DNA from: a virus
Virus record (IMG/VR): IMGVR_UViG_3300028025_003270
Span: 1-36,269 of that record
Reading direction: 5' to 3' (one strand)
DNA: 36,269 bases
Shown: positions 1 to 36,269 of the stretch, piece after piece
Position numbering within the stretch: position 1 is the first letter of the stretch
Layout of the letters: each line of letters opens with the position of its first letter
Made by a program: the position numbers and the translations under genes
Notes under the pieces: generated by a model
The model's input: only the letters and a program-made list of their open reading frames with translations
Databases searched by the model: none
What the model was told of the DNA's origin: nothing

Positions 1-146
1 ATGTGATGGAGCTTGGCACGCAGATGCCGGGGATGCCGCCCGAGGAGGAGCAGATGATGCCGCCCGAGGGGATGATGCCTGAAGAGATGCCCCCTGAAAT
101 GATGCCGCCCGAAATGATGCCGCCCGAAGGGATGATGCCGCAATGA
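1..146 (+). CDS. C-terminal fragment of probable portal protein
   Basis: An open frame enters from the left edge (first full codon at base 3) and stops with TGA at 144-146. About 47 residues are visible. They are almost entirely Met, Pro and Glu in short MPPE/MMPPE repeats, an acidic low-complexity tail. Such tails are common at the C-termini of phage portal proteins, and the position fits, because in P22-like genomes the portal precedes the scaffold and coat. The catalytic or structural core lies outside the window, so the identity is an inference from context. The stop overlaps the next start as ATGA, implying translational coupling. Confidence 0.5.
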   Translation, partial: VMELGTQMPGMPPEEEQMMPPEGMMPEEMPPEMMPPEMMPPEGMMPQ

Positions 147-505
147 GTTGCGCCGATTTCGTAGGGGCGTTGTTCCTGGCTCGGGATGTGGCGCATAGCG
201 TCCATCTGAACACCCGCTCCTTTTCCAAGCACTCCGCGCTGAACGAGTTCTACGACAACATCGTGGACTTGGCTGACAAGTTCGCAGAGGCGTATCAGGG
301 TCGGCATGGGCTGATCGGGCCTATCACGCTGCAATCAGCGAAGAAGACCACCAACATCTTGGAGTTCTTGCAGGACTCTCTTGCCGAGGTGGAGAAGATG
401 CGGTATGAGGTGTGTGCGAAGACCGACACGCCCATACAGAACGTCATTGATGAGATCGTGGGGCAGTACCTGTCTACGATCTACAAGCTGAAGTTCCTCG
501 CATGA
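143..505 (+). CDS. Small helical phage protein, Dps/ferritin-like (DUF5856-type)
   Basis: 120 residues, predicted mainly alpha-helical. Its sequence (SFSKHSALNEFYDNIVDLAD, then AEAYQGRHGLIGPI) resembles small phage proteins I recall being annotated as DUF5856 with a ferritin/Dps-like helical bundle; that assignment is from memory. The His, Glu and Asp spacing in the first half would suit such a bundle, but metal binding is not demonstrated. It overlaps the portal-like gene by ATGA and is itself overlapped by the next small gene, so it belongs to the late rightward operon. Its role in the virion or cell is unknown. Confidence 0.6.
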   Translation: MSCADFVGALFLARDVAHSVHLNTRSFSKHSALNEFYDNIVDLADKFAEAYQGRHGLIGPITLQSAKKTTNILEFLQDSLAEVEKMRYEVCAKTDTPIQNVIDEIVGQYLSTIYKLKFLA

Positions 506-660
506 ACGGTCAGCTTGGTGAATTGCGCTTTGTGGTGCAGATCACCCGCAAAGACACGGGTAAAGTCGAAGAAGTCGAAATGGTCGGCTACTTGGACGAG
601 GACAAACTGAAGGAACTGCAAAATGCCAACGCTGCCGCCGACCATTCCGATAACATCTGA
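502..660 (+). CDS. Small unknown protein (52 aa)
   Basis: The ATG at 502 overlaps the preceding TGA as ATGA, and the frame runs to TGA at 658-660. The product is 52 residues, charged, with a beta-like N-terminal half (LRFVVQITRKDTGKVEEVEM) followed by an acidic helix (YLDEDKLKELQ). No family is recognised. Its support is the tight coupling with the upstream gene and the otherwise empty interval. It shares 38 bases with the start of the next gene. Confidence 0.55.
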   Translation: MNGQLGELRFVVQITRKDTGKVEEVEMVGYLDEDKLKELQNANAAADHSDNI

Positions 661-808
661 ACAGGTAGTCACGCTCATAGTCGATGTTGTCGGCACCACC
701 ACCGTTCGCACCTATACGGACGGTGCAGTGCAGCGCAACGCTTGGGAGACTGCTGAAGAGGCGCAAGCCTATGCCCAGTCTGTCGCAACTCAGGAAGGAC
801 TGGTGTAA
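623..808 (+). CDS. Small unknown protein (61 aa)
   Basis: 61 residues, starting at ATG 623 behind a good ribosome-binding site (AAGGAA, about 8 bases upstream) that lies inside the preceding gene. The protein has a beta-rich middle (VVTLIVDVVGTTTVRTYTDG) and a short C-terminal helix. It is not recognised. The last base of its TAA stop is the first base of the next start (TAATG), so the two are coupled. It sits in a run of small genes between portal and scaffold. Confidence 0.55.
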   Translation: MPTLPPTIPITSEQVVTLIVDVVGTTTVRTYTDGAVQRNAWETAEEAQAYAQSVATQEGLV

Positions 809-1200
809 TGGCTGTCACCCACAGTACCGCAGCGCGTAACGCTGCTACCGACGCAGTAACCGCACTGATCGGGGCCAGCGGCAAGCTGGCGTTTCGCACA
901 TCTCCATCAACGGTAGCGGCCCCCGGCACCGTTGTGGCTACGCTGACCTTCAGTGCGACGGCATTCGGTGCATCGTCTACCGGCACGGCAACGGCCAATG
1001 CGATCACCAGCGACACCAACGCTGCTGGTAACGCCTCCCCGGTCGCGTTTGCCACCTTGCAGACCTCTGCCGGGACGGTGGTCATCCACTGCGCGGTGGC
1101 GGCGAGCGCCAGCGACATCAACATGACCAATGGCCTGACGGTCGCTGCGGGCGACACGGTGTCTTGCTCAAGCCTGACCTACACCGCACTGATCGCATAA
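808..1200 (+). CDS. Ala/Thr-rich putative virion-associated protein
   Basis: 130 residues, very rich in Ala, Thr, Ser and Val, with a predicted all-beta pattern and no membrane segment. A ribosome-binding site (GGAAGGA) precedes the ATG at 808. The composition and position among late genes suggest a small structural or decoration protein, but no specific family is recognised. It ends one base before the next start at 1202. Confidence 0.6.
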   Translation: MAVTHSTAARNAATDAVTALIGASGKLAFRTSPSTVAAPGTVVATLTFSATAFGASSTGTATANAITSDTNAAGNASPVAFATLQTSAGTVVIHCAVAASASDINMTNGLTVAAGDTVSCSSLTYTALIA

Positions 1201-1201
1201 G

Positions 1202-2689
1202 ATGGCAATTCGGCACGTTTACAACCAAACGGTTGCAGACGGCACCGCGACCAGCGTAGTCCGTCCGAGTGACTGGAACAGTGCGCACAATCAGACGCTG
1301 TTCCTTGCGGGCAATACTGCGGGTGCTTCTTCGATCAGCGGCAGCGACATTTACTGGGCGGGTGGCAGCAACATCACCCTGAGCGCCAACGGATCGACTG
1401 TGAGTGTTATAGGTGCTGCGCAAACCGTAGACACCAATAAGGCGGGTACTGGGTTCACCAGCACGACGACTGCTGGTACTGCGATCACCGCTACGCTGGG
1501 CACCAATGGCCTGTCTATGGCCGTCCCGCAGTACCTGACGACCTACGTCAATGATCTGACATCGGGGCGTGCTGGTACGGGCTTTACCAGCACTTCTACT
1601 ACGGGGGTGCTGGTCACCGCTGCGCTGGGTACTAACGGCCTGTCGATGGCCGTGCCCAACTACATCACCACCTACGTCAACGATCTGACCTCGGGCAGGG
1701 CGGGCACGGGTACGACACTCGCCACAACCAACGCAAACGCCACTCTTAACGTCAACACCAACGGTGTGGCGCTGTCCTTGAGCGTGCCAAACGACGACTA
1801 CAACGGGTGGAACTTAGTCGGCAACACTGCGGGCACCAGCGGGTCTACGATCACAACGCAGGGCGCGCTCTACTTCTCGGGTGGCAACAACATCACCCTG
1901 AGCGGCAACTCCAACACCATCGTGATCTCTGCGGGTGCTGGTGGTGGTACGACCAATCAGACCGGCCCCAATATCGCTGCCAGCAACGGCACGATCACAT
2001 CAGGCACGGTGGTCTTTGCAAACTCTAACGGGGTGTCCTTCGGGCTTAACGGAAGCACCATGACCGCATCGGTGAATGGTGGTGGTGTGACCTACTCGGG
2101 CTGGGCACCGCATGAAGACTATGTGATGGTCGCGGGTCAGCAGGGCAACGGCACGGTCTACATTGAGCCTCAACGCGCCCCTGCGTATGTTCAAGATCGT
2201 GTTGCGATCCCGATCCTGTACACCAACACATCGAACTCCACTGGCACCGTCACGCTGAGTTACTTTGTCGGCCTTTACACAAAGAATGCCAGTACGCTGT
2301 CTCTGAGCGTCAGTAGTTCCATCAGCGCAACAATAGGGTTTTCCGGCACTGCGGGTAGCTATTCGCTGCATTCCGGCCTTCGCTTACTGACGTTCCCGTG
2401 GAACTTGACGGTTCCCGCAGGCGACATCTACATCGCGCACCTGTCGCGGACTTCGACATCGAGTCAGAACGCCTCCATCTCGCAGATGCTGGTGAGCCAA
2501 GTCAACAGTAACTTTGTCGGGTTCTTAGGGCAGTCGCATAACACTACCCAGCAGTTCACGCAGGGTCAGGGCATCTACACTGCGACATCTTCCTCGCTGC
2601 CTAACAGCATTGCGTTCAGTCAAATTCGCGGCTCTGACTCCATTGCATTCAGACCTCCCTCAATCATGTTTATGAACGGAACAGTGTGA
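1202..2689 (+). CDS. Repeat-containing putative fiber/surface protein
   Basis: 495 residues, rich in Thr, Ser, Gly and Asn. It contains two adjacent copies of a module of about 43 residues (AGTGFTST... ending YVNDLTSGR, roughly residues 80-166) and a degenerate third start. A second module (NTAG...GGSNITLS and NTAG...GGNNITLSG) occurs before and after them. The C-terminal third is non-repetitive and beta-rich, as in receptor-binding or trimerising tips. No enzyme motif is seen. It is probably a virion fiber, decoration or adhesin-like protein. Lying upstream of the scaffold, away from the tailspike, it could be a head fiber rather than a tail fiber. Its stop (TGA, 2687-2689) overlaps the start of the next gene. 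Confidence 0.65.
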   Translation: MAIRHVYNQTVADGTATSVVRPSDWNSAHNQTLFLAGNTAGASSISGSDIYWAGGSNITLSANGSTVSVIGAAQTVDTNKAGTGFTSTTTAGTAITATLGTNGLSMAVPQYLTTYVNDLTSGRAGTGFTSTSTTGVLVTAALGTNGLSMAVPNYITTYVNDLTSGRAGTGTTLATTNANATLNVNTNGVALSLSVPNDDYNGWNLVGNTAGTSGSTITTQGALYFSGGNNITLSGNSNTIVISAGAGGGTTNQTGPNIAASNGTITSGTVVFANSNGVSFGLNGSTMTASVNGGGVTYSGWAPHEDYVMVAGQQGNGTVYIEPQRAPAYVQDRVAIPILYTNTSNSTGTVTLSYFVGLYTKNASTLSLSVSSSISATIGFSGTAGSYSLHSGLRLLTFPWNLTVPAGDIYIAHLSRTSTSSQNASISQMLVSQVNSNFVGFLGQSHNTTQQFTQGQGIYTATSSSLPNSIAFSQIRGSDSIAFRPPSIMFMNGTV

Positions 2690-2997
2690 TGATATTCGAC
2701 CAGTTTTTAGACCCGTCCTACACACTTCCGCGAAAAGATCAGCCCGAGCAGATTGTGTGGAATGGAGTCAACTATTACGTCTTGACCATCTTCTTTGACA
2801 CCATTGCTCTGTGCGTTAGGCGAGAGGATGCGGACGGTGGCGCTGCGTACATCAACACCTGCATCGTCCCGTACATCAAGGGTCTAACTTCGTTCCTTGA
2901 GCAGCAGCAACCCCCTGCCGCTGACGCTACGGTCGCTGAAGAACCGGTTGCCGAAGCACCTGCCGATGCACCTGCCGCTGACTCGCCGCCCGCCTAA
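2689..2997 (+). CDS. Unknown protein with acidic Ala/Pro tail (102 aa)
   Basis: 102 residues from ATG 2689, which overlaps the preceding TGA; an in-frame GTG one codon earlier (2686) is an alternative. The first ~70 residues look globular (FDQFLDPSYTLPRKDQPEQI at the start). The last ~30 are a low-complexity Ala/Pro/Glu/Asp linker. No family is recognised. The final base of the stop is shared with the next start, so it is part of a coupled cassette with the glycosyltransferase. Confidence 0.6.
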   Translation: MIFDQFLDPSYTLPRKDQPEQIVWNGVNYYVLTIFFDTIALCVRREDADGGAAYINTCIVPYIKGLTSFLEQQQPPAADATVAEEPVAEAPADAPAADSPPA

Positions 2998-3731
2998 TGC
3001 AGCCACAGATCATCTCATCCTACGACGGTGGGGCGCATAACGCCGACCTCGACAAGACCATCTCCCGACTGACTGCGGATAAGGCTTACAAAGACCTGTC
3101 CTGCGTTCAGATCGTGCCTTGCTTCGGACAGATTCCGACTAAGGCAGTCGCCTCATGGATGAACCTGTACGCGCCTCCGAACGCTAAGTTCACGCGCCTA
3201 TGGGCTGTCGGGATGGAAGTGGGCAAGGCGTTCTCATCGGCTATCGAGAGCATCCTCGCGCACCCTGACCTGAGCAAGTGGAAGTACATCATCACGCTTG
3301 AGCATGACAACATCCCGCCGCCTGACGGGATCATCAAGCTACTGGCTCAGATGGAAGCGCACCCCGAGTACGCTTGCATTGGTGGGCTGTACTTCACGCA
3401 AGGGCCGGGAGGCGTTGCGCAGATATGGGGCGATGTGAACGATCCGGTGGTCAACTTCCGACCGCAGCGCCCCGATCCCGCTGGTGGCTTAGTCGAGTGC
3501 CACGGCACAGGGATGGGGTTCAACGTATGGCGCATGGACATGTTCCGCGATGAGCGTCTGCGCAAACCTTGGTTTACAACTCAGACCGAGGGTGGGGTTT
3601 CCACCCAGGATTTGTATTTTTGGTCTGACGCTCGGAAATATGGCTATCGCTGCGCTATCGACTGTTCAGTCAAAGTCGGGCACTACGATCTAACTGGACA
3701 ACGCGGCGGAATTGAAGATTACACATGGTGA
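2997..3731 (+). CDS. GT-A fold glycosyltransferase
   Basis: 244 residues. The layout fits a small GT-A (family 2-like) glycosyltransferase: an N-terminal beta/alpha nucleotide-sugar binding half, then WKYIITLEHDNIPPPDG, where E102-H103-D104 sits in the place of the DXD metal-binding motif. An acceptor-side segment follows with GTGMGFNVWRMDMF and QDLYFWSDARKYGY. It would transfer a sugar from a nucleotide donor; the acceptor is unknown. The gene overlaps the methyltransferase downstream by 7 bases. Together they could modify a virion protein, host surface glycan or DNA base; nothing in the sequence decides which. Confidence 0.8.
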   Translation: MQPQIISSYDGGAHNADLDKTISRLTADKAYKDLSCVQIVPCFGQIPTKAVASWMNLYAPPNAKFTRLWAVGMEVGKAFSSAIESILAHPDLSKWKYIITLEHDNIPPPDGIIKLLAQMEAHPEYACIGGLYFTQGPGGVAQIWGDVNDPVVNFRPQRPDPAGGLVECHGTGMGFNVWRMDMFRDERLRKPWFTTQTEGGVSTQDLYFWSDARKYGYRCAIDCSVKVGHYDLTGQRGGIEDYTW

Positions 3732-4255
3732 AGCTCGATCTAGGTTGTGGCGGCAAGAAGAAGGAAGGGTTCATCGGCGTCGATCAGTACGCGATGGAAG
3801 GTGTCGATGTCGTCCTCAACATCGGCGTTGACCCTTGGCCTTGGGAAGACGGTACGGTCGAGGAAATCCACGCCAGCCACTTCCTTGAGCATCTGACCGC
3901 GCAGCAGCGTGTCCACTTCATGAACGAAGCGTTTCGGGTCATGAAGGAAGGTGCCAAGGCTACGATCATCACGCCTCACTGGGCATCGAACCGAGCCTAC
4001 GGCGACTTCACGCACCAATGGCCCCCGGTGGCTGAGATGTTCTACTACTACCTGAGCCAAGCATGGCGCGACACCAATGCGCCCCATACTGATGTAAAGT
4101 GGAACCCTGCGGGCTATAGCTGCAACTTTGCCGCTACTTGGGGCTATTCCTATGGGCCTGAGCTTTCCGTAAGACACCCGGATCATGTCCAGTTCGCGCT
4201 TCAGAACTACAAGGAAGCGGCTCAAGACCTCTACGCTACCCTGACAAAGCCGTGA
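3725..4255 (+). CDS. Class I SAM-dependent methyltransferase
   Basis: 176 residues. Motif I is at the very N-terminus (VKLDLGCGGKKKEGFIGVD), followed by an acidic loop (NIGVDPWPWEDGTVEEIHAS) and the SHFLEHL segment typical of Methyltransf_11-like small-molecule or glycan methyltransferases. No DNA-methyltransferase catalytic motif (DPPY, NPPY or PC) is visible, which argues against base methylation. The start overlaps the end of the glycosyltransferase, so the two probably act in sequence, for example by capping a transferred sugar. The substrate is unknown. Confidence 0.8.
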   Translation: MVKLDLGCGGKKKEGFIGVDQYAMEGVDVVLNIGVDPWPWEDGTVEEIHASHFLEHLTAQQRVHFMNEAFRVMKEGAKATIITPHWASNRAYGDFTHQWPPVAEMFYYYLSQAWRDTNAPHTDVKWNPAGYSCNFAATWGYSYGPELSVRHPDHVQFALQNYKEAAQDLYATLTKP

Positions 4256-4259
4256 TGTA

Positions 4260-4952
4260 ATGGCTACTGCCTTTCAATCCGATGCGTTTCAAAACGATGC
4301 GTTTCAGATTGATGCGGCTGCGGGGCTACACGACGCAAGTGGTGCGCTAAACGGCCCCGGCGCTGCGCTAACAGGCGCAGCGGCTAGGCTAAGAGCCTTT
4401 GGCAGCACGGGTGTACTGAACGGCCCCGGCGCGGCAATTAGCGGGGCCGCTGCAAGGGCAACAGGCGCGGTAACCCACGCCACCTCAGGCGTACTCAACT
4501 CCCCCGGATCGGCTGTCACTGGTGCAGCGACCCGATCCCGAGCCTTTGGAAGCACAGGTGTTCTGACCGGCACCGGATCATCCCTTACCGGGGCGGCGAG
4601 TCGGTCTAGAGCATTTGGAAGCACAGGTGTCCTGACTGGCACCGGTTCTGCGCTTACCGGGACGGCAAACCGACTCAGAGCATTTGGAAGCGCGGGTGTC
4701 CTGACTGGCACCGCTTCTGCACTTAACGGTGTTGCACGGCGCAATACGCCTCACGCTGTCGCAGGGGTGCTGAATGGCCCCGGTTCGATCATTGTCGGCG
4801 CTGCAAACCGATCTACATCGTCGCTATACCCCGATCCCTCCCAAGTTCTTGAGGGAGTGGTGTATGGCCCCGGCGGCATTTATACTGGCACATTGGCAGT
4901 TACTCCCGGCGAAACATGGGTCGCCATTCGGTCTTTTACTAGGAAATTCTGA
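4260..4952 (+). CDS. Tandem-repeat putative structural protein (69-bp repeats)
   Basis: 230 residues. The N-terminus is AFQSDAFQNDAFQID. About seven modules follow, of the type GVLxGxGxxLTGAAxR, several separated by exactly 23 residues (RAFGSTGVLTGTGS...). The C-terminus (YPDPSQVLEGVVYGPGGIYTGTL) resembles endings I recall from other phage proteins of unknown role. No catalytic motif or membrane segment is seen. It is probably a repetitive beta-structured virion or surface protein. Its TGA overlaps the next ATG (TGATG). Confidence 0.65.
   Translation: MATAFQSDAFQNDAFQIDAAAGLHDASGALNGPGAALTGAAARLRAFGSTGVLNGPGAAISGAAARATGAVTHATSGVLNSPGSAVTGAATRSRAFGSTGVLTGTGSSLTGAASRSRAFGSTGVLTGTGSALTGTANRLRAFGSAGVLTGTASALNGVARRNTPHAVAGVLNGPGSIIVGAANRSTSSLYPDPSQVLEGVVYGPGGIYTGTLAVTPGETWVAIRSFTRKF
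4340..4750 (+). repeat. In-frame 69-bp tandem repeats
   Basis: Within the preceding gene a unit of about 69 bp recurs. Its core reads AGCACAGGTGTYCTGACYGG followed by a Gly/Thr-rich stretch. The three copies around 4545-4740 are nearly identical, and earlier copies at about 4340-4540 have drifted. The boundaries are approximate. Confidence 0.7.
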
Positions 4953-5257
4953 TGTCACTCAATCTCAAGGCTGTTACGACCCGACTGGGTTACCAGCAAA
5001 TCGCCACTCTCACATCGGCAGTTGGGTTGACTGTTCCCGAGCGTGATCTGAATGGTATGAGTTGCAAACCCGCTGTTGCGCTGATTGTTGCAGAGGGTGC
5101 TGCTGTTCGCTGGCGTGACGATGATGTCGATCCAACTGCCGCAGTCGGAATGCCTTTGGCTGTTGGCGTTACGCTTCAATACGACGGTGATCTGAACAAG
5201 ATCAAGTTTATTGAGCAAGCGGCTTCAGCAAAGCTCAACATTTCCTATTACGCTTGA
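4952..5257 (+). CDS. Small putative virion protein (101 aa)
   Basis: 101 residues, beta-rich, ending KFIEQAASAKLNISYYA. Segments such as AVALIVAEGAAVRWRDDDVD and GVTLQYDGDLNKIKFIEQ fit the small beta-sandwich proteins often found near capsid genes, though no family is firmly recognised. It is coupled to the previous gene through TGATG and followed after 8 bases by a gene with a strong ribosome-binding site. Confidence 0.6.
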   Translation: MSLNLKAVTTRLGYQQIATLTSAVGLTVPERDLNGMSCKPAVALIVAEGAAVRWRDDDVDPTAAVGMPLAVGVTLQYDGDLNKIKFIEQAASAKLNISYYA

Positions 5258-5265
5258 GGTGAATC

Positions 5266-5763
5266 ATGGAAGTTTTTAATGATTACGCCGGGATAGATAA
5301 AACCGCTTTCCTTAACTACATCGCCAAGCAGTTATCGCCCGATGTGACAACGCTTGTCGCAACGCTGGATGAGTTGGCAACTCGGCAAGGCGCGCTGACC
5401 GCAGCAGCAGATGCGGTGAAAGACCGCGAACTTGCCGCAGCGGAACTGGCTGCGGCTAAAGATCAAGCCAAGGCGATCCTGGACGCAGCTACGGCAGCGG
5501 CGACGGACGCGGCTAAAAAGGAAGCGGAACTCCTTACTCGGGAAGACGATCTGATCAAGGCAGAACAGACGTTCAGCGAACAAGCCGCTGCCGAGGAAAA
5601 GAAACTAGCGGCTTTAGCGTTGCAGCTTCACGCAGCGCAAGATGACCTGACTGCGGAGCAAGAGAAACTGCGCCTTGCGCAAGAGATTCTCGCCCGTGAC
5701 CGCGAAGCACTGGATGCTCGGATTAAGGCATTCCAAGATAAAGTTGCAGCATTGAGCGTTTAA
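5266..5763 (+). CDS. Ala-rich coiled-coil protein
   Basis: 165 residues. A short globular N-terminus (MEVFNDYAGIDKTAFLNYIA) is followed by about 120 residues of nearly uninterrupted Ala/Glu/Lys/Leu helix with heptad character, a long coiled coil. A clear Shine-Dalgarno (GAGGTGA) precedes ATG 5266. It lies directly upstream of the scaffold, so an accessory scaffold or assembly function is possible. The coiled coil alone does not prove that. Confidence 0.65.
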   Translation: MEVFNDYAGIDKTAFLNYIAKQLSPDVTTLVATLDELATRQGALTAAADAVKDRELAAAELAAAKDQAKAILDAATAAATDAAKKEAELLTREDDLIKAEQTFSEQAAAEEKKLAALALQLHAAQDDLTAEQEKLRLAQEILARDREALDARIKAFQDKVAALSV

Positions 5764-5778
5764 GGTATATTTACGGCA

Positions 5779-5810
5779 CTAGCGCCGACCGCTAGGGATT
5801 CTTCGGAATC
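5779..5810 (+). promoter_or_regulatory. Two tandem hairpins ahead of the scaffold gene, one with a UUCG loop
   Basis: CTAGCG(5779-5784)/CGCTAG(5790-5795) forms a perfect 6-bp stem with a 5-base loop. Immediately after it, GATTC(5797-5801)-TTCG-GAATC(5806-5810) forms a perfect 5-bp stem closed by the unusually stable C(UUCG)G tetraloop. The start codon follows at 5814. No normal Shine-Dalgarno lies next to the start. An AGGG at 5794-5797 is too far away in linear sequence but would be brought close if the second hairpin folds. There is no T-tract, so it is not an intrinsic terminator. Confidence 0.6.
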
Positions 5811-5813
5811 AAA

Positions 5814-6575
5814 ATGGAAGAGAACGAAGTTGTAGTACCAGCGGTGGTGGACACCCCCGCGCCGGAACCGGAAGCCACGGCAGCGCCGGAACCCGAAGTA
5901 ACTGAAACGCCGGAACAGCCTAAGACTTTTACGCAAGAAGAAGTCGATGCTCTGATTGGCAAGCGGCTGGCCCGAGAACAGCGCAAATGGGAACGCGAGC
6001 GCGCTCCTGCCCCTCAAATTGAAGCTCCACGCGACCTCCCGCCTCCCGAGCAATTTGAATCTGTCGAAGCGTATGCCGAAGCACTGGCAACCCGCAAAGC
6101 AGAAGAGATGCTCAGTAAGCGGGAAGCTGACAGGCTTCAGTCCGAGATGCTGGAAGCATTTCACGACCGTGAAGAGAAGGCTCGGGAAAAGTACGACGAC
6201 TTTGAACAAGTCGCCTACAACCCGAATCTGCGAATTACGGAGGTGATGGCTCAAACGATCAAGGCTTCCGATGCTGGCCCCGATGTAGCCTACTACCTTG
6301 GGACTAACCCGAAAGAAGCAGACCGTATCTCCCGTTTGACACCCTTCCTCCAGGTAAAGGAGTTGGGGAAACTTGAGGCGAAACTTGCTGATAACCCGCC
6401 CGTCAAGCGTACTTCATCCGCCCCGGCACCTATCGCGCCGGTAACTGCCAGGACAACCGGCTCGCCCGCTTACGATACGACCGACCCCCGTGCCATCAAG
6501 TCCATGTCCACTTCGGAATGGATCGAGGCAGAACGGGCACGGCAAGTCAAAAAGATGCAGGCCAAACTTCGTTAA
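5814..6575 (+). CDS. Capsid scaffolding protein
   Basis: 253 residues. The acidic, Pro/Glu-rich N-terminus leads into FTQEEVDALIGKRLAREQRKW, the signature of phage scaffold (minor structural GP20/DUF4355-like) proteins. Long charged helices follow and then a basic C-terminal helix (EAERARQVKKMQAKLR), the usual coat-binding end. It is shorter than the P22 scaffold (303 aa). It lies 9 bases upstream of the coat gene, the standard arrangement. It would direct procapsid assembly and leave before maturation. The start choice is supported by the hairpin arrangement and by the absence of another in-frame ATG nearby. Confidence 0.85.
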   Translation: MEENEVVVPAVVDTPAPEPEATAAPEPEVTETPEQPKTFTQEEVDALIGKRLAREQRKWERERAPAPQIEAPRDLPPPEQFESVEAYAEALATRKAEEMLSKREADRLQSEMLEAFHDREEKAREKYDDFEQVAYNPNLRITEVMAQTIKASDAGPDVAYYLGTNPKEADRISRLTPFLQVKELGKLEAKLADNPPVKRTSSAPAPIAPVTARTTGSPAYDTTDPRAIKSMSTSEWIEAERARQVKKMQAKLR

Positions 6576-6584
6576 GGACTAAAA

Positions 6585-7787
6585 GTGGCAAATTCGATTC
6601 TTACCATTGACATGATCACGAGGAAGGCTCTCGAAATTCTCGAGAACAACCTTGTGATTACCCGCAACGTGAACCGTCAGTACGACGACAGCTTCGCTGT
6701 TGAAGGTGCCAAGATCGGTTCCTCACTGCGCATCCGTCTGCCCGACCGTGCGCTGGTGACTGACGGTGCCGCCCTGCAAGTGCAGGACGACAACGAGCAG
6801 TTCACTAGCCTGACCGTTGCATCGCAAAAGCACATCGGCGTGAACTTCACGACCGCTGAACTGACGATGCAGTTGGACGACTTCGCTGATCGTGTTCTGA
6901 AGCCGCGTATCTCGCAGCTTGCAGCCAGCATCGACGCTGACGTTGCCAACGCCTACAAGAACATCTACGCTTCTGTCGGCACTCCCGGTAACACCCCGGC
7001 GACCTCGCTGGTTCTGCTGCAAGCCCAGCAGAAACTGAACGAAGCCGCTGCTGTCATGTCGCCCCGCTACGCCACCGTCAACCCCGCAGCTAACGCTTCG
7101 CTGGTTGAAGGCATGAAGGGCTTCTTCAACCCCACCGACACTATCAGCCGTCAGTTCAAGAACGGCATGATGGGCACTGGCGTGCTGGGCTACGAAGAGA
7201 TCAACATGAGCCAGTCGATCAAGCAGCACACTACTGGCGACTGGGGTACGGGCATCACCGTCACCAGCACTGTCTCCACCCAAGGCGCGACCACGCTGGG
7301 CATCAGCTTCACTGGCGCGAGCAAGACTTGGGCCGTTGGCGATGTGTTCACCATTGCTGGCGTGTTCGCGGTTAACCCGCAGACCCGTGAGTCCACCGGC
7401 TCGCTGCAACAGTTCGTTGTGACTGCCGCTGCGACTGGCTCCTCGACTGCTACTGTGTCGATCAGCCCTGCGATCTTCACCTCGACAAGCGCGCTGGCTA
7501 CGGTCAATTCGTTCCCGCAAGCTACCGCTGCGGTCACGATGCTTGGCTCGGCGCTGACCCAGTACCCGCAGAACCTTGTGTACCACAAGGATGCGATCAC
7601 CTTCGCCACCGCTGACCTGCTGATGCCTCAAGGCGTGGACATGGCCTCGCGTCAAGTTCACAACGGCATTTCGATGCGTATTGTTCGCCAGTACGACATC
7701 AACAACGACCGTCTGCCTTGCAGGATTGACGTTCTGTACGGCTACTCGACGATCCGTCCGCAGATGGCTTGTCGGATGTGGGGGTGA
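6585..7787 (+). CDS. Major capsid (coat) protein, P22 gp5-like
   Basis: 400 residues, starting at GTG 6585 with AAGGACT as ribosome-binding site. Several features match the P22 coat protein family, which forms the HK97-fold shell: the N-terminal ITRKALEILENNLVITRNVN, the FAVEGAKIGSSLRIRLPDR segment, the HIGVNFTTAELTMQLDDFAD segment, and the C-terminal basic stretch with RIDVLYGYSTIRPQM. P22 gp5 is 430 aa, so the length is close. The middle (about residues 215-320) is Thr/Ser/Ala-rich and beta-like, in the position of the P22 inserted domain. The gene follows the scaffold directly. Confidence 0.93.
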   Translation: MANSILTIDMITRKALEILENNLVITRNVNRQYDDSFAVEGAKIGSSLRIRLPDRALVTDGAALQVQDDNEQFTSLTVASQKHIGVNFTTAELTMQLDDFADRVLKPRISQLAASIDADVANAYKNIYASVGTPGNTPATSLVLLQAQQKLNEAAAVMSPRYATVNPAANASLVEGMKGFFNPTDTISRQFKNGMMGTGVLGYEEINMSQSIKQHTTGDWGTGITVTSTVSTQGATTLGISFTGASKTWAVGDVFTIAGVFAVNPQTRESTGSLQQFVVTAAATGSSTATVSISPAIFTSTSALATVNSFPQATAAVTMLGSALTQYPQNLVYHKDAITFATADLLMPQGVDMASRQVHNGISMRIVRQYDINNDRLPCRIDVLYGYSTIRPQMACRMWG

Positions 7788-7790
7788 CCT

Positions 7791-8105
7791 ATGGCTGGCG
7801 TTCTTCTTGGTAATGTGGTCTTCGTGACTGCCGTGACCGTCAACTATGACGCGAACGTCACAGTCACCAATACCACACAGGAATCAAACGTCACCGTCCC
7901 CGGCGTTAGGCTGGGTGACTTCGTGATGGTTTGCAAGCCTTCGCACTCCACGGGTATCGGCATCGTCAACGCTCGCGTCAGCGCAGCCGATACCGTGGCG
8001 CTTACTTACGGGAACTTCACCGCATCCGCAGTGAATCCTCCCGCTGAAAACTATCTGTTCTGCGTCATCCGACCTGACTCGGTGACCGGAATTTCTCAAG
8101 CATAA
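7791..8105 (+). CDS. Small capsid-adjacent protein (104 aa)
   Basis: 104 residues, all-beta in character (VVFVTAVTVNYDANVTVTNT and similar), with no membrane helix. GGGGTGA precedes the ATG at 7791. The position right after the coat gene and the strong ribosome-binding site suggest a highly expressed decoration or stabilising protein. No specific family is recognised. Confidence 0.6.
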   Translation: MAGVLLGNVVFVTAVTVNYDANVTVTNTTQESNVTVPGVRLGDFVMVCKPSHSTGIGIVNARVSAADTVALTYGNFTASAVNPPAENYLFCVIRPDSVTGISQA

Positions 8106-8115
8106 GGAGTAAATC

Positions 8116-8514
8116 ATGCCCGGATTCCCTAACGGTGGCGGCGGTTACCAACTTGGTGACGGCAACCTCACTGATATCACGTTCTTCACGCAAGGCCCGC
8201 AAGCTGCATACACCGCAGCCGCAGCCCCGCTGCTGGCGTCTGACCTCGCTGGTGGTCTGATCACCTACAACGCGGCAGGCGCAAACAACCTGCAACTGCC
8301 GACTGTAGCCAACCTTGAGGTTCTTGCGTCTAGCGTTCCCAATAACGGCGCATTCGACTTCTCAGTCGCTTCGCTGGGTGCTGGCACTGGCACGCTGACC
8401 ACTAACACTGGTTGGACGCTGGTCGGTTCGATGGCTGTCGCCACTAACGTGTCGGGCCTGTTCCGCGCACGCAAGACCGGCGACCTTGCTTGGACGCTGT
8501 ATCGGTTGTCTTGA
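8116..8514 (+). CDS. Putative capsid decoration or minor structural protein (132 aa)
   Basis: 132 residues. Gly/Ala-rich start (MPGFPNGGGGYQLGDGN), then beta-rich sequence ending ARKTGDLAWTLYRLS. AAGGAG precedes ATG 8116. It is the last gene before a strong terminator, so it would be transcribed at coat-protein level. The function is inferred from context only. Confidence 0.6.
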   Translation: MPGFPNGGGGYQLGDGNLTDITFFTQGPQAAYTAAAAPLLASDLAGGLITYNAAGANNLQLPTVANLEVLASSVPNNGAFDFSVASLGAGTGTLTTNTGWTLVGSMAVATNVSGLFRARKTGDLAWTLYRLS

Positions 8515-8535
8515 TTGCCTAAACCGCAATGGAGA

Positions 8536-8558
8536 GGGGGCAGCGATGCCCCCTTTTT
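8536..8558 (+). terminator. Rho-independent terminator after the capsid genes
   Basis: GGGGGCA(8536-8542), loop GCGA, TGCCCCC(8547-8553), then TTTTT(8554-8558). A 7-bp GC-rich perfect stem with a tetraloop and U-tract is a textbook intrinsic terminator on the + strand. It separates the capsid genes from the tail genes, so the two groups can be expressed at different levels. Confidence 0.88.
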
Positions 8559-8561
8559 CAC

Positions 8562-8720
8562 ATGGTTATATACCTTCGACATCAAGTACACGGCACCAAG
8601 GTCGCCATCTCAACTGCGGAAGCAGAACAAGATGAGCGAAACGGTTGGGAGCGGTATAATCCCGAGGAGCCACTGAAGCGTAAGCGGCGCAAGGAGCCTG
8701 AGCATGACGACCGCAACTGA
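8562..8720 (+). CDS. Small basic/acidic unknown protein (52 aa)
   Basis: 52 residues if begun at ATG 8562, just after the terminator; an upstream in-frame ATG at 8529 would put the terminator inside the gene and is less likely. It reads MVIYLRHQVHGTKVAISTAE and then a charged tail ending in Lys/Arg and Glu/Asp clusters. It overlaps the following gene by 17 bases, with the next start's ribosome-binding site inside it. No family is recognised. Confidence 0.55.
   Translation: MVIYLRHQVHGTKVAISTAEAEQDERNGWERYNPEEPLKRKRRKEPEHDDRN
8655..8660 (+). promoter_or_regulatory. Possible -10 element (TATAAT) for the tail operon
   Basis: A perfect TATAAT lies about 45 bases before the connector gene and about 100 bases after the capsid terminator. 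No convincing -35 hexamer is seen 16-18 bases upstream, so this is a weak call. Its interest is that a promoter here would restart transcription downstream of the terminator. Confidence 0.25.
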
Positions 8721-9414
8721 CCAAATCTATGGCGCATTGCGACTAATCGGTCAGCTTGCCGAAGGTGAAACGCCTTCTGCTGCCACCGCTAACGACGCGC
8801 TGGTGGCGCTGAATCAGATGATCGACTCTTGGAACACCGAGAGGCTGTCGATCTTCTCCACGCAAGATCAAGTGTTCACATGGCCTGCGGGGGTGCGCAA
8901 CCGCACACTGGGGCCGCTGGGTGACTTCGTAGGTAACCGTCCGGTGTTACTGGACGACTCGACGTACTTCCGCGATCCGGCGACCAATGTGTCGTATGGC
9001 ATCAAGCAGATCAACCAGCAGCAGTACGACGGCATTGCCGTCAAGACGGTGACCAGCACCTATCCGCAGATCATGTGGATCAACATGGACATGCCGCATA
9101 TCGACATGTATGTCTATCCGGTGCCGATCCGCGACCTAGAGTGGCACTTCATTTCGGTCACTGAGCTTACGCAGCCCGCCAACCTGTCCACCACGCTGTC
9201 ATTCCCGCCAGGATACCTGCGGGCGTTCCGGTACGGTCTTGCGTGCGAGCTTGCGGCTGAGTTTGGCGTTGAGCCTTCTCCGACGGTGCGGCGCATCGCT
9301 GACATCAGCAAGCGCAACATCAAGCGCATCAACAACCCGAACGACCTCATGGCGCTGCCGTACAGCATGACCGGCACGCGCCAACGCTTTAACGTCTACG
9401 CAGGCAACTACTGA
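8704..9414 (+). CDS. Head-to-tail adaptor, P22 gp4-like tail accessory factor
   Basis: 236 residues. The N-terminal AATANDALVALNQMIDSWNTE pattern and the helical C-terminus with YLRAFRYGLACELAAEFGVE match phage connector proteins of the P22 gp4 (packaged DNA stabilisation) group. These form the first ring under the portal. P22 gp4 is 166 aa; this longer form with an inserted middle is common in related phages. It is followed with TGATG overlap by the gp10-like gene, which is the expected binding partner. Confidence 0.78.
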   Translation: MTTATDQIYGALRLIGQLAEGETPSAATANDALVALNQMIDSWNTERLSIFSTQDQVFTWPAGVRNRTLGPLGDFVGNRPVLLDDSTYFRDPATNVSYGIKQINQQQYDGIAVKTVTSTYPQIMWINMDMPHIDMYVYPVPIRDLEWHFISVTELTQPANLSTTLSFPPGYLRAFRYGLACELAAEFGVEPSPTVRRIADISKRNIKRINNPNDLMALPYSMTGTRQRFNVYAGNY

Positions 9415-10943
9415 TGAAGACGCCCATCCTTGGGGCAAGCTATGTGGCCCGCAGCGTCAACGCTGCGGACAACCGCATGGTCAACTTGTTCCCCGAAGCT
9501 GTCCCCGAGGGTGGGAAAGAAGCAGGGTTTCTGAACCGCGCCCCCGGCCTGCGGTTGCTTGCCACCGTGGGCACCGGCCCCGTGCGGGGCATGTGGTATC
9601 ACAACGGTTACCTGTATGCGGTATCCGGCACGCAGCTATACAAAGTCACCCCGACTTACACCTATATCGCGCTCGGTACGGTTGCGGGCACTGGGCCTGT
9701 CAGCATGTCTGACAACGGCACGCAGATTTTCATTGCTGCGGGAACCGCCGGAAGCTACATCTACAACACCGGCACCAACGTGTTTGGCCCGATCACCGAC
9801 CCCGATTTTGAAGGGGCGCTGCAAGTCGGGTTCTTGGACGGCTACTTTGTCTACATCCAGCCCAACTCGCAAAGCGTTTGGGTGACAAGCCTACTCGACG
9901 GCACCTCGATTGACCCGTTGGACTTTGCCAGCGCAGAAGGCTCGCCCGACAACTTGGTCGGCATGATCATCGACCACCGCGAGGTTTGGCTATTCGGGCA
10001 GAACTCGGTCGAGGTTTGGTACAACGCTGGCGACCCCGATTTTCCGCTCACCCGCATCCAAGGCGCGTTTAACGAGATCGGTTGCGCGGCTACCTTCTCG
10101 ATTGCCAAGATGGACAACAGTCTGTTTTGGCTCGGCGCAGATGTGCGCGGTCAAGGGGTGGTGTACCGCGCTAACGGCTACTCAGGGCAGCGTGTTAGCA
10201 CGCACGCTGTTGAGTGGCAGATTCAGCAGTACAGCACCATCTCGGACGCGATTGGCTACACCTATCAGCAGGAAGGTCACTTCTTTTACGTCCTGACGTT
10301 CCCCTCCGCAAATAAGACTTGGGTGCTGGATATCACCACAAACTCTTGGCATGAGAGGGCAGCTTACAACGGAGCCACTGGTGAGTTTCTTCGCCACCGC
10401 AGCAACTGTCAGGCTACGTTCAACAATGAAGTGGTGGTCGGGGATTACGACAACGGCAACCTTTACGCATTCGATCTTGACGTATATGCGGACAATGGAA
10501 TTTCGCAGCGTTGGTTGCGATCCTGGCGTGCGATCTCTCCCGGCGACAATGATCTGAAGCGCACCGCGCACCACTCGCTGACGCTTGATTGCGAGGCGGG
10601 CGTTGGACTGGAAGGCGCAGAAGTCTATATCACCTTGCTGGCTGAAACTGAGGCAACCATCACAACCGAAAGCGGTCTTGATCTGCTGCTTGCGTACACC
10701 CCCGGCGTACAGGGGTCTGAGTCCGAGGTCATGCTGCGCTGGTCAGACGATGGCGGGCACACATGGTCGAACGAGCATTGGCGCTCGATGGGTAAGATCG
10801 GTCAGTACGGATACCGGACGATATGGCGCAGGCTCGGCATGACCGTCAAGCTGCGCGACCGTGTGTACGAGTTGTCGGGCACTGACCCGGTAAAGATCGT
10901 GATCGTTGGCGCGCACATCGACGCAAGCCCGACCAATGCCTAA
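9414..10943 (+). CDS. Packaged-DNA stabilisation/tail hub protein, P22 gp10-like
   Basis: 509 residues. The opening (SYVARSVNAADNRMVNLFPE) and repeated beta-propeller-like segments are characteristic of P22 gp10. Examples are GMWYHNGYLYAVSGTQLYKV, EVWLFGQNSVEVWYNAGDP and FFYVLTFPSANKTWVLDITT. P22 gp10 (472 aa) is the hexameric hub that plugs the portal channel below gp4 and holds the tailspikes. The position directly after the gp4-like gene agrees. The start at ATG 9414 overlaps the preceding stop. Confidence 0.85.
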   Translation: MKTPILGASYVARSVNAADNRMVNLFPEAVPEGGKEAGFLNRAPGLRLLATVGTGPVRGMWYHNGYLYAVSGTQLYKVTPTYTYIALGTVAGTGPVSMSDNGTQIFIAAGTAGSYIYNTGTNVFGPITDPDFEGALQVGFLDGYFVYIQPNSQSVWVTSLLDGTSIDPLDFASAEGSPDNLVGMIIDHREVWLFGQNSVEVWYNAGDPDFPLTRIQGAFNEIGCAATFSIAKMDNSLFWLGADVRGQGVVYRANGYSGQRVSTHAVEWQIQQYSTISDAIGYTYQQEGHFFYVLTFPSANKTWVLDITTNSWHERAAYNGATGEFLRHRSNCQATFNNEVVVGDYDNGNLYAFDLDVYADNGISQRWLRSWRAISPGDNDLKRTAHHSLTLDCEAGVGLEGAEVYITLLAETEATITTESGLDLLLAYTPGVQGSESEVMLRWSDDGGHTWSNEHWRSMGKIGQYGYRTIWRRLGMTVKLRDRVYELSGTDPVKIVIVGAHIDASPTNA

Positions 10944-11679
10944 CCCGACCACGCTCATTACTCCGCCGCGAGTCGCGTTCCTTGACCCGCGCTCAGGGTT
11001 CATATCGCGGGAGTGGTATCAGTTCTTCCTGACGCTGTTCCGGCTTACTGGCGGCGGGGCTAACTCCGCTTCGATAACCGATCTGCAACTCGGCCCGCCA
11101 ATTCAGCAAGCCCTTGCAGAAGACAACGTGCTGCCGCTGGCAAGCACTGAACTGCAAGCGCAGATATCCGCGTTGACCAATCAGGTCGAGGCTCTTGCGC
11201 TGGTGCCACCGTACCCCGAGCCTGTGGGGCTGCACTACGCATCGTTCTCCGATACGACGACGCAGACCGCTGCCGCGATCAATACGGCATACGCGATCAC
11301 GCTGAACACCACCGACATTGCGGAGGGTGTACGTCGCGGCACCCCTACGTCCCGAATCATTGTCAACGACGCCGGAACGTACAACTTCCAGTTCTCGCTG
11401 CAAGCTACGACTACTTCAGCGGCCAGCCACTTCATGTATGTATGGGCGCGGGTTAATGGTGTCGATGTCCCTAACTCCGCAACCCGCGTAGAATTCAAGG
11501 GTGCGGGCAACGATCAAGTTCTCGCGTGGAACTTTGTTCTGCGGATGGCTGCGGATGACTATTTCGAGTTGATGTGGAGCGTGACCGACACCGGCATCAG
11601 CATCATATCGTTGCCGACCATCGCGCCTGCTCCCGCAATCCCCTCGATCATTCTTACAGTTTGTGAGGTCACGATATGA
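10936..11679 (+). CDS. Tail-associated structural protein (247 aa)
   Basis: 247 residues from ATG 10936, which overlaps the end of the gp10-like gene; an earlier ATG at 10906 is possible but lies deep inside that gene. The opening (PPRVAFLDPRSGFISREWYQ, then FFLTLFRLTGGG) is a conserved start that I recall from small tail proteins in many short-tailed phages. A beta-rich domain follows, and a C-terminal module (NDAGTYNFQFSLQATTTSAA) resembles C1q/TNF-like jelly rolls used at fiber tips. It is probably a tail needle, fiber or fiber adaptor. It overlaps the tailspike gene by ATGA. Confidence 0.65.
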   Translation: MPNPTTLITPPRVAFLDPRSGFISREWYQFFLTLFRLTGGGANSASITDLQLGPPIQQALAEDNVLPLASTELQAQISALTNQVEALALVPPYPEPVGLHYASFSDTTTQTAAAINTAYAITLNTTDIAEGVRRGTPTSRIIVNDAGTYNFQFSLQATTTSAASHFMYVWARVNGVDVPNSATRVEFKGAGNDQVLAWNFVLRMAADDYFELMWSVTDTGISIISLPTIAPAPAIPSIILTVCEVTI

Positions 11680-13256
11680 CCATATCCCTGTCCTTGCTGG
11701 CCGGTAGCGGCTGGCAGTTTTTCGACAACAGCGGCGACGTACTGACCGGGGGACTGCTGTACAGCTACGCGGCAGGCACAACCACCCCCGCCACCACCTA
11801 CACCAGCGTCACTGGGCTGACTGCCAACAGCAACCCGATTGTGCTGGACGCAGCGGGGCGCGTGCCGAATCAAATTTGGCTGACTGACGGGATTGGGTAC
11901 AAGTTCCGGCTGGAGAACTCGGTCGGCACGCAGATCGGCACTTGGGACAACATCACATCACAGGACACCGGCTCGACGGGTTTGTCCGCGTCTGCCATCA
12001 GCTACACCGCTGCGGGTAGCTCCACCGTTCGCACGGTACAGGCAAAGCTGCAAGAGTCGGTCAGCGTCAAGGACTTCGGTGCTGTAGGCGACGGGGTGGC
12101 TAACGATGCAGCGGCCATTCAGAACGCACTTAACTCGGGGGCCAAGTCGGTTCACATCCCTGATGGGGTGTACTTAGTCCAGTCCACGCTGACGATTCCA
12201 ACCAATGTGTGTGTCTACGGCGACTCGAAATACTCTACGCAGATCAAGAAAGGTTTCAACGGCGACCTGATCGCGTTTGGCGAAGGCGCGCAGATGCACC
12301 GGCTGTACCTTGAAGGTCAAGGTGCTACCTACACTGGGCGCGGCGTTGTCATCTCGGGCGCAAATGGCAGACAGGTCATCACCGAGTGCAAGATCATAGA
12401 CTTCGCAGGGTTTTGCATCGAGTTTGAACTGACCGGCTCAGGGTCGCAGTCATCGTTTTCCGACCTGTTGATTTCCCGCTACAACGGTTCTGCCGCAGGT
12501 AACTACGCGGTAAAGGTGCAAGACGCTCCCGAGTTGAGCGCCAAGCCCCGCAAGTTCCAGCAAATTGAGACAGGCGGTGCCAAGTTCATTGCGGTGGGTG
12601 GTTGCAACGACCTGTTCATTTCGGATTCGTTCTGCGGCGAGATTCTGCTGTCCGATGACTCCCGTGCGTTCCTGTGCACTAACACGCGAGTCGGCGTCAA
12701 CGAAACCGCGATGGACATTCGCGGCAAGGGTGTCACTTTCACCGGATGCGCGTTTGCTCCGAGTCTGACGATTGTGCTAGGCACGGTGCCGGTGTCGATT
12801 GAAGGGTGCTACTTCAACGGCACGGTGACCGACAACACCGTCAACAAAGAAAACCTCATCAGCGCGCCTTCAGTCGCGTTCACGCCGACATGGACTGCCA
12901 GTAGCGTCAACCCCACAATCGGGGACGGCACGCTGCGCGGATGGTACGCACGATCGGGGTCTATAGTGACCGCGACGTATGAGGTCATTATGGGCAGCAC
13001 AACAACCTTTGGCACCGGCACCTATGCGTTCTCGCTGCCGCGCATGTCCGCTAGTCCATCAGTGCATGTGGGGGCTGCGTATGGCACCGACGCTAGTGCC
13101 AGCGGCGCTGCCACTATGGGGGTTGCGCAACAACTGTCAGGAAGTCCCGGCACTATTCGATTGCAATCTACTGGCTCGGCCATTTGGAGTCCTACTGTCC
13201 CGATCACTTGGGCTTCCGGCGATGTGATCCGCTTTACCGTCACCTACGGAATCTAA
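11676..13256 (+). CDS. Tailspike with pectate-lyase-type beta-helix
   Basis: 526 residues. The N-terminal ~110 residues (GSGWQFFDNSGDVLTGGLLY and onward) look like a particle-binding head domain. SVKDFGAVGDGVANDAAAIQ at about 130-149 is the hallmark of the Pectate_lyase_3/glycosyl hydrolase 28-like beta-helix in tailspikes and depolymerases. Irregular beta-helix coils follow to about residue 400. A separate beta-rich C-terminal domain (LRGWYARSGSIVTATYEVIM) resembles trimerisation tips. It would bind and perhaps cleave host surface polysaccharide; catalytic residues cannot be assigned by eye. GAGGT precedes the start. Confidence 0.85.
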   Translation: MTISLSLLAGSGWQFFDNSGDVLTGGLLYSYAAGTTTPATTYTSVTGLTANSNPIVLDAAGRVPNQIWLTDGIGYKFRLENSVGTQIGTWDNITSQDTGSTGLSASAISYTAAGSSTVRTVQAKLQESVSVKDFGAVGDGVANDAAAIQNALNSGAKSVHIPDGVYLVQSTLTIPTNVCVYGDSKYSTQIKKGFNGDLIAFGEGAQMHRLYLEGQGATYTGRGVVISGANGRQVITECKIIDFAGFCIEFELTGSGSQSSFSDLLISRYNGSAAGNYAVKVQDAPELSAKPRKFQQIETGGAKFIAVGGCNDLFISDSFCGEILLSDDSRAFLCTNTRVGVNETAMDIRGKGVTFTGCAFAPSLTIVLGTVPVSIEGCYFNGTVTDNTVNKENLISAPSVAFTPTWTASSVNPTIGDGTLRGWYARSGSIVTATYEVIMGSTTTFGTGTYAFSLPRMSASPSVHVGAAYGTDASASGAATMGVAQQLSGSPGTIRLQSTGSAIWSPTVPITWASGDVIRFTVTYGI

Positions 13257-13259
13257 ACT

Positions 13260-14201
13260 ATGTCCGGCGTAAAAATCTCCGATCTGCCAGCAGCAACTAC
13301 ACCGCTGACTGGCGCAGAACTAATTCCGGTTGTTCAGAGCGGCGTCACATCTCGCGCAACGCTTACAGAAGTTGTTACCGAATTAGCACCCGCGCCTGCT
13401 GTTGCACTAGGTAATCTGCTGATTTCTCCGCTTTATGCGGCATCTAAGTATGCTTGGGTTCAATACCTTAATGCGGGAGGAGCGAACCCATTTCCGACCA
13501 CTAATGTTCCAGCAACTGGAACTAACGGGCAGTCGATCAGCTACTTCATGACCAGCAACATGGGTCTGAATGATGTCACCAATACCACAGCGGCCCTTTC
13601 AGCGTTTACAACGGTCGCCAATGGCTGGCCCCTTGTGGCGACACTGAACCAGTGGGTGTTTGTTCCTTTGATGTTTGACGAGACAACCACGGTCACCTAC
13701 ATCGGAACCACCGCGTTCCAAACCAGCACTTCGAAATTCGGGCAGTTGCGGATGCAGATATTCGCCTGTGACGCCACAACCCTCGCCCCCTCCACGATGC
13801 TTAGGGACTGCGGGGTCGGAACCTTGGCGTCCCTAGCAGGGCCGGGAAGCGATCCTCCAGTCGGCACGGTTATCTTCGTGTCCACAGGTGGTGGCTTCAC
13901 CTTCACAGCGGGAACCCAGTATTTCATTGCGGTCTGCTACGGGAACAGTGATGGGACTACCACAACCGGCATCGCTTATCAGATTGGGCAGATGACCCCC
14001 GGCGCAAACTCGTCGCGTCTGTGGACTACGGCGAACTACCTTCCTTCCGCCGGTTCAGTTCTGCAACAACTTGCCGCATTTTGGGTAGGAACATCCGGCC
14101 CAGTACAGCACACTGTAGCGTTGGGAAATAACCCAGCATGTACCAATGTGGTCAGTTGGGCATCCCCGCACGTACTTCCTCATCTTTATTTCTCGACATG
14201 A
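13260..14201 (+). CDS. Putative tail fiber/receptor-binding accessory protein
   Basis: 313 residues. The start, KISDLPAATTPLTGAELIPV, is a recurring N-terminal module of phage tail fiber proteins. The remainder is beta-rich, with aromatic segments (GGGFTFTAGTQYFIAVCYGN) typical of a carbohydrate-binding or tip domain. It lies immediately after the tailspike, 3 bases downstream. A role in receptor binding is inferred from the N-terminal module and position. Confidence 0.65.
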   Translation: MSGVKISDLPAATTPLTGAELIPVVQSGVTSRATLTEVVTELAPAPAVALGNLLISPLYAASKYAWVQYLNAGGANPFPTTNVPATGTNGQSISYFMTSNMGLNDVTNTTAALSAFTTVANGWPLVATLNQWVFVPLMFDETTTVTYIGTTAFQTSTSKFGQLRMQIFACDATTLAPSTMLRDCGVGTLASLAGPGSDPPVGTVIFVSTGGGFTFTAGTQYFIAVCYGNSDGTTTTGIAYQIGQMTPGANSSRLWTTANYLPSAGSVLQQLAAFWVGTSGPVQHTVALGNNPACTNVVSWASPHVLPHLYFST

Positions 14202-14235
14202 GGAACCCTATGCAATTTCATGACCTGAGACAGCC

Positions 14236-14571
14236 ATGACAGTCACCGTCAAAGTTCTTGTACCGGCAAAGATTGTCGAGGCGACACAGACGACGCAGTA
14301 CACCGCGACGAATGTGACTACGATCATCGACAAGTTCACCGCCACCAACTACAGCGCCACCGCTGCTACGTTGAGCGTCAACCTAGTGACAAACGCGGAC
14401 ACCGCAGGCAATCAGAACCTGATCGTCAAGACCAAGACGCTGCAACCAGCGGAAACGTACACGTTCCCCGAACTGGTCGGTCAGGTCTTGTCCACAAGCG
14501 GGTTCATTTCGACCATCGCAGGCACCGCAAGCGCAATCAACATGCGGGTGAGCGGGCGGGAGATTTCGTGA
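14236..14571 (+). CDS. Small beta-rich structural protein (111 aa)
   Basis: 111 residues. Thr/Val/Ala-rich alternating pattern (KIVEATQTTQYTATNVTTII and so on) and GREIS C-terminus. No membrane segment or catalytic motif. I recall similar small proteins among late genes of other short-tailed phages, but no role is established. It overlaps the next gene by 4 bases (GTGA). Confidence 0.55.
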   Translation: MTVTVKVLVPAKIVEATQTTQYTATNVTTIIDKFTATNYSATAATLSVNLVTNADTAGNQNLIVKTKTLQPAETYTFPELVGQVLSTSGFISTIAGTASAINMRVSGREIS

Positions 14572-14999
14572 ACTTAGCCGAGCTTCCGCAGCAAGTCAGC
14601 AAGGATCAGATCGATGAGTTGCATCGGCACATGTTGTCGATGCCCCAGGCTGAGTTGCAAACGGAGCACCATTTCTCCCCCGGCATGTACATGCGCAAGG
14701 TGTTCCGGCCTGCGGGTACGCTGATTGTCGGCAAAGTCCACAAAGCACCGCACTTCTTTTTGTGCGCCGCTGGGGAGATAATTGCGTGGACTGAGGACGG
14801 CATGAAGCACCTCATGCCAGGAGATGTTGTCGAATCTCAGCCGGGGACAAAGCGGGTCACGCTTGCGGTTACCGATGCGGTTGGAATCACGATCCATAGA
14901 ACGGATAACACCGACTTGGATGAAATTGAAGCAGAACTGATCGAACCTGACGACACTGCGCTGTTCGATGCCAGCAACAAGCTGAAGGAGTTGACATGA
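14568..14999 (+). CDS. Cupin-like small protein
   Basis: 143 residues, GTG start at 14568 overlapping the preceding TGA. The middle reads FRPAGTLIVGKVHKAPHFFL, then CAAGEIIAWTEDGMKHLMPGD, the beta-barrel pattern of a single cupin domain with a conserved Gly and a PGD turn. The metal-binding His/Glu set is incomplete to the eye. Cupin-like proteins occur in phage structural regions with unknown roles. It is coupled to the gp7-like gene (ATGA). Confidence 0.6.
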   Translation: MNLAELPQQVSKDQIDELHRHMLSMPQAELQTEHHFSPGMYMRKVFRPAGTLIVGKVHKAPHFFLCAAGEIIAWTEDGMKHLMPGDVVESQPGTKRVTLAVTDAVGITIHRTDNTDLDEIEAELIEPDDTALFDASNKLKELT

Positions 15000-15745
15000 C
15001 TTGGGTTGCAGTAGCGATTGGTGGTAGTGCGGTAGTTGGCGCGTTCTCTTCTAGAAGTGCTTCCAAGAGGCAGGAACGATCTGCCCGCGAGGGGCAGGCC
15101 ATGCAGGAGCGCATGTTCAATAAGCAGAACGAGCTTAATGAACCGTTTCGGCAAGCGGGCATCACTGGTCAAAACCGCTACATGGAACTGATGGGGTTGG
15201 GCGGCAACACTGGCGCGGAGGGTTACGGTAGGTACGCCCGCGACTTCGGGATGTCGGATTTTGAAAAAGACCCCGGCTATGACTTTCGGCTGACTGAGGG
15301 TCTAAAGGCACTCGACAGGCAAGCGGCTGCGCGAGGTGGAATGATCTCCGGCAAGGCACTTAAAGCGGCGGGGCGCTACGGGCAGGACTACGCATCGAAC
15401 GAGTTTGGCAATGCCTTCAATCGCTATCAGGTCAACCGGTCGAACCAGTTGAACCCGCTGGCCTCGCTGGCGGGCATGGGGCAGACCGCCACAAACACTA
15501 TGTCAAACGCTGCTGGTCAGTTTGGCGACCGATTCAGCGCGGGCGCTGCGGACATTGGTAACGCGCAAGCAGCGGGGCGCATGGGTATGGCTAATGCGCT
15601 TGCTGGGGGCGTTGGGCAGGGCATCAACTACTATCAGAACAGTCGCATGATGGACTTGTACGGGCAGCGTAATAGAATGCTTGGCGGGGGCGCAAGCGCA
15701 ACCCCGACCATGATCGACGCGGTTGATTACTCCAGGATCGGCTGA
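14996..15745 (+). CDS. DNA ejection/internal virion protein, P22 gp7-like
   Basis: 249 residues. The N-terminus has a hydrophobic Gly/Ala segment (WVAVAIGGSAVVGAF) and then RSASKRQERSAREGQAMQER. The middle shows the YARDFGMSDFEKDPGYDFRL motif seen in gp7-type transfer proteins, and the Gly/Ala/Asn-rich C-terminal half is typical of proteins released into the host envelope during ejection. P22 gp7 is 229 aa. Two further ejection-type genes follow it in the P22 order. Confidence 0.78.
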   Translation: MTWVAVAIGGSAVVGAFSSRSASKRQERSAREGQAMQERMFNKQNELNEPFRQAGITGQNRYMELMGLGGNTGAEGYGRYARDFGMSDFEKDPGYDFRLTEGLKALDRQAAARGGMISGKALKAAGRYGQDYASNEFGNAFNRYQVNRSNQLNPLASLAGMGQTATNTMSNAAGQFGDRFSAGAADIGNAQAAGRMGMANALAGGVGQGINYYQNSRMMDLYGQRNRMLGGGASATPTMIDAVDYSRIG

Positions 15746-15750
15746 CCATT

Positions 15751-17091
15751 ATGCCCATCAATCCGAACATCGCATTGGGGTTTCAAGCACCTCAAATCGA
15801 ATCTCCGATCAATGCCATGGCTCGCATGGCGCAACTGGAGGCTGCAAATCAGGAGAGCCAGCTTAACGCACTGCGTGCAAGAGGCATGGAAACTGAGATG
15901 CGGGAAGCGGAGAACTGGCGTAATGCGTTGCGGGGTGGCGGCGACTACACCGACCCCGAAGTGCAGCGCAATCTGCTGGCGGCGAACCCTGCTAGGGCGA
16001 CCGATCTTATCGCAAAGGTATACCAAAGCAAGAAAGACGCTGCCGAAATCCGAAGCAAAGATATCGATGCAGCGGATAAAACTCTCGGCATGTACCGCTC
16101 AATGCTGCCGGGAATTCAAACTCCGCAAGAAATGGCCGAGTGGTACAAGCATCAGTACGATAACCCACTACTCGCAAGCACACCTGTTCGCGCTCACTCG
16201 CTAGAATCCAAAATTGCAGGCATTCCTGCCGACCCCGCCAAGTTTGCCCAGTTCAAGGCACAGGTCGAGATGGGCATGGATAAATGGCTTGACAGGAATC
16301 GCGGTATTGCAACGGTTCCGGGTGGGGCAATTCAGTCTGCATTTGATTTTGGTAAGCAGACGCCTCCGATTACAGAGCCAAGACCGCAAGGGCCGACCGT
16401 GGGCACCACAGCAGGTTCCCCCGGCAGTCCTACTCAGGCGTATCGAATTACTACTGGCCCAGACGGGAAATTACAAGTTGACACCGCGCCGATAGGTGGG
16501 ACTGAAAAACCCACAGAGGCTGAAACTCTAGATGTCAGAGAAATAGCCGCAAGAGACAAGGCATACATTCCCGCTAAAACCGCAGTGTCCGCGTATGAAA
16601 CAAAAGTCGCGGAGTATGTAAAAGACCTTAGACGATTGGCAGCGCACCCCGGCCTACCCGCGATAGCAGGGCCGCTCGACGCGCGGACGCCAACATTCTT
16701 CCCGCAAAGCGTTCAGGCAGAAACTCTGCTAAAGAAAATTTTAGGGACTGATATTCTTAGCACAATCGAAAATGCAAAGAGTGCAAGTCCAACTGGCGCT
16801 AGTCCTCTTGGGCAAGTGACCAATAGCGACCGAGATTTGTATAAAGACACCACAGGGCTTAGTCAATCTTTAGACCCTGCCTCCCTTAAAGCGGAGCTAT
16901 TGAATAAAGCAACCGCCATTGAAGCTCACGCAAAAAGAATTCGCGGCGCGTTTAACGAAACGTATGAGTACAAGACCTCTCCCGGCGCTGGTAAAGGCAA
17001 GTCTGCTGGCCCTAAAGCGGGAGATGTAGTAGACGGGTATCTCTTCAAAGGCGGCGACCCCGGCAAAAAAGATAACTGGGAGAAGCGGTAA
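15751..17091 (+). CDS. Internal virion/ejection protein, P22 gp20-like position
   Basis: 446 residues, mainly helical and charged (MARMAQLEAANQESQLNALR near the start). The C-terminal part carries Gly/Lys-rich linkers and a GDVVDGYLFKGGDPGKKDNW tail. The length is close to P22 gp20 (471 aa), and it sits between the gp7-like and gp16-like genes. Detailed sequence similarity to gp20 cannot be judged by eye, so the call rests on order and composition. It is coupled to the next gene by TAATG. Confidence 0.65.
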   Translation: MPINPNIALGFQAPQIESPINAMARMAQLEAANQESQLNALRARGMETEMREAENWRNALRGGGDYTDPEVQRNLLAANPARATDLIAKVYQSKKDAAEIRSKDIDAADKTLGMYRSMLPGIQTPQEMAEWYKHQYDNPLLASTPVRAHSLESKIAGIPADPAKFAQFKAQVEMGMDKWLDRNRGIATVPGGAIQSAFDFGKQTPPITEPRPQGPTVGTTAGSPGSPTQAYRITTGPDGKLQVDTAPIGGTEKPTEAETLDVREIAARDKAYIPAKTAVSAYETKVAEYVKDLRRLAAHPGLPAIAGPLDARTPTFFPQSVQAETLLKKILGTDILSTIENAKSASPTGASPLGQVTNSDRDLYKDTTGLSQSLDPASLKAELLNKATAIEAHAKRIRGAFNETYEYKTSPGAGKGKSAGPKAGDVVDGYLFKGGDPGKKDNWEKR

Positions 17092-19988
17092 TGTCTGGCC
17101 CATGGGAAAAATACGCTGCGCCGCCGCAAAACGGGCCTTGGGACAAATACGCTGCGCCGGATAGCGAAGCGCAGTTAAGCAATAGCGGCCCCGCAGACGC
17201 GCAAGCCCCCAACGGGTCTGTCTACAGGTTTCCCGATGAACTGAGGGCATTTCAGTTCAGCCGGGAAATGCTTAGTACAAAGTCGAAAGACCCAAAAGAC
17301 TTAGACTTCATCGCCAAGAATTACCAAGGCTCGCTTGCCCCCACCCCAGCCCCGACGGAGAAGCAGGCTCCAGTTTCCGGCTTTGCAGCGCCGGGAGTGG
17401 GCTTTCTGTCGGGCTTGTCCAATGTCGGATTAGGCGCGGGTGAGCTTGCGGCAAAAGGTCTTTCGTTCTTGGGGTCTGACGCAGCGGGGCGATTCGCGTC
17501 TGAGACTATCCCTGGTGCGCGCAAGTCTATCGCCGCCGCTACGGCACCTTACGAAGAGCAGTACCCGATGCTTACTGGCGCGGGTAAGCTCGGCGGCGAA
17601 GTTGTCGGCACTCTGCCGGTGGGGTTCGCTGCCGCTGCGGTGCCGGGGCTTTCACCTGCTGCCCGCGCCGCGTTTCGCACTGGCGGCATGAACTTCGGCC
17701 CCCTTAGCGTGGGCAACGTCGCACTTCGGGCAGCAGCAGGCGGCACAGTCGGTGCAGGCAGTGCTGCGTTGACAGGCGATGATGTCGGCATCGCTGCGGG
17801 TCTTGGTGCGGCACTCCCCTTCGGGCTGCAAGCTGGCGCTCGCGCTGCACAAGGTGTTTACAACAGTCTGAAGCCGATCTTCTCACCGTCATCGGTGGCA
17901 CTCAATGCGCTTCGGGAATCGGGTGGTGATGGACTAGAGGACGTTTTGCGGCAGACTCAGGGGATGGCTACCACCCCAGGTTTTCGCCCGACCTTGACAG
18001 AGCGCGCCATCGAGGGTGGGATGGTTAATCCGTCCCTTGCAGCACTTGAGGCGCGCTCTGCGGTGTCCAGCCGGGAGGCCAATAAAGCTGCGGTTCAAGT
18101 TGCGCGTGAGCGGGTCAGCGCACTGGAGGAACAAAAAAAGCGGATTGACGCTGAGATTCTAAGTCGGCAGTCGAACAATCTGCCTCCCGGCGATCTTTCC
18201 AAGGTGCAAAATGAACTTAGTCGCTCACTCGAAAGAGAATACGCTGGGCTGATTCAGCAGTCGGAAGGTCTTCTCGGACAGTCTCGGCAACTCGGGGGGA
18301 CTCTGCCGGAGGGGCAAGCTGCCGCAGGGCAAAGCCTGATTGACTTGGCTCGGGCTGATAGAAAGGCATTCACGCCAACCCTTCGCGCAAAGTACGAAAA
18401 TGCGTTCAAGTTGGCAGGTGACACCCGCATCGACATTACGCCAATTGTTGAAGAAGCCGAGAAAATCCTGGGCCAGCGGCTGGTAGACATCAAGCCAGCT
18501 AACGCGCCTGCTACGGTCAGGGCATTGGCTGAGATGCGCCCCGCGCCACCGCCACCGGAAATGATCGGCAGGGGGCCGCTTGTAAGTACGATGCGTAAGC
18601 CCGCATCCGCACCCGCCCCGATCCCCGGCGCTACGTTGGAGCAACTGGACGCACTTCGCAAGGCGATCAACCAAGACATCGCAGCAGCGACTGCATCGTC
18701 CGATCCCATCGCCGCGCAAAAACTGCGGTTCTTGGGTCAATTGCATCCGCTGCTGGACAAAGCTGCTGACGCCAGCAAACTGTCGCCCGAGGCAAAAGAG
18801 GCGTACACAGACGCGCTTGACACCTACCGCACTGTCAGCGTGCCCAAGTTCAAAACTGGTATCGCCGCAGACATCACACGCGACACCAGTAAGAACCAGT
18901 CGAAGTTGCTGCCCGATAATGTGGTGCGCGAGTTTGTGGGTAACGAAACTAACGCGCAGCAATTCCTCACTACATACGGACGCAATCCTCAAGCGGTTCA
19001 ATCGTTGCGGGATGGGTTTGCGGACATGTTCCGCGCCAATGCTATCGATCCAGTAACCAAGGCGGTGAAGCCGGAGGCAGCGGCAGCGTTTTTGCAAAAG
19101 AACAAACCAGTCATCGATCTGCTACAGCGCAACGGTGTGGACATTCAATCGTCCCTGCAAGCCGTTCAGCAGCGCGCCACGCAGTTGTCCGAGGGCATGG
19201 CTGATCTGACCAAGCAAGCGGAAGCGGTTCGCAAAAAGATTCCGACTGGTGACCCGAAAGACCTTGTTACCCGTTTGCTGGATTCCGGGCCTGACATGGA
19301 CTTCACATTGTCCAAACTCAGCCCCGCCGGTAAGTCTGCGCTGGCCGATGAGGTTGTCACTCGGGTGAACTCCATGTCGCCCGATGAGGCAATGAAGTTC
19401 CTGACCGATAAGCCCAAGACGATCACAAAGGCAGTCGGTGGTAAAGAGGGTTTCGCCTCGATGATGGACTTGGTGAAGTGGCGCGTGGAAGCGTCCAACA
19501 TCGAAAAGTCCATGCCGAAGAACATCGGCCCGACTATCGCAGTGGATACCGGGAATGCGACACCCGCGCAACTGACCGACCTGATGACGTTGGCGAAGGA
19601 CATCAAGCGAATGCAGTACGCAAGTGAAACGGCTAGGTCGGGGTTGGGAGTGGCATCGCCTGCGGCTAAAGCACTTGGCACCGAATCATCGCAGCAAGGT
19701 GGTGTGTCGGCATCGCAGATTCCTACACTGCTGGACTACAAGGTCACGATAGCCAAGAACATTTGGCAGAAACTTGAAGAGAAAGTGAACGCTAGAGCGG
19801 CATCACAATTGGCGCACTACATGATCACTGACCCTGATGCTGCACTCAGGGCACTGGAGGCACAAACAAGACGGCGCACCATGCTCACGCCCCCGTCTGC
19901 CGCATCGACTGCTGCAAAGGTAGCTGTGCCTAAAATAATCACCAATATGTACGGTGGTTCTTCTAACGAAAACGCACTGACTCAATGA
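17091..19988 (+). CDS. Large internal virion/ejection protein, P22 gp16-like position
   Basis: 965 residues, much longer than P22 gp16 (609 aa). It opens with a duplicated motif (PWEKYAAPP... and PWDKYAAPD), followed by FRFPDELRAFQF-like and DFIAKNYQG segments that recur in phage ejection proteins. A Gly/Ala-rich, weakly hydrophobic stretch lies at about residues 95-260, and long charged helices run to the C-terminus. No lytic transglycosylase signature was recognised. It probably enters the envelope to form part of the DNA-conducting channel. Its stop overlaps the lipoprotein start (ATGA). Confidence 0.68.
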   Translation: MSGPWEKYAAPPQNGPWDKYAAPDSEAQLSNSGPADAQAPNGSVYRFPDELRAFQFSREMLSTKSKDPKDLDFIAKNYQGSLAPTPAPTEKQAPVSGFAAPGVGFLSGLSNVGLGAGELAAKGLSFLGSDAAGRFASETIPGARKSIAAATAPYEEQYPMLTGAGKLGGEVVGTLPVGFAAAAVPGLSPAARAAFRTGGMNFGPLSVGNVALRAAAGGTVGAGSAALTGDDVGIAAGLGAALPFGLQAGARAAQGVYNSLKPIFSPSSVALNALRESGGDGLEDVLRQTQGMATTPGFRPTLTERAIEGGMVNPSLAALEARSAVSSREANKAAVQVARERVSALEEQKKRIDAEILSRQSNNLPPGDLSKVQNELSRSLEREYAGLIQQSEGLLGQSRQLGGTLPEGQAAAGQSLIDLARADRKAFTPTLRAKYENAFKLAGDTRIDITPIVEEAEKILGQRLVDIKPANAPATVRALAEMRPAPPPPEMIGRGPLVSTMRKPASAPAPIPGATLEQLDALRKAINQDIAAATASSDPIAAQKLRFLGQLHPLLDKAADASKLSPEAKEAYTDALDTYRTVSVPKFKTGIAADITRDTSKNQSKLLPDNVVREFVGNETNAQQFLTTYGRNPQAVQSLRDGFADMFRANAIDPVTKAVKPEAAAAFLQKNKPVIDLLQRNGVDIQSSLQAVQQRATQLSEGMADLTKQAEAVRKKIPTGDPKDLVTRLLDSGPDMDFTLSKLSPAGKSALADEVVTRVNSMSPDEAMKFLTDKPKTITKAVGGKEGFASMMDLVKWRVEASNIEKSMPKNIGPTIAVDTGNATPAQLTDLMTLAKDIKRMQYASETARSGLGVASPAAKALGTESSQQGGVSASQIPTLLDYKVTIAKNIWQKLEEKVNARAASQLAHYMITDPDAALRALEAQTRRRTMLTPPSAASTAAKVAVPKIITNMYGGSSNENALTQ

Positions 19989-20191
19989 TCAAATACCTCC
20001 CGCTGCTGCTTCTGAGTGCTTGCGCACACACAGACTCAGTTACACAACCGGCTGCGCTTCTCACTGGACAGCACATGCCTGTCTGTTTCTTCGTCTGTAC
20101 ACAGACCGCTTCTATCATCGACAATGATGGTAAGGGCGCGGTGCATGGCGACATTTCCAATTCCGTATCGGTCAAGAAAGGGCCACTATGA
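19985..20191 (+). CDS. Small lipoprotein of the lysis region (68 aa)
   Basis: 68 residues. MIKYLPLLLLSAC gives a short signal with a lipobox (LSAC) and acceptor Cys13; the mature part is about 55 residues and largely polar. It sits between the ejection genes and the endolysin, overlapping both neighbours. It could be an outer-membrane spanin subunit (Rz1-like or unimolecular) or a superinfection-exclusion lipoprotein. The mature part is not notably Pro-rich, so an Rz1 assignment is not secure. Confidence 0.65.
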   Translation: MIKYLPLLLLSACAHTDSVTQPAALLTGQHMPVCFFVCTQTASIIDNDGKGAVHGDISNSVSVKKGPL

Positions 20192-20700
20192 AAAAAAACT
20201 TCGATCAAGCACTCGCATTAGTCCTCAAGAGCGAGGGAGGATGGGTTCACCATGCCAGCGATCCGGGAGGAGAAACAAACAAGGGTGTAACCAAACGAGT
20301 TTGGGAAGCGTGGATCGGACGCCCGTGCAAGCCGGGAGAAATGAAGACGCTGACCAATGAGCAAGTTGCGCCCTTGTATCGCAAAAACTACTGGGATGCT
20401 ATTTTCGGTGACGACTTACCCGCAGGAGTGGACTATGCAGTATTTGATTTTGCTGTTAATGCAGGCCCGCAGCAGGCTAAAAAGACTATTCAAAGGGCGC
20501 TCGGGGTCAACGCCGACGGATCAATCGGGCCAATAACTCTCGCTGCAATCAAGGACGCTGACGGCTCCAAACTGTTGCGCGCCTTTAGCGCCGAGAAAGA
20601 GAAGTTCTATCGTGGCTTGCCGACCTTCGGCACATTTGGTAAGGGTTGGATGAACAGGATTGCTCACGTTGAGGCAGACGCCAAAACGCTGACTGCATGA
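20188..20700 (+). CDS. Endolysin, GH108-type N-acetylmuramidase
   Basis: 170 residues. LKSEGGWVHHASDPGGETNKG (residues about 13-33) is the glycosyl hydrolase 108 signature, with E16 as the expected catalytic acid. The C-terminal half, DFAVNAGPQQAKKTIQRALG then DGSIGPITLAAI, matches the predicted peptidoglycan-binding domain (PG_binding_3) usual in this family. It has no signal sequence, so a holin or pinholin is needed for access to the wall. The small membrane proteins just downstream are candidates. Confidence 0.93.
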   Translation: MKKNFDQALALVLKSEGGWVHHASDPGGETNKGVTKRVWEAWIGRPCKPGEMKTLTNEQVAPLYRKNYWDAIFGDDLPAGVDYAVFDFAVNAGPQQAKKTIQRALGVNADGSIGPITLAAIKDADGSKLLRAFSAEKEKFYRGLPTFGTFGKGWMNRIAHVEADAKTLTA

Positions 20701-20819
20701 TCCTAGAGTTCATCCTGATTGCGGTGGGGATCGTATGGCTCCACCGCAAGATCGCCCAGCAAGACGCCAAGGCTAAGGCCGAGGCAGCGGTGGCGCACGC
20801 CAAGGCGTTAATCAGATGA
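20697..20819 (+). CDS. Mini membrane protein, lysis cassette (40 aa)
   Basis: 40 residues, ATG 20697 overlapping the endolysin TGA (ATGA). The N-terminal hydrophobic stretch (MILEFILIAVGIVWL) forms one short transmembrane helix. A cytoplasmic or periplasmic charged Ala/Lys helix follows, ending AKALIR. The position right after the endolysin makes it a candidate holin partner or inner-membrane spanin fragment. It is too short for a typical Rz. The function is inferred. Confidence 0.6.
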   Translation: MILEFILIAVGIVWLHRKIAQQDAKAKAEAAVAHAKALIR

Positions 20820-20923
20820 TCGAAGAACTGCTGGTGCTGATCATTTTCGGTCTAGTGATCGGTATCTGCGCGGTTGCTATTTTAGCCGCGTGGCTCTACA
20901 TGACTGCGAAAAAAGATGAGTGA
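20816..20923 (+). CDS. Mini membrane protein, lysis cassette (35 aa)
   Basis: 35 residues, ATG 20816 overlapping the previous TGA. Nearly the whole protein is one transmembrane helix (LLVLIIFGLVIGICAVAILA) with a short charged end (TAKKDE). It overlaps the next gene by 8 bases. This could be a pinholin-sized protein. No homologue is recognised, so the lysis role is by neighbourhood only. Confidence 0.58.
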   Translation: MIEELLVLIIFGLVIGICAVAILAAWLYMTAKKDE

Positions 20924-21539
20924 CGAAGATACCCCAAAGAAGATCGACGGCAATAGCGCGCTAACCAGTGTGCTGTCCTACGTTGACAGTCCGTTCAAGC
21001 TGGCCGCGATTGTGGTCATGGGCGTGCTGGCCTTCGGGGGTTATCTTGTCTACGGGCACCAGGATATACTGGTCGATGCTTATAAGCGGGACGCGGAACT
21101 GCCTAAGCTCGACATCGCACGCATCGAAGACACCGTGCCGCTGCTGGTGCGCGAAACAGGTGCCGATGTCGTCGCGGTGCTGGAGGTTAATCAGATTCGG
21201 GGCACCCGAACTGTTATGAGAATGTACACAAAGGATGGCAGGATTAAGGCACAGGAAGGCAACACTGTAAAATTATTCACCGGCAACCCCGATAACGATA
21301 AAGACACCATCGCGCTGATTGCCAATGAAATACCATGCGGGGCATATACGCGAGCGCAGTCGGTTGTCGGGTTGTTTTATAAGGCAGAGGGCGTTACTTT
21401 TACCTGCCGAATTAGCGTGCCCCCCGAGAAAGACTCTTTTGTCGGTCAGATCACTTTAGGATGGCGCGAGCCTCCCGCTGATCTCAGCCACGTTCGCAGC
21501 GTGATGGAAATCGTTAGCGGAACGGCACTGAAAAAATGA
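20916..21539 (+). CDS. Membrane-anchored protein with a soluble sensor-like domain, lysis region
   Basis: 207 residues. LTSVLSYVDSPFKLAAIVVM then GVLAFGGYLVYG (about residues 17-48) gives one transmembrane helix. The remainder is a soluble alpha/beta domain (ETGADVVAVLEVNQIRGTRT ... FVGQITLGWREPP), GAF-like in pattern. I recall similar proteins next to lysozyme genes in other phages of aquatic bacteria, usually unnamed. A holin-like, lysis-timing or exclusion role is possible, but none is shown. It sits in an unbroken chain of ATGA overlaps. Confidence 0.65.
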   Translation: MSDEDTPKKIDGNSALTSVLSYVDSPFKLAAIVVMGVLAFGGYLVYGHQDILVDAYKRDAELPKLDIARIEDTVPLLVRETGADVVAVLEVNQIRGTRTVMRMYTKDGRIKAQEGNTVKLFTGNPDNDKDTIALIANEIPCGAYTRAQSVVGLFYKAEGVTFTCRISVPPEKDSFVGQITLGWREPPADLSHVRSVMEIVSGTALKK

Positions 21540-21679
21540 AAGCTATCCCCCTTCTCCTGATCCTCGCAGCGTGTGGCCCCACCGATGGTGAGCCAATCGA
21601 AGTCAAGCCGATTGAGATTAAGATCACTGTCGAAGGCGGCGAACCGATTAAGGTTTTGCCGATTGTCACAAAAGACTGA
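21536..21679 (+). CDS. Second small lipoprotein (47 aa)
   Basis: 47 residues, ATG 21536 inside the previous stop (ATGA). MKAIPLLLILAAC is a signal with a LAAC lipobox and Cys13. The mature ~35 residues alternate Pro, Glu, Ile and Lys (EPIEVKPIEIKITVEGGEPI), an extended acidic repeat-like chain. It is a candidate outer-membrane spanin partner (Rz1-like) in a Gram-negative host, but the pairing protein is not obvious. Its TGA overlaps the next ATG. Confidence 0.62.
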   Translation: MKAIPLLLILAACGPTDGEPIEVKPIEIKITVEGGEPIKVLPIVTKD

Positions 21680-22038
21680 TGCCCGAGCGTCTTGATGGAC
21701 TCCCTCGCTCGGATGCTCTGAGCGGGCAGCGGGTCTTGGATCAGTATGTCGATGCGCAGAATTCTTGGATGATGCGCTTGATGGCGGAAGAGCAGAAGTC
21801 CTGTGGTGTCATCGCTATCGCCGCTGTTGACTTTGCGCGGCGCATAAACCGGCTGTCCCTAGAACTCGAAACGCACGCCAACCGCGAAGAGTGGGGCAAA
21901 GCTCAGGACGCGGCTGCGAAGATCATGCAGCTTGGCAGGCTTGCCGAGCTTCGTATGCTGATCGTCCATGAGCGTTGCGACTCTGCGTTGAAGTTTGCGC
22001 TCGCCTGCGTCAACGAAGTACCCGATAGAAAACCTTAG
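21679..22038 (+). CDS. Helical unknown protein, end of late operon (119 aa)
   Basis: 119 residues, predicted helical (SGQRVLDQYVDAQNSWMMRL; DFARRINRLSLELETHANRE), no membrane segment, no recognised family. It is the last rightward gene of the late block, translationally coupled to the lipoprotein. Its 3' end overlaps by 29 bases the 3' end of a leftward gene, so the late and early transcripts collide here. No terminator with a T-tract was found. Confidence 0.55.
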   Translation: MPERLDGLPRSDALSGQRVLDQYVDAQNSWMMRLMAEEQKSCGVIAIAAVDFARRINRLSLELETHANREEWGKAQDAAAKIMQLGRLAELRMLIVHERCDSALKFALACVNEVPDRKP

Positions 22039-22183
22039 CCGCGCCGGTATCGGTAGACCCGATCACCAGCGCGATCTCCTTGGCGGCGCTCTCAGCTTGC
22101 ACTCGGTGCTGCCATAAGCCGTACTCCAGTCGCGGCTGTCCGTTGACCACCGGCACCCAGCGCGGGGTTACTTGCGTTCTCAT
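22010..22183 (-). CDS. Small unknown protein (57 aa)
   Basis: 57 residues, from ATG at 22183-22181 to TGA at 22012-22010. A very strong ribosome-binding site (AAGGAGGAGGAAGGAGT) stands just before the start. The protein reads MRTQVTPRWVPVVNGQPRLE and then a helix (QHRVQAESAAKEIALVIGST). No family is recognised. Most of its first half overlaps, in another frame, the end of the upstream HTH gene. It is the last gene of the leftward operon. Confidence 0.6.
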   Translation of the reverse strand: MRTQVTPRWVPVVNGQPRLEYGLWQHRVQAESAAKEIALVIGSTDTGAAKVFYRVLR

Positions 22184-22493
22184 ACTCCTTCCTCCTCCTT
22201 ACTTTCGCTCTGTACTTGAGTTGACGTTGTGCCGGGGTCATGGCGGCGCGGGGCTTGCGGACATCTTCCCTGTCCCCGATGCCGTACACCTTTAAGACAT
22301 ACTGCTTGCGCTCATTCATGCGCCACGCACAGATGTAGGCTGACCCCGCCTTGTGCATTTCCCTGGTGTAGTGCAGCACCGTCACATAGTGCAAACCGCT
22401 GCGCTCTGCCAGTTCCTCGCAGGTGTACTCGCCCGCCAGCATCTCTTTGACCAGCAGTGCGAACGATAGTGCGTTTACTTTGACTTGAGCCAT
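22092..22493 (-). CDS. HTH DNA-binding protein, leftward operon
   Basis: 133 residues from ATG 22493, which has AGGGAGG at good spacing; an upstream ATG at 22520 lacks this. EYTCEELAERSGLHYVTVLH (about residues 22-41) is a clear helix-turn-helix. KAGSAYICAWRMNERKQYVL would be the wing, as in small winged-helix regulators. A basic segment (AQRQLKYRAKVRRRKEYE) follows. The last ~30 residues are low-complexity and lie over the start of the next gene. It is probably a regulator of phage or host transcription. Confidence 0.65.
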   Translation of the reverse strand: MAQVKVNALSFALLVKEMLAGEYTCEELAERSGLHYVTVLHYTREMHKAGSAYICAWRMNERKQYVLKVYGIGDREDVRKPRAAMTPAQRQLKYRAKVRRRKEYENASNPALGAGGQRTAATGVRLMAAPSAS

Positions 22494-22756
22494 CCGCGCA
22501 GCCTCCCTATTTCCACACACGCGCAGTCATAATGCGCTGGCCCCCAAGACCAGCAATTTTCACCGTGGGTGTTTCGCGCGGATGCAGCCGCTTGAATGGC
22601 TGCGGCAATCGGCTCAATCATCTTCGCGCACGCCTCACGCTCGGCATCGGCGATAAGGCAAGCAAACTCAATTAGTTCCTCAATGTACTCCGGGTCAACA
22701 TCAGTGTGACGCTTGTACGCTTCCCGCACCATGCGAGTGATCTCTTCTCGGTTCAT
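22475..22756 (-). CDS. Small helical unknown protein (93 aa)
   Basis: 93 residues from ATG 22756, whose ATGA overlaps the stop of the upstream Cys-rich gene; an ATG two codons earlier is less likely. The sequence is a helix (MNREEITRMVREAYKRHTDV, then EYIEELIEFACLIADAEREA), a linker with CWSWGPAHYDCACVEI, and a basic end. It is a kind of small protein frequent in phage early regions, of unknown role. The stop overlaps the HTH gene start by 19 bases. Confidence 0.62.
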   Translation of the reverse strand: MNREEITRMVREAYKRHTDVDPEYIEELIEFACLIADAEREACAKMIEPIAAAIQAAASARNTHGENCWSWGPAHYDCACVEIGRLRGWLKSK

Positions 22757-22890
22757 TCCCATGACAGAGGTTTCTCCATTCGGTCGCGGTCGCTGCGCTT
22801 AGTCAGGTCAATCTCTTTGACGACCTTGGCAAATTCCTCGCAGGGTTTGCACTTGCCGCACTTCTTCTGACACGGCTTGTAGATTTTCAA
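22753..22890 (-). CDS. Cys-rich mini-protein (45 aa), TTG start
   Basis: 45 residues. The frame opens at TTG 22890-22888, overlapping the upstream TGA as TTGA, and ends with ATGA onto the next gene. Four cysteines close to the N-terminus (C7, C11, C14, C17 in KPCQKKCGKCKPCEEF) form a CxxxCxxCxxC cluster suited to binding zinc or an iron-sulfur centre. A charged tail follows. Both junctions fit the operon's coupling style, which supports the gene. The function is unknown. Confidence 0.55.
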   Translation of the reverse strand: MKIYKPCQKKCGKCKPCEEFAKVVKEIDLTKRSDRDRMEKPLSWE

Positions 22891-23078
22891 AATTCCATCC
22901 TCAGAGTGAACATCACGACACCGCCCGCAACCGTAGCAACGGCATCACGTTTGTCGAACTTGCGGTCATACACTTCCTTCGCAACCGCTGCGACCACCAC
23001 CAACGCAAACGCATCGACAGGGTGCATCGGCGCTACTCCGATGCTTAGTCCGACGATGAAGTGCAGCAACTTATCCAT
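22887..23078 (-). CDS. Small membrane protein, YfiM/VanZ-like pattern (63 aa)
   Basis: 63 residues. MDKLLHFIVGLSIGVAPMHP opens with the DK-LLHF motif, then VDAFALVVVAAVAKEVYDRK and DAVATVAGGVVMF. The order LLHF...AKE-YD...D-ATV-GG is the one seen in small YfiM/DUF2279-like and phage membrane proteins. Two or three short hydrophobic helices are visible. The start overlaps the upstream stop by 8 bases. The role is unknown. Confidence 0.62.
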   Translation of the reverse strand: MDKLLHFIVGLSIGVAPMHPVDAFALVVVAAVAKEVYDRKFDKRDAVATVAGGVVMFTLRMEF

Positions 23079-23244
23079 TACCCCATCCCGTTAACATGAT
23101 TGAAAGCCAAACAATGTACACAACCAGCACTGCTGCTGGCAGGATGTAGTTCACTGCGCTGAACTTGGGTTTTTCCACATGCAGTTGGGCGTAAGGCCCG
23201 AACGCCGATTTCATTGTGCGTGGTACGAATTGTCTGTTGCTCAT
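23071..23244 (-). CDS. Small single-pass membrane protein (57 aa)
   Basis: 57 residues from ATG 23244, with a perfect AAAGGAGG 6 bases upstream and ATGA overlap with the helicase stop. A soluble N-terminal ~30 residues (MSNRQFVPRTMKSAFGPYAQ) is followed by one transmembrane helix (YILPAAVLVVYIVWLSIMLT). No family is recognised. The strong ribosome-binding site indicates efficient expression independent of coupling. Confidence 0.62.
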   Translation of the reverse strand: MSNRQFVPRTMKSAFGPYAQLHVEKPKFSAVNYILPAAVLVVYIVWLSIMLTGWGNG

Positions 23245-24650
23245 GCTGCCTCCTTTAGTTGTCGATACCGCTTCACTGCGCTTCTCAGATCAGCCTGGGT
23301 AGACGCCTTGTCGTTCAATGCAAGGGCTTGAGCCTGATCCAATGTTGACTGCATCAGGATGCGGTGGCAGATCACCGGCACACCCTGACCTTGGCGGCGC
23401 ACCCGAGCGTTGAACTGCTCGTACAGGTCAAGTGACCAGTTCAAACCGAACCACACCAAGATGTGCCCGTTGTCCTGCAACCCGTCGATGCCGTGGCCCA
23501 TTGACGCCGGATGGCCGATCATCAGGGGGCACTCCCCAGCCTTCCAGCGTCGCATGGCACTGACCAGTGACCGCTCGCTCTTACACTCGGTCAGGTTGAT
23601 CGGGTTCAGATGCTTGAACCGAGCCATGATCCGCTCTGCATCGCTTCGATAAGCATAGGCGCACAAAACCGGAGAACCCTGAGCCTCATCAATGATGTCC
23701 TCCAGCGCATCGAGCTTCAGTTCATGCACTGGCTCCCACAACGGCATCCCTGCCACGGGGTACATGGCCCCGTTGGAGAACTGCAAGCACTTATTGGTCA
23801 GCGATGCCTGATTGAACATCTCGACCGTGGTGCCACTGTCGAGCGTCAGGAAGAACTCACGTTCCATGCGCTCATACATGTCCCGCAGTTCCCCAGGCAT
23901 CTCAATCTCGATGTCGTTGACCATCAGGTCGGGCAGCGGGTTGTAGTCCTCCGCGCTCATCTCCAACGTGATGTCACCAATCAGCGTCTTGATCTTGTCC
24001 TCAGTGTCATCGAACGGCACCTCTTTGTATGGCCCAATCTTGCGGTAGAACCGTGTGCGAAACGCTGTCTTGCTGGTGCCAAGACGCTCACCGCGATCCA
24101 CTACTAGGAACTGACCATGCAGGTCTTTGTACCCGTTGCTGGCCGGTGTGCCGGTCAGTCCGGTAGACCAGTCGAATTGATCTGCGATCTTGCGAAACGC
24201 TTTCACTCGATTGGTATTGCTGTTCTTCATTTTGCTGATCTCATCCCACACGATCCCGTTGAACGGCATGGGGCGCTTCTTGGCTACGAAGTAGGTTTGG
24301 ATGGTGTCACTCAACCACCCCAAGTTTTCGTAGTTGATCAGGTAGATGTTCGCAGGGCGCATCAGGGCGCGTGTGCGCTGATCGCGTGTGCCTGTCAGCA
24401 GACTGAACGTCAGGTCTTTGGTGTGCTGCCACTTCTCAGCCTCTTGACGCCACACCAGTCGGATGACTCGGATCGGAGCCACGATGATGACGCTGCGCAG
24501 GTAGCCCACTGACAACAGATGAGCCAGTGACGTAAGCGTGATGACAGTCTTACCCAGGCCCATGTCGAGCCACAACATCGAGGATGCATGGGTGGATTGG
24601 AAGTTGACTGCCTTTTGCTGGTAGGGGTGAAGTAGGTTTGCGGTCAGCAT
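23241..24650 (-). CDS. SNF2/DEAD-like superfamily 2 helicase
   Basis: 469 residues from ATG 24650 (MLTANLLHPYQQKAVNF, the Q-motif region). Walker A is DMGLGKT (29-35), motif II is WDEIS (D136, E137), motif III is TGTPA (166-170), and the C-terminal domain has ASMGHGIDGLQ and then YEQFNARVRRQGQ (motifs V and VI). This is the compact SNF2-like helicase common in phage replication operons next to VRR-NUC nucleases, where they probably process branched or recombining DNA. The start overlaps the nuclease stop (ATGCTGA). An in-frame ATG 10 codons upstream is less likely. Confidence 0.9.
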   Translation of the reverse strand: MLTANLLHPYQQKAVNFQSTHASSMLWLDMGLGKTVITLTSLAHLLSVGYLRSVIIVAPIRVIRLVWRQEAEKWQHTKDLTFSLLTGTRDQRTRALMRPANIYLINYENLGWLSDTIQTYFVAKKRPMPFNGIVWDEISKMKNSNTNRVKAFRKIADQFDWSTGLTGTPASNGYKDLHGQFLVVDRGERLGTSKTAFRTRFYRKIGPYKEVPFDDTEDKIKTLIGDITLEMSAEDYNPLPDLMVNDIEIEMPGELRDMYERMEREFFLTLDSGTTVEMFNQASLTNKCLQFSNGAMYPVAGMPLWEPVHELKLDALEDIIDEAQGSPVLCAYAYRSDAERIMARFKHLNPINLTECKSERSLVSAMRRWKAGECPLMIGHPASMGHGIDGLQDNGHILVWFGLNWSLDLYEQFNARVRRQGQGVPVICHRILMQSTLDQAQALALNDKASTQADLRSAVKRYRQLKEAA

Positions 24651-24928
24651 CCCATCACCATCAAGTCGATCATCAAGCAACCATCCTTTACATTGTCAAT
24701 TACAAATACGTTTACTTTGTGTTGTCGAAGTCGATAATGCTCGCGGTTCTGAGCATCGGTGGGCTTTTGCCCTTCTCGTTTGAACTCACAGAAAAACATG
24801 AAGCCGGTGGGCAAGACAAACAATCGGTCGGGCACCGCTGCCCGCGATGGACTGGTGAACTTGTACGCTAGGATGTTCTTAGTCTTTGCGTATTCGCAGA
24901 CTTTTTCTTCAATCCGCTTTTCTAGCAA
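24644..24928 (-). CDS. VRR-NUC nuclease, TTG start
   Basis: 94 residues. TTG 24928 is chosen because GAGG lies 6 bases upstream and the alignable domain begins right there (LEKRIEEKVCEYAKTKNILA). The longer frame from 25105 runs over the DUF3310 gene and its extra residues look like shadow sequence. The core PDRLFVLPTGFMFFCEFKRE then GQKPTDAQ is the PD-(D/E)xK-type VRR-NUC motif. The protein would nick or resolve DNA with the adjacent SNF2-like helicase, a pairing often seen in phages. Confidence 0.85.
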   Translation of the reverse strand: MLEKRIEEKVCEYAKTKNILAYKFTSPSRAAVPDRLFVLPTGFMFFCEFKREGQKPTDAQNREHYRLRQHKVNVFVIDNVKDGCLMIDLMVMGC

Positions 24929-25136
24929 TCTCGACCTCAATGAGTTTTGCCAAGTAATGCGAAGCCTTGCGCAGGTCTTCCACACCGCCCTTCTCCTTCC
25001 AGCGGCTGACGTACTTGACGATGTTGCCTTCCAAATACCCCAGTTCATTTGCCACGATGTAGTCCCAAGGTTGGATCGCCTTGGTCTTGTAGTGCGTGCC
25101 ACCATGCTGAATGTCGTTCATGCGAGAATCAGACAT
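24909..25136 (-). CDS. DUF3310 protein
   Basis: 75 residues. HGGTHYKTKAIQPWDYIVAN and then LGYLEGNIVKYVSRWKEKGG, DLRKASHYLAKLIE are the diagnostic segments of DUF3310 (SaV-like), a small family in phage replication regions whose biochemistry is unsettled; a nucleotide kinase label is sometimes applied without a P-loop. There is no P-loop here. GGAGGTG 8 bases before ATG 25136 supports the start. Both ends overlap neighbours. Confidence 0.85.
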   Translation of the reverse strand: MSDSRMNDIQHGGTHYKTKAIQPWDYIVANELGYLEGNIVKYVSRWKEKGGVEDLRKASHYLAKLIEVEIARKAD

Positions 25137-26956
25137 AGCTTTTCCACCTCCTTCACATAGAAATCAAAGTCAACTGGCAGCGAGATGTCCTTGATGTCGT
25201 TGCACACCTGCACACCCCATCCTGACTGCACACCGATCTTGCGCCACTCGGTCTTACCCTTGAGCGGCGGCATCCACTTCACCAGTGAGTCGCCACCTTC
25301 GGCAACGTAATACCGGCTAGTGTTCTGAATGGTCTTGTATTGCCCATTCGATTCGACGCTCAGGTACGAGTTGCGGGGCACCTTGATGCGGCACATGAAG
25401 TCCATGATGTCGGGCCATCGCTCAATCGTTTCCCGAATAGGCGCACCTTCAACCAGCACCTTCTCTGCGACCTTCGCCACCACCAGTGCTGAAGCGTCCT
25501 GATGCCATGCCATGCTGTACTCATACGCACCCTTGCGCTTGAGTGACCCATCTTCGTATTGCCCAATGTAGTTGTTCACATCGCGGATCATCATCGCGCG
25601 GTAGGTCTTTTGCTCCATCTGAAGTCCGGTCTGTTGCTCCCATTCCCGAACCCAATACTCAACCTGATCCACGCAATCGTATGGCAACCTGATCGTTAAT
25701 CCGTCAGTGTTAGCCTGGATCATCTGCACCCCATGAAACTTGAGTAGTTTCTCGGCCAACATGCACAACAGCAGTTGACCGTTGAGCGTGATCTGCATCG
25801 TGAACAACGGGTCATAGAAGATGCTGAACTTGTTGTTGCTGTCACCGTAGACACCATTCAGCGCGAGCTTGAGCATCGCATTCTCAGCAGACCACTTCGG
25901 ATAGCTTTTACGCTGCTGAAATAATTCCTGATAAATTTCGCAGAACTTGCTACCCAAGTGCGCAGGGTGAAACCCACACTGGATCGCCAGTGTCGGGTAG
26001 TAGCTAATGACATCCAAGTCGATGATGACGTTATCGTCATCCGACTCCACCACCATCGACTCAACCGATCCGTGAATGCCGCCAAGTCCGAACACAAACT
26101 CAAACCCGTTGATGTTGGCTCGCAAGTCCTTGAAGACACCTTTTGTCTCAGTGATCGACTGACCAAGTAGCCAGTTGTGAACCCGAACGAACTCAGGCTG
26201 ACTAAAGTTGATCCACGGCAGGATCGCATCGCGCAGATGGATCACAGGACGCAGCGTCTGTAGTGGCTCGCGCCCATCGGGGCCGACCTTGTAGCACTGC
26301 ACACCGGCTGACTCAAGCTCCATCGCAAAGTAGTCTTTGCCGATCTTCGTATCGTTGTGGTTCATGAAGTCGCGTTTGAGCTTCGCGCTCAGTTCTTCTC
26401 TGAACCGGATCATCGGCAGCGTGTGCTGATAGAACCGCTTTGTCTGCGCCACATCGTGCTGGTTGTACAGCTTGAGCTTTTGGATATCCTGGCGGTCAAG
26501 TGTGGTGCCAACCGGAAACGGCAGATCAGCAATCGAGTCTGCCCGCATGTTGAACTCCAAAGCCTTCAGACCAGTGCTGCGAGCTTTGTTGTCGAAGTGG
26601 TGAATCTTGAACAGGTCGATCTGCTCGACCATGCGGTCACTGGGCTTGACCATGTGCATCCATCGGTCATCGCCATCCTGTCCTTGAATGATCGCCTGAG
26701 CCTTGTCGTAGAGGGCCGCTGCGTTTGCCTTACCCATCCGCATGAACGCATGAAGCACCGGATAGTCGAACCCAAGGTTGTTGAACCCGACCATCCGATG
26801 CTTGCCCTTGCGCAACCAGTGCAAGAACTCCCGCAAAGCATCGGAGTCATTGCACCAGTCGCTAATCTCAAACGACCACTGAGCAGGCAAGTCCGCGTGC
26901 TCCACGGCAACCGTGAAGGCATTCGGAAAAGTCTCAATGTCGTAGATGAAATCCAT
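25118..26956 (-). CDS. Family B DNA polymerase with 3'-5' exonuclease
   Basis: 612 residues. Exonuclease motifs: Exo I YDIETF (D6, E8), Exo II NNLGFDYP (N59-D64), Exo III YNQHD (Y164, D168). Polymerase motifs: A DLDVISYYP (D315...P321), B KLALNGVYG (K363, N367, Y370, G371), C ANTDG (N416, D418), where the usual first Asp of DTD is Asn. It is short for family B, as in other phage replicases without large N-terminal extensions. It would copy the phage genome with the adjacent ssDNA-binding protein and the prim-pol across the control region. It starts 4 bases after the ssDNA-binding protein stop. Confidence 0.9.
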   Translation of the reverse strand: MDFIYDIETFPNAFTVAVEHADLPAQWSFEISDWCNDSDALREFLHWLRKGKHRMVGFNNLGFDYPVLHAFMRMGKANAAALYDKAQAIIQGQDGDDRWMHMVKPSDRMVEQIDLFKIHHFDNKARSTGLKALEFNMRADSIADLPFPVGTTLDRQDIQKLKLYNQHDVAQTKRFYQHTLPMIRFREELSAKLKRDFMNHNDTKIGKDYFAMELESAGVQCYKVGPDGREPLQTLRPVIHLRDAILPWINFSQPEFVRVHNWLLGQSITETKGVFKDLRANINGFEFVFGLGGIHGSVESMVVESDDDNVIIDLDVISYYPTLAIQCGFHPAHLGSKFCEIYQELFQQRKSYPKWSAENAMLKLALNGVYGDSNNKFSIFYDPLFTMQITLNGQLLLCMLAEKLLKFHGVQMIQANTDGLTIRLPYDCVDQVEYWVREWEQQTGLQMEQKTYRAMMIRDVNNYIGQYEDGSLKRKGAYEYSMAWHQDASALVVAKVAEKVLVEGAPIRETIERWPDIMDFMCRIKVPRNSYLSVESNGQYKTIQNTSRYYVAEGGDSLVKWMPPLKGKTEWRKIGVQSGWGVQVCNDIKDISLPVDFDFYVKEVEKLCLILA

Positions 26957-26960
26957 GATG

Positions 26961-27605
26961 TTACTGAGGCATCATGAAGGGAGGCAGGGGCATCGCAGCA
27001 GGGGCAGCAGGAGCGGCAGGCGCAGCCACTGCACCGAACATGCTCGATGCGTCAGCAGCACCCTCACCAAACGCCTTGTCGTCGCCAGCGAACTGGATCG
27101 CCACTAGGTCGCAGCGCACACCGCGCCCGTGCTTGTTGTCCTGCAACCAAGGCTTGATCGCAGCGTTCACGCGGCACCCACCGTACATGGCGCGTGCGAG
27201 TGCCTGATAGGCCATCGTGTTACCAGCATCGACCGGCTGACCGTCAGCCTGGATCACCTGCGGGGGAATGTCCCGACCCGATGTGATGAACACATTGCCA
27301 GCGTAACCATCGTAGGGGGTGAAGGTCTTCTTGTTGACCTTCTCCTCACCGCGTCCATAGCAGCGCGTCTTGCGGTCACCGTTGATCATGCTCATCACGG
27401 TGTTGGCGTGCTCTTTCCATTTGTCGAGCGCCATCGCACCGTACCGCTGCATGAACTGGGCAAAGCCAGCGTGATCCTGCGGCATGATGAACTCGCAGTT
27501 GTAGCTGATGCGAGTCGCACCCGTAACTTCGTTGACCTGTTTCTGCGGCTCTGCGATGTGCGGGAACGACAGCCGTACGTTAGACAGATAGATGATGTCG
27601 GACAT
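26961..27605 (-). CDS. ssDNA-binding protein (DUF2815-like)
   Basis: 214 residues from ATG 27605, which has AGGAG at good spacing; the earlier ATG at 27629 lies in the upstream gene. IYLSNVRLSFPHIAEPQKQV at the start and TPYDGYAGNVFITSGRDIPP in the middle match DUF2815, an OB-fold, gp2.5-like ssDNA-binding family. The C-terminal Ala/Pro-rich tail ends in hydrophobic residues rather than the acidic tip of classical SSB proteins. It would coat replication intermediates. It lies between the DUF2800 nuclease and the polymerase. Confidence 0.85.
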   Translation of the reverse strand: MSDIIYLSNVRLSFPHIAEPQKQVNEVTGATRISYNCEFIMPQDHAGFAQFMQRYGAMALDKWKEHANTVMSMINGDRKTRCYGRGEEKVNKKTFTPYDGYAGNVFITSGRDIPPQVIQADGQPVDAGNTMAYQALARAMYGGCRVNAAIKPWLQDNKHGRGVRCDLVAIQFAGDDKAFGEGAADASSMFGAVAAPAAPAAPAAMPLPPFMMPQ

Positions 27606-27610
27606 TACGA

Positions 27611-28906
27611 TTACTCCTGAGTTAACCATGACGGTAGGGATTCCACTGCACCGAAGAGCGGCGCAGCGTTGACTGTGACAGCGAGTCGGCTGTCACTGGC
27701 AAGTGCAACGACAGGCTCGCCATACGTCTTGCTGACGTACTCGGACTCCATCGTCTTGAGTTGACGCTCGGAGAGCGTCTTGCTGGTAGCAGCGTCACCG
27801 CTGCCCTTTTCCCACTTGAGCTTTTCAGCCTGGGCGGGGCTTACAAACTTGGACACATACAGCGCGGACTTAGGCACACCCATGCGCTTAAGCTTGTCCT
27901 CCATCTCTCCATCGGAGTAGCGCCAAGATCGAGTGCCGCGACCGTTGACCAGCTTCAGACCGGGGATGGTCTGACCAGCACGCAGGCGGCGCTGTGCTTC
28001 CTCCTGCACACCATCGAGGAGGGTACGCATCAGGGGTGCAGCCTCCATGATCTGACGAATCTGATCGTCGCTCATGGTCTTGGGGTCTTTGTCTGCGCTT
28101 TGCTGCGCAAGGTCAAGCGGGGCCGCTTGAATGGGACTGAACATGATTCCTACCTCACTCATTACGTTACTTGCCAGCGCGGCGCAGGAGCCTTTAGCGC
28201 GGCAAAATTTACATTGACTATCACCGGGAATCAGCGGGGCATCAGGATCGTCTGTTGCATCCGCTTCAGCTTTGAGTGTAGCAGCATTATCGGCGAACCA
28301 CGCAATCGCACGATCCTCAGTGCGAATTGCATCACTACCCTTTGTGCGCAGCTTGGGCTGAATGACCGTCAGCCTGATGGACTGGTACGGCCAAGGCTGC
28401 ACTGCGACTGCCAGCGCACCGTAGGCATACTGCTCCATCTGAAGAACCGCACTGTCCCAAGCATCGGCCATCCCGTCCTTGTAGTCGATGATCTCCCGAG
28501 TGGTCGGGGTGATGATCTGACAGTCAACGGTGCCGCCCATATCGTCGCGTCCCAGCACAGACTCCGGGTTCACTCGCTGCTCAGAGAGAACCTGGGGGTG
28601 CTCACCCTGCATCTGAAGAACGAAGATACGTTCGCGGATGTAGTTGATGGCAACCGATACTCGCTCGGCGCGAGCCTCATCGACTACGAAGTCTCCTTCG
28701 TGGTCGGTGAGAGTCTTACCTACGAAGCTGTACGGGTCAGCAAGACCGTCTTTACAGCACGCCTCCAATAGAGTGTGCGAGTGAGTGCCGTCAACCGCAG
28801 CAGGCCCGGACGGTTGCTCCGGGTACTTAGCCTCCTCCCGGATCGAACCGGGGCACGCCCGATACCGATACCGCTTACTCGGACTGAGTGGTGCATGGGT
28901 GCTCAC
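27611..28906 (-). CDS. DUF2800 PD-(D/E)xK exonuclease with Fe-S cysteines
   Basis: 431 residues. Cas4/AddB-like layout: C18 (RACPGS) at the N-terminus and C232-x2-C235-x5-C241 later could hold a [4Fe-4S] cluster. Active-site residues H44 or H42 (DGTHSHTLLEA), D128 (GGTVDC), D141 and K143 (IIDYKDG) and the QMEQY segment are visible. DUF2800 proteins are phage exonucleases of the RecB nuclease superfamily, probably for recombination or host DNA breakdown. The region after residue 250 is a second, mixed domain. It overlaps its upstream neighbour by 4 bases. Confidence 0.85.
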   Translation of the reverse strand: MSTHAPLSPSKRYRYRACPGSIREEAKYPEQPSGPAAVDGTHSHTLLEACCKDGLADPYSFVGKTLTDHEGDFVVDEARAERVSVAINYIRERIFVLQMQGEHPQVLSEQRVNPESVLGRDDMGGTVDCQIITPTTREIIDYKDGMADAWDSAVLQMEQYAYGALAVAVQPWPYQSIRLTVIQPKLRTKGSDAIRTEDRAIAWFADNAATLKAEADATDDPDAPLIPGDSQCKFCRAKGSCAALASNVMSEVGIMFSPIQAAPLDLAQQSADKDPKTMSDDQIRQIMEAAPLMRTLLDGVQEEAQRRLRAGQTIPGLKLVNGRGTRSWRYSDGEMEDKLKRMGVPKSALYVSKFVSPAQAEKLKWEKGSGDAATSKTLSERQLKTMESEYVSKTYGEPVVALASDSRLAVTVNAAPLFGAVESLPSWLTQE

Positions 28907-29313
28907 CGCAGTGCCTCAACCTTGCTGTGAAACTCACCGTAGTGCTCAGCCTTCACATCGTTGATGTTCGCGTAACCCATCCCGGTCAGGATGGCTTGAA
29001 TCTCCTGACCCTTTGCGGGGCCGACTGCGCGATACACATCCATGACGTACTGGATGAGTCCCTTCGCATCCGCAAACGGGGCCGGTGCAGCCGCAACAAC
29101 AGGGGCGGGTGCAACAACAGGGGCGGGTGCAACAACAGGGGCAGGTGCAACAGGCACGGGTTGCGGCACAACAACAGGTGCCGGTGCCGGTGCCGGAGCA
29201 ACCTGAACCGCATCGGACGGCATCGGACGAGCGCCAGTCCCATACGCCGCAATGGTTGCGGTCAGTGCCGTGATAGCGGCAGTCAGTGCTTCAATTTTCA
29301 GTTCGATTGACAT
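28903..29313 (-). CDS. Ala/Pro/Val-rich linker protein (136 aa)
   Basis: 136 residues. An N-terminal Ala/Thr helix (IELKIEALTAAITALTATIA) and a central (APVVAP)n stretch of about 40 residues are followed by a small helical C-terminal domain (AKGLIQYVMDVYRAVGPAKG, then QAILTGMGYANINDVKAEHY). The C-terminal part could be a protein- or DNA-contact module tethered by the linker. No firm family is recognised. It starts inside the RHH gene and overlaps the nuclease start by ATGA. Confidence 0.68.
   Translation of the reverse strand: MSIELKIEALTAAITALTATIAAYGTGARPMPSDAVQVAPAPAPAPVVVPQPVPVAPAPVVAPAPVVAPAPVVAAAPAPFADAKGLIQYVMDVYRAVGPAKGQEIQAILTGMGYANINDVKAEHYGEFHSKVEALR
29095..29185. repeat. Short in-frame repeats encoding APVV
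   Basis: The + strand reads AACAACAGGGGCGGGTGC repeated about three times, with decayed copies on either side. It encodes Ala-Pro-Val-Val-Ala-Pro units of the linker protein on the minus strand. The repeats are probably a product of slippage and have no separate function that I can see. Boundaries are approximate. Confidence 0.6.
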
Positions 29314-29497
29314 ACAGTTTTTCCTTACGGGTTACGGGTGCTGCGATGGTGAGGCGATCTTCAACGAAAGCCTCGATGATTTCGCGCAGGATGTCGGCAG
29401 GTGTGCCGAACTTGATTGCCTTAGCGTGAAAGCTGCGCCGCGTCGAGCTTGTTACTCGCACGGTCAATACGTTATTTAGGGGTTGTTTATTCATCAT
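29291..29497 (-). CDS. Ribbon-helix-helix regulator (Arc/CopG-like)
   Basis: 68 residues (66 from the second ATG at 29494). NVLTVRVTSSTRRSFHAKAI then KFGTPADILREIIEAFVEDR gives a beta strand followed by two helices, the ribbon-helix-helix fold. The polar residues of the strand (TVRVTSS) would read DNA. It is the first gene of the leftward replication operon and sits beside an inverted repeat over divergent promoter-like elements, so autoregulation of both directions is likely. No Shine-Dalgarno is seen; if the -10 at 29508-29513 is used, the message would be nearly leaderless. Confidence 0.75.
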   Translation of the reverse strand: MMNKQPLNNVLTVRVTSSTRRSFHAKAIKFGTPADILREIIEAFVEDRLTIAAPVTRKEKLYVNRTEN

Positions 29498-29499
29498 GC

Positions 29500-29528
29500 T
29501 TGCAAGTGTGATACGAATGACCTACACT
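29500..29528 (+). promoter_or_regulatory. Rightward promoter-like pair for the prim-pol gene
   Basis: TTGCAA (29500-29505), a 17-base spacer, then TACACT (29523-29528): 4/6 matches to each sigma-70 consensus hexamer with optimal spacing. It would start transcription near 29535, leaving an 80-base leader containing a GC-rich hairpin before the ATG at 29615. Confidence 0.4.
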
Positions 29529-29530
29529 TG
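29503..29530. promoter_or_regulatory. Operator-like inverted repeat between divergent operons
   Basis: CAAGTGT (29503-29509) and ACACTTG (29524-29530) are perfect 7-bp arms separated by 14 bases, centre-to-centre 21 bp, that is two helical turns. They overlap the promoter-like elements of both directions. This is the expected geometry for a dimer-of-dimers ribbon-helix-helix repressor, whose gene is adjacent. Binding itself is inferred. Confidence 0.5.
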
Positions 29531-29534
29531 TCAA
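29508..29534 (-). promoter_or_regulatory. Leftward promoter-like pair for the replication operon
   Basis: On the minus strand TTGACA (29534-29529) is a perfect -35, followed after 15 bases by TATCAC (29513-29508). The spacer is shorter than the usual 17, so a regulator or different -10 may be involved. The first ATG lies only 10 bases past the -10. Confidence 0.4.
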
Positions 29535-29545
29535 CACCCCAGCGC

Positions 29546-29572
29546 AAAAAAAACCCCGCGAAAGGCGCGGGG
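29546..29572 (-). terminator. Minus-strand intrinsic terminator in the divergent region
   Basis: CCCCGCG (29554-29560), loop AAAGG, CGCGGGG (29566-29572) is a perfect 7-bp GC stem. On the minus strand it is followed by eight T residues (complement of 29546-29553). It would stop leftward transcription arriving antisense through the prim-pol gene before it enters the replication operon. On the + strand it forms a hairpin in the prim-pol leader without a U-tract. Confidence 0.75.
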
Positions 29573-29614
29573 CTAACAAGGAACACCCATGAACACAGGA
29601 AGCCGGATCATCAT

Positions 29615-32047
29615 ATGAGCATTTTGCAATCAGTGCAATCACATCCTGCATCAGTCGATGCGTATATCCGACATGGATGGAGTCTTGTCCCGATACCTGC
29701 TGGCACCAAGGGGCCGCGCACCCCTGCATGGAATCTGAAAGAGAACGCACTGCGCAGTCAGACCGATCTGCCTGCGGGCTTTGGCATCGGACTGGCCCAT
29801 GCGTACAGCGGCACGATGGCGCTCGACATCGACAACTGGGACGCAACGGTCAAGCACGGTATTGATCTAGCTGCACTCTATGCTGCGCCTGATGCCGTGA
29901 TCGTTGACAGCAGTAGGCCAGGGCACGGCAAGTTGTTATATGCGATGCCATTCGCATTGCCATCGAAGAAGATCATTGTCGATGGTGTAACCGCTTTCGA
30001 GCTTCGATGTGCAACTGCATCGGGGTTGACCGTGCAGGATGTGCTGCCGCCCAGCATTCACCCTGATACGGGTCAACCGTATAGGTGGGCTGGCAGTGGT
30101 CATTGGACAAGACTGCCACTCATACCTGAGTCGATTCTGTCCTTATGGCAGTCGATGCTTGGTGAGGATAGGTCGCGCAGCATTCCGACAGATGGGCCAA
30201 TCGGTGCATCGTGGAGTGAGATCAGGTCCGCAGTCGATGCGATCCCACCTACCTGCACCCGCGATGAGTGGATCAGTGTGGGCATGGCGCTGCATTACGC
30301 AGGCACACAAACAGATCAACTGCATCAGGCGTTTTACCTGTGGGATCAATGGTCACAGGGCGCGCCTTACAAATACCCTGGCCCGCACTCGATGGTGGTG
30401 CAGTGGTCGAGCTTCAAGCCTGACAAGGCTACCGCGGTCAAGCTCGGCACCCTGTACTGGCTTGCCAAGGAGAACGGGTGGGTGCGCCCACCTATTGACG
30501 TAGCTGGCTTGTTTGCTGCAATACCGACACTGGCTCCCGCGACGTTGATCGAGGAGTTCAAGCCACCCGCACCTGATATCGATCTGAGTCTGTTCCCAAA
30601 AGTTTTGGGCCAGCGAGCGCAGGAAGTTAGTGATGCAGTCGGATGCGATCCGCTGATTCCGCTCTTTGCTGGCCTGGGTGCTGTGTGCGCGGTGGTCGAT
30701 GCGCGCATCAGGCTGGAGTTGATGCCAGGGTTCAAAGTGCCGCCGATTTTGTGGCTTATGACAGTCGGCGCGCCAGCAGATAAGAAAAGCCCAGGTAGCA
30801 AGCCTATGCTGACCGTGCTCAAGGCCATCGAGCTTGAGGACCGCCCACGATATCAGCAGGAGTTGCTGGACTGGGAGGGTAAGGAGGCAGCACATGCCGC
30901 GGCTAAGCGAGCATTCTTAGAGTTTGCAGCCTCACCCGAGGCCATGCTCGGTGGGTCACAACCACCCATCGTACCCAACCTGCCCGCGGCACCCGTGCCG
31001 CTACGCTTTACGGTGTCGGACATTACGTCACAGAAACTGGTGCGCAGTGCGGCAGAGCGTCCGCGTGGGCTGTTGTGCTATCTCGATGAGATGTCGGCCT
31101 GGGGTAAGAAACTGACCGATAAGAACAGCGGGGAGGACCGCTCGGCTTGGGTGGTGTCTTATGAGTCGGAATTTTATGAGATGGACCGAGTCGGTGCTGG
31201 AAGCATTTTTTGTGAGAATTTAGCTGTTAGCATTTTCGGAAACATTCAGCCCCGAGTGTTCTCCGAACTATTGCCGAACATGTCAGCCGATGGGCTATTG
31301 CAACGGTTCATCCCCGTAGTGCTACGGGGTAACCGCACTAGGCTCGGCAACCCGTTGCCCGAGTGGGCCGGATCGGCTGCGCAGTGGGAGTCTATGCTGC
31401 GCACAATTTACTCGCTGCCCGAGCAGACCTACACGCTGTCAGATGACGCCTACACTGAATTTCGAGCGTTCCAGGCGTGGTATGAGGAACGCAAACAGGA
31501 TGAGCGGCTGTTACTGTCGAACGATACGTTCATGACCGCATTCGGCAAGCTTGAGGGCACCACGGGCAGGCTTATCCTGATATGGCACATCATGGAACAC
31601 CCGTATCAGTCACGGGTAGATGTGCAGACTGTGCGCAGGGTTGTTCAGTTTGTGCGCCAGTATGTGATCGCGTCACTACGTTATGCGTTCGGAGAGCTTG
31701 AATCGTTTAGTGGGTGGCTGTCCGACTATGTCATCCAGCACTGCGACAAGGGTACGCTCACGATGTCAGACATTCGCAGATCAGCGCGCAGGCAATTCGA
31801 CGGGATAGCACCATACGCCCAGGAACAGACGATCCTGAACAACATGCGAGAGCTTGAGCAGGCAGGGTGGACAATCCGAATCGACGATGGGACACGCGAG
31901 CACCAGCACCATGCAGAGTGGGCACTGAATGCAGGATTAAAAGAACGGTTTGCAGACTACCGTCGCCGGGTGGTGCAGGCCCGGCAACGGCAAAAGGACG
32001 AAAAACACGGGGTCAAAATGCCCCCCGTATGGGGGTCGGACGATTAG
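29615..32047 (+). CDS. Primase-polymerase with PriCT and DUF3987 helicase-like domains
   Basis: 810 residues from ATG 29615, which begins the recognisable domain; the frame is open upstream to 29483 but that part crosses the promoter and terminator. The bifunctional prim-pol domain (about 1-180) has ALDIDNWD (D71, D73) and SIHPDTGQPYRW (S147, H149). A PriCT-2-like domain (about 199-290) follows. A DUF3987 ATPase-like domain (about 320-700) has GAPADKKS (385-392) in the P-loop place and LLCYLDEMSAW (D491, E492) as Walker B. It would prime and unwind for the phage polymerase. It is the only rightward gene in the early half, and its stop overlaps a leftward gene. Confidence 0.88.
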   Translation: MSILQSVQSHPASVDAYIRHGWSLVPIPAGTKGPRTPAWNLKENALRSQTDLPAGFGIGLAHAYSGTMALDIDNWDATVKHGIDLAALYAAPDAVIVDSSRPGHGKLLYAMPFALPSKKIIVDGVTAFELRCATASGLTVQDVLPPSIHPDTGQPYRWAGSGHWTRLPLIPESILSLWQSMLGEDRSRSIPTDGPIGASWSEIRSAVDAIPPTCTRDEWISVGMALHYAGTQTDQLHQAFYLWDQWSQGAPYKYPGPHSMVVQWSSFKPDKATAVKLGTLYWLAKENGWVRPPIDVAGLFAAIPTLAPATLIEEFKPPAPDIDLSLFPKVLGQRAQEVSDAVGCDPLIPLFAGLGAVCAVVDARIRLELMPGFKVPPILWLMTVGAPADKKSPGSKPMLTVLKAIELEDRPRYQQELLDWEGKEAAHAAAKRAFLEFAASPEAMLGGSQPPIVPNLPAAPVPLRFTVSDITSQKLVRSAAERPRGLLCYLDEMSAWGKKLTDKNSGEDRSAWVVSYESEFYEMDRVGAGSIFCENLAVSIFGNIQPRVFSELLPNMSADGLLQRFIPVVLRGNRTRLGNPLPEWAGSAAQWESMLRTIYSLPEQTYTLSDDAYTEFRAFQAWYEERKQDERLLLSNDTFMTAFGKLEGTTGRLILIWHIMEHPYQSRVDVQTVRRVVQFVRQYVIASLRYAFGELESFSGWLSDYVIQHCDKGTLTMSDIRRSARRQFDGIAPYAQEQTILNNMRELEQAGWTIRIDDGTREHQHHAEWALNAGLKERFADYRRRVVQARQRQKDEKHGVKMPPVWGSDD
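32015..32035 (-). terminator. Possible minus-strand terminator after the accessory operon
   Basis: CCCCC (32022-32026), loop GTAT, GGGGG (32031-32035). Read leftward, the stem is followed by GCATTTT. It lies 9 bases past the stop of the HTH gene at 32044 but inside the prim-pol coding end. The T-run is short, so the call is moderate. Confidence 0.4.
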
Positions 32048-32289
32048 GCTTTCCGTTGCCGACCGCGGCCCGACCTAGGGGCGGGAACGAACGCGGACAT
32101 GATCGCGGGAGCGATTGCGTCCAGCGTATTGAATACATCGATCAGACGATGGGCTGCGGCACTGGGTGTGCGGTTACCATCGAGCCATTTACGGGCTGTT
32201 GTCTCCGGCACGCCTAGCAGCGTAGCCAATCCCTTGTCATCTAAATCATGGCGCGCCACTAGGGCGCGCACTTGGTCTTGTGCGCTCAT
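32044..32289 (-). CDS. Small HTH protein, XRE-like (81 aa)
   Basis: 81 residues from ATG 32289 with GGGAG 6 bases upstream. The HTH is DKGLATLLGVPETTARKWLD then GNRTPSAAAHRLIDVF, a Cro/XRE-type or HigA-antitoxin-like pattern (about residues 18-52). The C-terminus is basic (PRSGRGRQRKA). It may be a phage transcriptional switch or an orphan antitoxin-like regulator; no toxin partner is seen beside it. It is the last gene of the right-hand leftward operon and converges with prim-pol, overlapping it by 4 bases. Confidence 0.72.
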   Translation of the reverse strand: MSAQDQVRALVARHDLDDKGLATLLGVPETTARKWLDGNRTPSAAAHRLIDVFNTLDAIAPAIMSAFVPAPRSGRGRQRKA

Positions 32290-32342
32290 TTATTTCTCCC
32301 AATAATGAAGAGCACTATCAGATTCACCAATACAATCATCAT
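32286..32342 (-). CDS. Candidate 18-residue membrane micropeptide
   Basis: ATG 32342 overlaps the upstream stop (ATGA) and the stop overlaps the HTH start (ATGA), so it fills the gap between two genes exactly. The product is MMIVLVNLIVLFIIGRNK: one short hydrophobic helix with a basic end. There is no separate Shine-Dalgarno. It could equally be chance, since the interval also carries the HTH gene's ribosome-binding site. Confidence 0.32.
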   Translation of the reverse strand: MMIVLVNLIVLFIIGRNK

Positions 32343-32542
32343 TCTTGAAACTGCCCATAGGTGGGGTTACACCGATGGAATTCGTCGCGCTGCGCATCGG
32401 TCATCAAGTCGAGTGCATCGCGCAAGAACTGGTGCAGGTCGCAGATCATTCGATCTGCATCGATGACGCATGCGATCAATTCGGCAATTTCAATATTGCC
32501 AGCAGCATACGCCTGGCGTTCTCTTTCAGTCAGTGTGAACAT
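32339..32542 (-). CDS. Small helical unknown protein (67 aa)
   Basis: 67 residues from ATG 32542, which has AAGGA 5 bases upstream; the frame is open further but that part overlies the upstream membrane gene. MFTLTERERQAYAAGNIEIA and then ELIACVIDADRMICDLHQFL, ending QRDEFHRCNPTYGQFQE. Predicted helical and soluble, not recognised. Three Cys and two His are present, but in no clear metal motif. Confidence 0.6.
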   Translation of the reverse strand: MFTLTERERQAYAAGNIEIAELIACVIDADRMICDLHQFLRDALDLMTDAQRDEFHRCNPTYGQFQE

Positions 32543-32550
32543 GTGAGTCC

Positions 32551-32649
32551 TTAGAGTAAGAACAGGAAAATCACGGACAGGTAGAACCCTGCACCCGTAA
32601 TGACTGCGAAGAGCAGTCCTTGCCAAAATCCGATGTCATCGTCGTTCAT
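32551..32649 (-). CDS. Mini membrane protein (32 aa)
   Basis: 32 residues, ATG 32649 overlapping the upstream stop (ATGA) with GGAG upstream. An acidic start (MNDDDIGFWQ) is followed by one transmembrane helix (GLLFAVITGAGFYLSVIFLF). The next gene's ribosome-binding site begins at its stop (TAAGGA). No homologue is recognised. Confidence 0.58.
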   Translation of the reverse strand: MNDDDIGFWQGLLFAVITGAGFYLSVIFLFLL

Positions 32650-32846
32650 TCTCTGTTCTCCAGTTCCAGTTCGATGTAGCGGGTCAAAAGCTCGCGCAGT
32701 GCGTCCAGTGCAGGATCGGCAGCAAACACCATGCTGGCAATCCCCCCATCATCAATGCCCATGTGATCCTGCACATGGGCACACATGGCATCGAGTCCCA
32801 CATCGAGTGCCTCGAGTGCCAGTGCGTCAATCATTCGTTCTCTCAT
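32646..32846 (-). CDS. Small acidic unknown protein (66 aa)
   Basis: 66 residues. Helical and acidic (MRERMIDALALEALDVGLDA ... ALDALRELLTRYIELELENR). The pattern is a short antiparallel helical protein, with no catalytic motif. It overlaps both its neighbours by ATGA, so it is translated in a coupled series. Confidence 0.6.
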   Translation of the reverse strand: MRERMIDALALEALDVGLDAMCAHVQDHMGIDDGGIASMVFAADPALDALRELLTRYIELELENRE

Positions 32847-33109
32847 GATCGGATGCTCCCCATCACAATATGACGCAATGCTGTGTCGATGTGTTCATCA
32901 TTGGCGTATTGGTATAACGTGTCACATTGGAATGAGACAAGGCCAGACGCATAGAATAAATCCCATCTGTAACGCTTGTCTGGGTCTTTCACATGCTCAC
33001 ATGCTGCGAGTGCTGCACGATGTGCCTGTAGGCGTTCGATGCCCAGTCTGATACATGTTTCGACTATTGCATCGCGCATATGCTTGATGTGATCGGGTTT
33101 AATTTTCAT
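32843..33109 (-). CDS. Small helical unknown protein (88 aa)
   Basis: 88 residues from ATG 33109 with AAGGACG upstream. Basic helical start (MKIKPDHIKHMRDAIVETCI), then a segment RYRWDLFYASGL and an acidic/His-rich end (YQYANDEHIDTALRHIVMGS). This arrangement is familiar from small proteins in phage early regions, but the function is unknown. Confidence 0.62.
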   Translation of the reverse strand: MKIKPDHIKHMRDAIVETCIRLGIERLQAHRAALAACEHVKDPDKRYRWDLFYASGLVSFQCDTLYQYANDEHIDTALRHIVMGSIRS

Positions 33110-33122
33110 GGTGTGTGCGTCC

Positions 33123-33245
33123 TTAAAATGGTGCTGGTGGTAGGTCGGGCTGTTTGCGCTTTGGCCGGTATGCCCTGCGCAGCCGACCGAACGGCCACGC
33201 AGGGTCAGTCTTAAAGGGCCACGATGGGGCAGGTTCGGGTTTCAT
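33123..33245 (-). CDS. Small basic Pro-rich protein (40 aa), nested start
   Basis: 40 residues, from ATG 33245, which lies 35 bases inside the end of the upstream gene, to TAA at 33123. The sequence repeats a short unit (WPFKTDP then WPFGRL) and continues RRAYRPKRKQPDLPPAPF, strongly basic and proline-rich. A weak GGTG lies 11 bases before the start. It fills an otherwise empty interval. It may bind nucleic acid or an SH3-like partner, but this is unproven. Confidence 0.45.
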   Translation of the reverse strand: MKPEPAPSWPFKTDPAWPFGRLRRAYRPKRKQPDLPPAPF

Positions 33246-33573
33246 GCTTAGGTGTCACCTGTTCAATACGCCAGTTAAAACGATCCGACCCGATGCGTTC
33301 AAGCATTGAATCGATCTGCGCGATTGCGGCTCTGCGCGCCCATGCCAGGGTCTGCCCGTTCGAGGACACAGGCACGCCTTTATAGGTGGCGCGCACATCG
33401 CACACCCTGGCGCCCGATGCAGGATGTGAAACCATCCAGGCACCGTGCATTTTGTGCAGTGCGAATTGATGCACCTGGGTGCCCGAGATGACGATTAGCG
33501 GAGTGTATTTGATGGGATCGCCGAAGGGCTTACCCTGACGGTCGCGCATAGTGAATGTGGGCTTGATTGGCAT
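33211..33573 (-). CDS. Unknown protein (120 aa)
   Basis: 120 residues from ATG 33573, behind the recurring leader (CACACACAGGACAGACACATC). The N-terminus reads MPIKPTFTMRDRQGKPFGDP and the middle is beta-rich (LIVISGTQVHQFALHKMHGA, WMVSHPASGARVCDV). A helix carries AWARRAAIAQIDSMLERI. No family is recognised. It is soluble, slightly basic. Confidence 0.58.
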   Translation of the reverse strand: MPIKPTFTMRDRQGKPFGDPIKYTPLIVISGTQVHQFALHKMHGAWMVSHPASGARVCDVRATYKGVPVSSNGQTLAWARRAAIAQIDSMLERIGSDRFNWRIEQVTPKHETRTCPIVAL

Positions 33574-33602
33574 GATGTGTCTGTCCTGTGTGTGTGATGG
33601 GT

Positions 33603-33845
33603 TCAGGCTTCGGGTGATCGTTCAATAAGTGCAATCGTGCGATGGTCTGTTATAGGTTCGCGCAGTCCGGGCTTGTACCATTGCCCGCCGTTTTCCACGG
33701 CAATCTGTGTGCCATATTCAATGGCTGATTGATTGAGGGTTGCGCCCCAATGCTGCAGGTTCATGTGCTGCGGCTGTACGCTATACAGGGCACGAGCACC
33801 TGACGACAGGGTGACAAGTAACAGGGTGTCGGATATCACTGGCAT
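33603..33845 (-). CDS. Unknown protein (80 aa)
   Basis: 80 residues from ATG 33845, with AAGG 9 bases upstream; the long upstream extension of this frame overlies the Cys-rich gene and is rejected. MPVISDTLLLVTLSSGARAL, then YSVQPQHMNLQHWGATLNQS and AVENGGQWYKPGLREPI. Mixed alpha/beta, not recognised. Confidence 0.58.
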   Translation of the reverse strand: MPVISDTLLLVTLSSGARALYSVQPQHMNLQHWGATLNQSAIEYGTQIAVENGGQWYKPGLREPITDHRTIALIERSPEA

Positions 33846-33862
33846 GGTGTGGTGCCTTATGT

Positions 33863-33994
33863 TCAAGGTAGGTTTGAGATGGAAACGATCGTGTGCCCCA
33901 ATCGGGTCAGGCGATCGATGACGGTCTGATAGTCCGATGCGGGGCACACTGTGCACCCGCTCTCCCCGTTGCACTCCCAAATGATGCAGATCAT
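33863..33994 (-). CDS. Cys-containing mini-protein (43 aa)
   Basis: 43 residues, ATG 33994 overlapping the upstream stop (ATGA), TGA at 33865-33863. Four cysteines (C3, C8, C14, C17 in MICIIWECNGESGCTVCPAS) precede a short helix (DYQTVIDRLTRLG) and a hydrophobic end. The spacing C-x4-C-x5-C-x2-C could bind a metal. It is not recognised. The coupling supports its reality. Confidence 0.55.
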   Translation of the reverse strand: MICIIWECNGESGCTVCPASDYQTVIDRLTRLGHTIVSISNLP

Positions 33995-34749
33995 GCTGCG
34001 GCCAATTGAATAACGCGGCGCTTATGGCCGAGTGCATGGTCTGCAATCACGATGTCACGCGCGGCAATTTGAGCACCACGGCACAGCTTGCAATCGATAC
34101 AGGTAACCCGTGCGCCAGCTTCACGCGATGCAGGGCATGTGATCTCCCCATCCTGGCGCTCGACCCCGATGCTGACCCTGAACGTGCGCCACCCTGCAAG
34201 CTTCGCATCGGCACGGTCCTGGGTGCTGTCTGCCGATGCCATCACTAGCAGTTGCCAATCGCGGCATTGCGGGTCAGCACCCAGGGTGCGCCATTGGTGT
34301 GTGTAGCCCGTCCAGCCGGCCACATAGACCACCATCGATTGCCACATCGCGACAGGTGCAGCCGCTGGGTCACCATAGGTGCCGATGCGCAGCACGCGAC
34401 CAGCAATCGCGCGAGCGATCACCCAGGGTGCTGCCTTAACGTACCGGCTTCGATGGTAGGCGCGCCAAACAGCCGCGGGTGCTTTGCCAACGTCCACATA
34501 GCAGGGTGCCTTACCGTTGCCTGCACGCACCAGGGCGGGCCTGTGCTCACATTGCCCGCAGATCGATTCATCGGCACCCGAGCGTAAAGCTTCAAGCGGG
34601 TGCACATCCTGGCGCAGAATGAATGTCTGCACCATGCTGCCTGTCTTACGATTGGTCGATTTACCTAAGCCCGTCACGATGACAACGATAGGTTGACCGT
34701 CAAGTGCAGACGGACCCTCATATGCGATATAGCCGAGCGGTTTATTCAT
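33991..34749 (-). CDS. Cys-rich phage protein of unknown role (252 aa)
   Basis: 252 residues. N-terminal VVIVTGLGKSTNRKTGSMVQ then TFILRQDVHPLEALRSGADE, and CGQCEHRPALVRAGNGKAPC. C-terminal CPASREAGARVTCIDCKLCR. Two Cys clusters (CxxC...C and C-x10-C-x2-C-x2-C) suggest two zinc-binding sites. I recall close relatives in many phages, labelled only DUF (DUF7227-type, from memory). GLGKST resembles a P-loop fragment but lacks the preceding Gly/Ala pattern. The largest gene of this accessory block, coupled to its neighbours by ATGA at both ends. Confidence 0.68.
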   Translation of the reverse strand: MNKPLGYIAYEGPSALDGQPIVVIVTGLGKSTNRKTGSMVQTFILRQDVHPLEALRSGADESICGQCEHRPALVRAGNGKAPCYVDVGKAPAAVWRAYHRSRYVKAAPWVIARAIAGRVLRIGTYGDPAAAPVAMWQSMVVYVAGWTGYTHQWRTLGADPQCRDWQLLVMASADSTQDRADAKLAGWRTFRVSIGVERQDGEITCPASREAGARVTCIDCKLCRGAQIAARDIVIADHALGHKRRVIQLAAA

Positions 34750-34889
34750 GATTCGGTGCTCCAGGTTTTGAGGGTTTGCTGCGCTTCAAGCTTCGTTTCG
34801 CACAGTGCGACGATTGATGCGGTCAGCACATCGCGACCAAACAAGATTGCCCAGGCTTGATTTACCGGTAGAAATCGAATGTGAAACAT
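34746..34889 (-). CDS. Small unknown protein (47 aa)
   Basis: 47 residues from ATG 34889, behind the leader CACACACAGGACAACACACC. MFHIRFLPVNQAWAILFGRD then VLTASIVALCETKLEAQQTL. Soluble mixed fold, not recognised. The open frame upstream consists of repeat sequence and is not believed. Its stop overlaps the 252-residue gene (ATGA). Confidence 0.55.
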   Translation of the reverse strand: MFHIRFLPVNQAWAILFGRDVLTASIVALCETKLEAQQTLKTWSTES

Positions 34890-34941
34890 GGTGTGTTGTC
34901 CTGTGTGTGTTGGAAGGGTGCACCCTGTGCACCCTGGGTGA
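34887..34941. repeat. Repeated intergenic leader, copy A
   Basis: This stretch is nearly identical to 35449-35499: start codon, AGGACAACACACC leader, then GGGTGCACAGGGTGCACCC. The only difference is one extra GTGT unit (4 bases). It contains the ribosome-binding site of the gene at 34889 and a partly palindromic GTGCAC pair. Confidence 0.85.
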
Positions 34942-35451
34942 TCACGATTCGGATTCGGCTGCGCGATTGCACTCAATCTGTTGATCGCGGGTCAGATCGC
35001 GCCAATGGTGAATCAGAGCGAACGGGTAAAGCTGTTCGGGGTATTCGACATGCAAGGGTCGAACCTGGGTGCCGACGATGCGCCACAACGCACCCCATGT
35101 GTCCTTGGACACGCTCATGCACTCGGCCACCTCGTCGGGTGTCCAATACTTGAAGATTTCATCCGGCACGATGGGCTCGGGCACTGCGGGTGCATCGGGC
35201 ACTGCGGGTGCATCGGGCACAGGACGACGTTGGGTCATGGTGTACCGGCCTGCATCGTATTCACGCAGCACCGACTGACCCAGGCAGTCAAGCTCGAAAT
35301 CGAACAGCTCAACCCATCCGGTGATCATGCGAACCGTATCGACAAAATGAGCTTCGAACATTGAATTATTGGCAACGGAAGCGGGTGCCGTAATGATCAG
35401 GATTTGAGGCTTGCCGTAATCGCGGCCAGTGCGGTAACTGATCGTTTTCAT
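34942..35451 (-). CDS. Unknown protein with VPDAPA repeat (169 aa)
   Basis: 169 residues from ATG 35451 behind the repeated leader. The N-terminal domain is MKTISYRTGRDYGKPQILII then HFVDTVRMITGWVELFDFEL. A short linker repeats VPDAPA. The C-terminal domain (IFKYWTPDEVAECMSVSKDT ... YPEQLYPFALIHHWRDLTRD) holds a helix pair reminiscent of a helix-turn-helix. No family is recognised. It may be DNA- or protein-binding. Confidence 0.6.
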   Translation of the reverse strand: MKTISYRTGRDYGKPQILIITAPASVANNSMFEAHFVDTVRMITGWVELFDFELDCLGQSVLREYDAGRYTMTQRRPVPDAPAVPDAPAVPEPIVPDEIFKYWTPDEVAECMSVSKDTWGALWRIVGTQVRPLHVEYPEQLYPFALIHHWRDLTRDQQIECNRAAESES

Positions 35452-35499
35452 GGTGTGTTGTCCTGTGTTGGAAGGGTGCACCCTGTGCACCCTGGGTGA
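35449..35499. repeat. Repeated intergenic leader, copy B
   Basis: Second copy of the leader described at 34887-34941, again ending exactly at the stop region of the upstream gene and beginning at the start codon of the downstream gene. Such repeats could be regulatory RNA elements, binding sites, or traces of gene-cassette shuffling. Confidence 0.85.
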
Positions 35500-35502
35500 C
35501 TG

Positions 35503-35703
35503 TTACGCGAACCGCGGGCAGATGATGAATTCAGGCGATTTATCCCATCCGTGGGTGCGCGCGATTGCCAGCATCTCAGCCTGTGCCTTGCTGCGCAGAC
35601 TGCAACGGATCAGAGCACTGATCGAGCGGGCTGCGAAATTCGCTCCAAGGTGAGGCGCATAAGCCAGGATTTTCGACATCTCTTTTCTTTCAAGGTTGTT
35701 CAT
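35503..35703 (-). CDS. Small unknown protein (66 aa), first gene of right-hand operon
   Basis: 66 residues from ATG 35703, behind CACACACAGGACAACACC. MNNLERKEMSKILAYAPHLG then FAARSISALIRCSLRSKAQA. Basic and helical, ending in GWDKSPEFIICPRFA. Not recognised. As the gene nearest the putative control region it would be transcribed first, a typical place for a host-takeover protein; that is inference. Confidence 0.58.
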   Translation of the reverse strand: MNNLERKEMSKILAYAPHLGANFAARSISALIRCSLRSKAQAEMLAIARTHGWDKSPEFIICPRFA

Positions 35704-35887
35704 GGTGTTGTCCTGTGTGTGTTGTGTCTGTCTGTCTGTTCTCGGGTGCTGCGCACTCAGCATAGCGTCTACCTGCACCCTGTGCAAGCATTTACCCTCA
35801 CAATTTACAATCTTTCACAATGGACAAAGGGGTGTGACAAGTTGACTGGAAACGGGGAGTGCCAATCCTGGAAAACCTGGAATTCTG

Positions 35888-35900
35888 TACCCACTGGGTA
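35888..35900. promoter_or_regulatory. Palindromic operator-like site
   Basis: TACCCACTGGGTA is a perfect palindrome around a central C. It lies about 17 bases downstream of the leftward -10 candidate, a place where a repressor would block transcription. Only the symmetry is seen. Confidence 0.3.
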
Positions 35901-35916
35901 ATAGTCTTAAAAAGGC

Positions 35917-35946
35917 TATATAGGGTCCGTCACAATGTCGAATCAA
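35917..35946 (-). promoter_or_regulatory. Leftward promoter-like pair for accessory operon
   Basis: Minus strand TTGATT (35946-35941), an 18-base spacer, TATATA (35922-35917): 4/6 matches at each hexamer. It would start about 200 bases before the gene at 35703. It is the best leftward candidate in this region, but weak by sequence alone. Confidence 0.33.
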
Positions 35947-36004
35947 TATCTGTTCAGGTTTTCCCGGATTCACGTATCCCTTTTCCCGGCGCATTTGGCG
36001 CATC

Positions 36005-36050
36005 GTCTGCACCCATTGTGCAGTCTGCACCCATTGTGCAGTCTGCACCC
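36005..36050. repeat. 18-bp tandem repeats (2.6 copies)
   Basis: GTCTGCACCCATTGTGCA occurs at 36005-36022 and 36023-36040, with a partial third copy (36041-36050). Each unit holds an imperfectly spaced TGCAC...GTGCA inverted pair. There are no spacers, so this is not a CRISPR array. Confidence 0.9.
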
Positions 36051-36084
36051 TGCACCCTGTGCGCCAGGGTGCACAGGGTGCAGG
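36049..36084. repeat. Perfect inverted repeat, 14-bp arms
   Basis: CCTGCACCCTGTGC (36049-36062), loop GCCAGGGT, GCACAGGGTGCAGG (36071-36084). A perfect GC-rich 14-bp stem with an 8-base loop abuts the tandem repeats. There is no T-tract, so it is more likely a protein or replication structure than a terminator. Confidence 0.85.
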
Positions 36085-36205
36085 CCGGCCTGGGTGTGCC
36101 TGGGTGCAGCTTGCACATGGTGCATGTGTGCCAGGGTGTGCGCCTACCTGCACCATGTGCACATCACATTGTGTACTTACACAGCACGCAAATGGGGTAT
36201 TAAAA

Positions 36206-36256
36206 GGGTCGCGCAGAGTGGCAAAGGGGTCGCGCTCGGCTGTACAATGGGTCGCG
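36206..36256. repeat. Three iteron-like direct repeats GGGTCGCG
   Basis: GGGTCGCG occurs at 36206-36213, 36227-36234 and 36249-36256, with spacings of 21 and 22 bp, about two helical turns, preceded by A-rich bases (AAAA, AAAG, CAAT). Phase-matched direct repeats of this kind are typical of initiator or activator binding. TACAAT (36243-36248) between the second and third copies resembles a -10 element. Confidence 0.7.
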
Positions 36257-36269
36257 TAACAGTCACCCA

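Follow-up and report, generated by a model that had tools for sequence, protein, structure and literature searches.

Repeated AAAGGGGTCGCG motifs, possibly operators, beside a conserved terminase-linked DNA element in freshwater podoviruses related to phage DSL-LC05

Three copies of GGGTCGCG at the right end of an uncultured podovirus contig are the window's share of a small array of AAAGGGGTCGCG iterons. The array stands at the 3′ end of a long control region, between leftward early genes and a rightward late operon that begins, in relatives, with terS and terL. Each copy would be the target of a sequence-specific DNA-binding protein, of phage or host origin, that occupies the cluster and controls transcription of the late genes (from terS), of the early genes, or of both at the early/late switch. 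We lean towards this operator-type reading, which sequence comparisons suggest, and we hold it tentatively. Taken alone, the GGGTCGCG triplet is nothing more than an ordinary set of likely binding sites; it matters because it led us to a conserved DNA element linked to the terminase and to an early/late control region that many uncultured freshwater podoviruses share.

The window is the whole of a linear IMG/VR virus record, IMGVR_UViG_3300028025_003270 (36,269 nucleotides), and the record ends at position 36269. The DNA is a piece of a podovirus of the P22-coat kind, a relative of phage DSL-LC05. Among the predicted proteins there are matches to the P22 coat protein, head-closure protein Hc3, DNA polymerase, an exonuclease, a gp2.5-like ssDNA-binding protein and a helicase, and a Prim-Pol/PriCT_2/DUF3987 protein is also encoded. 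No terminase match was obtained among the window proteins tested, and no tRNA was found in the window. The left edge (1–143) opens inside an open frame ending in MMPPEGMMPQ which, from the DSL-LC05 gene order, may be the C-terminus of the portal protein; about 4 kb, with terS, terL and portal, thus seems to be absent between the right and left ends of the window. DSL-LC05 is the nearest named genome, a metagenome-assembled phage placed in the proposed new family ‘Luchaoviridae’ (PMC10611076). It shares the Prim-Pol of the window phage (67.9% identity), its TerL is 80% identical to that of a relative, L004, and it has the conserved box described below before terS and a repeat array in the equivalent position. 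The DSL-LC05 repeats differ, being ACCCACTGGGT palindromes and CGGGGTGCG runs, not AAAGGGGTCGCG.

A preliminary description of this DNA had reported three identical 8-mers, at spacings of 21 and 22 bp, in non-coding DNA between 36206 and 36256. Both points hold exactly as claimed: GGGTCGCG occupies 36206–36213, 36227–36234 and 36249–36256, always on the + strand and 21 and 22 bp apart from start to start, and the repeat stretch lies outside every reading frame that is conserved or has a family match. The number of copies is unremarkable, as the window contains three, none of them elsewhere, with 2.2 expected. Their clustering is rare in shuffles, any 8-mer occurring three times within 51 bp in 1 of 200 shuffled windows, and the real window holds several other 8-mer clusters of three within 51 bp. 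The longer repeat unit around GGGTCGCG is AAAGGGGTCGCG, and the last 470 bp hold three copies with at most two mismatches to it, versus 0.02 in shuffles (Table 1). The 21–22 bp period could be due to chance, there being only two spacings. Scans of the region for promoter and terminator consensus sequences found none in the window and, in the relative L041, one 9-of-12 promoter-like site.

Table 1. Features of the window that bear on the repeat array and its control region.
Feature	Position	Strand
81-aa helix-turn-helix protein; weak HTH_31 match; homologue of the DSL-LC05 ‘repressor protein C’	32044–32289	-
Nearest leftward early gene; homologues in L041, L042 and L004	35503–35787	-
Lone perfect ACCCACTGGGT palindrome; operator-like unit, arrayed in other clades	35889–35899	
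Second repeat set, same control region: TGCACCCATTGTGCA in two exact copies, plus other TGCACCC/GGGTGCA sites	36008–36165	
Iteron copy 1, AAAAGGGTCGCG (1 mismatch to AAAGGGGTCGCG)	36202–36213	+
Iteron copy 2, AAAGGGGTCGCG (exact unit)	36223–36234	+
Iteron copy 3, CAATGGGTCGCG (2 mismatches to AAAGGGGTCGCG); 3′ half in the suspect tail	36245–36256	+
Last 21 bases, a 20/21 inverted copy of 35493–35513; probable fold-back chimera	36249–36269	+

The tail of the contig is suspect. It includes the third copy of GGGTCGCG, and the segment of which it is an inverted copy is the end of the leftward early gene. In L004, L041 and L042, which are close relatives, a G-rich box, and not TAACAGTCACCCA, comes after the last iteron; for this reason, the tail, with its copy of GGGTCGCG, is read as a probable fold-back chimera, joined at a shared TCGCG where the contig ends. 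This leaves copy 3 supported by its upstream half (CAATGGG).

The right end of the window is syntenic with L004, which continues into terS, encoding an Sf6-type terminase small subunit, and terL; thus, the control region with the repeats separates early genes that run leftward from a late operon that runs rightward. The box and the terS promoter lie outside the window and are placed from the relatives, most of which are fragments, and counts of relatives are not phylogenetically independent. The AAAGGGGTCGCG motif is found at the same position in four of them: two weak copies in L004, two copies plus one inverted in L041, three plus one inverted in L042, and seven plus one inverted in L074, which was found by DNA pattern alone. 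Copies with two or fewer mismatches number 2–8 per relative, versus at most 1 in 300 shuffles of each, and reversed-pattern controls gave zero copies in the same four sequences. All exact or one-mismatch copies lie in the control region except one (L004, 9008). The TerS proteins of L041 and L042 are 98% identical to each other and 90% identical to that of L004; the TerL of L074 is 71% identical to the TerL of L041. A paired-motif scan of viral contigs gave 23 hits, of which two are L074 and L077 (the contig of L041). The other 21, without any tested window, terS or terL protein, look like chance or other repeats.

The preliminary description had allowed for more copies beyond the window edge and had taken absence of the repeats from close relatives as evidence against its proposal; further copies are present in L004, L041 and L042, and the motif is kept in these and in L074. 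Its picture of protein-binding faces phased along the helix survives in part. The array of probable sites is real, and helical phasing as its defining property is not supported, as the iteron spacings are 17 bp in L041, 22 and 16 bp in L042, 21 bp in L004, and 36, 37, 22, 14, 23 and 24 bp in L074. On these spacings, the idea that GGGTCGCG keeps one fixed phase along the helix was rejected.

Between the iterons and terS, the relatives carry a box of about 80 bp that comprises a G-run, AGGGCC, CATCACGAAC and an A/T tract. The consensus is a G-run, TAGGGCCGACGG, CATCACGAAC (28 or 27 bp after AGGGCC) and then AAAATTTTTT, and the gap between the box halves is 27–28 bp in 45 of 50 anchored cases. 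When 2.9 million viral contigs were scanned for the box, 32 stretches were recovered, about 25 of them with terS and/or terL directly downstream; the other seven, without the G-run, look like chance. Of 82 terL loci examined under a strict rule, 47 have the box; several of the others start downstream of it or carry variants outside the rule. In one locus, L296, a run of C replaces the G-run (about 2560–2611), an odd local inversion or an assembly error. The box occurs with two TerS types that have no mutual similarity over their length (BLAST), and a single genome with a replication protein of another family, MW202483, has a degenerate box and another array before its terminase genes. Since the box is kept with unrelated TerS types and in MW202483, it is linked to the terminase rather than to replication. 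With both TerS types it is adjacent to, and inherited with, the terminase genes, as a cos or pac would be, and it is a probable packaging site. Gene sharing links an isolate, Rhodoferax phage P26218, to DSL-LC05, and no box can be recognised in it; published work describes the P26218 genome as terminally redundant or circularly permuted, which does not separate cos from pac here.

The case for operators begins with L004, L041, L042 and L074, which have this motif in the equivalent position, as repeated sites in a divergent control region. It is extended by the clades in which the motif is replaced. Among 106 contigs that bear the box, 96 have more repeated 9-mers than shuffles do in the 400 bp leading up to it, and the units vary by clade (CCCAATGGG, CCCACTGGG, CCCAGCGGG, TGCACCCTG, TTGCCTACA, AAGGGGTCG and others) and are often palindromic, like operators. 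Clades with ACCCANYGGGT have a further copy of the palindrome between the box and terS, and the copy nearest terS keeps register with the terS extended −10: the distance is 32–34, 42–45 or 52–53 bp in 29 of 31 non-redundant spacers (L160, L164, L172 and L182 are examples). The remaining nearest distances are 90 and 91 bp, with second copies at 75 and 86 bp. The phasing has R = 0.76 at 10.5 bp against a null of uniform distances that ignores relatedness, and a fitted period would be a little under 10 bp. True helical phasing thus exists in the relatives for ACCCANYGGGT relative to the terS promoter, not for GGGTCGCG. From these one-turn jumps between unrelated spacers, ACCCANYGGGT looks like a site for a late-promoter transcription factor. 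A different palindrome, similar to GTTAGTGAGTGCTCACTAAC, occurs upstream of the box in several clades (L041, L042, L195, L222 and L231) and resembles the operator of a dimeric repressor.

In having several copies of a short motif in an early/late spacer, the array is like the clustered operators found between divergent phage operons, and in other clades of this group the likeness extends to palindromic units, one copy of which is in helical register with the late promoter. It is unlike them in that AAAGGGGTCGCG is asymmetric, directly repeated and away from a promoter: the terS promoter is about 200 bp, and the start of the early gene about 500 bp, from the iterons. Moreover, the argument from the other repeat units is carried to AAAGGGGTCGCG by position only, and the box register considered next would fit packaging equally. 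The preliminary description had entertained an activator array for early transcription; this is less likely than control around the late terS–terL operon, which starts just beyond the window edge in relatives. No matching title came from a search of the literature for iterons or palindromes located ahead of terminase genes.

A role in packaging is a serious possibility, if a somewhat doubtful one. Here, the iterons would belong to the pac or cos site where DNA packaging begins, and would flank the box, at which terminase would cut, as accessory sites or as sites for TerS binding. What places this role close behind that of an operator is the fixed register of the nearest iteron, which starts 37–38 bp before the end of the box core in L004, L041 and L042, together with the precedents of λ cosB (R1–R3) and SPP1 pac, which are multi-site TerS recognition regions (PMC4669245). 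In those systems as here, at least three short sites lie near terS beside a conserved element, which in the present case is a candidate for the cut. Also favourable are the tie of the box to terS–terL in the contigs found by DNA pattern, its rigid gap, and its persistence with a TerS of unrelated type. The layout differs from that of λ in that the box separates the iterons from terS, and from both precedents in that iteron type is independent of TerS type and the cut site is putative. In fact, L074 has the iteron of L041 and L042 but a TerS of the other type, and the siblings of the L074 TerS (L195, L222, L226 and L233) are without the iteron. The co-variation with TerS expected of cos or pac sites is thus not seen for the iterons, and TerS as their simple binder is disfavoured.

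Contig ends bear on the same question. Five contigs start within 40 bp 5′ of the ATCAC in the box, and two more start in the box among the terL loci, compared with about a dozen starts in the next 2.4 kb. Such clustering is as expected for physical ends and favours packaging, but drop-out at a badly sequenced G-run would give the same, most long contigs run through the box, and among the five, one start is beside primer sequence and one is a circular contig cut there. Two loci, L311 and L318, are the two ends of IMGVR_UViG_3300037502_000824; these carry an identical 127-bp end repeat, cut inside the box. That length is the size of a common assembly k-mer, and the genome looks circular in the assembly. 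The contig end of L316 terminates in GTTTCCCAGTCACGATC, presumably a random-amplification primer left in the assembly.

It is unlikely that the repeats are by-products of local duplication or slippage in a repeat-rich spacer, with no binding function. Copy number and spacing do change fast, simple tandem repeats are nearby, and the tail is itself an inverted copy of an internal segment. Against this, the same 11–12-mer is held in genomes as diverged as L074 and L041, and the copies share their orientation with unrelated sequence between them. A replication origin, which the preliminary description had offered as one possibility, is slightly more improbable still and was rejected: direct repeats near 21–22 bp (in the window) beside a G-rich box and an A/T tract do recall the layout of iteron plasmid origins, in which iterons accompany G-rich and A/T-rich stretches, and the phages encode a Prim-Pol/DUF3987 replication protein, but iteron spacing is not conserved, neither the window nor DSL-LC05 shows a GC-skew extreme at this point (with some 4 kb absent from the window and the influence of gene strand left in), and the conserved neighbour goes with the terminase and not with the primase, MW202483 keeping its degenerate box and array before the terminase genes despite the other family of replication protein.

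It is tempting to propose, more speculatively and as a rather unlikely whole, that a large group of uncultured freshwater podoviruses has an undescribed, terminase-linked packaging element (the box) that is kept with unrelated TerS proteins and flanked by fast-changing, clade-specific arrays, AAAGGGGTCGCG here, and that a factor binding these arrays couples late transcription to packaging. The natural contrasts in the group, namely one box with unrelated TerS proteins, repeats that change by clade and palindromes in register, make packaging specificity and late-gene control testable.

The 81-aa helix-turn-helix protein (Table 1) is a candidate regulator. The true start of the nearest early gene is probably the ATG near 35704. 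A scan with the early protein encoded at 34942–35490 found a single relative. The spacers before the early genes and the control region also carry GGGTGCAC/TGCACCC sites (34906–34941, 35464–35499 and 36008–36165), with nine exact copies of GGGTGCAC versus 2.1 expected and, among the sites of the early-gene spacers, two identical 36-bp copies. These sites would form a second, separate repeat regulon.
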